In this document: positions 1 through 64,000 of the stretch, piece after piece
Position numbering within the stretch: position 1 is the stretch's first letter
Layout: every line of letters begins with the position of its first letter
Assembly: GCF_008729015.1 (NCBI RefSeq)
Contig: NZ_RKSM01000001.1
Location: 2,046,001 to 2,110,000, forward strand
DNA length: 64,000 nucleotides
Origin: Haloarcula sp. CBA1129
GTDB taxonomy: Archaea > Halobacteriota > Halobacteria > Halobacteriales > Haloarculaceae
Reading direction: 5' to 3'
Notes under the pieces: generated by a model
Told to the model about the DNA's origin: nothing
Databases searched by the model: none
The model's input: only the letters and a program-made list of their open reading frames with translations
Position numbers and translations under genes: made by a program

Positions 1-1
1 C

Positions 2-1099
2 GCGGCGTTTCCTGATGCCCACGTCATGTATGCCGCGAAGGCCCACACCGGTCAGGCCGTCCTCTCGAAGCTACTGGAGACTGGGGCCGACATCGAATGT
101 GCGGCTTGGGGAGAACTCCAGCGGGCCATCGACGCCGGCGCAGATCCGAACACGCTCCAGTATACGGCCGTCAATCCGCCCGAACACGACCTCGATTACG
201 CCGTCGAACTGGCCGCCGAGAATCCCGGACTGACGATTACAGCAGGTGCGCGAGACACCTTTGACCGCCTCGAAGAGCGGGGCTACGATGGCCGGGTCGC
301 CATCCGAATCAATCCCGGCATCGGGACGGGCCACCACGAGAAAGTAGCGACAGGCAAAGACGCCAAGTTCGGTATCCCCTACGACGAAGTACCCGAAGTC
401 GCGGCCGACGTGCGCGAGCGCTTCGATCTCGTCGGCCTCCACGCCCACGCCGGCAGCGGCGTCCTCCACGACGACTTAGACGACCACTGCCGGGCCATCG
501 CCAAGGTGGCCGACATGGGCCGGGAGGTCATCGCCGACGGCGCGGCCCTCGACTTTGTCGATTTCGGCGGTGGCTTCGGTGTCCCGTACCGGGAGGACGT
601 CGAGCCGCTGGATATGGAAATCGTCGGTGAGAAGGTCCGCGAGGCGGTCGGGGACCTTGACGCGCAGATCAAACTCGAACCCGGCCGCTACGTCGTCGCT
701 GACGCCGAGTGTATCCTCACAGAGGTCAACACCGTCAAGGAGACGCCGGCAGCGACAGTCGTTGGTGTCGACGCCTCGCTAGCGACGCTCATCCGACCGG
801 CGATGTTCGGCTCATATCACCCGATTCGGAACGTCACCGCGCCGGACCGCGAGGCCGAACCCGTCTCTGTCGGCGGCCCCTGCTGTACGAGCGCCGACGT
901 GTTCTGCACGGACCGGCCTATCGCTCGGCCAGAGCGGACCGACCTGCTTGCCATCGGCAACGCCGGCGCGTACGGCTACGAACTGGCGAATCAGTTCCAC
1001 TCCCAGCCACGGCCCGCCGAAGTTGCCTTCGAGGGCGGCGAGACGAGAGTCGTCCGGGAACGCGAGACGCTGGCGGACGTGACCCGTATGGAACAGTAA
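2..1099 (+). CDS. lysA: Diaminopimelate decarboxylase, 5' end outside window
   Basis: PLP enzyme that decarboxylates meso-diaminopimelate to L-lysine, the last step of the DAP pathway, in the cytoplasm. The reading frame is open from base 2, so the true start lies before the window; 365 residues remain. The PLP-lysine motif YAAKA sits at the very start of the fragment, followed by HAHAGSG, the glycine-rich GGGFG, EPGRY, and the C-terminal GGPCCTSAD motif that supplies the active-site Cys of fold-III decarboxylases. The TAA stop shares one base with the ATG of dapE, so the two are translationally coupled in a lysine operon. Identification is firm. Confidence 0.95.
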   Translation, partial: AAFPDAHVMYAAKAHTGQAVLSKLLETGADIECAAWGELQRAIDAGADPNTLQYTAVNPPEHDLDYAVELAAENPGLTITAGARDTFDRLEERGYDGRVAIRINPGIGTGHHEKVATGKDAKFGIPYDEVPEVAADVRERFDLVGLHAHAGSGVLHDDLDDHCRAIAKVADMGREVIADGAALDFVDFGGGFGVPYREDVEPLDMEIVGEKVREAVGDLDAQIKLEPGRYVVADAECILTEVNTVKETPAATVVGVDASLATLIRPAMFGSYHPIRNVTAPDREAEPVSVGGPCCTSADVFCTDRPIARPERTDLLAIGNAGAYGYELANQFHSQPRPAEVAFEGGETRVVRERETLADVTRMEQ

Positions 1100-2226
1100 T
1101 GGCGTTCGACATTCCCTCGTTCCACCGGCAGGCCGTCGAGACGCCCTCTCATGAGAGCGTCGACGAGATGCGCTCGCTACTGGTCGACACGCTCGAAGAT
1201 GCCGGCGAATACCCGGAGATAGACGACCTCGGCAATGTCGTCGTGTCACGCGGCGATGACGACGGGACCCACATCCTGCTCAACACGCACATCGACACTG
1301 TCCCGCCACATCTACCCTACGAGCGGCGAACGGAGCCGCCGGGGGTGGACGAGGCTGTCGATGGCACCGGCGGCGACGGAGAGGGTGACATCGTCTGTGG
1401 CCGCGGTGCCTGTGACGCGAAAGGCCCGCTCGCGGCGCTTCTCGATGCGTTCCTCACCGTGACGCCCGACAACGGCCGGGTCACGCTGGCGATTTCTACC
1501 GACGAGGAGACGACACAGACCGGCGGCGCACATCTCGCGGACACTATCGACGCCGACGGGTACATCGTCGGCGAGCCGACCGGCCTCGACGTCTGTACGG
1601 CCGCCCGCGGCCAGTTCGAGGGAACCGTCACCATCCACGGCGAGAGCGCCCACGCCGCCGACCCCGGCAGCGGTCACAACGCGATTCGGGCCGCCGCGCC
1701 GGTCTTACAGGCGATGGAAAGCTATGATGAAAAGAAAGGCCCCGGCGAACACGAGACGCTTGGGCACCCCATTCTCACCCCGTCGATGGTAGAGGGCGGC
1801 GAGGCGACCAATCAGGTCCCGGCGCAGTGCACCATCACGTTCGACCGCCGGAGCGTCCCCCCGGAGACCAGCGAGTCGTTCTGTGCCGACCTGCAGGCCC
1901 ACCTCGAACAGTGGCTCCCGGACTCGATGGAACTCTCTGTGGACCTCATCCGCCCGGACACGCCGTTCCCCGAGGCGTTCGCGACCGACACCGACGCGGC
2001 GCTGGTCCGCACGCTGCAGGAAGCAAGCGGCGGCGGGGTTCGACAGTTCGGGGCCGCAACGGAAGCTTCGTATTTCGCGAGCAACGGGCCGACCGTGGTA
2101 TTCGGCCCCGGTGATCTGAGCGACGAAATAGGTGCCATCGCCCACTCGAAACGCGAGTACGTCCGTCTCCCGGAAGTGCGGACCGCTGCACGAGCCGTGC
2201 GAGAGACGGTCGAACGGCTGGTCTGA
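1099..2226 (+). CDS. dapE: Succinyl-diaminopimelate desuccinylase (M20 peptidase family)
   Basis: Zinc-dependent deacylase of 375 residues, likely releasing diaminopimelate from its N-succinyl form just before LysA. Visible metal-site motifs of the M20 family are NTHIDTVP (His, about residue 65), GRGACDAKG (bridging Asp), TDEETTQ (catalytic Glu), GEPTG, and a C-terminal AHSKREYV His. The ATG overlaps the lysA stop by one base; an upstream extension of the open frame would lie inside lysA and was rejected. M20 enzymes are hard to tell apart by sequence, so acetyl-ornithine or acetyl-lysine specificity is possible, but the lysA context favours DapE. Confidence 0.85.
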   Translation: MAFDIPSFHRQAVETPSHESVDEMRSLLVDTLEDAGEYPEIDDLGNVVVSRGDDDGTHILLNTHIDTVPPHLPYERRTEPPGVDEAVDGTGGDGEGDIVCGRGACDAKGPLAALLDAFLTVTPDNGRVTLAISTDEETTQTGGAHLADTIDADGYIVGEPTGLDVCTAARGQFEGTVTIHGESAHAADPGSGHNAIRAAAPVLQAMESYDEKKGPGEHETLGHPILTPSMVEGGEATNQVPAQCTITFDRRSVPPETSESFCADLQAHLEQWLPDSMELSVDLIRPDTPFPEAFATDTDAALVRTLQEASGGGVRQFGAATEASYFASNGPTVVFGPGDLSDEIGAIAHSKREYVRLPEVRTAARAVRETVERLV

Positions 2227-2242
2227 GTCGGCACATCACGAC

Positions 2243-2887
2243 CTACGCAGACCGTCGCCGGACGAGATCAGACAGTGCCGTCGTCGCTTCCTCGTCTGTC
2301 ACGCTCTCGAACTCCTCGTAATAATCCGCGGTGGCCTGAAACGCCGCCGGTTTCAGCGGGACGACGACGTCGTCGGCCCACCGCTGTACCTCCTCGAGTA
2401 CGTCCGGTGGTGCGACGGGGGCGGCAGCGACGACATCGTCGGCACCCGCCTTCCGCAGGCGCTGTGTCGCGACGCGCATCGCCGCGCCCGTCGGTATCCC
2501 GTCGTCGACAAGCAGGACCCGTTTGCCAGCCACGTCGAGCGGCCCCCATGTCTCGCCGTAGTCGACGGCTCGCGTCTCAACAGTGTCGCTCGCATGCGTC
2601 TTCGCCTCCTGTACGTACTCCCAGTTCACGTCCAGAAACCGCATCATCGGGCTGTTGATCCACGAAAAGCCGCCCGGCGCGACGGCCCCGATAGTCAACT
2701 CCGGGTGGTTCGGTGCCCGTATACGTTGTATGACGATGACATCCATCGGGAGTCCGGTCGCGTCGGCGACCACGTTGCCGACGGGGATGCCGTTCGGTGC
2801 GAGCGTGACGACGACATCGGCGACGACATCCCGCCGGCGCAGCGCGGCTACAAGCTGTTGCGCCGCATCCGAGCGGTCTGTGAACAT
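2243..2887 (-). CDS. Phosphoribosyltransferase domain protein
   Basis: A 214-residue type I phosphoribosyltransferase. The PRPP-binding motif VLLVDDGIPTGAA lies near residue 125, with an upstream APNGIPVG loop that fits the PPi-binding region. The substrate base cannot be read from sequence; haloarchaea carry many such proteins, some acting as regulators rather than salvage enzymes. It is convergent with dapE (16 bp gap). A TATA-like AATAATTA lies about 27 nt before the ATG, consistent with a leaderless message. Nothing appears broken. Confidence 0.75.
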   Translation of the reverse strand: MFTDRSDAAQQLVAALRRRDVVADVVVTLAPNGIPVGNVVADATGLPMDVIVIQRIRAPNHPELTIGAVAPGGFSWINSPMMRFLDVNWEYVQEAKTHASDTVETRAVDYGETWGPLDVAGKRVLLVDDGIPTGAAMRVATQRLRKAGADDVVAAAPVAPPDVLEEVQRWADDVVVPLKPAAFQATADYYEEFESVTDEEATTALSDLVRRRSA

Positions 2888-2974
2888 ATACCACTATATG
2901 GAGTCACACATCCTAATTATTCCGGTTAGTGGCATCCGTGGCGTGCTGACCGAGCAGCCGACTGCGGCCCCGAT

Positions 2975-4282
2975 TCAGTCTTGGGGCACTGGCTGCTCCG
3001 GTTCTTGCCCGAGGTTCAGCGTCTCCTCGACCTGTGTATAGGTTAGAACGAGTCCGACAAACGCGAGCGCGGCACCGGCAGTAAAGGGCGTACTGAACGA
3101 GCCGACGTTGTACAGCAGGCCCGACGCCAGCGGCCCGATAGCGACGCCGAGACCGAACGCCATTGTCAGGACAGACAGCGTCGTCCCGGACCCTCTCGCG
3201 CCGGCCAGATCACCGGCGAGTGCGAGCGATGGAGCGAACACGAGCGCGACGGCGATGCCCTGAATGAACCGCGCCAGAAGCATGAGCCACGGGCCTGTCA
3301 CGATACCCTGTACGAACACCGACGGGACGAGGATGACGAACCCGGCGACGATGAACGGTCGCCGGCCGAAGCGGTCGCTCGCTCGACCGATAGGCACCTG
3401 AAAGACGACGTTCGCGATGACGACGGCGGCAAACTGGACGCTGAAAAACAGCGTCGACTCGTCCAATCGCATTCGAATCGGGCCTTCGAGCGTGGCAAAC
3501 AGCGCGATGGTGGTCGCCATCATGAACGTGCCGACGCCGAGGACGAACACCGGGTCCAGCCCCTTCCCTCTCCGGTCCAGAATCGCTATCGAGAGGTCTT
3601 TGCCCGCCTCGGCATCGAGCGGCGGGTCCTGAATCAGCGCCCACACGAGGGCGAAGCTCACGACAGCGCCCAGCACGGCGACGGCGAAGGCGGCGGTGAA
3701 GCCGGATATCGCGATGCCGGCGAACCGGTAGGTCACCACGTCGTTCGCGGAGAGTCCGCCGGTGATGACGACACCGGCGATTATCGGCCCGAAGCCGAAG
3801 CCGATGAGCCGGAAGGTGTTGAACACGCCGAAGTTCCCGCCGCGCTCGGCGTCGCTCGCCGCGTAGTCGTTGACCAGCGCCACCGTCGCCGGAATCGTAA
3901 AGGCCGCACCGAGTCCCTGAAACGCCCGTGCAGCGAGGACCGTCCAGTACGAGGAGAGGAACGGGTAGGCCGCGCTCCCGATAGCGAACAACACCAGTCC
4001 GGTGAGGACGAAAATCCGGCGCTTGCCGGTCCGGTCCGAGAGCCGCCCGGTGAAGGGCTGCCCGAAACTGTTCAACAGGCCAAACAGAGAGAGCACCAGT
4101 CCGATAAGCGTCTCCGTCTGAAGCGTGAAGCCGAGTACCTGTTCGCCGACGATACCGGCAAGCGACACCTGTCCGCTGGCGATGTACAGAGGGAGAACAA
4201 TGATGAGAAACGAGTTCCCGAGCGCGTCTGCCATCCTAGCGAACGCAAGCGTCAGGACTCGCGAATCAGTTCCGAGGACCAT
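2975..4282 (-). CDS. Major facilitator superfamily transporter
   Basis: Integral membrane protein of 435 residues with about 12 hydrophobic segments in two six-helix halves. The MFS loop 2-3 signature is present as GQPFTGRLSDRTGKRR, with a weaker copy in the second half, VPIGRASDRFGRRP. The overall look is that of the drug/metabolite exporter branch (DHA1-like), so it probably uses a proton or sodium gradient to export a small molecule; the substrate is unknown. It lies alone on the minus strand between the phosphoribosyltransferase and purB. Confidence 0.85.
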   Translation of the reverse strand: MVLGTDSRVLTLAFARMADALGNSFLIIVLPLYIASGQVSLAGIVGEQVLGFTLQTETLIGLVLSLFGLLNSFGQPFTGRLSDRTGKRRIFVLTGLVLFAIGSAAYPFLSSYWTVLAARAFQGLGAAFTIPATVALVNDYAASDAERGGNFGVFNTFRLIGFGFGPIIAGVVITGGLSANDVVTYRFAGIAISGFTAAFAVAVLGAVVSFALVWALIQDPPLDAEAGKDLSIAILDRRGKGLDPVFVLGVGTFMMATTIALFATLEGPIRMRLDESTLFFSVQFAAVVIANVVFQVPIGRASDRFGRRPFIVAGFVILVPSVFVQGIVTGPWLMLLARFIQGIAVALVFAPSLALAGDLAGARGSGTTLSVLTMAFGLGVAIGPLASGLLYNVGSFSTPFTAGAALAFVGLVLTYTQVEETLNLGQEPEQPVPQD

Positions 4283-4372
4283 CTACCGGCTACGAAGGCG
4301 GCCACGCCCCTGATAGTTGTGTTCGCCGCGGTGGTCCGTCGATCCGAAGACGGCACTGGCGGGGCAACACCC

Positions 4373-5755
4373 TCAGATATCGTCGGCCTGCTGCTCCGCA
4401 ATTCCCGTGTACCCGGTCGGCGTCAACGCTTCCAGTTCGGCCCGCACCTCGTCGCTTACGTCGAGGTCGGCGAACATATCGTGGAAGTCCTCGATAGTGA
4501 CCTCGCGGCCCCGCGTCGCCTTCTTCACCTGCTCGTAGGCGTCGGCGTACCCCTCGCGCCGGAGGATGGTCTGGACGGCTTCACCGATGATTTCCGGCGT
4601 CGCGGTCAGGTCATCGCGCATCACCTGCTCGTTGGGGACGACTTTCGCCAGCCCGTTCTGGCACTTGCCGTAGCCGATGAGACAGTGGGCGAACGCGGCC
4701 CCGATGTTGCGCTTGACCGTCGAGTCCGAGAGGTCCCGCTGGAGCCGGGAGTTCGTGACGTAGTCGCCGAGGAATCGGAGGTCGGCATTCGCCTTCGAGA
4801 GGTTCCCCTCGCTGTTCTCGAAGTCGATTGGGTTGACCTTGTGGGGCATCGTCGAGGAGCCCGTCTCGCCCTCGACGGCCTCCTGCCCGAGATAGCGGTC
4901 CGAGACGTAGAGCCACACGTCCAGATCGAGGTCCAGAAGGATGTTGTTCGCGCCCCGCAGCGCGTCGAACAGGACCGCGAGGTCGTCACAGGGGTTGACT
5001 TGTGTCGTCAGCGGTTCGTGGTCCAACCCGAGGTCGGCGACGAACGACGCCGAGAACGCCGGCCAGTCCACGTCGGGGTAGGCGGCGACGTGGGCCGCGT
5101 AGGTTCCCGACGCGCCAGCGAGCTTTCCGGAGAGGTCTTCGGCGGCGCGCTCGACCCGCGTGATGGCCTGACCCAGCCGCGAGGCGTAGACGGCCATTTC
5201 CTTGCCGAACGTCGTCGGCGTCGCGGGCTGGCCGTGGGTGCGGGCGAGCATCGGCACGTCGGCGTAGGTGTGAGCCATCTCCACCAGCGTATCCCGAATC
5301 TCGCGGAGTTCGGGCACCAGCACCTCTTCGGCGGCGGGCTTGACGAGCAGCCGCTGGGCGAGGTTGTTCACGTCCTCGCTGGTCAGCCCGAAGTGAATCC
5401 AGTTGTCGGCGTCGAGGTCCTCGGGCATGCCCAGCCGGATGAAGTACTCGATGGCCTTCACGTCGTGGTTGGTCGCCGCGTACTCGCCGTAGCCCTCTGT
5501 CTCCAGTTGCTTGACGACGCTCGCGTCCTCGTCGTCGAACGCCTCGTACAGCGCCCGGAGCGTCGCGCGCTGGCCGTCGTCGATAGACAGCGGCGTGGCG
5601 TCGAGGTCCGCGAGCGCGATGAGATACTCGACTTCCACTTCGACGCGGGCGCGCATCAGCGCCCGCTCGCTGGCGTACGGGACGAGCGGTTCGGTGTAGC
5701 GGGCGTATCGGCCGTCGAGCGGTGAGACGGCGGCCAGTGGCCCTCTCTCGGTCAT
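4373..5755 (-). CDS. purB: Adenylosuccinate lyase
   Basis: Fumarase/aspartase superfamily lyase of 460 residues, acting twice in purine synthesis: SAICAR to AICAR plus fumarate, and adenylosuccinate to AMP plus fumarate. The superfamily signature GSSTMPHKVNP lies near residue 300, with the catalytic flexible-loop serine. ARTHGQPATP (about residue 160) is the second conserved stretch with the catalytic His. Length is normal. The divergent purN-AICARFT fusion lies 0.7 kb away, so two steps of the same pathway are close together though not in one operon. Confidence 0.95.
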   Translation of the reverse strand: MTERGPLAAVSPLDGRYARYTEPLVPYASERALMRARVEVEVEYLIALADLDATPLSIDDGQRATLRALYEAFDDEDASVVKQLETEGYGEYAATNHDVKAIEYFIRLGMPEDLDADNWIHFGLTSEDVNNLAQRLLVKPAAEEVLVPELREIRDTLVEMAHTYADVPMLARTHGQPATPTTFGKEMAVYASRLGQAITRVERAAEDLSGKLAGASGTYAAHVAAYPDVDWPAFSASFVADLGLDHEPLTTQVNPCDDLAVLFDALRGANNILLDLDLDVWLYVSDRYLGQEAVEGETGSSTMPHKVNPIDFENSEGNLSKANADLRFLGDYVTNSRLQRDLSDSTVKRNIGAAFAHCLIGYGKCQNGLAKVVPNEQVMRDDLTATPEIIGEAVQTILRREGYADAYEQVKKATRGREVTIEDFHDMFADLDVSDEVRAELEALTPTGYTGIAEQQADDI

Positions 5756-5803
5756 ACCCGAGTGTGCGCGGGAGTCGCGAAAAAGCGTGTCGTTCCGGCG
5801 CTG

Positions 5804-6358
5804 TCAGTTCAGCCAGCCGTAATCGCCTTCGGCGTCGCCGAAGCGGCCGTCCGGCGGGTCGAACCGGTAGAGGTCCTGTCCGAGTGCGGCCCATGCGAGG
5901 CCGTAAATGGTTGCCGTCACTGGCTGGATGTCGAATCCGAGAAACGCGATGGTCCCGATTCCCAGCAACACACCTAGCCACGGTGGCTGGATGCGCGTCC
6001 TGACGATGCCGGCCGCGACCAGCAGCGACCCGCTGACCAGCACGAGCACGCCGATTCCGATGATCGCCTCGCCGCCCCCGTCGAGGAGGCGGAGCAGTTG
6101 TCCGGCCGCGAAGACGACACCGCCGACCGCGCCGACCCACGCCCCGATAGTGCCGGGCCGCTTCATCCGTGCGCCATAGAACTCCTCGATGGCGTAGTGG
6201 CCGACGACGATACCGAGTGTAGAGACGGCGATTCCGGCCAGAACAGATTTATTCGTGGCTGTCTGTCCGGTCGCGGACAGCGCCACGGCCCAGCCGATCC
6301 AGACGAGACCGCCGACGGCGGCGACCGCACCCGAGCGCTGACACCGTAGCTTCGCCAT
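5804..6358 (-). CDS. Small multi-pass membrane protein, function unknown
   Basis: A 184-residue hydrophobic protein with about five to six predicted membrane segments, starting MAKLRCQRSG and ending in a short soluble tail (FDPPDGRFGDAEGDYGWLN). No catalytic motif or known family is recognised. The open frame continues upstream, but residues there are low-quality, arginine/serine-rich sequence typical of a shadow frame, so the start at 6358 is preferred. The gene is 48 bp upstream of the purB start on the same strand and may be cotranscribed with it. Confidence 0.7.
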   Translation of the reverse strand: MAKLRCQRSGAVAAVGGLVWIGWAVALSATGQTATNKSVLAGIAVSTLGIVVGHYAIEEFYGARMKRPGTIGAWVGAVGGVVFAAGQLLRLLDGGGEAIIGIGVLVLVSGSLLVAAGIVRTRIQPPWLGVLLGIGTIAFLGFDIQPVTATIYGLAWAALGQDLYRFDPPDGRFGDAEGDYGWLN

Positions 6359-6491
6359 ACGGGCGAGTCGGCAGCGGGCTACAAATGCACACCGGACCGA
6401 CACGACTGACAGACAGTGTGGCCCGGTCCCACGGCACAGGCCAGCCGGGGGTTTCGCAACAACTTTGCACGGGCCGGTCCGTCGGTCCCAC

Positions 6492-8072
6492 ATGAAACTC
6501 GCCGGTATGGCCAGCAACCGCGGCCGAAATCTCATGAACATCGCGGACCGCGCCCCGGGCGGGGCGTCCTTCGCCGTCGTTCTGACCAACGACGCCGACG
6601 CGCCGGTACTCGAAGCGGCCGCCGAGCGCGGCATCCCGACCGAGGTCGTCGAGCGCGACGAGGACGAGGCACGGGAGGCCCACGAGGAACGCGTTCTCGA
6701 CGCGCTCTCGGAGTACGACTTCGACCTCGTCACGCTGGACGGCTATATGCGCGTCCTCAGCGAGACGTTCCTTGAAGCGACACCGACCGCGTTGAACATT
6801 CACCCGAGTCTCCTGCCAAACTTCACCGGAGCGAACGCCCACGAGCAGGTCCTCGACGCCGGCGTGAAGGTGACGGGCTGTACCGTCCACGTCCTCGACG
6901 AGAGCGTCGACGGCGGCCCCATCGTCACGCAGGAACCCATCCCTGTCTTCGAGGACGACGACGAGGACAGTCTCAAAGAGCGCGTGCTCTATGAGGGCGA
7001 GTTCACCGCCTACCCCCGCGTCATCGAGTGGTTCGCCGAGGACCGCGTCACCATCGATTGGGACGAGGGGACGGTCTCGGTGGACGGCGACGACGGCGGC
7101 GACTTCCCCGCCCGTCGCATCGTCTCCGACGACCTCGCGTCGAGCCTTCGCTACGGGGAGAACCCACACCAGAACGCCGCGCTGTACACCGACACCACCG
7201 TCTCGGAGGCCAGTGTCGTCCACGCCGACCAACTCAACGAGGGCGCGAAGGCGTTGTCGTACAACAACTACAACGACGCCGACGGCGCCTTGAACCTCAT
7301 CAAGGATTTCGAGGAGCCCGCTGCGGCGGTCATCAAACACACTAATCCGGCTGGCTGTGCGACCGCCGACTCCGTGGCCGACGCCTACGAAAAGGCGCTG
7401 TCGACGGACCCCATGAGTGCCTTCGGCGGCATCGTCGCGCTGAACCGCGAGTGCGACGCCGCCACCGCCGAGCAGATCATCGACTCGTTCAAGGAGGTCG
7501 TCGTCGCGCCCGGTTACACCGACGCCGCGCTCGACGTGCTGTTCGAGAAGGACAATCTCCGCGTGCTCGACGTGAACGAGAACTTCGAAGTCACCGACAG
7601 CCTCACGGAAAAGCCACTCGTCGGCGGCCGCCTCGTTCAGGAGCGGGACACCCAGCACCTCTCGGCCGACGATCTGGAGGTCGTCACCGAGCGCGAACCG
7701 AGCGACGAGCAGATCGAATCGATGCTGTTCGCTTGGCACACGCTCAAACACGTCAAGTCGAACGGCATCCTCTTCGCCGACGGGACGGAAACGGTCGGTA
7801 TCGGCATGGGGCAGGTGTCCCGGGTCGACGCTGTCCGACTGGCCGCGATGAAGGCTGACGAACACGCAGAAGGGAAAGACGCCGAGGGCGAAGTGATGGC
7901 TTCGGACGCCTTCTTCCCGTTCCCGGACGGCATCGAGGAGGCCGCCGACGCCGGTATCGAGGCGGTGATCCAGCCCGGCGGCTCGAAGAACGACGAGAGC
8001 GTCATCGAGGCCGCGGACGAACACGACATGGCGATGGTGTTCACCGGTCAGCGGTCGTTCCGTCACGACTGA
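6492..8072 (+). CDS. purNH: PurN (GAR formyltransferase) - AICAR formyltransferase fusion
   Basis: A 526-residue two-domain purine enzyme. Residues 1 to about 190 are a PurN-type glycinamide ribonucleotide formyltransferase, with NIHPSLLPNF (about residue 102) and the HVLDESVDGGPIV loop carrying the catalytic Asp. From about residue 215 the protein is the AICAR formyltransferase half of PurH: RYGENPHQN and VIKHTNPAG, whose Lys-His pair is the known catalytic pair. The IMP cyclohydrolase domain normally ahead of AICARFT in bacteria is absent; archaea use PurO for that step. Both domains use 10-formyl-tetrahydrofolate, fitting the folate fusion gene 2.5 kb downstream. The ATG at 6492 starts the PurN domain precisely. 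Confidence 0.92.
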   Translation: MKLAGMASNRGRNLMNIADRAPGGASFAVVLTNDADAPVLEAAAERGIPTEVVERDEDEAREAHEERVLDALSEYDFDLVTLDGYMRVLSETFLEATPTALNIHPSLLPNFTGANAHEQVLDAGVKVTGCTVHVLDESVDGGPIVTQEPIPVFEDDDEDSLKERVLYEGEFTAYPRVIEWFAEDRVTIDWDEGTVSVDGDDGGDFPARRIVSDDLASSLRYGENPHQNAALYTDTTVSEASVVHADQLNEGAKALSYNNYNDADGALNLIKDFEEPAAAVIKHTNPAGCATADSVADAYEKALSTDPMSAFGGIVALNRECDAATAEQIIDSFKEVVVAPGYTDAALDVLFEKDNLRVLDVNENFEVTDSLTEKPLVGGRLVQERDTQHLSADDLEVVTEREPSDEQIESMLFAWHTLKHVKSNGILFADGTETVGIGMGQVSRVDAVRLAAMKADEHAEGKDAEGEVMASDAFFPFPDGIEEAADAGIEAVIQPGGSKNDESVIEAADEHDMAMVFTGQRSFRHD

Positions 8073-8156
8073 CCCGTCGTAACAGCGGCACAACTCATTG
8101 TTCCACACTGTCTGCCAACGAAAGAGGTTTTGTCACGGCCTCGGAACCCGGTGTCG

Positions 8157-9143
8157 ATGGCAGACAACAACGACAGGGAGGAAGCTGTCCGCGACGCCGT
8201 TGACGTATCTCGAAGCGGAGCGCCGGCGGGTGGTAGTGTCATCCGGGACCGGTTCTCCGCCGACGAGATATTCCAGCGCATCATCGTCGCGGCAGACGAG
8301 GAGGTGACAGTCGGGAGCCGAGAACTGTTCTTTGCCGGCATCGCGGGCGGGTTCGCTATTACCGTGACGTTCATGCTGTACGCGTCACTGTATGCGAAGA
8401 CCGGTGGGGACCCGATACTGAGCGCGCTCTTGTATCCGCTCGGGTTCGTCTTTATCATCCTCGGCGACTACCAGCTGTACACCGAGAACACGCTCCCGCC
8501 GGTCGCGCTCGTCCTCGAACGACTGGCGAGCCTCCCGTCGCTACTTCGCATCTGGGGCGTCGTTCTGGTTTCGAACGTCTTCGGCGGGATGCTCGGGGCA
8601 CTCGCGCTGGCGACGACCGATGTCCTCTCAGACGACGCAGCGGCGGCCGCCGCCGGCTTCGCACAGAAGGCCATCGAGACCTCTCAGATCACGCTGTTCT
8701 CGAAAGCAGTGTTCGCCGGCCTCATCGTCGCCGGCGTCGTCTGGGTCGACTACTCGCTGCGGGACAGCATCTCCCGGCTCGTGTTGATTTACATCTCGTT
8801 CTTGGCGATTCCATTCGGGAACCTCTATCACGTCGTCGTCTCCGCGACAGAGATGTTCTACCTCGTGTTCATCGGTGAACTGGCGCTATCCGTCGGTCTC
8901 TGGCAGTTCGTCCTGCCAGTACTCGTCGGTAACTCCGTCGGCGGCGTCGTCCTCGTGACAGTAGTTAACTACTTCCATACGACCGAACGACGGCTCGAAA
9001 CAGCGCGAGAGGAAGGGTCTAAGCGCCAGCTCACCATCCGGGAGTGGATCTGGGGCAGATGGTCCGCCTCCGGCCGCTCGTACGTGCCGGCGACTGACGA
9101 GGTTCCCCGAAGCGATCCGGAATCGCGAGAGAACGAGCGCTGA
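8157..9143 (+). CDS. Formate/nitrite transporter (FNT) family channel
   Basis: A 328-residue membrane protein with about six membrane helices and charged soluble ends at both termini (residues 1-55 and the last 50). The FNT family pattern is visible, including GSRELFFAGIAGGF at the first helix and GNSVGGVV near the last. FNT proteins form pentameric channels for formate, nitrite or hydrosulfide. No formate dehydrogenase or nitrite reductase gene lies nearby, so the substrate is open. The start at 8157 was chosen over an in-frame ATG nine codons earlier because it sits about 27 nt after a weak TATA-like GGTTTTGT. Confidence 0.85.
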   Translation: MADNNDREEAVRDAVDVSRSGAPAGGSVIRDRFSADEIFQRIIVAADEEVTVGSRELFFAGIAGGFAITVTFMLYASLYAKTGGDPILSALLYPLGFVFIILGDYQLYTENTLPPVALVLERLASLPSLLRIWGVVLVSNVFGGMLGALALATTDVLSDDAAAAAAGFAQKAIETSQITLFSKAVFAGLIVAGVVWVDYSLRDSISRLVLIYISFLAIPFGNLYHVVVSATEMFYLVFIGELALSVGLWQFVLPVLVGNSVGGVVLVTVVNYFHTTERRLETAREEGSKRQLTIREWIWGRWSASGRSYVPATDEVPRSDPESRENER

Positions 9144-9179
9144 CATAAACCATTTCAACGCCCTCCGGCTATCGTTGGT

Positions 9180-9719
9180 GTGAACTGGGTGAGAGATAAC
9201 CGCCTCCTGCTTCTGTTTGCCGCCGTCGTTCTGACGACGCTGGGGGCTGTCGGGCTGGGAATCGTCGGTGTCGTCGCGACAGTCGGGGCGCTTCTGGGTG
9301 GCGGCGCGGTTATCCAGACCTTCGCCGGGTTCCTGCTTGGCACATTGTTGCTGGTGGGCGTCGACATTGTCTTCTCAGTCGCGCTGGTCCGTGCGTTAGC
9401 CCGGCGGGCATCGGTACCGAAGAGCCAGCGCGTCGCCGGCGGGCTCGCCCGTCTCGAAGCAACCGTGCCACCACTGGCGTCGCTTGGTCTCGCCGATATG
9501 TTCGCGCCGCCGGAGCCGACAGCCGAGGAGCGACACGAGGAGCTGACGCGCCGGTACGTCGAGGGGGAACTCTCCGAGGCCGAGTACGAGCGGGAGTTGC
9601 AGGCGCTTCTCGGCGAGACCGAAAACCCGGATACGGACCTGCAGAGCGCCGCCGGCACCGAAACCGAGCAGTCGCGGCCCACGGCGACCGATACCGAGAC
9701 CGAACCGGCCCGGGAATAG
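9180..9719 (+). CDS. Membrane protein with C-terminal SHOCT-like segment
   Basis: A 179-residue protein with two to three hydrophobic segments in residues 8-75, then a soluble region. Residues 115-142, RRYVEGELSEAEYERELQALL, match the short SHOCT pattern (arginine-aromatic, GEL/I, EYE) often found at the ends of membrane proteins and thought to aid oligomerisation. The tail is rich in Thr and Glu. It begins with GTG; CATAAACC about 30 nt upstream looks like the TATA box. Function is unknown. Confidence 0.75.
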   Translation: MNWVRDNRLLLLFAAVVLTTLGAVGLGIVGVVATVGALLGGGAVIQTFAGFLLGTLLLVGVDIVFSVALVRALARRASVPKSQRVAGGLARLEATVPPLASLGLADMFAPPEPTAEERHEELTRRYVEGELSEAEYERELQALLGETENPDTDLQSAAGTETEQSRPTATDTETEPARE

Positions 9720-9761
9720 CACTGAGCGGGTTTTACATGGTCGCCCGACGACAGGTGAAAT

Positions 9762-10475
9762 ATGGACACACCTACGTTTCTCGAAGTCGAGGCGGAGCGG
9801 GACGCCGTCGCCTCGGTGCTCGACGCCGTTCCCGGCGTCGCCGTTGTCGACGACACTGCTGTCCCAGCACCGGGACCAGCAGGGCCGGATGAGACCGACG
9901 ATTCCGGCCCCAGCCTCACGGACCGCCTCGGCTCGCTGTGGCGACAGTGGGGGCTGCTCGGTACTGGGCTGTCCCTCATCGCGCTGGGCGCGGCAACAGC
10001 CGGGCTCTGGTGGTACCGCCGCCGCAACACTGACCGAACCGATATCGGGAACACCGGCGAGGGCGCGTCGGAGTGGGCCACGGAACGTCCGGGCGAGACG
10101 CCCCCACCGGCGGAATCGGCTGTTGACACGCCATCGCCAGCGGACACGCAGTTCGAGCCGACCGCAGCGGTGGACGATGCCGAGGATACGCTGACCCCAG
10201 AAGCGCAAGAAACGGCGCTGGCCACAGAGAGGCCACAGACTACGTCCGAGTCCCGACGCCAAGACGCCCAAGGAGATGTCGAGCCGGCTGGCGTTACCGG
10301 CTCGGAGACCGAGGCGGAGACGCTTAAGCGGGACGAGACAGAGCGAGATGAGACAGACACCGATGAACGACCGGGGGCGAAAATCGACCCGGCACCGCTG
10401 CTTGGTGCTGCGTTCCTGATTCTGTCGAGCGCGGTCGGTCGGTGGGCCACGCGCGACCGTAGTAACCAAGCGTAA
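9762..10475 (+). CDS. Acidic single-span or double-span membrane protein, unknown
   Basis: A 237-residue protein with a hydrophobic helix at about residues 63-85 (GLLGTGLSLIALGAATAG) followed by WWYRRR, a long acidic Thr/Glu-rich stretch without clear fold, and a second short hydrophobic stretch near the C terminus (PLLGAAFLILSSAVG). It may therefore be anchored at both ends. No family is recognised. TTTTACA about 28 nt before the ATG is a plausible TATA box. It follows the SHOCT protein by 42 bp in the same direction. Confidence 0.65.
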   Translation: MDTPTFLEVEAERDAVASVLDAVPGVAVVDDTAVPAPGPAGPDETDDSGPSLTDRLGSLWRQWGLLGTGLSLIALGAATAGLWWYRRRNTDRTDIGNTGEGASEWATERPGETPPPAESAVDTPSPADTQFEPTAAVDDAEDTLTPEAQETALATERPQTTSESRRQDAQGDVEPAGVTGSETEAETLKRDETERDETDTDERPGAKIDPAPLLGAAFLILSSAVGRWATRDRSNQA

Positions 10476-10589
10476 CGCCGGGCTCTGGCTCCGTCACCTC
10501 AACGGGTGAGCGGGCTGTTCGGAGCGTCTTCACGTCGGATATACGCAACAGTCCGACAGGCTAAAGCGAACGGCTCCGATAGCCCGACC

Positions 10590-13061
10590 ATGGAGTTCCA
10601 CGAGGCCGCGAACTTCCTCTTCGAGTTGCGCCGGTTCGCCTCGCGACCCGGTACTGATGCCACGCAGGACCTGCTCTCGTCGCTCGGTGACCCACAGGAG
10701 GGGCTGCGCTGCGTCCAGATTGCGGGGTCCAACGGGAAGGGGTCTACCGCGCGAATGGTCGAACGAACGTTGCGGGAAGCCGGCCTCGATGTCGGACTGT
10801 ACACGTCCCCACATCTCGACGACGTGCGCGAGCGGATCCGTATCAACGGCCGGAAGCTCTCCGAAGCCGCCCTCGTCGAGTTCGTCGAGTCGGTCCGGGC
10901 GTACGTGACTAAACAGGGCGCGGCCAACGATTCCCCCACTTTCTTCGAGACAATCACCGCGATGGCGCTGTGGGAGTTCGACCGCCAGAACGTCGACGTC
11001 GCGGTGCTGGAAGTCGGCATCGGCGGCCGGTACGACGCCACGAGCGTCGTCGACCCGGTCGCCAGCGCCGTCACGTCCGTGACGCTTGAACACACTCACA
11101 TCCTCGGCGATACCGTCGAAGAAATCGCTCACGACAAGGCCCACGTCGCCCCTGACGACACCCCACTTGTGACCGGCACGACCGGCGACGCGCTCGCCGC
11201 CGTCCGCGAGGTCGCCGATAGCGTCGTGACCGTTGGGAGCGCAGTCGAGACAGAACAGGAACCGGCCGAGGACGAGCCCGACATCGCGGTACACTACGGC
11301 GGTCGTGAAGGATTAGAGGGGGCGGTCTCGGTCGAGGGACCGGACTGGTCAGTCGAGACGCACCTCCCGTTGCTGGGCGCACATCAGGCACAGAACGCCA
11401 GTATCGCGGCCACCCTGTGCCGGCAGGTCGCAGATGTCTCACAGACCGACCTCGAACGCGGCCTGCGAAACGCTCATTGGCCCGGTCGGTTCGAGGTGAT
11501 GAACGAGTCACCGCTGGTTGTCCTCGACGGGGCACACAACCCCGGGAGCATCGAGCGCACCGCCGAGACGCTGTCCTCGTTCGACTACGACGACCTCCAC
11601 GTCGTCATCGGCGCGATGGTCGACAAGGACCACGAACGCATCGCCGCGGCACTACCGGACACGGACCACGTCGTCGCCTGTCAGCCGAACGTCGACCGGG
11701 CGGAGTCCCACCACGTTGTCGCGACAGCAGTCGAGAACGAGACCGACGCCACAGTCGAGACGCAAAGCGACGTAACTGGGGCACTCGATATCGCGCTCGA
11801 TGCCGCCGAATCCGGCGACGCGGTCCTCGTGGTGGGGTCGCTGTACGCCGTCCGAGAGGCACGGACCGGCTGGTCGCGCTCGCTAGTCCCCAAACAGATC
11901 GACTCACTGGCCGAGGCCCGCGAGACCATCGAGAGCGCCCACGTCACCGATACGGGGGCTTGGCGGATGCGGGGGAAGGGCGTCCACCGCGTCCTGCGTA
12001 CCCGCGTCCAGCCGCGACAGGCCCAGTACCTCAAGGAAGAACTGCTGTCGCTGGGTGGCGAGTGTGCGGTTTCCGGCCTGAACGGCCAAGACGAGGAGTT
12101 CCTCGACGTAGTCATGATGGCGACGATGGCCCAGTACAAGCGTCTCACAGAGAAACTAGACGGCCAGCCCCACGGGCTCGCGTCGTTCGCCGACGAACTG
12201 CGGGCGGCGCTGTCCATCCAGCAGCCCGAACCTGACACGTCGACAGCCCACCCGTGGGACGACGGCACGGCCGTTATGGGCATCTGTAACATCACTCCGG
12301 ACTCCTTCCACGACGGCGGCGAGTACAACGCCGTCGAAGACGCCGTCGCCCGCGCCGAGCGGATGGTCGATGCGGGCGCGGACATCCTCGACATCGGTGG
12401 GGAGTCGACCCGGCCCGGTGCCGAACCCGTCCCAGTCGAAGACGAAATCGACCGCGTCGTCCCAGTCATCGAGGCGCTCGCTGATCTGGACGTGGCCATC
12501 TCCGTCGACACGCGGAAGGCCCCCGTCGCGCGGGCGGCCCTCGACGCCGGCGCGGACATCCTGAACGACGTCTCTGGTCTCGAAGACCCCGAGATGCGAC
12601 TCGTCGCTGCCGAGTACGACGTACCCGTCGTCGTGATGCACTCCATCGAAACGCCGGTTGACCCCGACAGCGACATTCACTACGACGACGTGGTGCAAGA
12701 CTGCATCGACCAGCTGACAGAGCGCGTCCTGCTCGCAGAGAAGGCCGGACTCGACCGCGACCAGATTATCGTCGATCCGGGCGTCGGCTTCGGGAAATCA
12801 GCTACGGAGGATTTCGAACTGCTCGACCGCCTTCCGGAGTTCGAGTCACTCGGCTGTCCGATTCTGGTCGGTCACTCCCATAAGTCGCTGTTCGGGCTGG
12901 TCGGACAGGAAGCGGGCGACTGTCTGGAGGCGACCATCGCCGGGACGACGCTAGCGGCCGAACGGGGGGCCGACATCGTTCGCGTCCACGACGTGCCCGA
13001 GAACGTCGCCGCTGTCCGGGTCGCCGAGGCGGCCCGTGATCCCCAGCAGTTCGAGGACTGA
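10590..13061 (+). CDS. folCP: Folylpolyglutamate/dihydrofolate synthase - dihydropteroate synthase fusion
   Basis: A bifunctional folate enzyme of 823 residues. Residues 1 to about 540 are FolC-like (Mur-ligase fold): AGSNGKGST at 45-53 is the ATP loop, followed by TSPHLDDVRERI and the LDGAHNPGS motif. Residues about 560-823 are dihydropteroate synthase: MGICNITPDSFHDGG, DIGGESTRPG, DPGVGFGK and GHSHKS, all family signatures for pterin and sulfonamide/pABA binding. Thus one chain condenses the pterin with pABA and adds glutamate. This FolC-FolP fusion is known from haloarchaea such as Haloferax. The in-frame GTG 28 codons upstream was rejected because the extra residues look non-coding. Confidence 0.93.
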   Translation: MEFHEAANFLFELRRFASRPGTDATQDLLSSLGDPQEGLRCVQIAGSNGKGSTARMVERTLREAGLDVGLYTSPHLDDVRERIRINGRKLSEAALVEFVESVRAYVTKQGAANDSPTFFETITAMALWEFDRQNVDVAVLEVGIGGRYDATSVVDPVASAVTSVTLEHTHILGDTVEEIAHDKAHVAPDDTPLVTGTTGDALAAVREVADSVVTVGSAVETEQEPAEDEPDIAVHYGGREGLEGAVSVEGPDWSVETHLPLLGAHQAQNASIAATLCRQVADVSQTDLERGLRNAHWPGRFEVMNESPLVVLDGAHNPGSIERTAETLSSFDYDDLHVVIGAMVDKDHERIAAALPDTDHVVACQPNVDRAESHHVVATAVENETDATVETQSDVTGALDIALDAAESGDAVLVVGSLYAVREARTGWSRSLVPKQIDSLAEARETIESAHVTDTGAWRMRGKGVHRVLRTRVQPRQAQYLKEELLSLGGECAVSGLNGQDEEFLDVVMMATMAQYKRLTEKLDGQPHGLASFADELRAALSIQQPEPDTSTAHPWDDGTAVMGICNITPDSFHDGGEYNAVEDAVARAERMVDAGADILDIGGESTRPGAEPVPVEDEIDRVVPVIEALADLDVAISVDTRKAPVARAALDAGADILNDVSGLEDPEMRLVAAEYDVPVVVMHSIETPVDPDSDIHYDDVVQDCIDQLTERVLLAEKAGLDRDQIIVDPGVGFGKSATEDFELLDRLPEFESLGCPILVGHSHKSLFGLVGQEAGDCLEATIAGTTLAAERGADIVRVHDVPENVAAVRVAEAARDPQQFED

Positions 13062-13130
13062 GTCGGCCGTCCGAACAGCCAGCCGTGAGAGTGTCATGAC
13101 CGACGAGCACCCCAAATTTTGCACTTCCCC

Positions 13131-13139
13131 TTTATTTTT
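13131..13139 (+). terminator. T-rich terminator after folCP
   Basis: A TTTATTTTT run about 70 nt after the folCP stop and before the hemAT promoter. Archaeal intrinsic termination uses T tracts without a required hairpin, so this is a reasonable end for the folCP message. Confidence 0.4.
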
Positions 13140-13164
13140 CTCACTGATGAGAATTAGGGGCGAA

Positions 13165-13171
13165 CATATAA
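13165..13171 (+). promoter_or_regulatory. TATA box of hemAT
   Basis: CATATAA lies about 27-28 nt before the ATG at 13196, the spacing expected for a leaderless haloarchaeal transcript. This also fixes the start codon choice. Confidence 0.6.
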
Positions 13172-13195
13172 CCCCCGTGTGGTTTGACTCCCGGC

Positions 13196-14689
13196 ATGGC
13201 ATTCCAGAGCGAAAGTACCAGCGCTCGGAAACGTATCACTGAATCTGATAGGTCCGGCGTTGACGGCGGAACGCTTACCGACCGTATCGGACTAGACGCC
13301 GGGGAGATACGCTGGCGGAAGGAATTCACCGGATTTGACGAGTCGGATGTCGATAATCTCACCGCGATGGCAGACGAGACAGACGCCCGAGCCGAATCTG
13401 TCGTCGATGATTTCTACGATCATCTCCAGTCGTTCGACGAAACCGTCGAGATTTTTGGGCGGTCAACCAAGTCAGTCGACCAGCTCAAAAACACCCAGTC
13501 GCAGTACCTTCGCGACCTCGTCGCCGGGAGCTACGACAAGCAGTACTTCGAGAACAGGGCTCGCATCGGAAAGATCCACGATATGCTCGATCTCGGGCCG
13601 AAGATCTATCTCGGAGCCTACAGTATCTACTTCGAGCACTTCCTGCGGACAATCGTCAAGGACCTGCAGTCGGGCGACGCTGCCCGCGACGAGGCACTCG
13701 AAGAAATGCAGTCACGCGCGCTCTCCGTATTCAAACTCCTCAATCTCGACCAGCAGGTGGCAATGGACACCTACATCGACTCGTACAGCCAGCGTCTGGA
13801 ATCGGCAATCGATGACCAGCAAACGCTGATGGCGGAGGTCGAAAGTGGCCTCCAGAAGCCTATCGACGAACTGAGCACCTCGGCTGAGCAGGTCGCCGAA
13901 ACGAACCAGCGGGTCACCGACACAGCCGAGACACAGTCCGAGTCGATGGACGAAGTGGCAGGCGAAGTGGCGGACATGAGCGCGACCATCGAGGAAATCG
14001 CCTCAACTGCCGAAGAGGTCGCAAGCACCAGCACATCGGCCGAACAGAAGGCTGAACGCGGGAACGAAGCCGCACAGCAAGCAGCGACCATGATGAACGA
14101 CGTCGATGACGCTGTCGATACGGTTTCATCGGATATCGCCGGCCTACAGGAACAGGCCGACGAAATCGACGACATCGTCGAGGTGATAAACGACATCGCG
14201 GACCAGACCAATATGCTCGCGCTGAACGCGTCTATCGAGGCTGCACGTGCCGGAGAGGCGGGCGACGGATTCGCTGTCGTCGCCGACGAAATCAAGACGC
14301 TCGCCGGGGATTCACAGGAACACGCGAACCAGATCGAGGAGACCGTCACGGAGATTCAAGACGACGCCATCGACGCCGTCGAGAGCCTCGAAACCGTGAC
14401 CGAGCAGGTGACCGAGGGCATCGATCAGGTCGAGACGGCTGCCGACCGACTCGAAGAGATCGTGTCTGCGGTCAACGAGGCATCACAGGGAATTCAGGAG
14501 GTGTCAGCGGCGACTGACGATCAGGCGGCGTCGACTGAGGAGGTCGCCAGCATGATCGACGAACTGTCGAGCGGCATCGAGGACATGTCGGCCCAGCTTG
14601 ACGAGCTCGCAGCGACGAACGAGGAACAGACGGCGAAGATTCAGGACGTGGCCGAGACTGCGCGTCGACTCGACACAGAGACGGAGTAA
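13196..14689 (+). CDS. hemAT: HemAT-like globin-coupled aerotaxis transducer
   Basis: A 497-residue soluble chemotaxis transducer. Residues about 40-195 form a sensor globin that binds haem and O2: the proximal His is H128 within [13 protein letters not shown], followed by [10 protein letters not shown]. Residues about 200-490 are the coiled-coil methyl-accepting domain with the conserved hairpin tip [19 protein letters not shown] (about 335-353), which docks CheA/CheW. No membrane helix is seen, as in Halobacterium HemAT of similar length (489). It likely steers swimming away from or toward oxygen. No che genes are nearby. Confidence 0.93.
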
Positions 14690-14803
14690 GCTCGACCCAC
14701 GGCCACGCGTCCGGAGTCGACTGTCGGGATGACAGGGCAGCAGCCGCAGTCAGCAGCCACAGCGTGGCAGAAAGCACTTACAACCCTCCCGAGCACTCCG
14801 ACT

Positions 14804-15421
14804 ATGGACCAGCGAAGGGTTGTCCGCGAAGGGTACGACGACATCGCCGTGGCCTACGACGAATACCGCGAGACAGCTACCCACAGCGACTTCGAGGCCG
14901 AAATTACTGACGAGTTCTTCGAATCAATTGCAGACGACTGTCGCGTGCTGGATGCGGGCTGTGGCGGTGGGAAGCCGGTCCTCCAGCGGCTGGCGGCCGC
15001 CCACAATCCCGTCGGGCTGGACATTTCCTCGAGCCAGCTCGACCTGTCACGCGAACGCGTGCCGACAGCGGCGTTCGCACAGGGAGATCTCGTACGGCTC
15101 CCGTTCGCCGACGATAGCTTCAACGCCGTGGTCTCCTTCTACGCGATTATCCACGTCCCGAAGCCGGAGCACGAACAGGTCCTCGCTGAATTTCACCGCG
15201 TGCTCCGTGACGGGGGTGAGCTGCTCGTCTCGATGGGGGCCGTCGAGGGGTGGGAGGGGCGAAACGACGAGTGGCTCGACACTGACACCGCGATGGAGTG
15301 GAGCTACTTCGGGCCCGAAAAGAGCCGCGAGCTTATCGAGGCTGCAGGCTTCGAGATTGCAGCGGCACGGATTCCGCAGGAAGAGGCCGACGGGTTCGCT
15401 GTTTTCCGGGCCACTGCCTGA
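14804..15421 (+). CDS. Class I SAM-dependent methyltransferase
   Basis: A 205-residue Rossmann-fold methyltransferase. Motif I is LDAGCGGGKP (about residue 46), with GLDISSSQLDLSRER as the acidic adenosine-binding loop and GDLVRLPFADDSF as motif II. FYAIIHVPK follows in the post-II position. The type resembles UbiE/MenG-like and small-molecule methyltransferases; the substrate cannot be told. An in-frame start 25 codons upstream exists but encodes a Ser/Thr/Gln-rich stretch not typical of the family. It runs toward the helicase gene (27 bp convergent gap). Confidence 0.85.
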   Translation: MDQRRVVREGYDDIAVAYDEYRETATHSDFEAEITDEFFESIADDCRVLDAGCGGGKPVLQRLAAAHNPVGLDISSSQLDLSRERVPTAAFAQGDLVRLPFADDSFNAVVSFYAIIHVPKPEHEQVLAEFHRVLRDGGELLVSMGAVEGWEGRNDEWLDTDTAMEWSYFGPEKSRELIEAAGFEIAAARIPQEEADGFAVFRATA

Positions 15422-15448
15422 GCGGTTCTGGGAGCAGGGTGACGGTCC

Positions 15449-17362
15449 TTACTCCGCAGTCCCGCTGGTCTGCTCCGCCGTCTCGGGTGGCTCGACGGCC
15501 TCGGCCTCTGTCTCGGTCACGCGAATCCCTTTCGACGCGAGGTGACGCATCTGGCGGCGGACGAAGTCCTCCTCTGTCGTCCCCCGCGTCGCGAGAATGA
15601 CCATCCGGGCGTCTCCGGCCGGGCGCATCGTCCGCCCGGCCCGCTGTGCGCCCTGCCGACGGGACCCGCCCAGCCCGGAGGCGACGATGGCGAGTTCGGC
15701 GTCGGGGAGGTCGATGCCCTCGTCGCCGACCCGAGAGACGACCAGCGTGTTCAGTTCGCCCCGGCGGAACTCGTCGAACAGTTTCTCTCGTCGCGCGTGT
15801 GGCGTTTCGCCGCTGATGAACGGTGCGTCGATGGCCTCGCTAATGGCATCACCCTGATCAAGGTATTCGATGAACACAAGCGCCTTCGCCGCGGGGTTCT
15901 CGGCCAGCGCGTAGCGTATCTCGTCGATTTTCCCGGTGTTGCTTGCAGCGGCTTGCCGGCGGTCGTGGCCCGACGTGGAACTGTACTCGGACTGTTCGGT
16001 CTCGTTCCCCCACGGGACGAGCCGGATTTCGACCTCCGGCTCGGCGACGTAGCCCTCGTCGAACAGTTTGCCCCAGTCCGTCCCGATTGGGGGGCCGATG
16101 AGCGTGAATATCTCCTCCTCGTCGTCGCTCTCCCGGGTCGGCGTGGCGGTGAGACCGAGACGGTGTTTGGTCTGGAGGTCCGCGCTCCGGCGGTGAATCG
16201 GCGAGGGCACGTGGTGGACCTCGTCGAAGACGATGAGGCCCCACTTGCGCTGGTCGAACAGCTTCCGGTGGCGGTCCATCCCGGCGGTGCGGTAGGTGGC
16301 GATGGTGACCGGCCGGATGTTCTTCTCGCCGCCGTGGTACTCGCCGATGTCGTCGTCGGTCAGGGTGGTGTGGCGAACCAGTTCGTCGTGCCACTGGGTC
16401 GCGAGTTCGCGCGAGGGGACGAGAATCAGCGTTTCGCCACTGATGGCGGCCATCGCACCCATCGCGGCGACGGTCTTGCCAGACCCGGGCGGGCCGACGA
16501 ACACGCCCGAGCCCTGCTCGGTGAACCGCTCGACCCAGTCCTGCTGGTAGTCCCGCAGGCGGAGACGGGGGTCCATCTCGATGGCGTCGCCCGTTTCGAG
16601 GTCACGGTCGTCCCGGACCGGATAGCCCGCCTCGTACAGCGTGCGCTTGATTTCGGCCGTGGCGTCTTCGTTGACCCACGACTCCGAGTCCGAGATGGGG
16701 GCCCGGAGGTGGTCGTCGTCGAGTTTCGGCCGGGCGACGTTCCCCATCAGATCGTCGCTCTCGGCTTCGAGGACGACGTAGCCGTCCTCGTGGGTCTTCA
16801 GACGGAACTTCCGGGCGCGCTCCCACTGGCTCGTCACCCACTCTTCGAGATGGGGCGAGCGCTCGCCCAGCACGTCCCGCATCGTCGTCAGGAGGGCGTC
16901 CAGAGATTCGTGGGGCGCGGCCCAGATGTCTTCTTCGCGGAGTTCGTACACGTAGCCGCCCGAGCGGTTGGTGTCCTGTAGGCGAGCAAACTGCGAGAGT
17001 TGCGCCCGCGTGAACTGGTCGGGGTGTTCGACGACGACTTCCCGGCGGTCGGGGAACAGGACGACGCGCTCGCGGTCGGTCACCTCGGCGATGTCCGTCG
17101 GATACCATACAGACTCGACCTCGGTCACGTCCTGACGCTCGATGTCGCCGTCCTCGGCGAGACGCTCCAGTGCCGCCCGCGCCTCGTCGGGCGTCAGGTC
17201 CGTCTTCCGGGAGAACTCCGTCGCCGTCAGATGCGGGCGACCGACGGCGTCGATAGCGTCGTAGACGGCATCGAGTTCGAGTTCCGTGGCAGGGTCCGAG
17301 TCGTCGTCTCGGTCGGCTGGCTCCTCGGCTGTCACTACCGAGTGGAAGTGGTCGACGCTCAA
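15449..17362 (-). CDS. XPB/Rad25-like superfamily 2 DNA helicase
   Basis: A 637-residue SF2 ATPase. After an N-terminal helical/winged region of about 270 residues come VGPPGSGKTVAA (Walker A), VFDEVHH (DEVH box, motif II), GLTATPTR (motif III), and the second RecA domain with QGAQRAGRTMRP (motif VI). This arrangement matches archaeal XPB/Rad25-type helicases, which act in DNA opening during repair or transcription. Haloarchaea have several copies. The start shown is TTG; a GTG nine codons in (17335) is an equally possible start. The C-terminal tail is acidic and probably disordered. Confidence 0.85.
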   Translation of the reverse strand: MSVDHFHSVVTAEEPADRDDDSDPATELELDAVYDAIDAVGRPHLTATEFSRKTDLTPDEARAALERLAEDGDIERQDVTEVESVWYPTDIAEVTDRERVVLFPDRREVVVEHPDQFTRAQLSQFARLQDTNRSGGYVYELREEDIWAAPHESLDALLTTMRDVLGERSPHLEEWVTSQWERARKFRLKTHEDGYVVLEAESDDLMGNVARPKLDDDHLRAPISDSESWVNEDATAEIKRTLYEAGYPVRDDRDLETGDAIEMDPRLRLRDYQQDWVERFTEQGSGVFVGPPGSGKTVAAMGAMAAISGETLILVPSRELATQWHDELVRHTTLTDDDIGEYHGGEKNIRPVTIATYRTAGMDRHRKLFDQRKWGLIVFDEVHHVPSPIHRRSADLQTKHRLGLTATPTRESDDEEEIFTLIGPPIGTDWGKLFDEGYVAEPEVEIRLVPWGNETEQSEYSSTSGHDRRQAAASNTGKIDEIRYALAENPAAKALVFIEYLDQGDAISEAIDAPFISGETPHARREKLFDEFRRGELNTLVVSRVGDEGIDLPDAELAIVASGLGGSRRQGAQRAGRTMRPAGDARMVILATRGTTEEDFVRRQMRHLASKGIRVTETEAEAVEPPETAEQTSGTAE

Positions 17363-17407
17363 ACGGGTTTCGTCTGGGTACGCCTTACCGCCGGTTCGAA
17401 CACGTAC

Positions 17408-17415
17408 ATTAATAT
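17408..17415 (+). promoter_or_regulatory. TATA box of the first NhaC-type gene
   Basis: ATTAATAT is centred about 27 nt before the ATG at 17438, supporting a leaderless start there instead of any of the upstream in-frame starts inside the helicase gene. Confidence 0.6.
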
Positions 17416-17437
17416 AGCGCCACTTAGACCTGCCGGC

Positions 17438-19177
17438 ATGGTTGAGGGAATCGCGGCTGGACCGTGGTCGATTGTTCCCGCACTCGTCGCAATCGGACTT
17501 GCCTGGTACACCCGGGACGCCCTCGTCGGGTTGTTCGTGGGTATCGTCGCTACAGGCGTCCTCGTCGGCGCGTTACATCCACAGGCGGTCGGAGTCCCCT
17601 CGGACTTGATTACCGCTGGCGGTGAGGTGACGACAGTCCAGCCACAGGCCGAGGACGGAAGTCCGTGGACGGTCGGCGTCGGTGGCATCGTACTCGGAGC
17701 GATCTTCGGACTGAAACTCGTTCCGGACATAATCGCTACGGCCCCGCTGTTCGGGGAATGGTACGTCAAGAACGTTCTGCTCGCCATCTTCGCTATCGGC
17801 GGGCTGATCGGGCTAATGATACGGGCCGGTGCGATACAGGGCGTGCTAGAGGCGCTGGTGGCTCGGGCCGAATCCGCCGCGGACGCCGAGAAGGCCGCCT
17901 TCCTCGCTGGTATCGCCATTCATATTGACGACTACTTCAACTGCCTCGTGGTCGGGTCGATGATGCGTCCGTTGACGGACAAGTTCGACGTTTCGCGGGC
18001 CAAGCTGGCCTACTACGTCGACTCAGCGGGATCGCCGGCATCCCGGCTCGCGTTTTACTCGACATGGGGCGCGGCGATGGTCGGCTTCATCGGTGGCGGT
18101 CTCGTCGAAGCACAGAAACAGGGAACGCTCCCGTCGGGAATGGGGAACTTCGTGAACGCCGGCGGCGAGCAGGTCACCGCGGCGACTGGTGCCGTCTGGC
18201 CGCTGTTTTTCAACACGCTGTTTACCGGCTTCTATTCGTGGATCGCGCTCGGTCTCGCAGGGCTCGTCGCGTGGCAAGTCGTGCCGAATATCTACGGGAT
18301 GGGGACGGAGGAGTCCCGGGCGAGAAACGAGGGGAAGGTCGTCGGCGACGACGCGGACCCGATGATTTCGGCGGAAATGGACGAGTACGAGATGTCCGAA
18401 GCCGCGACGCCGGACTGGCGGAACTTCGCTTGGCCCATCCTGACGATGATTGTTGTCGGCCTCAGCGCGATGTTCTGGCGGGCCAGCCCGGTGGTCTACG
18501 TCAAAGGAAAGGAGGGGATGGGGACGACACTGCTCCAACTCGGCAGTTGGCAGTTAATCACGCCGCCGAGTGGCCCGTGGGCGTTCAACATTGGCGGCGT
18601 TCAGCTCGGCCTCGCGTCCTTCTCGGCGCTCATCGTCGCCTTCCTCCTGTACCGATGGAAGGGCGACATCCCGTCCAACGACGACGCAACTGACGCGATG
18701 ATGGTCGGTTTCAAAGGTATCCTCCTTGCGGCTGTCATCCTGATGTTCGCCAGTTCCATCCAGAACGCAGTGACGATACTGGGCGTCTCGTCGTTCGTGA
18801 CGAACGTCTTCGGTGGCGTGCCGGCGTTCGTCATCCCGGTCGGCGTCTTCCTCGTGACCTCGTTCGTCAGCTTCTCCGATGGCTCGTCGTGGTCGACCTA
18901 CGGCATCATGTTCCCCATCGCCATCCCGCTCGCGTTCTCGACGGGCGCGAACCTGCCGCTCGTGCTCGGAGCGGTGTTCAGCGGTGGTATCTTCGGCGAT
19001 CACACCTCGCCGATCAGCGACACGACCGTCCTTGCGTCGTCGACGAGCGGGAGCGACCACATGGTTCACGTCAGGAGCCAAGCGCCGTACGCCCTCATCG
19101 CGGCGGGCATTGCCGCCGTGCTGTTCCTCGTGTTCGGGCTGGTGCTTCCCGAAGGGTTCCGCGTCATCCCGTACTGA
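17438..19177 (+). CDS. nhaC: Na+/H+ antiporter, NhaC family
   Basis: A 579-residue membrane protein with about 12 or more helices. Family hallmarks are AIHIDDYFNCLVVGS (about residue 163) with the acidic pair inside the membrane, and GDHTSPISDTTVLASS near the C-terminal end. A charged cytoplasmic insert of some 50 residues lies near residue 300 (ESRARNEGKVVGDD...). It likely exchanges sodium for protons and helps keep cytoplasmic sodium low at high salt. A second NhaC-family gene at 56843 is shorter and divergent, so the two probably differ in substrate or conditions. Confidence 0.87.
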   Translation: MVEGIAAGPWSIVPALVAIGLAWYTRDALVGLFVGIVATGVLVGALHPQAVGVPSDLITAGGEVTTVQPQAEDGSPWTVGVGGIVLGAIFGLKLVPDIIATAPLFGEWYVKNVLLAIFAIGGLIGLMIRAGAIQGVLEALVARAESAADAEKAAFLAGIAIHIDDYFNCLVVGSMMRPLTDKFDVSRAKLAYYVDSAGSPASRLAFYSTWGAAMVGFIGGGLVEAQKQGTLPSGMGNFVNAGGEQVTAATGAVWPLFFNTLFTGFYSWIALGLAGLVAWQVVPNIYGMGTEESRARNEGKVVGDDADPMISAEMDEYEMSEAATPDWRNFAWPILTMIVVGLSAMFWRASPVVYVKGKEGMGTTLLQLGSWQLITPPSGPWAFNIGGVQLGLASFSALIVAFLLYRWKGDIPSNDDATDAMMVGFKGILLAAVILMFASSIQNAVTILGVSSFVTNVFGGVPAFVIPVGVFLVTSFVSFSDGSSWSTYGIMFPIAIPLAFSTGANLPLVLGAVFSGGIFGDHTSPISDTTVLASSTSGSDHMVHVRSQAPYALIAAGIAAVLFLVFGLVLPEGFRVIPY

Positions 19178-19225
19178 CTGGCGGCAATCTGTCCTCGTCG
19201 CTAGCACGTCCGTGTGCTGGCCCGA

Positions 19226-20284
19226 TTAGAGAAGGCCGTGTTCCTCGATCAGATTCTCGTAGAGGTCCTCGTAGCGCCCGCGAACCGCATCGTGGTCGAA
19301 CTCGCCGACGGACTCGTCGACACGCCAGCGCTCGAAGTCGGCCGACTCGGCGATTTTGTCGGCGATCTCCTGCGGGTTTGTCACCCGGAACGCGCGGTCG
19401 CGCTGCTCGATGAGTTCGTGGGCCGAGGACTCGGCCTGATACTCGACGATGCCGATACACCCGCAGGCCATCGCCCAGAGGAGGTCCGTGGCGAAGCATT
19501 CTCGAAACGCCGTCTGGACGAAGACGTGTGCGCCTTTGTAAATCGAGACGCGCTCTTCGATGTCGCACGCGCCGGCGAAGGTCACGCGGTCGTCGATGCG
19601 GAGGTCGGCCGCCTCCTGTTCGTAGTACGCTCGTTCCGGACCGTCGCCGATAATCGTCGCCGACCAGCCCTTCTGTCTGAGTTCCGCCAACCCGAGCAGG
19701 AGCGACTCGACGTTCGCACTGCCGTCGAGTCGGTGGGCGTACACCACGTCGATCTCCTCGTCGGCGTCGGCCGCTCGAACGAGGTCCATGTCGATGCTCT
19801 GTGGGAGTATCGCGGTCTGGTCCGCCGTCGCCCCTCGTTCGCGGACCCGCGTGCGGACGAGCTCGGAGGGCGTGACGAGACAGTCCGACGCCCGAAGCGC
19901 GAGGTTCGCCCGGCGGCTCTCGGGCACGTCCTCGTCCCCGTACCACTCCGTGAGCAGCGGTGCACGCGAAAGCGTCGCGCCGACGTTGGCCGCGAGCGCG
20001 ACTGACGCTGGCGTCGGATGCACGTGGACGACATCTGGGCGGAACCGCGCGAGCATGACCGGCAGGCGGACACAGAAGGACGGGATCGTCGGTGAAACGG
20101 TGACGGCGCGGTACGTGATGCCGTCGCGCTCGCGCTGATTGTCGAATCCCGGCCACCACTGCGAACAGAACACGGTCACGTCGTGGCCGGCATCGGCGAG
20201 TTCGGTAGCCACCCGCTCCAGCCGGGTCCGGCCCACTGTGTCCCGGTACTGACTCGTCTCCATGGCGACGACCGCGACACGCAT
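19226..20284 (-). CDS. Glycosyltransferase family 4 (GT-B fold)
   Basis: A 352-residue protein with the two-lobed GT-B pattern. The N-terminal lobe has RLERVATELADAGHDVTVF and PDVVHVHPTPAS. The C-terminal lobe carries IIGDGPERAYYEQ and an EX7E-like stretch around TAFRECFATDLLWAMACGC, where the first Glu is in the usual catalytic position. It probably adds a sugar to a lipid or S-layer glycan precursor. It stands alone and is divergent from the peptidase gene, with 79 bp between their starts. Confidence 0.82.
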   Translation of the reverse strand: MRVAVVAMETSQYRDTVGRTRLERVATELADAGHDVTVFCSQWWPGFDNQRERDGITYRAVTVSPTIPSFCVRLPVMLARFRPDVVHVHPTPASVALAANVGATLSRAPLLTEWYGDEDVPESRRANLALRASDCLVTPSELVRTRVRERGATADQTAILPQSIDMDLVRAADADEEIDVVYAHRLDGSANVESLLLGLAELRQKGWSATIIGDGPERAYYEQEAADLRIDDRVTFAGACDIEERVSIYKGAHVFVQTAFRECFATDLLWAMACGCIGIVEYQAESSAHELIEQRDRAFRVTNPQEIADKIAESADFERWRVDESVGEFDHDAVRGRYEDLYENLIEEHGLL

Positions 20285-20363
20285 ACAGGGGCGACGACGT
20301 GGCCGCTCAAAAAGCCCCCGTTTGCAACAAAAGGTTTTGCCCGTGCCTGCCCTCCCTCCCGTT

Positions 20364-22175
20364 GTGACTGCGTACGACCTCTCTCGCTATCTGAACGTCC
20401 GAAGCGCCTACGGCAGTTCGTTCGCGCCGGACGGAACGCTCGCCTTCCTGATGAACACGACCGGCGTCGCACAGGCTTGGTCCCTTTCCGAACCCCATGA
20501 CTGGCCCGAGCAGCTGACGTTCTACGACGACAGCGTGAGCTTCGTCGACTACTCGCCCGAGCGTCAGGAGCTCGTCTTCGGCATGGACGAGGGCGGCAAC
20601 GAACGGGCGCAGCTGTACCGCCTCGACGCGGACGGGCACGTCCACGAACTCACCGGAATGCCCGACGCGAAACACCGCTGGGGCGGCTGGTCGCCGGACG
20701 GCGAGCGCTTCGCCTTCGCGTCGAACCGCCGGGACGAGGCTGTCTTCGATATCTACGTGCAGGACCGCGACGCGACGGGCGACGACGCCGAACTGGTCTG
20801 GGAAGGTGACGGCTGGCTCTCGGTCGGCGGGTTCTCGCCCGACGGTGAGCGACTGCTGGTCAGCGAAGCCCACTCCAGTTTCGATCAGGACATCTACGTG
20901 CTGGACCTCGGCAGCGGGGACCTCACGCACCTCACGCCACACGAGGGGAAGGTCCGCTATACGAGCGCGTCGTGGGGGCCGGCGGGCGAGGCGGTGTATC
21001 TCGTCACCGACGCCGAGAGCGACACGCTCGAACTGGCCCGCCTCTCGCTCGACGGCGACCTCGATATCGTCCGCTCGGACGGCCAGTGGAACATCGACGG
21101 GGTCGCGCTGGACAAGGACAGCGGCCGGCTGGCGTACTCACGCAACGTCGACGGCTACAACGAGCTCACCGTCGGTGAACTGACGGGGCCGACGACCATC
21201 GAGACGTTCCCGACGCCGGACCTGCCGGGCGGGCTGGCCGGCGGCGTCTCGTGGGGTCCCGAGGCCGAGCGCTTCGCCGTTAGCGTCACCGGGCGGACGG
21301 TCAACACCAACGTGTTTGTCGTCGAGACCGAAACTGGCGAGAGCGAGCAGTGGACGGCCGCCTCGACGGCCGGCATCCCACGCGAGACGTTTATCGAGTC
21401 CGAGGTCGTCCGATTCGACTCCTTCGATGGGCGAGAGATTCCGGCGCTGTTCTCGTTGCCAGACGGTGCTGCTGACGGGGTCGATGCAGACGGCGACACG
21501 CCCGTCATCGTCGACATCCACGGCGGCCCGGAGAGCCAGCGTCGCCCGTCGTTCTCGGGCCTGACCCAGTACTTCCTCTCGCGGGGCTACGCCGTCTTCG
21601 AGCCCAACGTCCGCGGCTCGACCGGCTACGGAAAGGCCTACACGCACCTCGACGACGTGGAAAAGCGGATGGACTCTGTGCGGGACCTGCGGGCCGGCGT
21701 CGACTGGCTCCACGACCACCCAGCTGTTGACCCCGACCGAATCGTGGCGATGGGTGGGTCCTACGGCGGGTTCATGGTGCTTGCGGCACTGACGGAGTAT
21801 CCCGACCTTTGGGCAGCCGGCGTCGACGTGGTCGGCATCGCCAACTTCGTCACGTTCTTAGAGAACACCGGCGACTGGCGGCGCGAACTCCGCGAGGCCG
21901 AGTACGGCTCCCTCGACGAGGATCGGGAGTTCCTCGAATCCATCTCGCCGATCAACAACGTCGAGCGTATCGACGCGCCGCTGTTCGTCCTCCACGGAGC
22001 CAACGACCCACGCGTCCCGGTCGGCGAGGCCGAACAGATAGCCGAGCAGGCCGCCGAACAGGGAGTTCCCGTGGAGAAACTCGTCTTCGATGACGAGGGC
22101 CACGGCATCAGCAAACGGGAGAACCGCATCGAGGCCTACACAGCTGTCGTCGAGTTCCTGAACGAGCACGTCTGA
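20364..22175 (+). CDS. S9 family serine peptidase (prolyl oligopeptidase / acylaminoacyl-peptidase type)
   Basis: A 603-residue peptidase with an N-terminal beta-propeller (repeated blades such as WSPDGERFAFASNR and FSPDGERLLVSEA, residues 20-350) and a C-terminal alpha/beta-hydrolase domain. The nucleophile is S466 in GGSYGGF, with the acid in HGANDPRVP (about 548) and the His in DDEGHGIS (about 580). It should cleave short peptides in the cytoplasm; no signal peptide is present. The GTG at 20364 is chosen because earlier in-frame starts lie within the divergent glycosyltransferase gene. Confidence 0.88.
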   Translation: MTAYDLSRYLNVRSAYGSSFAPDGTLAFLMNTTGVAQAWSLSEPHDWPEQLTFYDDSVSFVDYSPERQELVFGMDEGGNERAQLYRLDADGHVHELTGMPDAKHRWGGWSPDGERFAFASNRRDEAVFDIYVQDRDATGDDAELVWEGDGWLSVGGFSPDGERLLVSEAHSSFDQDIYVLDLGSGDLTHLTPHEGKVRYTSASWGPAGEAVYLVTDAESDTLELARLSLDGDLDIVRSDGQWNIDGVALDKDSGRLAYSRNVDGYNELTVGELTGPTTIETFPTPDLPGGLAGGVSWGPEAERFAVSVTGRTVNTNVFVVETETGESEQWTAASTAGIPRETFIESEVVRFDSFDGREIPALFSLPDGAADGVDADGDTPVIVDIHGGPESQRRPSFSGLTQYFLSRGYAVFEPNVRGSTGYGKAYTHLDDVEKRMDSVRDLRAGVDWLHDHPAVDPDRIVAMGGSYGGFMVLAALTEYPDLWAAGVDVVGIANFVTFLENTGDWRRELREAEYGSLDEDREFLESISPINNVERIDAPLFVLHGANDPRVPVGEAEQIAEQAAEQGVPVEKLVFDDEGHGISKRENRIEAYTAVVEFLNEHV

Positions 22176-22265
22176 TCTGTCCGGCCGAGCCCTTTCGTTG
22201 GCGTGTATTACAGGGGCTCACAGCCGGCTACAGGGTAGTTTCAAACTGTGAGAGCGTTCAGGCGG

Positions 22266-22273
22266 ATTTATTA
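22266..22273 (+). promoter_or_regulatory. TATA box of the Nudix-like gene
   Basis: ATTTATTA is centred about 27 nt before the ATG at 22296, marking this ATG as a leaderless start. Confidence 0.55.
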
Positions 22274-22295
22274 CGTTGCCGAAGCACCGTTTCGT

Positions 22296-22811
22296 ATGGA
22301 GATAGCCGAGCGCTCGCGAGCGCGGGTTCAGGAGCGCCTCGCCCGGCTCGAACAGGAGTTCGGCTCGACGCCGGTGGACCAGACCACCTTTTCAGTGAGT
22401 GCAGAGGCGTACCAGCGTGCTGTCGGACGCTCGCGAGAGGGGCAGGTAGACGTACACGCGTTCGTCCACAACGAGTCGGGCGACGTGCTGCTCAGCGACG
22501 CCGACGGGTCTTGGGAGATCCCGCAGGGCCAGACACAGGGGGCAGAGCGGCCAGCGACAGCGGTCAAACGGGTCGTCACCGAGACGGCCGGCGTCTCGTG
22601 TACGATTCGGGACGCGGTGCGGGCTACCATCTGCGGGGTCCGGAACGAAGCGGACCCGGACGCCGAGACGGTGTATCGCCTCAGTATCGTGTTCGACGCG
22701 GAGATCAGTAGCGCCGCGCTCGAAGACAGTGGCGGTACCACGGCCGCCGAGACCGAAGCGTCGATTCGATGGGACGACGCCGGTGACGTCGCGGTCGCAG
22801 AACTGGTTTAG
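22296..22811 (+). CDS. Nudix-fold protein with an altered Nudix box
   Basis: A 171-residue protein whose residues 55-165 follow the Nudix fold: HAFVHNESGDVLLSD, WEIPQGQTQGAE, then the box region. The standard box is G-x5-E-x7-R-E-U-x-E-E-x-G-U; here it reads G-QTQGA-E-RPATAVK-RVVTETAGV. The Glu after Arg is Val and the second Glu of the EE pair is Thr, so two usual metal-site residues are missing. It may be a non-catalytic binder or use other residues. The first 50 residues are a charged helix. Its stop overlaps the egsA stop on the other strand by 3-4 nt. Confidence 0.72.
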   Translation: MEIAERSRARVQERLARLEQEFGSTPVDQTTFSVSAEAYQRAVGRSREGQVDVHAFVHNESGDVLLSDADGSWEIPQGQTQGAERPATAVKRVVTETAGVSCTIRDAVRATICGVRNEADPDAETVYRLSIVFDAEISSAALEDSGGTTAAETEASIRWDDAGDVAVAELV

Positions 22812-23866
22812 ATGACGCCGGTGACCGTTGCCGCTTCTATCGCTGCTTCTTCGCTCATGCCGTCGCCGAGTACCGTGTAGCGGTCGCGGATCTGGTGGGC
22901 CGTCGTCAGTGCCTCGATTACCGTCTCGTCGTCAATGCCGAGTTCATCCGCTGTCGTCGGCGCGCCGATGGCCGCCAGCGCGTCTCTGGCGTCTTTCCAC
23001 TTGCCTTTCTGGCCGCTGTGGAGGTACTCAGTCATGATTGAGCCGACGCCGACCTGATGGCCGTGGAGCGCGCCATCGGGGACAAGCCGGTCCAGCTGGT
23101 GGGAAAACAGGTGTTCCGCCCCGCTTGCCGGTCGCGAGGAGTCGGCGATGGACATCGCGACGCCGGAGGAGACGAGCGCTTTCACGACGATCCAAGACGA
23201 CTCCTCCAGCCCCTGTTTTATCGAGTCGGCGCTTTCGACGAGCATCTCGGCGGTCATCTGGGAGAGCGCGCCGGCGTACTCCGAGTAGTGGACGTTCTTG
23301 AGTCGGTGCGCGAGCTGCCAGTCCCGGACGGCAGTGTAGTTCGAGATGATGTCGGCACAGCCGGCGGTGGTCAGCCGCCACGGGGCCTCCGCCAGCACTT
23401 CGGTGTCAGCGATGACGGCCAGCGGCGGCTCTGCGGCGACGCTGTGGCGCGTATCACCCTCCGGGACCGAGCCGCGACCGGAGACGATACCGTCGTGGCT
23501 CGCGGCCGTCGGCACCGAGACGAATCCCAGTCCCAGATCGTCGGCCGCCATCTTCGTGATGTCGATGGCCTTCCCGCCGCCGACGCCAAGCAGGAAGCCC
23601 GCGTCGATCTCCGACGCGTGGTCGATGACCTGTTCCACGGCATCGAAGCTGGCCTCTTCGATAACGATCTCGGATGGGTCGTACCCCTCGTCCTCGAACT
23701 GGGCGACGACCCGCTTGCCGGCGACTTCGTGTGGCGTCGGACTGGAGACGACGAGCGGCCGGCCGGTCAGGTGAAGTTCGCTGACGGCCTCGATTGTCTG
23801 CCCGAGGACCCCGTGCCCGACCACGACGTTGCGGGGCAGGCGGATCCAAGTGCGTTTCTCGAACAT
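22808..23866 (-). CDS. egsA: sn-Glycerol-1-phosphate dehydrogenase
   Basis: A 352-residue NAD(P)H-dependent dehydrogenase that reduces dihydroxyacetone phosphate to sn-glycerol-1-phosphate, the stereochemical starting point of archaeal ether lipids. Signatures are the nucleotide-binding GVGGGKAIDITK (about residue 95), SVPTAASHDGIVSGRG, and zinc ligands in ADIISNY, SGAEHLFSHQLD and HGHQVGVGS. Length is standard. It is convergent with the Nudix-like gene and starts upstream of the GH3 gene on the opposite strand. Confidence 0.95.
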   Translation of the reverse strand: MFEKRTWIRLPRNVVVGHGVLGQTIEAVSELHLTGRPLVVSSPTPHEVAGKRVVAQFEDEGYDPSEIVIEEASFDAVEQVIDHASEIDAGFLLGVGGGKAIDITKMAADDLGLGFVSVPTAASHDGIVSGRGSVPEGDTRHSVAAEPPLAVIADTEVLAEAPWRLTTAGCADIISNYTAVRDWQLAHRLKNVHYSEYAGALSQMTAEMLVESADSIKQGLEESSWIVVKALVSSGVAMSIADSSRPASGAEHLFSHQLDRLVPDGALHGHQVGVGSIMTEYLHSGQKGKWKDARDALAAIGAPTTADELGIDDETVIEALTTAHQIRDRYTVLGDGMSEEAAIEAATVTGVI

Positions 23867-23977
23867 GGTTGCCTGTCCCCGGGCACGCGTGAAAACAGTT
23901 TAGGTGTAATGGGGGCTTCGACTGCGACGGCAACTGAAATCTCTTGACAACTATCTCGCACCAGTTTTCCAAAAACA

Positions 23978-23987
23978 ATTATTAACA
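23978..23987 (+). promoter_or_regulatory. TATA box of the GH3 gene
   Basis: ATTATTAACA is centred about 27 nt before the ATG at 24010, within an AT-rich stretch (23971-23990). It favours that ATG over the in-frame TTG at 23995. Confidence 0.6.
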
Positions 23988-24009
23988 TCACTGTTTGGGT
24001 GCGCCTGTC

Positions 24010-26592
24010 ATGGCACATGACACGACTGACGACGGCATGCGAGCGTCTCGGCGGGCATTTCTGAAAGCGACCGGAGTGGCCACGGCGGCGGCCGCGACCG
24101 GCGCAGGTGTTGGGACCGCTGCGGCGCAACAGGACGTAGACACGCTCATCGAGGACCTCACACTGGAGCAGAAAGCGGCCCAGATGACACAGGTCGCGAT
24201 TAGCTCCTTCGAGGCGGAGCCGGAGGAATCGAACGTCCCGGACAGCTTCGGGGTCGACACAGTCGGCGAGTACTTCAGCGAACTCGGCATCGGGTCGATA
24301 CTTTCGGGTGGGGCCGAGCCGCCGAGCTTCGACGCAAACGAAGTGGTTCAGGGTATCAACGCCCTACAGGAGTACAATCTGGAGAACGCCGACCACGACA
24401 TCCCGTTCCTCTACGGCGTCGACGCGACACACGGGAACGGCTTGCTGGAGGGCGCGACGGTGTTCCCCCAGCGGCTGAACATGGGTGCGACGCGAGACCT
24501 AGATCTGATCGCGGAGGCCGAACGCCACACGAGCGACTCGACAGCGTCGATGGGGGCTCACTGGACGTTCGCGCCGACGACGGACCTCCAGCGGGACCCC
24601 CGCTGGGGCCGCTTCTTCGAGGGCATCAGCGAGGACCCGAAACTCGAAGCGGATGTCTCACGAGTCCGGGCGCGGGCACTGGAGAACGACGACCGGCTGA
24701 CGGCGTGTGTCAAACACTTCGCCGCCTACTCTATCCCGAACAACGGCAACGACCGCGCACCGGCCTCGACATCCATGCGTGACCTCCGGACGAATATCTT
24801 CCCGCCGTACCGTGAGGCGCTAGAGTCTGAGCCCGGAACGGTGATGGTCAACAGCGGCGCGATAAACGGGGTTCCGGCACATGCCTCTCACTGGCTATTG
24901 ACGACGCTGCTCCGAGACACCTACGGCTATGAGGGGATGGTCGTCTCTGACTGGGACGACCTGAACCGAATGATAACGAACCACGACTACGCGCCCGATT
25001 TCGAGACGGCGACGGAGATGGCCATCAACGCCGGCGTCGACATGTACATGATCGGCAACGGCGGCGACGCACCGGGACCGGTCCAGTTCATCGACACCGT
25101 GGTGGGCCTCGTCGAAGACGGCGCGATTCCGATGGAGCGCATCGACGAAGCGGTCCGACGGATTCTCGAACTGAAGGTCGACCTCGGCCTGTTCGAGCAG
25201 CCGACGGTCGACGAATCCCGCATCGAGAACGTCCTCGGCGGCGCACAGGAGGCGTCCGAAACGATGGCCAAGGAGTCGCTGGTCCTCCTGAAAAACAACG
25301 AGGACACGCTCCCGCTCTCGGGCGATGAGAGCGTCCTGCTGACCGGGCCCGGCGTCGACGCCGACGGCAACAACACCCGCGCGCTGATGCAACACGGCGG
25401 CTGGACGCTCGGCTGGCAGGGGGCCAGCGCCGGCGGTCCGTATCCCCGCCAGAACCTCCTCGTCGACGAACTGGACTCCCGTGTCGGGAGTCTCACGCAC
25501 GTCCCCACGTCGTACGAGAACACGACCTGGTTCAACGGCCAAGGCGACGGCGAGAACCAGCAGAGCGACGAGAACGGGAACTTCGACTTCACCGACGAAC
25601 AGCGGTCACAGGTCGAGTCGGCGGCCCCCGCCTCTGACGCCGTCGTCGTCGTCATCGGCGAAGGGACCCACAACGAAGGGTTCGGCGACCGGGACGAACT
25701 GGTCCTTGATGAGGCCCAGCAGGCACTGCTCGATACTGTCGTCGAGTCCACCGACGATTCGACGCCGATTATCGGCGTCATGCTCGCCGGCGCACCGCGG
25801 GGCTCCCCGGACACGTTCGAGCAGCTCGACGCCCTCCTGTTTGCCGGTCAGCCCGGCAGTGACGGCGGGGTCGCCATCGCCGAGACGCTGGTCGGCGAGA
25901 ACAATCCTTCGGGCAAGCTCCCGTTCAGTTGGCCCGAGAACGTCGGCACAACGCCCGTGCAGTACAACCGCTACGACCCGACGTCGACGGGCGCGACGGA
26001 CAACACAGCCATCTTCGAGTACGGCCACGGGCTCTCCTACACCGACTTCGAGTACGGGAACGTCTCGGTCACACAGCCCACCGTCGGCAATCCGGCTAAT
26101 CAGTCCGAGGTGACCGTCAGCGTCGAGGTGACGAACACCGGTGACATGGCCGGCGAACACATCGTCGAGGTGTTCAACACCCAGTCCTACGGCTCGGTTC
26201 TCCAGCCGATGCGCCGACTGCTCGGCTACGAACGTGTCTCACTGGATTCCGGTGAGTCGACCACAGTGGACGTGCCCGCCGACCTCACTGCGCTGGAAGT
26301 CGTGCCCGGTGACGTGCTCGGACTCGCCCCGAAGGTCGTCGAAGCCGGTGCGTACGAACTCACTGTCGGCCAGGACGGCCCGACGACAACGCTGACCGTG
26401 CAGAACACGGCGAGCATCACCGACCCGGACCCCGTTCCGGGCCTCCCCGATGGCTCTGGCGGCAACCCCGGTCGGGGTAACGGAAACGGGAATAACGGTA
26501 ACGGAAACAACGGTAACGAGAATAACAACAATCGCGACCCGACGATGGAAGACGTCGTCGACCTCCTCGATGAGGTTCGCCGGCGTTCCTGA
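24010..26592 (+). CDS. Secreted glycoside hydrolase family 3 enzyme (beta-glucosidase/xylosidase type)
   Basis: An 860-residue exported glycosidase. A Tat signal, RASRRAFLKATG with a following Ala/Gly-rich hydrophobic stretch ending near AAAQQ, directs folded export. The GH3 catalytic barrel follows: KHFAAYS, and the nucleophile D314 in VVSDWDD. The second alpha/beta domain begins near residue 410 (LKNNEDTLPLSG), followed by a fibronectin III-like domain (about 690-790). The last 65 residues are a low-complexity Gly/Asn-rich linker ending in a charged helix, possibly a surface anchor. The TrmB-type gene lies directly downstream. Confidence 0.9.
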   Translation: MAHDTTDDGMRASRRAFLKATGVATAAAATGAGVGTAAAQQDVDTLIEDLTLEQKAAQMTQVAISSFEAEPEESNVPDSFGVDTVGEYFSELGIGSILSGGAEPPSFDANEVVQGINALQEYNLENADHDIPFLYGVDATHGNGLLEGATVFPQRLNMGATRDLDLIAEAERHTSDSTASMGAHWTFAPTTDLQRDPRWGRFFEGISEDPKLEADVSRVRARALENDDRLTACVKHFAAYSIPNNGNDRAPASTSMRDLRTNIFPPYREALESEPGTVMVNSGAINGVPAHASHWLLTTLLRDTYGYEGMVVSDWDDLNRMITNHDYAPDFETATEMAINAGVDMYMIGNGGDAPGPVQFIDTVVGLVEDGAIPMERIDEAVRRILELKVDLGLFEQPTVDESRIENVLGGAQEASETMAKESLVLLKNNEDTLPLSGDESVLLTGPGVDADGNNTRALMQHGGWTLGWQGASAGGPYPRQNLLVDELDSRVGSLTHVPTSYENTTWFNGQGDGENQQSDENGNFDFTDEQRSQVESAAPASDAVVVVIGEGTHNEGFGDRDELVLDEAQQALLDTVVESTDDSTPIIGVMLAGAPRGSPDTFEQLDALLFAGQPGSDGGVAIAETLVGENNPSGKLPFSWPENVGTTPVQYNRYDPTSTGATDNTAIFEYGHGLSYTDFEYGNVSVTQPTVGNPANQSEVTVSVEVTNTGDMAGEHIVEVFNTQSYGSVLQPMRRLLGYERVSLDSGESTTVDVPADLTALEVVPGDVLGLAPKVVEAGAYELTVGQDGPTTTLTVQNTASITDPDPVPGLPDGSGGNPGRGNGNGNNGNGNNGNENNNNRDPTMEDVVDLLDEVRRRS
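26458..26530 (+). repeat. Gly/Asn codon repeat in the GH3 tail
   Basis: Short imperfect repeats of GGTAACGGAAAC type encode a GN/NN-rich linker. The tract is AT-richer than the flanking coding DNA and may vary in length between strains by slippage. Confidence 0.6.
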
Positions 26593-26768
26593 GAGGGCCA
26601 CCGCGGTCTAATACCGCCTGTTTCGGGGACAGCACTATCCCGCAGACCACTACCCCGCGTCGACACACGTCGGCCCGCTCCCACTAGTTGTTATATACTC
26701 TCGGAGACACGAACTGACACGGCGGCCCTGTAATATGGGACCATCCGACATGCTCTGACCCGTTCACT

Positions 26769-27839
26769 ATGCCTGACTTCACACGCCAGCCGAACGCGAC
26801 AGTTCGGGACCGACTCCAGCAGTACGGACTCTCCGAGACAGAGGCCGATACGTATCTCGCCGTCGTCGAAACGGGACCGGCAACGGCCCGGACGGTGGCT
26901 GAAACCGCGGGTATCTCTACGAGCTACGTGTACGACATCTGTGATTCGCTGGCAGCGGACGGCTTCGTCACCGTCGACGACCACCGGACGCCGACAGTCA
27001 TCCGTGCGACGCCTCCCTCGGAGGCCTTCGGCGCGCTGAAACGCGAACTGGATACGCTTGAGACAGCGGTCCAATCCCGGTACGAGGATAACTCGACTGA
27101 GGACAACTCCTTCGAGGTGGTCAAGTCCAGACCGACCATTGTCAAGCGGCTGGAGCAACACATCGACGCCGCCGACTGCGAGGTCGTGCTCCAGCTCCCG
27201 GCACGCCGACTGCCCGACCTCCGCGAGCCGCTGCGCCGCGCTCGCGAACGGGGCATCCTCGTACTGCTGACGCTATCCGGCTACGACCCCGAATCGATGC
27301 CGCTGGAACTGGACGGCGTCGCCAACGCGGTTCGGCTCGGCCTCGACGGCGCACCCTCACTGCTCGCGACGGACCAGCAGCGCGGGCTCGTTTCCCCGGC
27401 GACGATGCTTAGCTGGGACCACGACGAGACGAATGCGATTACGTTCACGCAGGAGGCCGTCGCGGCGGTGTTGGTCGGTTCCTACTTGGGCAATTACTGG
27501 CCAATCGGCGAGGAAGTCCTGGTTTCGCGGCCGCCGTCACTCCCGGTCCGGTACGACATGTTCCGCCACGTCGTGTTCACGACGACGCTCGCGCTCCGTG
27601 CTGGTGAGTCCGTCGTCGCCGACCTGTATGCCCGGCCGACAGGCTCAGACGGCGAGTTCGAGATGCTGACCGGCAAAGTGGTCGATGTCCGGCAGAACCT
27701 GCTTGAACCGACCAGAAGTGACTTCGGTTTCGAGAACTCGCTGGTCATCGACACGGGACAGGAGCGGATCACTGTTGGCGGGTACGGCGCGTTCCTCGAA
27801 GACTACGAGGTCAAGCATACGACATTGCGCCGAGCGTAG
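26769..27839 (+). CDS. TrmB-family sugar-responsive transcription regulator
   Basis: A 356-residue regulator. Residues 12-80 are a winged helix (LQQYGLSETEADTYLAVV, then AETAGISTSYVYDICDSL as the recognition region), and the C-terminal part fits the TrmB effector domain that binds sugars. TrmB proteins in archaea switch sugar uptake and central carbon genes. The position right after the GH3 glycosidase suggests it controls that gene, which is an inference. A TATA-like GTTATATACT lies at 26689-26698, leaving a leader of about 45-50 nt, unlike the leaderless neighbours. Confidence 0.85.
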   Translation: MPDFTRQPNATVRDRLQQYGLSETEADTYLAVVETGPATARTVAETAGISTSYVYDICDSLAADGFVTVDDHRTPTVIRATPPSEAFGALKRELDTLETAVQSRYEDNSTEDNSFEVVKSRPTIVKRLEQHIDAADCEVVLQLPARRLPDLREPLRRARERGILVLLTLSGYDPESMPLELDGVANAVRLGLDGAPSLLATDQQRGLVSPATMLSWDHDETNAITFTQEAVAAVLVGSYLGNYWPIGEEVLVSRPPSLPVRYDMFRHVVFTTTLALRAGESVVADLYARPTGSDGEFEMLTGKVVDVRQNLLEPTRSDFGFENSLVIDTGQERITVGGYGAFLEDYEVKHTTLRRA

Positions 27840-27842
27840 GAG

Positions 27843-28826
27843 TCACTCTGTCAGGCGGTCGATAAGCGCTGACTCCGTCTCCCGATCAGGCCCGAACTCC
27901 CGGCCGGTTCGGTCGTTTTCCCGATGTTCGGCGACGGTCACGGCCAGCGCCGTCTCATGGGGTGTCGACGACCAGCCCAGTTCACGCAGTTTTGCCGTCG
28001 ACAACAGATGCGGTGAGTCGCGGTAGATGGGGAAATCGTCGGGGGCAAGCCCCGCCGCCGCGAGTTCGCGTTCGCCGACGCCGATGGCCTCGACAGACGT
28101 GTCGTGCACTCTGGCGAGCAGGTCGACCCATTCCCGGAGTGTCGGTGCGTGCTCGTCGCCGACGTTGTAGGCCTCGCCGGCCGTCCCTCGCTCCGCGACG
28201 AGGCGGAGCGCACTCGCCACGTCTTCGACGTAGGCCATCTGCCAGAGGCTGAGGCCGTCGCTGGGAACGACCACTTGGTCGTACTCGGCAATCCGGTCGA
28301 CCCAGTAGGCGAACCGCTCGGTGTAGTCGTAGGGGCCGTAGACGACGGTCGGTCGGACGCTCATCGCCCGCACACCGTCCTCGGCGGCGGCGAACACCTC
28401 GCGGTCGCCTTCGGCCTTCCGTGGCCCGTAGGTCGCCGCGCTGTCGGTTGTGGCCTGCTCAGCGGTGCAGCCTGCAAGCGGCGTCTCTCCCTCTCGCTTG
28501 GGCGTCCGTTCAGCACCGTAGGCCGCGCCACTTGAGATATACACGTACGCGTCGACATCGGCGAACACGTCGGTCGCCACTCGGACATCGTCCGGGAAGT
28601 ACGCCACACAGTCGACGACTACATCCGGGTCGACTCGGTCGCGAGCGGCTTCGAGTGCCTCCCGCTCGCGTCGGTCACCTTGGATGTGGGCGACAGCGGT
28701 GTCTGCAAACGGGTTTGAACGCTGTCCGCGGGTGAGCGTCGTCACGTCGTAGCCTGCGTCGCGGAACTCTGTGACTGTGTGCCGGCCGATGAACCGACCG
28801 CCGCCGATGACGAGGACACTATCCAT
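27843..28826 (-). CDS. NAD-dependent epimerase/dehydratase (extended SDR)
   Basis: A 327-residue extended short-chain dehydrogenase. The NAD loop is VIGGGRFIGRH at the N terminus and the catalytic pair YGPRK (Tyr-x3-Lys) lies near residue 135, with the Ser in YISSGAAYG. VVYGPYDYTERF follows at the substrate side. The style matches the nucleotide-sugar epimerase/isoflavone-reductase-like group; the substrate is unknown. It is convergent with the TrmB gene (3 bp gap) and divergent from the pilin gene. Confidence 0.8.
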   Translation of the reverse strand: MDSVLVIGGGRFIGRHTVTEFRDAGYDVTTLTRGQRSNPFADTAVAHIQGDRREREALEAARDRVDPDVVVDCVAYFPDDVRVATDVFADVDAYVYISSGAAYGAERTPKREGETPLAGCTAEQATTDSAATYGPRKAEGDREVFAAAEDGVRAMSVRPTVVYGPYDYTERFAYWVDRIAEYDQVVVPSDGLSLWQMAYVEDVASALRLVAERGTAGEAYNVGDEHAPTLREWVDLLARVHDTSVEAIGVGERELAAAGLAPDDFPIYRDSPHLLSTAKLRELGWSSTPHETALAVTVAEHRENDRTGREFGPDRETESALIDRLTE

Positions 28827-29001
28827 ACACCGTGCTCGGACGGGACCAGCAAAACAGTGTGGCTCACCGCCAGAGTCTGCCGCGGGTCCGTCGATTGATG
28901 CCGTTTATCTGTTGGAGCGACTGGGAACCGGTTTTCCGCAGAACGGCAAGCTAGGTCTCGAAGTCTCCGTTCAGAGTGACATCTCACGACGCTCCCGTTG
29001 C

Positions 29002-29012
29002 GGATATTTTTA
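29002..29012 (+). promoter_or_regulatory. TATA box of the pilin gene
   Basis: GATATTTTTA lies about 30 nt before the GTG at 29037 and supports that start. The 210 bp between the epimerase and pilin starts otherwise shows no gene. Confidence 0.5.
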
Positions 29013-29036
29013 CGTAGCCAGCGAGTAATAGACCCA

Positions 29037-29597
29037 GTGGCAGGTGAGTTTCGTGCTGTCTCCTCGGTCATTTCAGTTATCCTCCTCGTGGCGGTAACTG
29101 TCGTTCTTGCAGCGGTGCTGTCAGTGGCGACGCTTGGCCTCGCGGAGAAACTGGATGACACCGCGCCTGTAATCGGCCAATCGGAGGGTGAGTTCGCCGC
29201 ACAGGATGGGTTCGACGGGGGCATCGTCCGGATCACGAACGTTGCTGGAGATGTCGTCCGTGTCTCAGAGATCGAAGTGGCAGTCAGTGCCGAATGTAGC
29301 GGCGACGGGACCGAAAAACACGGGCGGTTAGTCAATCTCCCGGCGAAATCCGGTGATCGGCCACAGAGAGACAACATCGAGGGCGACGATATCTTCGACG
29401 AGAGTACTGGCTCGCTCACGGAGCGCGGTGCCGATGATACCGGGGCGCTAGTTACAGACGAGTTCCGCCCGGGAGACGTGATCGTTTTCCGGATAGCAGG
29501 CGGGGACTGTGATTTGCTCTCGGGCGATACGGTGACCGTCCGAGTAGTGCACACCCCGTCAAACGCGGTTATTATCCGACAGGAGTTGACTGCATGA
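29037..29597 (+). CDS. Archaeal type IV pilin
   Basis: A 186-residue surface protein with a prepilin-type N terminus: a short basic lead (MAGEFR) then AVSSVISVILLVAVTVVLA, the hydrophobic helix by which pilins assemble. Haloarchaeal pilins normally show G-V-S-P-V after the cleavage site; here it is A-V-S-S-V. Cleavage is expected by PibD next to the Arg. The rest is a beta-rich, acidic domain with a Cys pair. The GTG start gives the short lead expected of prepilins. It is not within a recognisable pil operon. Confidence 0.8.
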   Translation: MAGEFRAVSSVISVILLVAVTVVLAAVLSVATLGLAEKLDDTAPVIGQSEGEFAAQDGFDGGIVRITNVAGDVVRVSEIEVAVSAECSGDGTEKHGRLVNLPAKSGDRPQRDNIEGDDIFDESTGSLTERGADDTGALVTDEFRPGDVIVFRIAGGDCDLLSGDTVTVRVVHTPSNAVIIRQELTA

Positions 29598-29689
29598 CTC
29601 GGCAGGGACGCTGTACGGTCCGTCCCGATATCGATACCGCTCCAAGCAAGAACCAGTCGTCATCACCGGCGAGCGGCACAGCGGAATAA
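29594..29689 (+). CDS. Possible 31-residue ORF coupled to the pilin gene
   Basis: ATG at 29594 overlaps the pilin stop as ATGA, the classic coupling arrangement, and the frame runs 31 codons (MTRQGRC..., ending ASGTAE) to TAA. The peptide is polar with no hydrophobic segment. Composition alone cannot prove it is translated; it could be a chance overlap. Confidence 0.25.
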   Translation: MTRQGRCTVRPDIDTAPSKNQSSSPASGTAE

Positions 29690-29720
29690 AAACGACCGAG
29701 GCGCTACCTCGTGCCTGCGA

Positions 29721-30692
29721 TCAGTTCCCAGCCGTCGCGTTCGTCACGTTTGTCGAGAACCCTGCATCGGCACTGGAGGTGTTTCCGCCGCGGCTTCTGC
29801 CAGTCTGCAGGATTATCGGTGTCCCCTCGTCGTCAGTCGCCAGAATGACCTTATCCGAATCGTCGATGCTCTGGACGTACTGCTGTTTCAGTACGACCGG
29901 GTTGTCCCGAAGCGCTTCACCGCGAATCTCGATGACCCGGGCATCGGCCTCGGCCTGGACTTCCTGCCGTTTCTTGTCAGCTTTGGCCTGCTGGATCTCG
30001 AACTGCTTCTCTTCGACGCGTTGCTTTGCGATTTCCTTGTCGTTGAGCGCCTGATCGTACGAGTCCGGGAGATCGACATCACGGACCTGCACCTCTTCGA
30101 GGACGAGCGCTTCGCCCTCGAACGCGGATTTGAGCTTCTGCTGTGCCGCCTCACCAAGCCGCTCGCGGCCGTTGCTGGTGTATATCTCACTTGTCTGGAT
30201 ACCGGCGGCTTCGTCGCGGAGTTGCGAACGGACGGATGGTCGAATGAGTCGCTCTTCTGCTTGCTCGACGTTCCGCCATTGGATGACAAACCCTGATGCG
30301 TCCGCTTCTTCGACCTTGTACCGGACGGTGATGTCGATGTCAACCGTCGTTCCGTTGACCGTCTGGACGGTCACGGCATCGGATTGTGCCGCCCTGTCTC
30401 CTTCACCCTCGGTGTTGGCCATGGTGTACGTTCGCGGCCGTATCTCGACGTCTTGAACGGAGTCTTTGACCGGTACGATGATGTGCGCGCCCGGCTGGAG
30501 TTCATCGCCGGTCACCGCGCCGAACGATTTCTGGACGCCGACGTGGCCTTCCGGGACCTGATGGTAGCCACCGAACAGGGCCGTTGCGACAGCAATTGCA
30601 ACGACGACGCTGACGCCGATGCGGAGGCCGCGGCCAACATCGATGTCGATGCCCGAGCCGGAATCGGGGTCAGGACCCGGGATGTCACTCAT
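29721..30692 (-). CDS. SPFH/prohibitin-family membrane protein
   Basis: A 323-residue protein with one N-terminal membrane helix (about residues 24-44), then the SPFH domain (VPEGHVGVQKSFGAV ... RYKVEEADASGFV) and a long charged coiled coil (about 215-265, KQRVEEKQFEIQQAKADKK). Prohibitin-like proteins form large rings on membranes and influence protease or lipid organisation. The C-terminal tail is Ser/Asn-rich. No NfeD or FtsH partner lies next to it. TGTAAACC about 28 nt before the ATG is a likely TATA box. Confidence 0.87.
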   Translation of the reverse strand: MSDIPGPDPDSGSGIDIDVGRGLRIGVSVVVAIAVATALFGGYHQVPEGHVGVQKSFGAVTGDELQPGAHIIVPVKDSVQDVEIRPRTYTMANTEGEGDRAAQSDAVTVQTVNGTTVDIDITVRYKVEEADASGFVIQWRNVEQAEERLIRPSVRSQLRDEAAGIQTSEIYTSNGRERLGEAAQQKLKSAFEGEALVLEEVQVRDVDLPDSYDQALNDKEIAKQRVEEKQFEIQQAKADKKRQEVQAEADARVIEIRGEALRDNPVVLKQQYVQSIDDSDKVILATDDEGTPIILQTGRSRGGNTSSADAGFSTNVTNATAGN

Positions 30693-30826
30693 GCTGTGCT
30701 CCGATACGATACCACGGTTGGTTTACAGGGACCATGTCCCGCACTTCGGCCCGACGGCTATAGGGGCAGCGGTTGATTGTCACAGTGTCCCATCACGGCT
30801 CACAGACTGCCCCCTCGATTGTGGGC

Positions 30827-30832
30827 AAAAAA
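30827..30832 (-). terminator. T6 terminator of gltB
   Basis: On the minus strand six T residues occur about 45 nt after the gltB stop, following a GC-rich stretch. This fits a T-tract archaeal terminator. Confidence 0.45.
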
Positions 30833-30877
30833 GCGAGGATTGCCGGCTGAGATCCAGAAGAGCCGAACAGCAGCGCT

Positions 30878-35425
<4,548 letters not shown>

Positions 35426-35448
35426 GTGTTTCACGACTGGGGATGCCA

Positions 35449-35456
35449 CTATAAGA
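35449..35456 (-). promoter_or_regulatory. TATA box of gltB
   Basis: CTTATAGT on the minus strand, centred about 27 nt before ATG 35425, indicates a leaderless gltB message. Confidence 0.6.
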
Positions 35457-35464
35457 GGGTAATC

Positions 35465-35477
35465 CTAATGGTATTAG
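35465..35477. promoter_or_regulatory. Palindromic operator candidate upstream of gltB
   Basis: CTAATGGTATTAG is a perfect five-base inverted repeat around three bases and sits immediately upstream of the gltB TATA box, where transcription factors commonly act. A further ATTAG half-site follows at 35494-35498. The AT-rich stretch continues to 35516. The regulator is unknown; Lrp/AsnC-type proteins are plausible. Confidence 0.45.
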
Positions 35478-35579
35478 TGTTGTTTAACCCCACATTAGGG
35501 AATATATATTTATAACGATTGTTCGAACTGTATCTTGGTTTATAACTGATCGTCCGAAGGCTGGCGGTTCACATGGTGC

Positions 35580-35993
35580 TCAGCCGAGTACGGGCGCAGA
35601 TGACTGCTCGATACCCGAAACGTAGGCCGTCATGTCAGTTGTCGTTAACATTCCGACCACTCCTTCCGTCTCATCGACGACAGGGAGGTGATGGACGCTG
35701 TGGTCCAGCATCAGGTCTGCGGCCACCTCAACAGGGTCGTTTGCCGTTACTGTGACCAGATCCGTCGTCATAAACTCAGACACGTCTAGCCCTGTCGTGT
35801 CGCCACCCTCTGCGGCGATCTCGACGAAATCCGTGGAGGTGAGAATCCCCAACACCCCTCCGCCATCATCGACGACAACAACAGAACTGATGTTCTCGTC
35901 AAGCATCCGCTTGGCGACCGCTTTCGCGTTCGCATCGGCGGCAACAGTGGTGACAGGCGATGACATAATTCGTCCGACAAACACGTCGTCCAT
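35580..35993 (-). CDS. Two-CBS-domain protein
   Basis: A 137-residue protein made of a tandem CBS pair: the first from about residue 8 (IMSSPVTTVAADANAKAV), the second from about 72 (FMTTDLVTVTANDPVEV). Such stand-alone Bateman modules bind AMP, ATP or SAM and regulate partner proteins. No partner domain is fused. The start at 35993 was chosen because AGTTATAT is centred about 26 nt upstream; an in-frame ATG lies five codons earlier. The gene is divergent from the small ORF at 36103. Confidence 0.85.
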   Translation of the reverse strand: MDDVFVGRIMSSPVTTVAADANAKAVAKRMLDENISSVVVVDDGGGVLGILTSTDFVEIAAEGGDTTGLDVSEFMTTDLVTVTANDPVEVAADLMLDHSVHHLPVVDETEGVVGMLTTTDMTAYVSGIEQSSAPVLG

Positions 35994-36062
35994 GGCAGCT
36001 GATAACATGGGTCGAGATATAACTGTGTTGGTTCCGGATATCTATCGATCACAGCGACAGAG

Positions 36063-36071
36063 AAATATATA
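36063..36071 (+). promoter_or_regulatory. Strong TATA box upstream of the 37-residue ORF
   Basis: AATATATAA is one of the strongest TATA matches in the window. Transcription would begin near 36095, eight bases before the ATG at 36103. Confidence 0.5.
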
Positions 36072-36102
36072 AGGTCTTAATATCTCACGCTCACCACAAC
36101 GT

Positions 36103-36216
36103 ATGCACCGCCGAATCAGTCGCGCGCTGTCCCCCGACAGTGCAGTCCCGACTGGTCGGTCAGCACAGGGCTGCCAGCTCACCACTGCTGACCCAGACTG
36201 TTCGGTTTACGTATAG
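36103..36216 (+). CDS. Possible 37-residue protein
   Basis: ATG CAC CGC... opens 37 codons (starting MHRRISRALSPDS, ending DPDCSVYV) right after a strong TATA box. It contains two Cys (positions 24 and 33) and no hydrophobic segment. Basic at the start and polar after, it resembles no family I recognise. It could be a small regulator or a leader peptide. The rest of this intergenic stretch (36217-36481) holds no convincing gene. Confidence 0.4.
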   Translation: MHRRISRALSPDSAVPTGRSAQGCQLTTADPDCSVYV

Positions 36217-36369
36217 TTCCCACGACGGTATCTGTTCGCCGTTTGGCGTTTGTATGACTGTAGTCTGACGGCGATTTATATACATAGGGGCAGCAGTGAT
36301 CATCGGGGGCACGGAGGAAAATGTCACACGCTCCCCGACCCCATCCTTCCTTCATACTGTGGGCTGTCC

Positions 36370-36421
36370 CTTCGTGAAGTACTTGCTACCCAGAAGGAGC
36401 GATATGCTTCACGGAAGTACA
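36370..36421. repeat. Imperfect inverted repeat ahead of the broken patatin gene
   Basis: CTTCGTGAAG near 36371 and CTTCACGGAAG near 36408 are inverted copies with one extra base, separated by about 27 nt. They could be a hairpin, an operator, or the scar of a small mobile element; no transposase is present. Confidence 0.3.
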
Positions 36422-36481
36422 GCCGACAGTATCAGTCGGCCGGCAAGCATCTATACAGTCCCCTTGTATATGAATTAAACC

Positions 36482-37013
36482 ATGTCCGGTCAGGGTCCCA
36501 GCGTCGCTATCGCCTGTCAAGGCGGCGGCAGCCACAGCACGTTTACAGCCGGTGCGCTGCAGCGACTCCTGCCAGCGGTCGACACCGAGGACAACCTCGC
36601 GGGATTGAGTGGCACCTCCGGTGGCTCTGTGTGCAGTCACAGCCTGCTACGGCCTCCTCAGTGAGAGGCCCGACGATACCGGTGATCTACTGGAGACCCT
36701 CTGGTGTGATGTCGCCGCGACGACGCCCTCGCTCCTGCTGAACGAGTCGCTGGCGGAGATCACCGACCGCCGGCAGGAACTGTCCGGAAATCTCTCGCTG
36801 AATCAGGAACTGTTCTTCGTCCGGAAAGTCAACGACTGGGTGGAAAAAGGGTAGCTCCCGGACGAGTTCAAGCACATGGCGATTCGGCGACTGGTCCTCG
36901 ATGAAAAGCTGACAGCGGCCTCGAAACGTGACCGTGACCCCCGATTCATCAAGGACCTCATCGAAAAGGGCCGAACCGAAGCCGACGCGTTTCTGGATCA
37001 GTCGCCGCGATAA
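36482..37013 (+). pseudogene. Patatin-like phospholipase, frameshifted and shortened
   Basis: The N terminus reads CQGGGSHSTFTAGALQRLL with the glycine-rich oxyanion loop, then GLSGTSGGS, the G-x-S-x-G nucleophile motif of patatin-like lipases. Near 36630-36645 the frame is lost: the first frame stops at 36664 while the continuation (ACYGLLSERPDDTG...) proceeds one frame over. That frame is stopped by TAG at 36852 but continues in frame to TAA at 37011 with a family-like C terminus (IRRLVLDEKLTAASKR). The central part with the usual DGG catalytic Asp is missing, so there is also an internal deletion. It should be inactive. Confidence 0.75.
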
Positions 37014-37019
37014 CGGCTC

Positions 37020-38474
37020 TCAGTAACTCTTCGCGAAGTACGCCGTTTCCTCGGCATCCTCACCACAGATGGCGCAGTCGTCGTGGATCGGCTCCTCGTC
37101 GCGGTCCAGCGGAACCATCACGATCTCCGCGGCGATAGCGTCCTTGATCGGCTCTTCACAGTCCTCGTCACCACACCAGCCACATTTCACGTAGCCGCCG
37201 TGCTGGCCGATGGTTCCCAGAATCTCCTCGCGGGACTCCGCCTCGCGGATCTCGCCCTCCAGCGTCTCCTCGGCGTCGGCGTACAGCTTTGCGTGGACGG
37301 TGTCGAGGTGGTCGGTGACAGTGTCAGCGATGCCGTCGCGGTCGACCGTCTCGGTCTCGCCGTCGGGGCGGTGGACGAGCGTCGCCTCGCCGTCCTCGAC
37401 CTCGTGGGGGCCGATTTCGACCCGGAGCGGCACGCCGTGGAGTTCGTGTTCGTTGTACTTGAAGCCGGGATTGCGGTGTTCGCGGTCGTCCAGTTCGACG
37501 CGGACGCCGGCCTCGTCGAGTTCGGCAGCGAGGTCGGCGGCGTAGTCGACGACTTCCTCCTGATTGTCCTCCTGCCAGATAGGGACGACGACGACCTGAT
37601 CGGGCGCGAGTGCGGGCGGGAGGACGAGCCCCTGATCGTCGGAGTGGGTCATGATGAGCGCACCCATCGCGCGCCAAGACAGCCCCCAAGATGTCGTGTG
37701 GGCGGTGTTCTCTTCCTCGTCGGCGTCGGCGTATGTGATGTCGAACGCCTCGCCGAACGAGGTCCCGAGGTAGTGTGATGTAGCGGCCTGCACGGACTTG
37801 CCATCAGGCATTAGCGTCTCGATGGTTGTCGTCGTGTGCGCCCCGGGGAACTTGTCGTGGGGCGGCTTGCGGCCCTTCAGCGGCGGCATCGCCATAACCT
37901 CCTCGTAGAGGCGGGCGTACTGATCCAGTCGAGTCATCGTCTCCTCCCACGCGCCGTCTTCGTCGGCGTGGGCAGTGTGACCCTCCTGCCAGAGGAACTC
38001 CTTCGTGCGGAAGAACGGCTTCGTCTCGGTGGCCTCCCACCGGACGACCGAACACCACTGGTTCAATCGCATCGGGAGATCCCGGTGCGAGCGGGTCCAC
38101 TGGGCCATGAACGGCGCGATGATGGACTCGCTAGTAGGCCGGACGGCGAGGCGCTCTTCGAGTTCGTCGTGGCCGCCGTGGGTCACCCACGCGACTTCGG
38201 GATCGAACCCCTCGACGACGTCTTTCTCCTTCTCCAGATAGCTCTCAGGGATAAACAGCGGGAAGTAGGCGTTCTGGACGCCGGTGTCCTTGAACCAGCC
38301 GTCGAGGTTGTTCTGGATACGCTCCCAGATGGCGTAACCACGCGGACGCGTAACGATGAACCCGCCCATGGGGGCGTAGTCCGCGAGGCCGGCCTTCTGA
38401 ACGACCTCGGCGTACCACTCGCCGGGTGAATGCTCCTTGCTCTCGGTAATGCCGAGTTCCTGCTCGCCACTCAT
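37020..38474 (-). CDS. proS: Prolyl-tRNA synthetase, archaeal/eukaryal type
   Basis: A 484-residue class II synthetase charging tRNA-Pro. Motif 2 is seen as RWEATETKPFFRTKEFLW and the proline site region as EGHTAHAD. The C-terminal extra domain has CGWCGDEDCEEP and CAICGEDAEETAYF, a Cys-rich zinc-binding fold, and the chain ends in the conserved SY. This is the archaeal-type enzyme without the bacterial editing insertion. The ATG at 38474 is preferred to earlier in-frame starts because it begins the usual short N-terminal helix. Confidence 0.95.
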   Translation of the reverse strand: MSGEQELGITESKEHSPGEWYAEVVQKAGLADYAPMGGFIVTRPRGYAIWERIQNNLDGWFKDTGVQNAYFPLFIPESYLEKEKDVVEGFDPEVAWVTHGGHDELEERLAVRPTSESIIAPFMAQWTRSHRDLPMRLNQWCSVVRWEATETKPFFRTKEFLWQEGHTAHADEDGAWEETMTRLDQYARLYEEVMAMPPLKGRKPPHDKFPGAHTTTTIETLMPDGKSVQAATSHYLGTSFGEAFDITYADADEEENTAHTTSWGLSWRAMGALIMTHSDDQGLVLPPALAPDQVVVVPIWQEDNQEEVVDYAADLAAELDEAGVRVELDDREHRNPGFKYNEHELHGVPLRVEIGPHEVEDGEATLVHRPDGETETVDRDGIADTVTDHLDTVHAKLYADAEETLEGEIREAESREEILGTIGQHGGYVKCGWCGDEDCEEPIKDAIAAEIVMVPLDRDEEPIHDDCAICGEDAEETAYFAKSY

Positions 38475-38570
38475 TAGGTGTGTCGTGGCCCACGGCGCTA
38501 ATAAACTCCCCGAAGGGTGGTGAGGCGCTGGCACGCGGCCGGGACTAGTGTTCGGTGTCCGCCGAAACCG

Positions 38571-39347
38571 TCAGGCCAGAACCGTCAGTTCGTCCCCCGG
38601 CACAGGGTCTCCGAAGGCCGCCGCTGCGGACCCGCCGCGCAAGAATAGCTCCTGATAGGGGTCCCCACCGCCTGCCGAGCCGGGAACGATGGCGAGAGCA
38701 CCCTCCGGAACGTCTGACACGGCGTTTCTGACAACGACCTCCCGAGACTCGCCGTTGAGTTCGACAGTGACCGTGTCACTCCCCGGTGTGAACGCCGAGT
38801 GGCGGATCGAGGTTTTGACGTTCCCGTAGCCGTCGACGTGACAGACCACGGACTCGGGCGGGGCCGGCACGTCATCGAGTGACCGCTCCGCACCGAGCGA
38901 GGAGCGGTTTCCGTTCGCGATTTCGGCGACTCGCCGCGGGAATACGTCCCGTGAGCGGAACTGGCCGGTGTCCGCCGGGAGTTCGATCTCGCGGAAGGTC
39001 GTGGCATGGTCGGCGATAAACGAGAGGTTGTAGCCGGCGTCGACGGCGATGACGGGGACGCCGTTGTCCAGTTCGAGATAACACAGCGGACCGCCGCTGT
39101 CGGCCCGCTCCGGCGTCGACTCCGTGGTTCGTGGCGCTGTGTTCGAGTAGATCAGCAGGTCGTCGAACGGGGGATTGTGGAGGCCGAGCTGAGCGATCCA
39201 GAATCCAGTGGCAACCGTCGAGAACGGCTTTATTTCGGTCGATTGGACGGTTATCGTCGGGTCGGCGGCAGTGAGACGGTGGACGACCTCTGAAAAGGCC
39301 GGGTCGGCCGGGCCGTAATCCGCGATGAGATGAACGAACGTGCTCAT
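38571..39347 (-). CDS. SAM hydrolase / SAM-dependent halogenase family protein
   Basis: A 258-residue protein of the family once called DUF62. The N-terminal VHLIADYGPADPAF replaces the usual TDFG-x-D stretch, FPRRVAEIANG is the middle motif, and VDGYGNVKTS matches the conserved V-D-x-[FY]-G-N near residue 170. Most archaeal members hydrolyse S-adenosylmethionine to adenosine and methionine using an ordered hydroxide rather than a halide. TGTATAAT lies about 35-40 nt before the ATG. Confidence 0.8.
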   Translation of the reverse strand: MSTFVHLIADYGPADPAFSEVVHRLTAADPTITVQSTEIKPFSTVATGFWIAQLGLHNPPFDDLLIYSNTAPRTTESTPERADSGGPLCYLELDNGVPVIAVDAGYNLSFIADHATTFREIELPADTGQFRSRDVFPRRVAEIANGNRSSLGAERSLDDVPAPPESVVCHVDGYGNVKTSIRHSAFTPGSDTVTVELNGESREVVVRNAVSDVPEGALAIVPGSAGGGDPYQELFLRGGSAAAAFGDPVPGDELTVLA

Positions 39348-39426
39348 GTGAAGCTCCGGTTGCCACCACGTCGGTCTACCTGTATAATCTTGTGCCCTGA
39401 TACCAACCGACGCATCATCGGGTCAT

Positions 39427-40149
39427 TCAGGCACCGATTGTCGTTAGCGAGGCGATAGAGTCGGCGACGCGGCGTTCCATCCCGGTTCCGGCGAATCCCG
39501 GTGCGGGGTCGACCGCTTGGGCGTAGAACTCCGACTCACTCTCGACGAACTCGACGCTCAGTGCGCGTGCGCCGAATCGGTCCAGTAACTCCCGGACACG
39601 GGCCGCAAGCGTTACCTCGACGGTTTCCTCGCTGATGACGTGGTCCAGTCCGGTGACTTCCGACCGGACCTGAATCGCTCGCAAATGAGTTTCGCGGCCG
39701 TCGTTGACGGCGAAGTACTTGTACTCGACCGGTTCATCCCGGACCCGGGCCTGATAGAAATCGCCTTCGCCGCTGGCTTCCGGCACGCCGTCCCAAGAGT
39801 AGCGAGTCCGGGCGACGTAGTCGCAATCGGGCTTTTGGAACCAGACTGTCGGGACCCGACAGCCGACCTGTTCCAGCCCGTGGAGAGCGACGAGTCGGCA
39901 AGACAGCGCCGTCGTCGGCAGGAACCCGTTCCACGTTTCGACGCCGACTCTGTCAGCGTACCGAAGCGCGCTGAACGACTCGGGCCGGAGCGTCGTGTTG
40001 ACGAGCGCGGCCAAGTCGTCGATATCGGCTTCTGATACCGGGTTTCCGGGGCGGAGAAACTGGATGTCAAACCCCCGTGCGGAGAGTCGCTCTGCGACGG
40101 CACCGAACACCGAATGCTCTGGCTCGCAGATGAAGCCGATACAGTCCAT
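39427..40149 (-). CDS. ATP-grasp-like protein of unknown function
   Basis: A 240-residue protein. An N-terminal alpha/beta unit (CIGFICEPEHSVFGAVAERL) precedes VNTTLRPESFSALRYADRVG and ALHGLEQVGCRVPTVWFQ, an order that resembles the pre-ATP-grasp part of RimK-like ligases. A core EYKYFAVNDG strand and a C-terminal SVEFVESESEFYAQAVDPAPGF stretch could carry acidic metal ligands. The usual glycine-rich loop is not seen and the protein is short, so the assignment is tentative. It lies upstream of the SAM-hydrolase gene on the same strand (79 bp gap). Confidence 0.5.
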   Translation of the reverse strand: MDCIGFICEPEHSVFGAVAERLSARGFDIQFLRPGNPVSEADIDDLAALVNTTLRPESFSALRYADRVGVETWNGFLPTTALSCRLVALHGLEQVGCRVPTVWFQKPDCDYVARTRYSWDGVPEASGEGDFYQARVRDEPVEYKYFAVNDGRETHLRAIQVRSEVTGLDHVISEETVEVTLAARVRELLDRFGARALSVEFVESESEFYAQAVDPAPGFAGTGMERRVADSIASLTTIGA

Positions 40150-40230
40150 ACCGCCACGTCTCAGCGGTCCGATAAAAAAGTCGCGCAAAACCGAACGACT
40201 GAGGCACCGTGGTTCCGAAGTGAGCGCCTG

Positions 40231-40566
40231 ATGAAACCGCTCAGTATTGGGGGCGACCTCGGTGCCGGGAACTGGGACATCGCCGCCGTCGTTGTCCTTT
40301 CCGCTGTAGCCGGGGCGGTCCTGTGTGGGCTCGCTCTGGTGGCGTACCGGCAGCGCGGGACTCGTGCGTATCTGTTGATTGTGCTCGCACTCACCGCGCT
40401 GTTTGCCCGCCCACTCATCGCACTGTTGTCAGGGTTCGCTGTGGTCTCAGAACCGACTCACCATTTTATCGAACACGCGCTCGATACCCTCTTTGTCGTC
40501 CTCGTCCTCGGTGCAGTGTATTACGCCCGGACAGTCGAGAAACGCCTCAACAAGGAGGGGCTATGA
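40231..40566 (+). CDS. Small three-helix membrane protein paired with a wHTH gene
   Basis: A 111-residue membrane protein with three helices (about residues 16-38, 46-65 and 80-98) and a short charged C terminus (RTVEKRLNKEGL). No known enzymatic motif. Its stop overlaps the start of the wHTH regulator gene as ATGA, so the pair is coupled; the pairing suggests that the membrane protein senses something and the regulator responds, an inference from context only. Confidence 0.75.
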   Translation: MKPLSIGGDLGAGNWDIAAVVVLSAVAGAVLCGLALVAYRQRGTRAYLLIVLALTALFARPLIALLSGFAVVSEPTHHFIEHALDTLFVVLVLGAVYYARTVEKRLNKEGL

Positions 40567-41066
40567 GCGACACCAGAGCCCGAATCCACCGGCATATCGA
40601 GTCGAACCCTGGTGTTCACTTCCGAGAACTAACGCGGGCACTGGACCTCGCAACGGGACAGGTCCAGTACCATCTGGCCCGGCTTGACCGCGTTCACAGC
40701 GAGTCAGTCAACGGGCGCACGCACTACTACCCGGCGTCATTTGGTCTCTGGGAGCGCCACGCCATCGCCTTCCTCCGGCGGGAGACGGCAAGAGACATTC
40801 TCGTGACGCTCATAGAGTGCGAGACCGCTCGCCCCAGCGAGGTGTCCGACCACCTCGATATCGCCCGGAGCACGCTCGAACACCACCTCAGCGGCCTAGT
40901 CGAATACGATATCGTCGAAAAGCGCCGAGACAGTGGCCGGGTGACGCTGGCGCTCTGCCGGCCGGAGTTGACTGTCGAACTGCTCACAGCGGTCGACCCC
41001 ACGGCCTCCGAGCGCCTGTCGGATCGCTTCGCCCGGTTACTTGACCGTCTCTTCGAGAGCGGCTAG
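40563..41066 (+). CDS. Tandem winged-helix transcription regulator
   Basis: A 167-residue DNA-binding protein containing two winged-helix units: residues 5-60 (HFRELTRALDLATGQVQYHL) and 80-140 (SEVSDHLDIARSTLEHHL). Both have the recognition helix pattern of ArsR/MarR-like archaeal repressors. It is translationally coupled to the membrane protein just upstream and is followed 81 bp later by the DyP-like gene, which it may regulate. Confidence 0.82.
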   Translation: MSDTRARIHRHIESNPGVHFRELTRALDLATGQVQYHLARLDRVHSESVNGRTHYYPASFGLWERHAIAFLRRETARDILVTLIECETARPSEVSDHLDIARSTLEHHLSGLVEYDIVEKRRDSGRVTLALCRPELTVELLTAVDPTASERLSDRFARLLDRLFESG

Positions 41067-41147
41067 CCCGATGACTGCCACGGCAGACCGACCGATTTCG
41101 AGTCCCGTACCACAACCCAATTGGACGGGCGGTCCATAGACTGGGTG

Positions 41148-42413
41148 ATGACTGAACGCGGGATTTCCCGACGCGAGTTCGCTAAAAGCGCCGTCGCCAT
41201 CGGCGGCACCGCGGCGCTGGCCGCCTGCCTCGACCGCGGGTCGGGGACGGTGCCCGAAGGAACCGACGACCCCTCGTCGCTTCCGGAGCGCCAGCACGCG
41301 TGGGACACGTCACTGGCGACCGACGACGCGGGGAACCACCGACTGTCGCGCCACCACGTCCTCTTGTTACTGGATTACACCGGCGACGGGACGCCGACGG
41401 ACGCCGACCGCGAGCAGGCCGAGGCAGCGCTTCGAGGTCTCGAACAGGCCTACGAGTGGAGTAACGAGGGGCTGCTGTTCACGCTCGGGTACAGTCCGGC
41501 CTACTTCGACCGCTTCGAGGCCGACGTCGCCGGCGTCGACCTGCCCGAGCCAATGGCGCTTGCCCCGTTTGAAGACCCCGAACTCGACACGCCCGACGCC
41601 CTGCTTCACCTCGCTAGTGACGACGAGCGCGTCGTCATCGAGGCCGAGGAAGCGCTCAAGGGCAATCGAGATACCGCAAACGACCACGAAATAAGTGCTA
41701 CCTTCGAGGGCATCTTTCGCGAGGCGGAGCGACGGACGGGATTCGTCGGGGCCGGCCTGCCCGCTGAGAAGCAGGACATCGACGGGGTTCCGGACTCCGA
41801 ACCGGTCCCAGAGGAAGCCCCGCTGTTCATGGGGTTCAAATCCGGGTTCAAGGAGAATCAGGCCTCCGAGGACCGCGTGACGGTCGATTCGGGGCCGTTC
41901 GCAGGCGGCACGACCCAGCACCTCTCGAAAATCCGACTGCAACTCCAGCAGTGGTACGAACAGGATTCCCGGGACCAGCGCGTCTCGAAGATGTTCTGTC
42001 CGGCCCACGCCGCCGAAGACAAGGTCGAAGGCGTCGGCGAGAACCTCGGCACTGACAACGGGGCTGGCGAGTGTCCCGAGGACGTGGTTGACAGCGGTAG
42101 ACGGGACGGCGTCGTCGGCCACGCACAGAAGATGTCCCGCGTCAGAGAAGACGGGACGCCGACCATTCTCCGCCGGGACTTTAGTTCGACCGACGGCGGC
42201 GAAGCAGGGCTGCACTTCCTCTCGCTGCAGCGCTCTATTGCCGACTTCGTCGCGACGAAACAGGCGATGAACGGGACAGACGTCGCTAACGACTCCGCTG
42301 TCGGCCAGCGAGTGAACAACGGCATTCTCCAGTACATGACCGTCGCGCGACGCGGGAACTACCTGCTCCCGCCGCGGGACCTGCGGGCACTCCCGCCGGC
42401 CGACCCGGCCTGA
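41148..42413 (+). CDS. DyP-peroxidase-like Tat lipoprotein lacking the catalytic Asp
   Basis: A 421-residue exported protein. The N terminus SRREFAKSAVAIGG is a Tat signal that ends in a lipobox, LAAC, so it should be anchored outside the membrane. The rest resembles dye-decolorising peroxidases: GHAQKMSR (H325) sits where the proximal haem His is found, followed by PTILRRDF and GLHFLSLQRSIADF, which mirror the family's LRRG and LLF-x-A-x-Q regions. The distal motif normally reads G-x-x-D-G; here it is GFKSG (about 229-233), with Ser for the catalytic Asp. EfeB-type DyPs extract or handle iron from haem, and the neighbour resembles a P19 iron-transport protein. Confidence 0.72.
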   Translation: MTERGISRREFAKSAVAIGGTAALAACLDRGSGTVPEGTDDPSSLPERQHAWDTSLATDDAGNHRLSRHHVLLLLDYTGDGTPTDADREQAEAALRGLEQAYEWSNEGLLFTLGYSPAYFDRFEADVAGVDLPEPMALAPFEDPELDTPDALLHLASDDERVVIEAEEALKGNRDTANDHEISATFEGIFREAERRTGFVGAGLPAEKQDIDGVPDSEPVPEEAPLFMGFKSGFKENQASEDRVTVDSGPFAGGTTQHLSKIRLQLQQWYEQDSRDQRVSKMFCPAHAAEDKVEGVGENLGTDNGAGECPEDVVDSGRRDGVVGHAQKMSRVREDGTPTILRRDFSSTDGGEAGLHFLSLQRSIADFVATKQAMNGTDVANDSAVGQRVNNGILQYMTVARRGNYLLPPRDLRALPPADPA

Positions 42414-42559
42414 CTGATCTGGTCAGGACACCGGCTCGCGGTTCTCGACTGACCCGCGAGTGGACTGACCGAAGACGGGTCTTGTGTCGTCCGGGTCCCG
42501 CCACGGAATTCGGCTATCGTACCAGAACGGTCTTTCAGACGAGGACCCAAAGGCGGTCC

Positions 42560-43618
42560 ATGAATCGCCGAGAGTTCCTCGCCAGTACCGGTCTCGCCGG
42601 CACGACGGTTCTGGCGGGGTGTGGTTCGCTGAGTTCCCAGTCGACACGCGCCCCACCGCTGGTCGAGAACCGCCCCGACGCCACGTACCGCCCCACCCAC
42701 GCTGAGGGAATGGGGATGGCCGGGATGGCACAGGCGGGCGAGTACATGGTCGGGCTGAGCTACTCCTTTCCCCACCGCTTCTGGACCGTGACTGGGACGA
42801 CGGCCGAGAAGGTCGACATCCGGAGCAAAGATAGCCTCCACCTGATGGCGACCGTCTGGGACCCCGAGACGGAAATGGTCCTCCCGGTGTCCGCCGGCCT
42901 CTCGATCACTATTGAGCGCGACGGCGAGACGGTCGCAAACAAGTCTCCATGGCCGATGATCTCTCAGAACATGGGGTTTCACTACGGAGACAACTACGCG
43001 CTGGACGGTGACGGCGTCTACCAGCTTTCGGTCCGCGTCAACGGAATGAGCGAACGTCGGCTGGGGGCCTTCGAGGGACGGTTCGGCGAGGCCGGCGAGG
43101 CCACAGTCGAGTTCGACTTCGCACAGAACAGTCGTGATCAGCTCTCCTTCGAGGAGTTCCCCGAGACACAGGGCGAACGCGCGGCGGTCGACCTGATGAA
43201 TATGGACATGGTGCCGACATCGCAAGTCCCCGAAGTATCTGCGCTCCCCGGAACAGTGCTCGGAACAGACAAAGGAAGCGACGGCGTCTACGCCGTCACA
43301 TGGCTTCGGGACGCCGAATTCCTCGCCGACGGGGAGTCGTATCTCGCCGTCTCGGCTCGGACACCGTACAACCGCGTCCCCCTTCCGATGATGTCTCTCG
43401 ACGGAACCGTAGACACCAACGGTGAGACGGTGTTTGACGACGCGCTGACCGCCGCGGTCCATCCCGAACTCGGATATCACTACGGCGCAACCGTCGAGAC
43501 GACAGCGCAGGAGCCGTCTGTCGGTGTCGACATCGTTGCCCCACCGCAGGTGTCCCGTCACGAGGGGTACGAGACGGCGTTCCTGACGACGCCCTCGTTT
43601 TCGTTTTCAGGCAACTGA
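42560..43618 (+). CDS. P19-like (iron/copper transport) Tat lipoprotein with two copies of the domain
   Basis: A 352-residue exported lipoprotein: Tat signal NRREFLASTG and lipobox LAGC. The first domain (about residues 45-185) shows SPWPMISQNMGFHYGDN, close to the P19/Iron_transport pattern of Met and His metal ligands followed by HYG-x-N (H141). The second half (about 215-352) repeats the theme, with PLPMMSLDG and HPELGYHYGAT (H307). P19-type proteins act as periplasmic metal binders next to iron permeases. None is in the window. A Met-rich GMGMAGMAQ stretch near residue 50 may add ligands. Confidence 0.68.
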   Translation: MNRREFLASTGLAGTTVLAGCGSLSSQSTRAPPLVENRPDATYRPTHAEGMGMAGMAQAGEYMVGLSYSFPHRFWTVTGTTAEKVDIRSKDSLHLMATVWDPETEMVLPVSAGLSITIERDGETVANKSPWPMISQNMGFHYGDNYALDGDGVYQLSVRVNGMSERRLGAFEGRFGEAGEATVEFDFAQNSRDQLSFEEFPETQGERAAVDLMNMDMVPTSQVPEVSALPGTVLGTDKGSDGVYAVTWLRDAEFLADGESYLAVSARTPYNRVPLPMMSLDGTVDTNGETVFDDALTAAVHPELGYHYGATVETTAQEPSVGVDIVAPPQVSRHEGYETAFLTTPSFSFSGN

Positions 43619-43809
43619 CAGCTCAGCCAATGGGGCTCAAACAGTAGCTCGGGTCGGCTGGCAGTCGCTCCAGACGCTCGACCGATGATTTTTGCCGAAA
43701 ATTGCCGTGACTCCACGATTCGGCGTCGGACACCTGTTGGTACGAGGCGACGTCCGGCGATGGTCGCAGTTCCCACCTACGACGGAACCCCATGCTGCCG
43801 CGCTTGCCC

Positions 43810-43965
43810 CTATTTGAACCACTCGGTGTACTCGTCACAGTCGCGGCACTCGGCACGGATACGCCACTCGTCCCCGCGCTCGTGAGAGGACGGTGCCACC
43901 CTGTTTATCCGGACATCCACCGACCCACATTTCGGACACTGGCTCGGAATCTGCTCACCAAACAT
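43810..43965 (-). CDS. 51-residue zinc-ribbon protein
   Basis: A small protein with two Cys pairs, CPKC at residues 10-13 and CRDC at 40-43, the spacing of a zinc ribbon. The start MFGEQIPSQ and end DEYTEWFK give a compact, charged protein typical of the haloarchaeal small zinc-finger class, which often affects growth, biofilm or stress responses. A weak TATA-like GGTAAGTA lies about 24-27 nt before the ATG. The sequence between 43619 and 43809 holds no convincing gene. Confidence 0.75.
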   Translation of the reverse strand: MFGEQIPSQCPKCGSVDVRINRVAPSSHERGDEWRIRAECRDCDEYTEWFK

Positions 43966-44034
43966 GTAGGAGTGCTATCCGTGTACTTACCAGATTTGCC
44001 TACCAGAGTAATATTTGTTCCCCGAAATGTATAT

Positions 44035-44044
44035 TATAAATAAG
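44035..44044 (+). promoter_or_regulatory. TATA-like box on the + strand
   Basis: TATAAATAAG in the AT-rich gap (44007-44060) is centred about 24 nt before an ATG at 44062 that opens a 69-codon frame antisense to the next gene's 3' end. It may drive an antisense or small transcript. Confidence 0.3.
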
Positions 44045-44106
44045 TTTTAGGGAGATAACAAATGCCGGAGCCGGGCAACAGTCCGATACCAGACTCTTTG
44101 GCGGGG

Positions 44107-44589
44107 TCACTCCACAGCGAACGGACTCTCCGTGCGTTGCCACGGCCAGCCCGGGACCCGCGTCTGGACTCCGGCCGCGAGCGCGGCGTCGAGATCGTCA
44201 GCGCCGGCGGTTTCCGTGTCGTCTCCATGGGTTCGAACGTCTGCGACGTGGAAGGTGGCCTCCGCGAGTAGCCGGAGCGGTTGCCCGCCGGCAATCATCG
44301 CTGCCAGCTCACGGCCCAGCAGTTCGTCGACGACGAAGCCCGGGTAATCGCTCTCGACGTCCAGTTCTCGAAGCAGACGGACCAGCGCGGCGACGTTGAC
44401 CGCCCGGTCGCCGTCGGCGAACACCTCGCCGATAGCGGCCGTGTAGGCGTCGTCTGTGAGCCTGTCAACGTTGACATCGAACTGAGAGCCGAGGTGGGCT
44501 CGCGTTTCGTTTACCAGCGGGACAACCTCGCTACCCCGTTCCTGTACCCACTCGTACTCTTTGTGGACGGCCGCAGGTGTCAGTCGCAT
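44107..44589 (-). CDS. Conserved-looking cytoplasmic protein, unknown
   Basis: A 160-residue acidic protein beginning MRLTPAAVHKEYEWVQ. It is mostly helical by composition, with LVRLLRELDVESDYPGF and a C-terminal PGWPWQRTESPF. No family is recognised. Codon use and the acidic bias match true genes of the window, so it is probably real. It is divergent from the FttA gene, with 268 bp between the starts. Start chosen at the second Met of the frame, where the acidic sequence begins. Confidence 0.65.
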   Translation of the reverse strand: MRLTPAAVHKEYEWVQERGSEVVPLVNETRAHLGSQFDVNVDRLTDDAYTAAIGEVFADGDRAVNVAALVRLLRELDVESDYPGFVVDELLGRELAAMIAGGQPLRLLAEATFHVADVRTHGDDTETAGADDLDAALAAGVQTRVPGWPWQRTESPFAVE

Positions 44590-44677
44590 GGTTGAGTATC
44601 TCACAGTGCGCGTTTACCGCTTGTGGGCACGCGCAGCGGCGACTGCGGGACAGTCACGACCGCCGTATTGCGAAGGC

Positions 44678-44685
44678 TTTTATAA
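44678..44685 (+). promoter_or_regulatory. TATA-like box ahead of fttA
   Basis: CTTTTATAAC at this place would give a leader of about 150 nt before the fttA ATG. A second candidate, CTTTATTA at 44767-44774, would give about 65 nt. Either way this gene is not leaderless. Confidence 0.4.
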
Positions 44686-44857
44686 CACGAGGGGAATACT
44701 GGGAAATAGAGGACGGTTTTCCGGACATCTCTCCACGTCCGGAGGCAACTCACCGATAACTGATGACTTTATTAGAGAGCGTACATCCCGCGGCACTAGG
44801 TCGGCCCGCACCAGCCGTGGACGGCCCCGCTACCGGGATGACACCCCGTTTTGAGCT

Positions 44858-46771
44858 ATGAGCACTGTAGACAAGCAACTCGAAGACGTGAAGGCAACGA
44901 TCGACGACGAAGTCCCGCGCCGTATTTCAGTCTCGGATGTCACCTACGAGGGACCGGAACTCGTGATATACACGCGGGACCCGAAGGAGTTCGCCGCGAA
45001 CAGCGACCTCGTTCGCCGGCTCGCGTCGAAACTCCGTAAACGCATCACGGTCCGCCCGGACCCGGACGTACTGGCCCCGCCAGCCGAGGCCGAGGCGGCG
45101 ATCCGGGAACTCATCCCAGAGGAAGCCGGCGTCATGGACCTGAGCTTCCACACCGACACCGGCGAAGTCGTCGTTCAGGCACAGAAGCCCGGCGTCGTCA
45201 TTGGCCGGCGCGGCGCGACCCTGCGTGAGATCACACAGGAGGTCGGGTGGACACCCGAAGTCGTTCGGACGCCCCCCATCGAGTCCTCGACGGTCGAGAA
45301 CGTCCGGAACTTCCTCAAACAGGAGCGCGAGGACCGACGGGATATCCTCGAACGCGTCGGCCGGCAGATCCACCGCGAGCCGATGTCCGACGACGAGTAC
45401 GTCCGCATCACGACCCTAGGGGCCTGTCGGGAGGTCGGCCGCTCCGCGTTTATCCTCTCGACGCCGGACACGCGCATCCTCATCGACTGTGGCAACAAGC
45501 CCGGATCGAACGGCGAACAGCCGTATCTGGACATCCCGGAAGCGTTCGGGGCCGGGACCAACGGCATCGATGCCGTCGTGCTGACCCACGCACATCTGGA
45601 CCACTCCGCGCTCGTTCCGCTACTCTTTGAGTACGGCTACGACGGCCCCATCTACTGTACGGAGCCGACGCGGGACCTGATGGGCCTGCTGACGCTCGAT
45701 TATCTGGACACCGCCGCGGACGACGGCCGCACCCCGCCATACGACTCTGAGATGGTTCGAGAGGCGATCAAACACACCATCCCGCTTGAGTACGGCGACG
45801 TGACGGACATCGCGCCGGACATCAAGCTGACCCTGCACAACGCCGGCCACGTCCTCGGCTCGTCGGTGTGTCACTTCCACGTCGGCGACGGCCTGTACAA
45901 CGTCGCCTTCTCCGGCGACATCCACTACGACGACACGCGCCTGTTCGACGGCGCGGTCAACGACTTCCCGCGAGTCGAGACGCTCGTGCTGGAGTCGACC
46001 TACGGCGGCCGCAACGACTACCAGACCGATCAGGAGGACTCGGAGCGAAAGCTCAAACAGATCATTCAGAACGCGCACGACCGCGACGGCAAGGTTCTCA
46101 TTCCGACCTTCGCGGTCGGGCGGTCACAGGAACTCATGCTCGTCCTCGAAGAGGCGATGCGAAACGGCGATATCCCCGAGATGCCGGTCCACCTCGACGG
46201 GATGATATGGGAGGCGACAGCCGTCCACACGACCTACCCAGAGTACCTCCGTGATGACCTGCAGGACCGCATCTTCGACGAAGACCGGAACCCGTTCCTC
46301 GCCGACCAGTTCAATCACATCGACGGCGACGAGGAGCGACAGGACATCGCCGACGGCGATGCTTGTATCATCCTCTCCACTTCCGGAATGCTCACTGGCG
46401 GTCCGGTCATGTCTTGGCTCGAACAACTCGGCTCCGACCCGGATTCGACGCTCACTTTCGTCGACTATCAGGCGCAGGGGACGCTCGGCAATCGAATCCA
46501 GCGCGGCATCGACGAAGTTCCCGTCGGCGGCAGCGGGCGCAGCGAAACGGTTCCGCTTGAGATGACTGTCGAGACGGTCGACGGCTTCTCCGGCCACGCC
46601 GACCGGCAGGGGCTTGAGAACTTCGTGAAGACGATGAACCCCCGACCGGAGAAAATTCTCTGTGTCCACGGCGACGAATCCGCGACACAGGACCTCTCCT
46701 CGTCGCTGTACCACGACCAGAACATCCGGACCTTCGCGCCGGAGAACCTCGAAACGTTCCGCTTCCGCTGA
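44858..46771 (+). CDS. fttA: aCPSF1/FttA, KH-domain beta-CASP ribonuclease for transcription termination
   Basis: A 637-residue metallo-beta-lactamase/beta-CASP nuclease. Residues 1 to about 180 are two KH RNA-binding domains (VVIGRRGATLREITQE). The MBL core follows with HAHLDH at 244-249 and FSGDIHYDDTRL, and the beta-CASP region includes PTFAVGRSQELML and ILSTSGMLTGG. The C-terminal GFSGHADRQG and CVHGDE complete the two-zinc site. The archaeal enzyme cleaves nascent RNA 3' ends and releases RNA polymerase, acting as the general termination factor. Length is typical. Confidence 0.95.
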   Translation: MSTVDKQLEDVKATIDDEVPRRISVSDVTYEGPELVIYTRDPKEFAANSDLVRRLASKLRKRITVRPDPDVLAPPAEAEAAIRELIPEEAGVMDLSFHTDTGEVVVQAQKPGVVIGRRGATLREITQEVGWTPEVVRTPPIESSTVENVRNFLKQEREDRRDILERVGRQIHREPMSDDEYVRITTLGACREVGRSAFILSTPDTRILIDCGNKPGSNGEQPYLDIPEAFGAGTNGIDAVVLTHAHLDHSALVPLLFEYGYDGPIYCTEPTRDLMGLLTLDYLDTAADDGRTPPYDSEMVREAIKHTIPLEYGDVTDIAPDIKLTLHNAGHVLGSSVCHFHVGDGLYNVAFSGDIHYDDTRLFDGAVNDFPRVETLVLESTYGGRNDYQTDQEDSERKLKQIIQNAHDRDGKVLIPTFAVGRSQELMLVLEEAMRNGDIPEMPVHLDGMIWEATAVHTTYPEYLRDDLQDRIFDEDRNPFLADQFNHIDGDEERQDIADGDACIILSTSGMLTGGPVMSWLEQLGSDPDSTLTFVDYQAQGTLGNRIQRGIDEVPVGGSGRSETVPLEMTVETVDGFSGHADRQGLENFVKTMNPRPEKILCVHGDESATQDLSSSLYHDQNIRTFAPENLETFRFR

Positions 46772-46849
46772 CCCGGTCACCGTTCTCGGTTCGCTCTCTT
46801 CCCGATAGCCAGACGAACCTCTATACGGCAGGCGGGTGAAGGGTGAGAT

Positions 46850-47005
46850 ATGGACATCATCCAGTATCTCGACGAACTCGAACCGGTCGGAATGGTACTC
46901 ATTGGACTCGTGCTGTTTATTATCCCGGAGCCCGCGACCTCGACGCTCGGAATCGGCCTGATAGTGCTCGGTGGCGCGTGGTGGTTCTACGAGTGGAATC
47001 GGTGA
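46850..47005 (+). CDS. 51-residue membrane protein
   Basis: A small protein (MDIIQYLDELEPVG...) with two short hydrophobic segments around residues 13-25 and 32-43, separated by PEPATS, ending in WWFYEWNR. Acidic first helix, aromatic tail. It follows fttA by 79 bp and precedes another small gene by 19 bp, so the three may share a transcript. Function unknown; the regular codon use and clean start argue that it is real. Confidence 0.6.
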   Translation: MDIIQYLDELEPVGMVLIGLVLFIIPEPATSTLGIGLIVLGGAWWFYEWNR

Positions 47006-47024
47006 GACACGGACAGCAGTTTCT

Positions 47025-47273
47025 ATGAATCACGACCGCATTCACGCACAGGAGCCATCACACCACCGTGACCGATGGACAGTCGGCACAGTCGCTGAGA
47101 TAGTGGAGGAAAACGGCCACTGTACCGTCACTGTTGAAGACGAGTCCGGCGAGCCGATTGAACTCGTCGTTACCATGGCCATTCGCGACCTGTTCGTCAG
47201 TCGACTGGACATCGGCGACGACGAAAGCCCGGTCGGAGAGCGCGTCTGGTTCCGAGAACACGGCGGGCCGTAG
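47025..47273 (+). CDS. 82-residue protein, unknown
   Basis: A His/Glu-rich start (MNHDRIHAQEPSHHRD) leads to a beta-rich core, WTVGTVAEIVEENGHCTVTV, that may form a small beta-barrel. The end VGERVWFREHGGP looks complete. No family is recognised. It follows the small membrane gene closely and is convergent with the P-loop gene (38 bp gap). Confidence 0.6.
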   Translation: MNHDRIHAQEPSHHRDRWTVGTVAEIVEENGHCTVTVEDESGEPIELVVTMAIRDLFVSRLDIGDDESPVGERVWFREHGGP

Positions 47274-47311
47274 CCAGCCGTTGACGCGTCCAGTCGGCGT
47301 CTGACGGGACG

Positions 47312-47866
47312 CTACGACAGGTCGACGGTCCGGTCGGCCCAGGCCCGAAGCCGAGCGACGGCGTCCCGCTCGGCCCGAGACACCGGGTCATCAACGCCCA
47401 GTTCGTCACTTTCGAAGGCGTTGAGGACGGTCACATCTGCCCCGTCACAGTATCTAGTGAGCCGGCTGACTGTAGCGCCCTCGTGCTGAAACGGAATCGT
47501 CGCGTCGTTGACGAACACCGCTCGGGGGTCCGCCGGCAGCGCGTCAAGCTGTCGCTCGGCACGGCGGGCGTTCTCCCGGGCGAGTGCGACCGCCTGATCG
47601 TCCGTCTCGCTCTCGGCTCGCGGCGCGCTGGCGTCAATTCGGCCAACCCAGACCGGCTCCGGGAGCGTAACGAATCGGTCGAGGCGGCCGCCCAAGACCT
47701 TCCCGGCCCGTTCGAGTTCGGGCGCGAAATCGAGAACGACGACGCCCTCGGGTCCCTCGCTGTCGAGCCAAGTGTCAAGCGCGGCGGCGGTCGTCCGCGT
47801 CTTACCGGCGTTCGAGGGACCGGTGACGAGCGTCGACCCGGAAAGCGGGAACTCGACACCGGTCAC
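47312..47866 (-). CDS. P-loop NTPase coupled to the NRAMP-like gene
   Basis: A 184-residue protein with a clear Walker A motif, GPSNAGKT (residues 16-23), and a Walker B-like VVVLDFAPE near residue 45. AVFVNDATIPFQ and TVLNAFESDELG fit later strands of a RecA-like or AAA fold. The ATG overlaps the stop of the NRAMP-like gene by four bases, so translation is coupled. Its role is unknown; it could use ATP to service or regulate the transporter, which is an inference. Confidence 0.7.
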   Translation of the reverse strand: MTGVEFPLSGSTLVTGPSNAGKTRTTAAALDTWLDSEGPEGVVVLDFAPELERAGKVLGGRLDRFVTLPEPVWVGRIDASAPRAESETDDQAVALARENARRAERQLDALPADPRAVFVNDATIPFQHEGATVSRLTRYCDGADVTVLNAFESDELGVDDPVSRAERDAVARLRAWADRTVDLS

Positions 47867-49188
47867 GCGAGGCGTTCCTCCCGCAGGAACTTCCCGCCGA
47901 GGCCGACCATGGCGAGCCCGAGCGCGACGGCAAAGGCCAGTACGAACCCGGAGAGCGGACCGATACCGCCGCCGAGCTGTTCGACGACGAAGTTCGCGGC
48001 GAGCCCACCCGAAACAGTGATCAGTGCAAGTCCACCGACGTTAGCCAGTAGCGAGTTCGACTCCGGGACCGCGTCGGAGTTCAGGAGATAGAGGACGATC
48101 GCGATGACAAAGGGCGTGCCGACGGTGCCGAGCGCGAGCACGAGAACGAGCTGGCCCAACACGTTCCCGCCGATGAACGCGCCGGGTGCGGACAGCAGCG
48201 CCACGGCGACGAGCAGTCCGCGGTAGCGGCTGTCCTCGATAGTGGTGCCCCAGCCGAGCTTGTCGGCGAGCAGGAACGGTGGGACGATAGTGTTACCGCC
48301 GAGCGTCGACACGGCCGCACCCCAGAGCCCGAGCAGGAACAGCCAGCGGGCGCTGTCGCCGACCAGCGGGCCAAGCGCCTCCGCAGCGCCGACTGTCGTG
48401 AGGTCGCCGGAGGTGAGCACGCTCGCCGTCACCAGAAAGATGGCGAGGCTGTAGACCCCGAACGCCACCAGCATGGACGCCCCCACGTCGACCGTCGCGA
48501 GGTCGTAGTCCTCGCGAGTCCAGCCCCGGGCTCGCATCGTGTAGGAGTGCATCGTGATGAGCGTGATGTGGACCGCGCCACCGAGGATACCGGCCGCGAC
48601 CAGCGCGCTCCCGGACGGAACCGTCGGTACCAGTCCGGCCACCGCCGCGCCGGCGTCGATGGGAACGACGAACAGGCTGGCGACGAACGCGACGACGACC
48701 AGCAGAACAAGGACTTTCGCGGCCAGTTCGAGGAACCGGTAGCCGCCGCCAGCCAGTCCCGCTGCGAGGAGAAGCGCCCAAGCGACGCCCCAGATACGTG
48801 CGTCGATTCCCGTTACTGTCGCCGACACCGTGGCGACGGTCTTCATGATTACCAGTTGTGCCACGCCGGCCGCAAGCACTGCGTCGCCGACCAGCAGCCA
48901 CGCCCACGTTTCCCCGATATAGTCCTCGACGACGGCGACGATCCCCCGCTCGGTCAGCAGTCCCAGCCGCATCGCGAGATACTGTGCCAGCGCTCCCGCA
49001 CCCGCCGAGAGGACGACGACCCACAGGAGGCTGTAGCCGAACGCGCCGCCCGCAGTGACGAGACTGGCAATCGTGGCCGGGCCGGCGGCGATTGCGCCCG
49101 CAATCCAAGACGGCCCCATCGCTTCGACGTAGTCACCGATTGTCCCCTTGCTCACAGCCGAACTGTCGACGGTTTCGGTCGAACTCAT
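47863..49188 (-). CDS. NRAMP-superfamily transporter with altered metal motifs
   Basis: A 441-residue membrane protein with about 11 helices and the NRAMP topology. The first-helix stretch reads GPSWIAGAIAAGPATIAS and continues AGGAFGYSLLWVVV, as in NRAMP. In that place canonical NRAMPs have D-P-G-N, but here G-P-A-T, losing both the Asp and the Asn that hold the metal. The sixth-helix M-P-H motif is also absent (HITLITMHS). It could carry magnesium, another cation or something else. ATG 49188 is used; an earlier in-frame ATG at 49230 would add 14 residues. Confidence 0.75.
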   Translation of the reverse strand: MSSTETVDSSAVSKGTIGDYVEAMGPSWIAGAIAAGPATIASLVTAGGAFGYSLLWVVVLSAGAGALAQYLAMRLGLLTERGIVAVVEDYIGETWAWLLVGDAVLAAGVAQLVIMKTVATVSATVTGIDARIWGVAWALLLAAGLAGGGYRFLELAAKVLVLLVVVAFVASLFVVPIDAGAAVAGLVPTVPSGSALVAAGILGGAVHITLITMHSYTMRARGWTREDYDLATVDVGASMLVAFGVYSLAIFLVTASVLTSGDLTTVGAAEALGPLVGDSARWLFLLGLWGAAVSTLGGNTIVPPFLLADKLGWGTTIEDSRYRGLLVAVALLSAPGAFIGGNVLGQLVLVLALGTVGTPFVIAIVLYLLNSDAVPESNSLLANVGGLALITVSGGLAANFVVEQLGGGIGPLSGFVLAFAVALGLAMVGLGGKFLREERLA

Positions 49189-49360
49189 ACCTCCGGCTTG
49201 GGTGAGGCCCCCTGAAAATACTGCCGACATATCTTTCGGTGGTATTTTGCAGTAATTCGGTTGCAGTACAGCGATTACGTAGAAACCAAGGCGTTGTCGA
49301 GCCGACACGCTATCGGCTCACCGAGTAGAGCGCTGCCCCGCCGACGGTGGCTGTGCCGGT

Positions 49361-50083
49361 TCAGAGTTCGACGGTTCCGAGGTCCGATTCCAGTTCCTCG
49401 ACGTGGTCGTTGTAGGCGTCGACGAAATCCGCGAACTGTGGAGCGTACTCGCGGATGTCGGCCGCCGAAGGCGGTTCGTACTGGGAAAGCAAATAAAGGC
49501 CGTTGCTCCCGCCGACGCGGAGATACGACGCGCCGTCGGTGTCCCACTTCAGTTCCCAGCGCGTGCCCCCGATTCTGTCGGTGAAGGTCCCGTAGTCGCC
49601 GCCCTCGTAGCGCTGGAGTTCCCGAGCAATCTGGTCACAGATCTCTCGGATGCGGCCGAGAACACGGTCGCGTTCGGTCACGACGCCGTCGGTGGTCGCG
49701 ATGTCGGGGAACTCCGTCGACACGTCGTCGAGCACGCCGTCGAGCGACGCGACGTAGTCGTTGAACCCATCGACGAAGGCATCGTAATCGGCGAGCGCGG
49801 CCGCCAGCGGCTCGGGCTCCGGCGGCTGTTTGGTCGAGATGACGTACACATCGGAGCCACGCGACGGCGAGAACCGGAGGTACTCCAGATCGCCACCCTC
49901 GTACTTGACGGTCCACTCGCCGCGGTCGGTCTCGATGTCAGCCTGCCCGTAGTCGCCGCCTTCCAGCCGGGCGAGCTGGTAGGCGACCTGTCCGGCGTGG
50001 TCACGGACCGCCGCGACCAGTTCGTCGCGCTGCTGTGCAACGGCTGTCGCGTCGGCGGGGTCGGCCGGTGGCCACTCTGTCAC
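49361..50083 (-). CDS. Duplicated-domain protein, unknown
   Basis: A 240-residue acidic protein built of two related halves of about 110 residues. The first has QLARLEGGDYGQADI then YLRFSPSRGSDVYVIS and FVDGFNDYVASLDG; the second repeats ELQRYEGGDYGTFTD, YLRVGGSNGLYLLSQ and FVDAYNDHVEELES. It is soluble, with no signal peptide or catalytic motif seen. The pattern is that of a gene duplication within one frame. It may share a transcript with the E1-alpha gene (42 bp gap). Confidence 0.75.
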   Translation of the reverse strand: MTEWPPADPADATAVAQQRDELVAAVRDHAGQVAYQLARLEGGDYGQADIETDRGEWTVKYEGGDLEYLRFSPSRGSDVYVISTKQPPEPEPLAAALADYDAFVDGFNDYVASLDGVLDDVSTEFPDIATTDGVVTERDRVLGRIREICDQIARELQRYEGGDYGTFTDRIGGTRWELKWDTDGASYLRVGGSNGLYLLSQYEPPSAADIREYAPQFADFVDAYNDHVEELESDLGTVEL

Positions 50084-50125
50084 AGTAACCGGAAGCGACG
50101 GGACGGCAATAACAGGCTCGGTCGG

Positions 50126-51238
50126 CTACTCGGACTCAAGCAGCGCGTCGTCGCCGTGGCGCTCACGAAGGTCCTCGAAGTACTCGCGCTGCTCGTCGAT
50201 GTTCTGGGTCGATTCCGCGTACACGTCGGCGAAGAGGTCCGTCGGGTCGGCGGCGTGTGCTTCGGCGTTGTCGATAATCTCGCCGAGTTGCTCGTTGATG
50301 GTGTCGTCCATCACGTCTATCTTCTCGTCGTCTAGCAGATTGCAGTTTCTGAGGAACTGCTCCATGCGGTCCAGCGGGTCGCGCTCGCGCCACGCCTCGA
50401 CGTCCGCCTCGTCCCGGTACACGTCTGGGTCGTCGGCGGTCGTGTGCGCGCCGAAGCGGTACTGGACGGCCTCAATGAAGATGGGTTCCTGCGCCCCGCC
50501 GTCGGCACCCACGGCCCGTTCCCGGGCGGCCTCGGTAACAGTGTAGGTCGCAAGCGGGTCCATGCCGTCGACCTGCACGCCGTCGAAGCCGTACGCGTCG
50601 GCCTTCTGGGCCAGCGTCTGGCTGGCGGTCTGGCGCTCCCGCGGCACGGAGATGGCCCACTGGTTGTTGTTGCAGACGAACACTGTCGGCGTCTCGAACA
50701 CGCCAGCGAAGTTCATCGCCTCGTGGAAGTCCCCCTCGCTGGTGGCTCCGTCGCCGAAGTGGACGACGCCGGCCCGCTCGTCGCCCTTGCGCTTTGCCGC
50801 CCACGACCACCCGACAGCGTGAGGGAGGTGCGCGCCGATAGAGATGTTCAGCGGGAACACGTTCACGTCGCCGATGGCGGCGTTACCCGCCTCGTGGCCC
50901 ATCCAGTAGAGGACGTACTCCCAAGGGAGCCCGCGGGCGACGAGCGCACCGTGTTCTCGGTACTGATAGAAAATCGTATCCTCATCGGCCAGCGCGTACG
51001 TCGACCCGATCTGTGACCCCTCCTGACCGGCGAGCGACGAGTACGTGCCGAGTCGGCCTTGGCGCTGGAGGCTTATCAGCCGCTCGTCGAACTGGCGGGC
51101 AAAGCGCATATCGCGGTACATCGACACCAGCGCCTCGTCGGAGAGGTCCGGGATAAGGTCCGGGTCGACGATCTCACCGTCTGCATCGAGCGCCTGTATG
51201 CGGTCGTCGGGAGCCCGATTGAGAACGTCGTGTGACAT
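50126..51238 (-). CDS. 2-Oxoacid dehydrogenase E1 alpha subunit (no partner nearby)
   Basis: A 370-residue thiamine-diphosphate enzyme subunit. The TPP fold motif G-D-G...N-N appears as GDGATSEGD ... CNNNQWAIS (about 161-200). ISIGAHLPHAVGWS and FGAHTTADDPDVYR, with the phosphorylation-loop-like His, are also family features. E1-alpha needs an E1-beta subunit; none is present here, nor E2 or E3. It is probably a subunit of a branched-chain or pyruvate-type complex encoded elsewhere, or of an incomplete locus. A thiamine-type ABC importer lies 1.3 kb away. Confidence 0.85.
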   Translation of the reverse strand: MSHDVLNRAPDDRIQALDADGEIVDPDLIPDLSDEALVSMYRDMRFARQFDERLISLQRQGRLGTYSSLAGQEGSQIGSTYALADEDTIFYQYREHGALVARGLPWEYVLYWMGHEAGNAAIGDVNVFPLNISIGAHLPHAVGWSWAAKRKGDERAGVVHFGDGATSEGDFHEAMNFAGVFETPTVFVCNNNQWAISVPRERQTASQTLAQKADAYGFDGVQVDGMDPLATYTVTEAARERAVGADGGAQEPIFIEAVQYRFGAHTTADDPDVYRDEADVEAWRERDPLDRMEQFLRNCNLLDDEKIDVMDDTINEQLGEIIDNAEAHAADPTDLFADVYAESTQNIDEQREYFEDLRERHGDDALLESE

Positions 51239-51290
51239 ATCGTATCACCATACACGAAGGGGGCCGGCAAAAAGCTGTGTCTGTGGCCGC

Positions 51291-51947
51291 TTAGTCAAGC
51301 CACTCCAGCACGTGCCGACGGGCGTCGGCCTGATAGTCGGGCATCACTTCGAGGACGACAGCTCCGTCGAAATGGGCGGCGAGCACCTCGGCGGTCCGTT
51401 CGAGCGGGATGTCGCCGTCGCCGAACGCCAGCCCGTCTTCCAGCGACGTGCCGTCGGTGAAGTGAACGACCTGAATCTGGTCGCCGTACTCCCGGAGCAA
51501 CCCCGAAAGCGCATCGAGATACGTCGGCTCGGCCATGAACAGGTGGGCCGTATCGAGAACGAGGTCGTGGCCGCGGTCCAGCAAGAGATTCTGAAGGGAA
51601 TAGACGCTCATACCGGGGTTGTTCTCGTAGCCGTACGGCGCGGTGAAGTCGTAGCTGTCAAGCAGGCCGGTGTGCGTATGCTGGGCGTACTGGCTGTGGA
51701 CCACGAGATAGGCGTCGAGTCGCTGGGCAAGTGCATCGCTCTGACGGAACGGCTCCGGGTCGTCCGGGCGGGCATGAAGTGTGTGGACTGACGCCGCGGA
51801 GACGGGTGATTGTTCGACGGTCGCCGCTGTAGCCGCTATGTCGTCGAGGTCCGCCGGTCTGAGATAGAGTTCCACGCTGTCAAAGCCCCGGTCGGCCGCG
51901 GCGTTAAGCTTGGCTGGGCTCGGCGGGCACTTGCCGACAAGGTTCAT
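51291..51947 (-). CDS. TIM-barrel protein of the xylose isomerase-like family
   Basis: A 218-residue alpha/beta-barrel protein (MNLVGKCPPSPAKL, FDSVELYLRP, HDLVLDTAHLF, QVVHFTDGTS, VVLEVMP). The acidic and His residues at the strand ends (E26-type, D and H in LDTAHLF, D in HFTDG, E near the end) match the divalent-metal site of sugar-phosphate isomerases and AP-endonuclease-like enzymes. The substrate cannot be read. It is 52 bp upstream of the E1-alpha gene on the same strand and may be cotranscribed with it. Confidence 0.72.
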   Translation of the reverse strand: MNLVGKCPPSPAKLNAAADRGFDSVELYLRPADLDDIAATAATVEQSPVSAASVHTLHARPDDPEPFRQSDALAQRLDAYLVVHSQYAQHTHTGLLDSYDFTAPYGYENNPGMSVYSLQNLLLDRGHDLVLDTAHLFMAEPTYLDALSGLLREYGDQIQVVHFTDGTSLEDGLAFGDGDIPLERTAEVLAAHFDGAVVLEVMPDYQADARRHVLEWLD

Positions 51948-52015
51948 TATCGTGGCTTTTCACGACAGCGAAAATAAAACAGTCCCTTCACCAACCCCGC
52001 TGAGCCCGAGTATTC

Positions 52016-52432
52016 ATGCCGTTTCCGCCCAACAAATCCATGATGCTCGGCAAAGAGAGCGCAGAGGCAGACAAGGATGGGGTGACACTTTGGCGAGGAC
52101 ACCAGCTGTCGCACACCCATGCAGTGCTCTGGACAGTCATCCTCGTCGCAACAATCGGTGACATCCTCCTGACGATGACCGGGCTCACCGTCGGACTGCA
52201 GGAAGGGAACGTCGTCGTCAACACGATGCTTTCGGAGTTCGGGCTGGCTGGGCTCTGGCTGGTGAAGTTTGGGGCGATGCTATGGCTGGTCGCGGGCTGG
52301 CGACTGCTCTCCGAGCGCAACGCGACGATATTTCTTGCCCTGTTCGCTGTGGTGACGCTGGCGATCGTTGCCTACAACTCAGTTACCATCCTGCAGTACC
52401 GCAGGGTAATAACGCTCTCTGTGGGGTTTTAA
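52016..52432 (+). CDS. DUF5658-like small membrane protein
   Basis: A 138-residue protein with a charged N terminus and three to four hydrophobic segments (about 37-57, 75-95, 105-125). The layout HAVLWTVILVATIGDILLTM, EFGLAGLWLVKFGA resembles a small family of haloarchaeal membrane proteins. No enzyme motif. It ends 64 bp before the thiamine importer operon. The family assignment is from pattern memory and is moderate. Confidence 0.6.
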   Translation: MPFPPNKSMMLGKESAEADKDGVTLWRGHQLSHTHAVLWTVILVATIGDILLTMTGLTVGLQEGNVVVNTMLSEFGLAGLWLVKFGAMLWLVAGWRLLSERNATIFLALFAVVTLAIVAYNSVTILQYRRVITLSVGF

Positions 52433-52464
52433 GGAGCTGAGACGTTAGGATTCAGGAACACCGG

Positions 52465-52472
52465 GATTAAGT
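52465..52472 (+). promoter_or_regulatory. TATA box of the thiamine-type ABC operon
   Basis: GATTAAGT is centred about 27 nt before the ATG at 52497, so the first gene looks leaderless and there is no room for a TPP riboswitch. Confidence 0.5.
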
Positions 52473-52496
52473 ACCACTGGGTGTGACCACGGTGTA

Positions 52497-53621
52497 ATGG
52501 ATAGACGTTCGTTCCTGACAGCGGCCGGCGCGACAGTGTCCGTCTCGTTTGCCGGCTGTGCCGGACTGGGCGGCAGCGACGCGGCGAGCACTGAGGCGTC
52601 GAGTACCGGTGAGGCAACTGCGAACGGAACAGCCACTGGCGATGCCGGCGGTGCCGAGGAGACGCTCGTTGTCGGCACCTACAGCGCGTTCGTCGACTCG
52701 CCGTCGACGAGTCCGGGCGCGTGGGTGAAACAGCGCTTCGAAGAAGAGTTCGACGCCCGCCTGATTTGGCAGACGCCGAGCAACGAGGTCAACCACTACA
52801 TCGAGCGCCGGAACGCCGGCGTCGACATTGAGGCCGACATGTATCTCGGGCTGAACACGGACCATCTCGTCCGGGTCGACGAGAACCTCGACGGCGGGCT
52901 GTTCGCCGACGTCGGTGACGTGGCCGGGCAGGACGACATCAAGTCTGGCCTGCAGTTCGATCCCGACGGCCGGGCGATTCCCTACGACACCGGCTACATC
53001 AGTCTGGTGTTCAACGGGACGGCAACCACAGCGCCGGCGACGTTCGATGGCCTGCTGGCCGAGGAACACGCCGGCGACCTCATCACGCAGAACCCCGCCA
53101 GTTCCGCGACCGGGCGGGCGTTCCTGCTGCACACGGTCAAGCAGTTCGGGCCCGACGGCTATCTGGACTACTGGAGCGACCTGCAAGCTAACGACGTTCG
53201 GGTCCTCGGTTCGTGGAGTGACGCCTACAGCGCGTGGTCGGGCGGCGAAGCGCCGATGGTCGTCTCTTACTCCACCGATCAGGTGTTTGCCGACCGCAAC
53301 GACGCGAACATGGAGAAACACCAGATCCGATTCCTGAACGATCAGGGCTACGCTAACCCGGAGGGGATGGCGGTCTTCGAGGGGGCAGACACCCCCGACC
53401 TCGCGCGGGAGTTCATGGGCTTCCTGCTGCGCCCGGAGATTCAGGGTGAAATCGCCGTCCGGAACGTCCAGTTCCCGGCGACCGAATCCGCCGAGCTCCC
53501 CGAGGACTACGCCGAACTGGCTCAGGAACCCCCGGAGCCAGTCACCTTCGGCTACGACGAGCTCAAGGGCTCCGTCTCGGGCTGGATCTCCGACTGGGAG
53601 CGGCAGTTCGCTTCGAACTAA
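52497..53621 (+). CDS. thiB: Thiamine-type ABC importer, substrate-binding lipoprotein
   Basis: A 374-residue exported binding protein. DRRSFLTAAGATVSV is the Tat signal and FAGC the lipobox, followed by a Ser/Thr/Ala linker. The mature part fits the ThiB/iron-binding group: VVGTYSAFV, VKQRFEEEFDARLIW, ADMYLGLNTDHL, and SYSTDQVF. It should capture thiamine or a related compound at the surface and pass it to the permease 12 bp downstream. Thiamine is chosen by overall resemblance; a ferric-ion role cannot be fully excluded. Confidence 0.85.
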   Translation: MDRRSFLTAAGATVSVSFAGCAGLGGSDAASTEASSTGEATANGTATGDAGGAEETLVVGTYSAFVDSPSTSPGAWVKQRFEEEFDARLIWQTPSNEVNHYIERRNAGVDIEADMYLGLNTDHLVRVDENLDGGLFADVGDVAGQDDIKSGLQFDPDGRAIPYDTGYISLVFNGTATTAPATFDGLLAEEHAGDLITQNPASSATGRAFLLHTVKQFGPDGYLDYWSDLQANDVRVLGSWSDAYSAWSGGEAPMVVSYSTDQVFADRNDANMEKHQIRFLNDQGYANPEGMAVFEGADTPDLAREFMGFLLRPEIQGEIAVRNVQFPATESAELPEDYAELAQEPPEPVTFGYDELKGSVSGWISDWERQFASN

Positions 53622-53633
53622 CGACGACTGACT

Positions 53634-55499
53634 GTGGCCCGAGATCTCGGCGGCGGTGGCGATGGCGGCGGTAGTACTGACGGCGAGGAGCCGACAGAGA
53701 CAGCGGACCGCACACCCAGCGGACGGGGGCGAGCTATCCGCAACAGCGTCGACCGCTGGGCGCTCTCCGCGCTTGCGACAGCGACCATCGCGCTGTTGCT
53801 CGGCATCTTCTACTACCCGGTGGCGACGGTGTTCATCGACAGCGTTCTCGTGGACGGCCGCTGGACGGTGCAGGTGTTCGTCTCGATACTGCAGGACCCG
53901 TTTTATCTCGGGGAGCCGGCGCGGTTGCTCGCGGGTGAATCGATTGGTGCAGTCGTCGAAAGTGTCCTGTCGCCGGACCGACGGTTGGGGGTCATCGGCT
54001 TCACGGCGTACCAAGCGGCGCTGTCGACCGTCGCCAGCGTTGCCCTCGGACTGCCGGCGGCGTATCTGCTGGCCCGGTTCGAGTTCCCCGGACGGCGGAC
54101 GCTCCGGTCGCTGACGATTCTCCCGTTCGTCCTCCCGTCGATAATGGTCGCCGTCGGCTTCGTCGCCACGTTCGGCCGGAACGGAACGCTCAACGCCGTC
54201 CTCGGCGCGCTCGGCCTCGGGGGCGTCGACCTCCTGTTCACGCTGGAGGCCGTTATCGTCGCCCACGCCTTCTACAACGCCCCACTTGTCGCACGGGTGA
54301 CCACCGCCGCGTGGGAGTCCGTCGACGCCAGCGCGGTCGAGACGGCGCGGAGCCTCGGCGCGAGCCCTTTCCGGGCGTTTCGCGATGTGGTCGCCCCGCA
54401 GCTGTACCCGTCGGTACTGATGGGCGCGGCACTGACGTTCGTGTTCACCTTCAGCACGTTCCCCATCGTCCTCGCGCTCGGCGGCTTCCAGTTGGCGACC
54501 GTCGAGGTGTTCGTCTACCGCCTCATCCGCGATCTGGAGTACGCGGAAGCGGCCGCGCTCGCCCTGCTGGAACTCGGCATCTCGCTGGGGCTGCTGTACG
54601 CCTATCTCCGGTACGAGGCGCGCCACACCGTGCGGTCGCGCGGGATTCGACCGCTCCCGCGGCGGCCGCTGACCCCGCCGTCGCTCTCGGTCCGTGAACT
54701 GCTCCCCCGAATGGGGCTCGCCGTCTACGGCGTCGTTGCGCTGGCGGTGTTTGTCGCGCCGATAGCGAGCATGGTTCTCGCCAGCGTTAGCGGGCCGGAG
54801 GGGCTGACGCTAGCAAACTATCAGTTCCTCATCGACCGGCAGACGACCGGCGCGTCGTTTCAGGTCCAACCGTGGGACGCGGTCAGGAATTCGCTTTTGT
54901 TCGGCATCGCCTCGCTCGCCGTTGCCCTCCCGATGGGCGTCGTCGTGGCCGTGCTGACGACGCGGGACTATCGGGGCCGAAAGCTCGTCGACGCCGTCGC
55001 GATGGCTCCCCTCGCCGTGTCGGGCATCGTCGTCGGTCTCGGCCTGCTTCGGGGCCTCGTCTTCGGCATCGAAATCGGCGGCACCCGTCTCGCCGTTGGC
55101 GGCGGCCTCGCCATCGTCGCCGCTCACGCCGTCGCCGGCTACCCGTTCGTCGTTCGGACGGTTGCGCCCGGCCTCGAAAGTATCGATCACACGCTGGTCG
55201 AGTCCGCCCGTGCGCTCGGTGCACCGCGCGCCAGAGCACTCGTCGACATCGAACTCCCGCTGGTGTGGCCCGCCGTCGTCGCCGGGGCCGCCTTCGCGTT
55301 CGCTATCTCAATCGGGGAGTTCTCGGCGACGATTGTACTTGCCTCCGGGACGAACCAGTTCACGATGCCCATCGCAATCGAGCGGTTCATCGGCCGCCGG
55401 CTCGGCCCCGCGACGGCGATGGGCGTCGTCCTGCTCGTGGTCACCAGCGCGAGCTTCCTGCTCATCGACCGACTCGGAGGTGACGACGTTGGGTTCTAA
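53634..55499 (+). CDS. thiP: Thiamine-type ABC importer, fused two-part permease
   Basis: A 621-residue membrane protein with 12 helices in two halves, each with a BPD-type EAA loop: AVETARSLGASPFRAFRDV (about residue 237) and LVESARALGAPRARALVDI (about residue 522). A single permease with two transmembrane domains is usual for ThiP and SfuB relatives. GTG start, with the hydrophobic region beginning near residue 42 after a Gly/Ser-rich lead. It overlaps the ATPase gene by 11 nt. Confidence 0.88.
   Translation: MARDLGGGGDGGGSTDGEEPTETADRTPSGRGRAIRNSVDRWALSALATATIALLLGIFYYPVATVFIDSVLVDGRWTVQVFVSILQDPFYLGEPARLLAGESIGAVVESVLSPDRRLGVIGFTAYQAALSTVASVALGLPAAYLLARFEFPGRRTLRSLTILPFVLPSIMVAVGFVATFGRNGTLNAVLGALGLGGVDLLFTLEAVIVAHAFYNAPLVARVTTAAWESVDASAVETARSLGASPFRAFRDVVAPQLYPSVLMGAALTFVFTFSTFPIVLALGGFQLATVEVFVYRLIRDLEYAEAAALALLELGISLGLLYAYLRYEARHTVRSRGIRPLPRRPLTPPSLSVRELLPRMGLAVYGVVALAVFVAPIASMVLASVSGPEGLTLANYQFLIDRQTTGASFQVQPWDAVRNSLLFGIASLAVALPMGVVVAVLTTRDYRGRKLVDAVAMAPLAVSGIVVGLGLLRGLVFGIEIGGTRLAVGGGLAIVAAHAVAGYPFVVRTVAPGLESIDHTLVESARALGAPRARALVDIELPLVWPAVVAGAAFAFAISIGEFSATIVLASGTNQFTMPIAIERFIGRRLGPATAMGVVLLVVTSASFLLIDRLGGDDVGF
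55477..55484 (+). promoter_or_regulatory. Strong Shine-Dalgarno before the ATPase gene
   Basis: GGAGGTGA is a complete complement of the 16S rRNA tail and is one of few strong SD sites here. It lies inside the thiP 3' end and marks TTG 55489 as the start. Confidence 0.55.
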
Positions 55500-56634
55500 G
55501 GAGTCGCCGTCGGACAGTACTGCCGTGGACCGGAACGGCACGCCGGCCGTCGAACTCGACGGCGTCACCAGACGCTACGGTGAGACGACCGCCGTCGAGG
55601 ACCTGTCGCTCTCCGTGCAAGAAGGCGAGTTCTTTACGCTTGTCGGTCCCTCCGGCTGCGGGAAGACGACGACGCTCCGGCTCATCGCCGGCTTCGAGGA
55701 CCCGACGCGGGGCACGGTCCGGTTCGGCGGCGAGTCCGTCACCGGCGTCCCGCCGGAGGACCGCGACGTGGGCGTCGTCTTCCAGAACTACGCGCTGTTC
55801 CCGCACATGACCGTCGGGGAGAACGTCGCCTACGGGCTCCAGTTCTCCGACCCACCCGATGGCGGCAGCGACGAGTCGCGGGTCCGCGACCTGCTGGAAC
55901 TGGTCGACCTCGGCGGCATGGTGGACCGCGATCCCGACACGCTCTCCGGCGGCCAGCAACAGCGGGTGGCGATGGCCCGTGCGCTGGCTCCCGGTCCCGA
56001 CGTGCTCTTGCTCGACGAGCCGATGAGTGCTCTCGATGCGAAGCTCCGGGAACGGTTGCGTGTGCAGGTCCGCGAGATACAGCAGGAACTGGGAATCACC
56101 ACGATATACGTCACCCACGATCAGGAGGAGGCGCTGGCCGTCTCAGACCGCGTGGCGGTCATGCGCGACGGGACGCCGGAACAGGTCGCGCCACCGCGGA
56201 CCATCTACCACGAGCCGGCGACGGAGTTCGTCGCCACCTTCGTCGGTGACAACAACGTTCTCAGCGGCGCGGTGACAGCAGTGCGGTCGCCTGATGCCTC
56301 TGACGGCGCTGGCAATGGGAGCGGACAATCAGTCGCCGACGTGACTGTCGAAGACATCACGCTCTCGGTAGCCCTGAACGGCGACAGTGGCCCGGAGTCA
56401 GCCGTCTCATCCGGCGACCAGCTTACCTTCTGTGTGCGGCCGGAGCGACTCTCCGTCGAGGCCGACCGAAACGCGCTGACGGCGTCGGTCACGAGCGCGG
56501 AGTTCCTCGGGGACACGACGCGCGTGCATCTCGACTGGGCGGGCCGAGAACTCCTGTTACGAGCCGAAGACCCACCGACCGGCACCGTGACAGTCGGCTT
56601 TGCCCCGACGGACGCACACATTGTCGATAAATAG
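55489..56634 (+). CDS. ABC importer ATPase, thiamine/iron type
   Basis: A 381-residue ATPase. Walker A is GPSGCGKTT near residue 53, the signature LSGGQQQRVAMARAL near 150, Walker B LLLDEPMSALD, and the H-loop VTHDQEEAL. A C-terminal TOBE-like region (about 260-381) follows, as in MalK/PotA/FbpC types. The start is taken as the TTG at 55489 because GGAGGTGA, a full match to the 16S anti-Shine-Dalgarno, ends four bases ahead of it; a GTG at 55480 is the alternative. Last gene of the operon. Confidence 0.88.
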   Translation: MGSKESPSDSTAVDRNGTPAVELDGVTRRYGETTAVEDLSLSVQEGEFFTLVGPSGCGKTTTLRLIAGFEDPTRGTVRFGGESVTGVPPEDRDVGVVFQNYALFPHMTVGENVAYGLQFSDPPDGGSDESRVRDLLELVDLGGMVDRDPDTLSGGQQQRVAMARALAPGPDVLLLDEPMSALDAKLRERLRVQVREIQQELGITTIYVTHDQEEALAVSDRVAVMRDGTPEQVAPPRTIYHEPATEFVATFVGDNNVLSGAVTAVRSPDASDGAGNGSGQSVADVTVEDITLSVALNGDSGPESAVSSGDQLTFCVRPERLSVEADRNALTASVTSAEFLGDTTRVHLDWAGRELLLRAEDPPTGTVTVGFAPTDAHIVDK

Positions 56635-56818
56635 TCGTAAGCTACCAATCCCCACGCCCACGCCGGAATGAGACCTGTTTTAACCCACCTGTGGTTATCG
56701 CCGATATCAATATGACACGCGGGGCCGTCGCAAGTGGTCGGAAGAGGCGTATCGGAGCGTGTCGACAGGGCGTGTGGAAATCACCGACTCAAAACCAGAG
56801 TCGCGTCGGGGTCCGGCC

Positions 56819-56824
56819 GGATAA
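56819..56824 (+). promoter_or_regulatory. TATA-like box of the second NhaC-type gene
   Basis: GATAAG is centred about 24-26 nt before the ATG at 56843. The preceding intergenic stretch (56635-56818) shows no gene. Confidence 0.4.
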
Positions 56825-56842
56825 GCACGACGGGGTGCAGTA

Positions 56843-58318
56843 ATGGTCGAGTTCGAACCCCGACTGTTCGACGACATCGACCCATCTGAGCGACCGTCGC
56901 TGGGTGCCGCGCTCGTGCCAATCGCGGGAATGATCGTGTTCCTCAGTGTGGGCCTCATTGCCTTCGATCTGGACCCACAGTTCCCGCTGTTCTGGGGGAT
57001 TGCGTTCACCGGCCTGTTCGCACGGTATCACCTCGGGCTGTCGTGGGATGACCTGTACGACGGCATTGCCAGTAGCCTGCTCATGGGGATGCGGGTGATT
57101 CTCATCATGTTCACCGTCTACGCGCTCATCGCGTCGTGGATTCAGGCGGGCACGATTCCCAGCCTGATGTACTTCGGTTTAGAGCTGTTCACGCCGACAG
57201 TGTTTCTCCCAGTAGCGGCAATCCTCTCAGCTATTATTTCCTTTGCCGTGGGTTCGTCTTGGACGACAGCCGGGACGCTCGGGGTGGCACTCATCGGTAT
57301 CGGTTCGGGGCTGGGCATCTCGGAACCGATGACTGCCGGTGCGATTCTCAGCGGGGCCTACACGGGAGACAAACAGTCCCCGCTTTCGGATACGACGAAC
57401 CTCGCCGCCGCAGTGACGGACACCGACCTGTACGAGCACATCAACGCGATGCGGGCCGGCACGCTCGCCGCGTTCACGATTGCCGTCCTCCTGTACGCCG
57501 GCCTCGGGCTGCGGGCCGCCGGGGCCATTCCTGCTGACCGCGTCGCGTCCATCCAGACGGCAATCGAGAGCACGTACGTCGTCTCGCCGCTCGTGTTTCT
57601 GCCAGTGGTTGTGACCTTTGGACTTGCGCTACGCGGCATCCCCGCGCTGCCGACCCTCGGAACTGGGGTCTTCGCGGGCGTTGCGACGTCGATGCTCGTA
57701 CAGGGAACCGGATTCGGTGCAGCTTGGTCGGCGGCACAGTCCGGGACAGCGCCGGAGACGGGCATGGAACTCGTGAACGGACTTCTGGAGAGTGGCGGAC
57801 TGACCGGCGGCGCGTGGATCGTGACAATCGCGATTGCCGCACTCGCGCTGGGTGGCCTGCTCGAACGTGCTGGCGTGCTCGCGGTACTTTCCCACCATCT
57901 CGGGCGACTCTGCCACAGCGTCGCGAGCCTGACAGGCGTGACCGCTGTTTCCGCGATTTCGATGAATATTCTCGCGGCGGAACAGTACGTGAGTATCGTG
58001 GTGCCGGGGATGACGCTCGGTAATCTGTACAACGAACAGGGGCTCAAGAGCCAGAATCTCTCCCGGGCCATCGAAGCGTCAGGAACGACGACGAGTGCGC
58101 TTATCCCGTGGAGCAGCGGCGGACTGTTCATGGCCGGAACGCTCGGCGTCCCGACGCTGGAATACGCCCCGTACTACTTCTTCGGCTTTCTCTCGCCGCT
58201 CGTGTTGCTGTTCATGGGCGTCACCGGCTGGCAGATCGTCTACGCGGACCGCGCTGACGCCCAAGACACGGCCGCGAAGTCCGGCGGTGCCGGGTCAGTG
58301 ACGGCGGGCGAGGACTAA
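56843..58318 (+). CDS. NhaC-family antiporter, second copy
   Basis: A 491-residue membrane protein with about 11-12 helices. The family motif GDKQSPLSDTTNLAA (about residue 175) corresponds to GDHTSPISDTT of the first copy, and SSWTTAGTLGVALIGIG precedes it. It lacks the long charged insert of the 17438 gene. Exchange of sodium for protons or of malate/lactate for other ions is possible in this family. Its acidic N terminus and short soluble C terminus are normal. Confidence 0.83.
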   Translation: MVEFEPRLFDDIDPSERPSLGAALVPIAGMIVFLSVGLIAFDLDPQFPLFWGIAFTGLFARYHLGLSWDDLYDGIASSLLMGMRVILIMFTVYALIASWIQAGTIPSLMYFGLELFTPTVFLPVAAILSAIISFAVGSSWTTAGTLGVALIGIGSGLGISEPMTAGAILSGAYTGDKQSPLSDTTNLAAAVTDTDLYEHINAMRAGTLAAFTIAVLLYAGLGLRAAGAIPADRVASIQTAIESTYVVSPLVFLPVVVTFGLALRGIPALPTLGTGVFAGVATSMLVQGTGFGAAWSAAQSGTAPETGMELVNGLLESGGLTGGAWIVTIAIAALALGGLLERAGVLAVLSHHLGRLCHSVASLTGVTAVSAISMNILAAEQYVSIVVPGMTLGNLYNEQGLKSQNLSRAIEASGTTTSALIPWSSGGLFMAGTLGVPTLEYAPYYFFGFLSPLVLLFMGVTGWQIVYADRADAQDTAAKSGGAGSVTAGED

Positions 58319-58383
58319 CCGGCATTGCGCTGCCAACAGTAGCGAACGCGTGACTGTGGCTGCATACCGTTCCGTCTGGCTCC

Positions 58384-58414
58384 GGGCTTTCGCGTACGCG
58401 TGCGCGCGAAGCCC
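58384..58414. repeat. Inverted repeat next to the flavoprotein promoter
   Basis: GGGCTT at 58384-58389 pairs with AAGCCC at 58409-58414, and CGCG (58391-58394) with CGCG (58405-58408), with one bulged T, around a loop of about 10 nt. It ends at the TATA box, so it may be an operator or the terminator of the antiporter gene. Confidence 0.45.
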
Positions 58415-58420
58415 TGATAA
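58413..58420 (+). promoter_or_regulatory. TATA-like box of the flavoprotein gene
   Basis: CCTGATAA is centred about 25 nt before the ATG at 58441, indicating a leaderless message. Confidence 0.45.
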
Positions 58421-58440
58421 GTCCACAGCCCCTACACTAT

Positions 58441-60267
58441 ATGATGACACCACAGAAGCCATTCGCTGACGGCGAGCAGGCTGCCGACAGTCGGGCGAGC
58501 AATGCAGGCCCGGCGGTCGACTACGAGACGGTGTCGGTGCCAGTGCTGGTCGTCGGCGCTGGCGCTGCCGGGGCACGAGTCGCTATCGGGCTCGCCGAGA
58601 ACGGTGTCGAGCCGCTGGTCATCGGCAAGCGAGACCACGGCGATGCACACACGACATGGGCCGCCGGCGGCATCAACGCCTCGCTGGGGTCGCTTGACCC
58701 CGAAGACGACTGGACGATTCACGCCGCGGACACGCTGGACGAGGGCCACTTCATCAACGACCCGAAAGCGGTCGAGCTGACGGCCAAGCATATGCCGGAC
58801 CGCATCCGGGAACTCGACGACTGGGGGATGCCGTTTGACCGCACCGACGAGGGGAAAATCAATCAGCGGTACTTCGGCGCGCAGTCGTTCCGCCGGACCT
58901 GCTTCGTCGGCGACCGCACGGGCGAGGCGATGCTGAATACGCTCGTCGACAAGGCTCAGTCGCTCGAAATTCCCTATCGCGACAACGTGATGATTACGCG
59001 CCTGCTGTCGGACGGCGACCGCGTCTACGGCGCGGCCGGCTACGACATGGAGAGCGGCGAGTTCATCCTCTTCGAGTCGGACCACGTCGTTCTGGCGGCG
59101 GGTGGCTCCTCCGCCCTGTACAACCGCCACTCCTCACGCGACGAGGAGAACAACGGCGACGGCCCGGCGCTGGCGCTCGACGCCGGCGCGTCGCTGATGG
59201 ACATGGAGTTCGTGCAGTTCCACCCGACGGGGATGGTTGGCGACCGCTACGGCGAGGACTGGGACGGCCGCCTCGTCACCGAAGCGGTCCGCGGGGAAGG
59301 TGGTCGGCTGCTCAATGCCGATGGCGAGCGATTCATGGAAGAGTACTCGCCGGACCAGATGGAACTCGACGCGCGGGACGTGGTGGCCCGCGCCATCGCA
59401 CAGGAACTCCGCGAGGGCCGTGGAACGGAGAACGGCGGGGTCTATCTGGACATCTCCCATCGCGACGACGAGTACATCAAATCGCGGCTCCCGCGGATGT
59501 ACGAGCGGTTCATGGACCTCGGCGTCGACATCACCGAGAAGCCGATGGAAGTCGCGCCGACCGCCCACTACTCGATGGGCGGCGTCGACATCGACTTCGA
59601 GACCGGCGAGACCGGCGTCGACGGCCTCTACGCCGTCGGCGAGACGGTAGCGGGCGTGCACGGTGCGAACCGCCTCGGCGGGAACTCGCTCGCGGAGACA
59701 GTTGCCATCGGCGCGCTCGTCGGCGACCACGTCGCGGCGCAGGTGACAAGCGACGACCGCGACGACATTCTGCCGGACGGGCAACGCGCCATCGCCGAGC
59801 GCGAGTTCCGCTCGCTGCGTGAACTAGAGGCGTCGGACGGCGACGAGACGCCAGAGGAGCTGCTAGCAGACCTCGGCGACTTGCTGTGGGAGCACGCCGG
59901 CATCCTCCGCTCGGAGGAATCGATGTCGGACGGACTCGAAACGCTCCGCGAGCTCCGTGAACGGACGGGGCATATCGGCATCGATGGCGACCGGACCAGC
60001 CTCTCGTTCGAACTCGCCGTCGATCTCTCGTTCAGTCTCACAGTCGCCGAGGCGCTGCTTCTGGGCGCGCGCGAGCGCGACGAGTCCCGCGGCGCACATT
60101 ACCGAACCGACGCGCCTGACGTCGACCCGGACTGGCGGCGGAACATCCTTGTGGACCGCGGCGACACCGGGCTCGAACTGACGACCCGCGGCGTCGCCGA
60201 GCCGAGCGAGGCCGTCAGCGAGGCGGTCGACGTCGGCTACGAACTCGACTACCACCACCTCGAATAG
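58441..60267 (+). CDS. Succinate dehydrogenase/fumarate reductase-type flavoprotein, orphan
   Basis: A 608-residue FAD enzyme. The dinucleotide loop VVGAGAAGARVAIG is near residue 35, and AHTTWAAGGINASLG carries His at the place where Sdh/Frd flavoproteins bind FAD covalently. FHPTGM (about residue 260) and GGNSLAETVAIGA match the substrate and FAD-closing motifs. It could oxidise succinate, reduce fumarate, or act on aspartate (NadB), but the His favours the Sdh/Frd branch. No iron-sulfur or membrane subunits are adjacent. A T6 tract at 60299-60304 ends it. Confidence 0.82.
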   Translation: MMTPQKPFADGEQAADSRASNAGPAVDYETVSVPVLVVGAGAAGARVAIGLAENGVEPLVIGKRDHGDAHTTWAAGGINASLGSLDPEDDWTIHAADTLDEGHFINDPKAVELTAKHMPDRIRELDDWGMPFDRTDEGKINQRYFGAQSFRRTCFVGDRTGEAMLNTLVDKAQSLEIPYRDNVMITRLLSDGDRVYGAAGYDMESGEFILFESDHVVLAAGGSSALYNRHSSRDEENNGDGPALALDAGASLMDMEFVQFHPTGMVGDRYGEDWDGRLVTEAVRGEGGRLLNADGERFMEEYSPDQMELDARDVVARAIAQELREGRGTENGGVYLDISHRDDEYIKSRLPRMYERFMDLGVDITEKPMEVAPTAHYSMGGVDIDFETGETGVDGLYAVGETVAGVHGANRLGGNSLAETVAIGALVGDHVAAQVTSDDRDDILPDGQRAIAEREFRSLRELEASDGDETPEELLADLGDLLWEHAGILRSEESMSDGLETLRELRERTGHIGIDGDRTSLSFELAVDLSFSLTVAEALLLGARERDESRGAHYRTDAPDVDPDWRRNILVDRGDTGLELTTRGVAEPSEAVSEAVDVGYELDYHHLE

Positions 60268-60298
60268 GCTAGTCCACACCACGGCTCGCCCGTAGTTG

Positions 60299-60304
60299 TT
60301 TTTT
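60299..60304 (+). terminator. T6 terminator after the flavoprotein gene
   Basis: Six T residues lie about 32 nt after the stop and touch the stop codon of the opposite gene. It fits archaeal T-tract termination. Confidence 0.4.
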
Positions 60305-60675
60305 CAGTCCCGGTAGGCGCAGTGGAAGCCGGCGACCTGCTGGTAAAACGTCGGAATCACGTCCGTCCGGAGGTCCGCGTCAGAATCGTCCTCGAACTTC
60401 TGGCGCGTGAACTCCCGGGCGTCTTCGATGGCCGCTTCGACGTGGGGTGGGACACCGGGTTCGTCAATCGTGCCGATGTAGGCCCAGATGAACGCCCCCT
60501 CCAGCGTGTCGAAGAACGCAGATGTCGGCTCGAACGTTGGTTCGCCGTCCGCCGCGATTCGGTTGTACGTCCGACTGATGAGGACGCTGCCGTCATCGAG
60601 ACCGTGGTCGGCAAACGACTCCGTGGTCGTACACTCTTCGTCCGCGCCGTGGTCACGCGTGGTGTCGCCAGACAT
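60304..60675 (-). CDS. Small haloarchaeal protein, unknown
   Basis: A 123-residue acidic protein. After a polar N terminus come SVLISRTYNRIAADG and FFDTLEGAFIWAYIG, and it ends in QQVAGFHCAYRD. There are no membrane segments, signal or catalytic motif that I recognise. The acid-rich codon pattern suggests a real gene. It is convergent with the flavoprotein gene and divergent from the CapA-like gene. Confidence 0.65.
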   Translation of the reverse strand: MSGDTTRDHGADEECTTTESFADHGLDDGSVLISRTYNRIAADGEPTFEPTSAFFDTLEGAFIWAYIGTIDEPGVPPHVEAAIEDAREFTRQKFEDDSDADLRTDVIPTFYQQVAGFHCAYRD

Positions 60676-60796
60676 ACCTGAACGGACGGTAGGTGACTAA
60701 AAGTAACCGTCTAGTGTGTGTCCAAATACCACACAGGCCAACTGCCTTTTTAACGCACCGAGATTCAAGACGGTCCCAGCCGATAGTGTAGCCACT

Positions 60797-61924
60797 GTGG
60801 CACTGACTCGTCGAACCGTCCTCGCCAGCGGCGGCCTCGCACTCGGGGGTCTCACCGCCGTTTCGGGGTGTCTGGGAGCCACCCGTGACGCGGACGTGTC
60901 GTGTCCGCCATCGGTCCCGACCGATGCGTCCCTACGCATCGGCTTCGTCGGCGACGTGATGCTGGGGCGGAGCGTCGACGAACGCTGGCGCGGTGCCCCG
61001 GACGGACCGACGGCTATCTGGGGGTCGATGCTCGATCGACTCCAATCACTCGACGGGCTGGTGGCGAACCTCGAATGCTGTGTCTCGGACCGCGGCGAGC
61101 CACGGCCCGGCCGGCGGTTTCACTTCCGAGCGAGTCCCGGGTGGGCCGTGGCCGCGCTGGACCGCGCCGGCGTCGCCTGTGTCGGACTGGCGAACAACCA
61201 CCTGCTCGATTTCGGCCCGGCAGCGCTGACTGACACGCCGGCGCATCTCACCGATGGCGGAATCGCGTCGGCGGGCGTTGGCGGCAGCCGAGACGGCGCG
61301 TTCGAGCCAGCGGTCGTCGACATCGCGGGGCTCTCAGTCGCCGTCGTTTCGGTGACCGACCAGTCGCCGAGCTATGCTGCCGACGCCGACAGCCCCGGCA
61401 CGGCTTACGCACCGCTCGACCCGAACCATCCGCTGACTCGCCGCCGCGTCGGGGGTACGCTGGCAACGGCCCGTGACGCCGACCCCGACCTGCTCGTCGT
61501 CACTGCCCACTGGGGGCCAAACTGGGTGACCGCACCGAGCGAGACACAGCAGGCGTTCGCCCGCTGGCTGATAGACAACGGGGCTGACGTGGTCCACGGC
61601 CACAGCGCCCATGTCGTTCAGGGCGTCGAGGTGTACCGCGGTCGGCCGATCATGTACGACACCGGAAATTTCGTCGACGACTACGCGGTCAAGGCCGGCT
61701 ACCGAAACGACCGGAGTTTCCTGTTCGAACTCCGTCTCGACGACGGTCGGCTGACCGCGCTCGGACTGACGCCGGTCGAGAACACGTACGCGCAAGTCGG
61801 GCGCGCCAGCGAAGCGGTGGCGGAGTGGCTCCGGGAGACACTCAGGGCGCGCTCTCGGCCCTTCGGGACGCCGCTGGAGCGTGACGGACTCGGGCTCCGA
61901 GTGCCGCTTTCGTGTCCGAACTAG
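60797..61924 (+). CDS. CapA-like metallophosphatase-fold Tat lipoprotein
   Basis: A 375-residue exported lipoprotein (Tat signal RRTVLASGGLALGG, lipobox VSGC). The PGA_cap domain begins with GFVGDVMLGRSVD (about residue 57), followed by NLECCVSDRG, GLANNHLLDFG and TAHWGPNW, then HGHSAHVVQGVEVYRG near residue 265 and DTGNFVDDY. These Asp, Asn and His blocks form the two-metal site of this family, found in capsule and poly-gamma-glutamate loci. No cap genes adjoin. The GTG at 60797 is chosen since CTTTTTAAC at 60745-60753 is the likely TATA box. Confidence 0.82.
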   Translation: MALTRRTVLASGGLALGGLTAVSGCLGATRDADVSCPPSVPTDASLRIGFVGDVMLGRSVDERWRGAPDGPTAIWGSMLDRLQSLDGLVANLECCVSDRGEPRPGRRFHFRASPGWAVAALDRAGVACVGLANNHLLDFGPAALTDTPAHLTDGGIASAGVGGSRDGAFEPAVVDIAGLSVAVVSVTDQSPSYAADADSPGTAYAPLDPNHPLTRRRVGGTLATARDADPDLLVVTAHWGPNWVTAPSETQQAFARWLIDNGADVVHGHSAHVVQGVEVYRGRPIMYDTGNFVDDYAVKAGYRNDRSFLFELRLDDGRLTALGLTPVENTYAQVGRASEAVAEWLRETLRARSRPFGTPLERDGLGLRVPLSCPN

Positions 61925-61961
61925 CATCCGCTGTGTGTCCGAGACGGCGCGGCTTCGGCCG

Positions 61962-62681
61962 CTACTCGTCAACGGCCACAACCGCTGTCATGATCTCGTC
62001 GACGAGCCGTGGGTGGTACGTCCAGACGCCACGAAACGGTCCGCCCTCGGTTTCTTCGGCGACGAGTGCGCACTTGTTCTGGTCGTCCCCGGCGGCGTCG
62101 AACGCCAGCAGCCAGACCGATTCGAGGGCATCGTCCGTGAGCGGATGGAACGTGATCCCGGGTATCGTCGGCGGCTCCCAGTCGGCCTGTCCGTACACGT
62201 GGATGTCGAGGGCCGTGTCGCTGGCAAGCGTCTCATACCGGGCGCGCTGAGAGCGGAAAATCGACAGCGACTGGAAACTCACTCGAAGGGTTCCCGCCCC
62301 GACGCGGTAGGCCCTGTCCTCGAACTCCTGAGACGTTGCGAGCAACTGTGCCGGCGTGAGCGAGGACAGGAGCGTGTTCGCGAGCGCCGAGCGAAGGAGC
62401 TGCCGGCCCGGGTCGCTGTCGGGCGTTCCGTAGTCGTCGGAACCTATCGTCGGCTGACACAGAAACGCCTGCAGCGCAGTGAGCGGGACTGTCTCGGCGA
62501 ACGCGCCGTTACGATGGATGACAACAAACGCGTTCTGGTTCCCGGTCGGGAGTTCCTGCCAACTGGCATTGAGCCCCTGAGATGCCAGACGCTCGGCGGC
62601 AGTCGCCGTTGTGGGCGGGCCGTACACAGTCATCGCCACGTCCGAGTCCTCGAAGCGCCGGAGGAATGTACTGACTGTCAT
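61962..62681 (-). CDS. DICT-type sensory domain protein
   Basis: A 239-residue protein. The first two thirds resemble the DICT sensor domain (FLRRFEDSDVAMTVYGPPTT, ASWQELPTGNQNAFVVIHR), a ligand- or light-linked domain of haloarchaeal and bacterial regulators. The remainder is a helical then beta unit (YETLASDTALDIHVYGQ ... IPGITFHPL). No DNA-binding or kinase domain is fused. It lies ten bases after the wHTH gene on the same strand, so the two probably work as a sensor-regulator pair. Confidence 0.72.
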   Translation of the reverse strand: MTVSTFLRRFEDSDVAMTVYGPPTTATAAERLASQGLNASWQELPTGNQNAFVVIHRNGAFAETVPLTALQAFLCQPTIGSDDYGTPDSDPGRQLLRSALANTLLSSLTPAQLLATSQEFEDRAYRVGAGTLRVSFQSLSIFRSQRARYETLASDTALDIHVYGQADWEPPTIPGITFHPLTDDALESVWLLAFDAAGDDQNKCALVAEETEGGPFRGVWTYHPRLVDEIMTAVVAVDE

Positions 62682-62691
62682 CGATGCACGA

Positions 62692-63072
62692 TCAGTCTCC
62701 GTGGTCTGCCTCAGCGGTCTCCAGATCGGTTATCGTCGCTAGAATCTCGTCCGTCGACGGCGACAGCGATGCCAGTGTTGCGGTCTGCTGGGCAGCGTCG
62801 TAGCTAATAACGCCAGCCTCATCGAGAACGGGGAGGTGGCGGTGGTGAAGCGCAGTACGGGTAGCATCCCAGTTGCGGGTGTCGGTGACCCGCCCGCGCG
62901 CTCTGGTCCAGCCCACGATCACATCAGTGAGTTCCGTGGTTGTGGCCGACCCGTGTTCGGCGAGATAGGTGTATATCATCCGCCGGGGCTCGGCCGCAAG
63001 CGCCCGTAACAGCGTATCGAGTCGCTGGGACGATAGTCCCGATGTCTCCACGCGCTGTTCGTGTCGATCCAT
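62692..63072 (-). CDS. DUF7344-type winged-helix regulator
   Basis: A 126-residue protein with a winged helix at about residues 15-85 (LDTLLRALAAEPRRMIYTYL, then TTELTDVIVGW and the ALHHRHLPVLDEAG wing), typical of a haloarchaeal family of small repressors that pair with sensory proteins. The ATG at 63072 was used since GATATTAATA is centred 27 nt upstream; the frame could also begin at a TTG three codons earlier. Confidence 0.75.
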   Translation of the reverse strand: MDRHEQRVETSGLSSQRLDTLLRALAAEPRRMIYTYLAEHGSATTTELTDVIVGWTRARGRVTDTRNWDATRTALHHRHLPVLDEAGVISYDAAQQTATLASLSPSTDEILATITDLETAEADHGD

Positions 63073-63095
63073 GTCAACCAATTATCCGCTCTCGG

Positions 63096-63105
63096 TATTA
63101 ATATC
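63096..63105 (-). promoter_or_regulatory. TATA box of the wHTH/DICT operon
   Basis: GATATTAATA on the minus strand is centred about 27-28 nt before the ATG at 63072, as for other leaderless genes here. Confidence 0.55.
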
Positions 63106-63169
63106 ACTGGCCGACAATTAATCACAGATGTGACGGAATCCATTTACGTGCCAGCACCGTCTAAGATGT

Positions 63170-63781
63170 ATGAACTACGAGTCCGCCCTACAGCGTGCGT
63201 ATGACGTGCTACCAGACCAGCCCCGGGAAGCCGGCGAACGGCTCTCGATTCCAGATCCCGAAGGCCAGACGGACGGTGCGTTCACACGCCTGACGAATCT
63301 GGAAGCTATCGCCGACGCCGTCTCGCGGGACGCACAGCATCTCCACCGGGCCATCCAGCGCGAGTTCGGGACCAACGGCCAGTTCGACGGCGGCGAAGCC
63401 CGCTACAACGGGTCGTTCGACACCGCTGACTTCGATGCCGCCGTAGACGCGTACGTCGCCGAGTACGTCACCTGTTCCGAGTGTGGCCTGCCCGACACCG
63501 TCCTCAAGAACGAAGACGGCGTCGATATGCTGCGCTGTCAGGCCTGTGGTGCGTTCCGCCCGGTCGCCAAGGGCGCGAGTTCGAACACCCAACAGGACCG
63601 ACCCACGCTCGAAGAGGGCGAGACGTACGAGGTCAAGATCACCGGCACCGGCCGCGAGGGCGACGGCGTCGCCGAGAAGGGGAAATACACCATCTTCGTC
63701 TCCGGCGCACGCGAGGGCCAAGTCGTCGAGGCCTACATCGAAAGCATCAGCGGTACGCTGGCGTTCGGTCGAGTCGCGTAA
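63170..63781 (+). CDS. eif2b: Translation initiation factor aIF2 beta with C-terminal TRAM domain
   Basis: A 203-residue factor. The N-terminal helix and mid-domain (residues 1-95) lead to a zinc ribbon with CSECG and CQACG at about 103-125, both pairs complete. The last 60 residues, EGETYEVKITGTGREGDGV ... GREGQVVEAY-like, form a TRAM domain, an RNA-binding barrel that is absent from the basic aIF2-beta. Haloarchaea have a plain and a TRAM-bearing copy; this is the latter. It helps hold initiator tRNA and GTP in the aIF2 complex. CATTTACG, about 27 nt before the ATG, is the likely TATA box. Confidence 0.88.
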   Translation: MNYESALQRAYDVLPDQPREAGERLSIPDPEGQTDGAFTRLTNLEAIADAVSRDAQHLHRAIQREFGTNGQFDGGEARYNGSFDTADFDAAVDAYVAEYVTCSECGLPDTVLKNEDGVDMLRCQACGAFRPVAKGASSNTQQDRPTLEEGETYEVKITGTGREGDGVAEKGKYTIFVSGAREGQVVEAYIESISGTLAFGRVA

Positions 63782-63814
63782 GGGCAGTTTTCCCGCAGCG
63801 TCGCAACGCTTCGC

Positions 63815-64000
63815 TCAGTCCCAGAGATCCGTCGAGAGGTACCGCTCGCCGGTGTCCGGGAGGACGACGACCACCGTCTCGTCGGGATTCTCGGTGGCGT
63901 ACGCCGTCGCCGCGTGCAGTGCTGCCCCCGAGGAGATACCGACCATAATCCCTTCCTCGCTGGCAAGGCGGTGAGCGGCCTCCATGGATTCCCCCTTGCT
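63815..64000 (-). CDS. cysK: Cysteine synthase, 3' end only (continues beyond window)
   Basis: The last 61 codons of a PLP-dependent O-acetylserine sulfhydrylase-type enzyme. The visible residues [17 protein letters not shown] and [15 protein letters not shown] are hallmarks of CysK: the SSGAA phosphate-binding stretch and the conserved [10 protein letters not shown] terminus. Its start lies beyond base 64000. The gene is convergent with aIF2-beta (33 bp gap). Confidence 0.93.

Follow-up and report, generated by a model that had tools for sequence, protein, structure and literature searches.

The locus analysed here raises the question of what a dye-decolorising peroxidase (DyP)-like protein does when the distal Asp of its haem pocket has been replaced. 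The window, a 64,000-nt stretch of the Haloarcula sp. CBA1129 genome, carries a gene that a sequence-only reading had described as encoding a Tat-exported lipoprotein in which the GxxDG motif of DyPs reads GFKSG. That reading had suggested that peroxide chemistry is reduced in the protein, or replaced by a haem- or iron-binding role. We identify the product as a member of the DUF7405 family which, together with an adjacent P19-fold lipoprotein, probably forms an unrecognised metal-handling pair. The features of the gene are as follows, in window coordinates.

41148..42413, + strand: gene for the DUF7405 protein (PF24152), a Tat lipoprotein of 421 aa with a DyP/EfeB fold (Pfam, AlphaFold model, PDB fold matches)
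41169..41174, + strand: twin-arginine pair R8-R9 of the signal (SRREF...; R9 in 45/45 homologues)
41217..41228, + strand: lipobox LAAC with Cys27 (Cys in 48/49 homologues)
41832..41846, + strand: GFKSG (residues 229-233) at the GXXDG site (profile-profile and MAFFT alignment)
41841-41843, + strand: codon of Ser232, where the catalytic Asp is replaced (alignments; count over 108 sequences)
41868..41870, + strand: Glu241 (NQASE), a family-specific invariant acid just past the motif (108/108)
42120..42122, + strand: His325, the predicted proximal haem ligand, corresponding to EfeB His329 (108/108; alignment)
42171..42176, + strand: Arg342-Arg343, the predicted distal Arg (EfeB Arg347) and its neighbour (107/108; alignments)
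42210..42218, + strand: LHF (residues 355-357), where DyPs have the LLF block (F357 107/108, H356 98/108)

The protein is a full-length DUF7405 member (Pfam match 553.9 bits, cut-off 27.1). It also matches Dyp_perox_C (PF20628) over residues 227-382 at 26.7 bits (cut-off 20), as do 17 of 32 family members, and several relatives have already been named 'Dyp-type peroxidase domain-containing protein' by NCBI. Its TIGR01413 score is 22.4, against a cut-off of 100.5. We found no mention of DUF7405 in the literature searched, and the family has no assigned function. The Tat signal and LAAC lipobox noted from the sequence are borne out by their conservation among homologues. The nearest of these, from Haloarcula species, are 94-95% identical, and dN/dS within Haloarcula is 0.06-0.07, indicating that the gene is strongly constrained and not decaying. 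An ORF at 41367-42215, antisense to the DUF7405 gene, was taken as mechanical.

The expectation of a DyP-like fold was confirmed by structure prediction. The top PDB matches of the AlphaFold model (pLDDT 85, pTM 0.87) are all DyPs or EfeBs (Foldseek E 8e-16), EfeB entries lead a fold comparison with Z 26-27 over about 300-320 residues, and the protein as modelled has the two ferredoxin-like domains of the DyP fold. When a profile of 51 DUF7405 relatives was compared with one of 13 EfeB/DyP proteins (E. coli EfeB and 12 others), the two matched with a probability of 98.6% (E 1e-15), and GFKSG lay opposite the GFKDG of EfeB. A joint MAFFT alignment places EfeB Asp235, His329, Arg347 and Arg348 opposite Ser232, His325, Arg342 and Arg343, respectively. 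By hhalign alone the His blocks are three residues out of register, with a gap between them, whereas MAFFT puts them together; each histidine is invariant within its own group, and for this reason we follow MAFFT here. In the 421-aa translation, GHAQKMSR begins at G324, H325 falls within VVGHAQK, and R342 and R343 fall within ILRRDF. The positions and residues given in the earlier reading are correct. Of the blocks it listed as retained, the His325 region and LRR hold, while the supposed LLF is in fact LHF. His325 is predicted to be the proximal haem ligand and Arg342 the distal Arg, and Ser232 stands where the superfamily has its catalytic Asp.

Identity to DyPs is 15-20%. Neither the protein on its own nor the profile of its family retrieved a DyP from the PDB sequences (a BURRH match was to the signal helix, and matches to an SDR and a spike protein were chance), so the DyP kinship is visible only by profile-profile and fold comparison. 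Within the DyP/EfeB structural superfamily, the DUF7405 protein thus represents a divergent branch; it is a putative peroxidase at most and not an EfeB, and its closest DyP group is class I/EfeB.

The replacement at the GXXDG site extends well beyond this gene. Among 108 full-length DUF7405 homologues, the Asp position is occupied by Ser in 80, Ala in 21, Asn in 4, and Thr, Gly and Asp in one each; of the 13 control DyPs, 12 have Asp at this place and one has Glu, and reviews give the distal residue of DyPs as Asp, seldom Glu (PMC7611857). A homologue from the bacterial Bipolaricaulota, 46% identical, has Ser here too. Since Ser or Ala is found nearly throughout, this homologue included, the loss predates the radiation of DUF7405: the change is family-wide and ancient, and no peculiarity of the window gene. 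The single Asp belongs to a divergent paralogue, L109:2593-4812 (-), which is intact, reads GFNDQ without the following Gly and has a C-terminal extension. It is nested in a clade without P19, and we rejected the idea that the main line has preserved an ancestral Asp here. His325 and Glu241 are present in 108/108 homologues, Arg342, Arg343, Trp269 and Phe357 in 107/108, and His356 in 98/108. From its conservation and position, Glu241 could possibly be a substitute acid for the missing Asp. A redox pair of Cys284 and a second Cys was also considered and rejected, Cys284 being present in only 55/108.

The genes around DUF7405 offer further clues. Those needed for the argument are listed here.

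40231..40566, + strand: DUF7471 small membrane protein (PF24283, 93.8 bits), with a 4-nt overlap with the regulator gene
40563..41066, + strand: winged-helix regulator (HTH_HVO_0163_N and ArsR-type HTH; Pfam), directly upstream of the DUF7405 gene
42560..43618, + strand: partner, a Tat lipoprotein with a P19/FtrA-fold first domain and a DUF7350 second domain (Pfam, fold)

The partner matches PF24041 (DUF7350) with 174 bits and PF10634 (P19 Iron_transport) with 24.6 bits (cut-off 21). In its AlphaFold model (pLDDT 88.5), residues 47-194 match FetP, FtrA, HftA, Tp34 and P19 with Z 12.4-13.3. The PM..HYG metal-site residues of P19 are present, and the metal-site candidates H94, M96, M133, M138 and H141 are each found in 21/21 sequences. 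In the Natronococcus and Halostagnicola type of this protein (L037:6290-7675, L042:6292-7608), a long His/Asp/Glu-rich insert that resembles metal-binding linkers separates the two domains. Upstream, DUF7471 and the HTH protein are probably a membrane-linked regulator pair, which recurs near DUF7405 in other genera; at L015, L017, L030 and L048 it is found near DUF7405/P19 even with inverted gene order.

A P19 gene lies near DUF7405 at 70 of 110 loci, a lower bound given that some loci are short, and within 600 nt at 61. P19 follows DUF7405 on the same strand in 52 cases and precedes it, also on that strand, in 4; another 14 pairs are divergent and none is convergent, as expected for co-regulated genes. 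Across 80 haloarchaeal genomes, DUF7350/P19 was found in 67/67 with main-type DUF7405 (E <1e-140 in the genome search) and in 0/13 without it. Of the 13 genomes lacking P19, 11 have no DUF7405, and G094 and G114 have the paralogue type only. Fisher's test gives 3e-15, a value that assumes independent genomes and is overstated by their kinship. Patterns within genera are informative in this respect. In genus g11, both genes are present in G053, G072 and G226 and neither in G066, G084, G104, G167, G345 and G366 (G094 has the paralogue only); in genus g3, G216 has both, and G221 and G280 have neither. Main-type DUF7405 and P19 have therefore moved together more than once.

The permease that usually accompanies EfeB, and likewise P19, is FTR1. 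It was found in 0/80 haloarchaeal genomes, with positive controls detected, and we rejected a canonical EfeUOB/FTR1 system on this basis. The membrane transporter of the module, if there is one, is not FTR1, and a search for a permease or an oxidase target of the DUF7405/P19 module found none. A polytopic membrane protein of ~470 aa, encoded near DUF7405 at L019:8539-9960 (-) and at 11 further loci, is a candidate transporter; it has no Pfam or NCBIfam match, and only a distant homologue is present elsewhere in the window's genome. At two Halobacterium loci (L025:7439-9468, L028:6321-7615), ORFs for a LolD-like ATPase and a MacB/FtsX-like permease follow DUF7405 or P19, and these resemble ABC genes in the Campylobacter p19 cluster (PMC6083913).

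Which metal might such a pair handle? We take Met133 and His141 of the partner to fit the copper ligands of P19; H94-x-M96 sits roughly at P19 H42-x-E44, a match by position only. The iron/Mn site of C. jejuni P19 is formed by Glu3, Glu44, Asp46 and Asp92, with the copper site ~7 A away (PMC9174327). An HMM alignment sets 'NDGPHYGDN' of FtrA opposite 'QNMGFHYGDN' of the partner, so that the Asp92 equivalent is Met138 (21/21), and Glu44, again by position only, corresponds to Met96; the acidic iron site of P19 (Glu44, Asp92) is accordingly missing. A Bipolaricaulota MAG contig (L047:4429-9922) has the order P19 - DUF7405 - SCO1. Its P19, directly before DUF7405, is of the canonical short form and scores above cut-off for both PF10634 (36 bits) and DUF7350 (30.6 bits), and a SCO1/SenC protein (55.6 bits) directly follows DUF7405, an arrangement seen in this one MAG contig only. 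Further along the contig are a Mn catalase and an ORF resembling Fur, making this bacterial locus an oxidative/metal stress neighbourhood. Met in place of hard acids and the SCO1 neighbour lead us to lean towards Cu(I), and on these sequence grounds copper seems slightly more likely than iron as the metal of the partner. The main text of an H. volcanii iron-starvation proteome gives no DyP, lipoprotein or copper lead (PMC11349517).

Of 81 genomes sampled from the haloarchaeal order, 70 carry DUF7405, as against 0/312 other genomes of the phylum; with 1/100 Bipolaricaulota genomes, the bacterial case is a rare one. The window's genome carries a second DUF7405 copy, 42% identical, in molybdenum-enzyme-like surroundings and without P19 (L053:7813-9030 (-), G000:C1:1519812-1521029; motif GFFAG). 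To judge from their translations, the ORFs around it resemble MobA, an AOR-family oxidoreductase, a TorD-like chaperone, a ferredoxin/Hdr-like protein and a Tat molybdopterin oxidoreductase. Paralogue-type DUF7405 has P19 beside it at none of 19 loci (L091-L109), and such clades suggest that the DUF7405 fold serves another role as well. We also asked whether the genome encodes a further DyP of the standard kind and rejected this, PF20628 having a single match.

Several known systems come close to the module. With EfeB/YcdB and class I (type A) DyPs, the DUF7405 protein shares Tat export, the fold (Z ~27), the proximal His and distal Arg, the GXXxG loop, and the LRR and GL-F blocks; unlike them, it has Ser or Ala for the distal Asp, a lipid anchor, and a P19 partner instead of EfeO. 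The Tat signal is also common to EfeUOB, from which the haloarchaeal module differs in the absence of FTR1/EfeU from 80 genomes and in a score of 19.3 bits against the 428 required by the EfeB equivalog model TIGR01412. In S. lividans, the gene for the class I DyP DtpA shares an operon with sco and ecuc, and the copper-dependent maturation of GlxA requires DtpA (PMC4736821). There, too, a Tat-exported class I DyP lies beside extracytoplasmic copper chaperones, as bacterial DUF7405 adjoins SCO1, but DtpA has kept its Asp, which it needs for fast compound I formation (PMC8463360), and its operon has no P19. FepA-FepB of S. aureus is likewise a pair of lipoprotein and Tat DyP, and works without a permease (PMC3577903), although FepA is EfeO-like (M75) rather than P19, and FepB is a standard DyP. 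The partner in turn shares its first-domain fold and the PM...HYGDN motif with P19/FtrA/FetP (Campylobacter P19-FTR1 cluster, PMC6083913). It differs in its additional DUF7350 domain, its lipid anchor and the Met residues replacing iron-site acids, and in being paired with a DyP-fold protein, not FTR1.

Whether peroxide chemistry could survive without Asp can be judged from mutants of true DyPs. EfeB D235A is inactive and D235N active, and in BsDyP neither Asp nor Arg is individually required (PMC8395514). Changing Asp to Ala leaves DtpB identical to the wild type and dependent on Arg; DtpAa is indifferent to Asp, and for DtpA its loss brings the rate down to a few per second (PMC8463360). Asp mutants thus range from dead to wild-type-like, and the rule 'no Asp, no peroxidase' is not warranted. 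A haem protein that has Arg and lacks Asp could thus make compound I, if slowly, and this could suffice to take one electron from a bound metal. The earlier suggestion of reduced peroxide chemistry, or of a haem or iron role, is plausible for DUF7405. A metal-related role is favoured by evidence outside that suggestion: a P19-fold protein strictly co-occurs, and is linked, with DUF7405.

We give an even chance to a model in which DUF7405 is a lipid-anchored, Asp-less, EfeB-like haem protein that cooperates with a P19 carrier to handle Cu/Fe outside the cytoplasm; fold, residues, conservation, linkage and co-occurrence are what we observe, and haem, redox role, metal and direction are what we infer. 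In this model, the family lost the distal Asp before radiating while keeping the proximal His and distal Arg. The protein would most likely bind haem and be the obligate redox partner of the adjoining P19-fold lipoprotein, which may hold a metal ion at the outer face of the membrane. The haem protein could then oxidise the P19-bound metal, or swap electrons with it, by low-rate peroxide chemistry that uses Arg and perhaps Glu241, and the metal would thereby be handed on or rendered safe. DtpA of S. lividans offers a precedent (PMC4736821). A more specific version, which we put forward tentatively and regard as rather doubtful, is an FTR1-independent Cu (or Fe) system of haloarchaea and a bacterium, made up of an Asp-less DyP haem protein and a Met-type P19. 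The haem protein would oxidise carrier-bound Cu(I)/Fe(II) via Arg (and Glu241), and this DyP branch may have been selected for single-metal redox, not peroxidase turnover. The Cu/Fe-pair reading is weakened because Ser/Ala at the Asp site matches the inactive EfeB D235A (PMC8395514), because no permease or oxidase target was found, SCO1 occurs in one MAG contig and paralogue clades lack P19, and because the change of Glu44 to Met96 is assigned by position.

Other explanations have to be weighed against this one. DUF7405 might instead scavenge haem iron, binding extracellular haem and passing the iron to P19 with the porphyrin spared, in the manner of FepB/FepA or EfeB/EfeO. For haem-iron use in E. 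coli, FepA and FepB are both required and are sufficient without the permease FepC, and the peroxidase activity of the system is low (PMC3577903); a like two-protein, obligate logic is apparent in DUF7405-P19, again with FTR1 in 0/80 genomes. However, the deferrochelatase activity of DyPs is disputed (PMC8197335), porphyrin (PPIX) production by EfeB needed the peroxidase residues as well (PMC3577903), and the partner here is P19 and not EfeO, with Met at the P19 iron-site acids. We consider this explanation unlikely. The same mutant data bear on an ordinary DyP-like surface peroxidase, acting in peroxide detoxification or on organics via Arg342 alone or Glu241, for which the link to P19 would be incidental to regulation. 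The wild-type-like, Arg-dependent DtpB mutant (PMC8463360) and the retention of Arg (107/108) and Glu241 (108/108) speak for it, yet a general peroxidase would not be expected to co-occur strictly with P19, the D235A mutant of the class I enzyme EfeB is inactive (PMC8395514), and the best-studied active class I DyPs retain Asp, so that we judge it decidedly unlikely.

It is also conceivable, if very unlikely, that the pocket holds no haem and that the protein is a scaffold or metal-binding relic serving as a structural partner of P19. Along with the missing Asp and the change of LLF to LHF, other DyP-invariant positions are altered (e.g. EfeB R273 to S260, and G295/R296), but the near invariance of His325 and the Arg pair is hard to explain without haem or an equivalent ligand. 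An alignment artefact, with the true distal Asp elsewhere, might be suspected from the low identity to DyPs (15-20%) and the three-residue offset of the His region in hhalign. We regard it as extremely improbable, as G-F-K-x-G is matched gap-free by two methods, and the loop that follows has no invariant Asp, its only invariant acid being Glu241.

What is new here is the paired module and a natural, large-scale replacement of the Asp. Of the 81 haloarchaeal genomes sampled, 70 carry this DyP-fold family, nearly always without the residue that defines the chemistry of the superfamily; a 2015 survey had reported no archaeal DyPs (PMC4420034). The exchange of Asp for Ser/Ala with His and Arg kept amounts to a natural experiment, and opens the Asp-or-Arg question of DyPs to direct testing. 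Through their strict pairing, DUF7405 and the P19 protein's DUF7350, two families without an assigned function, gain a common metal-handling role that can be tested.
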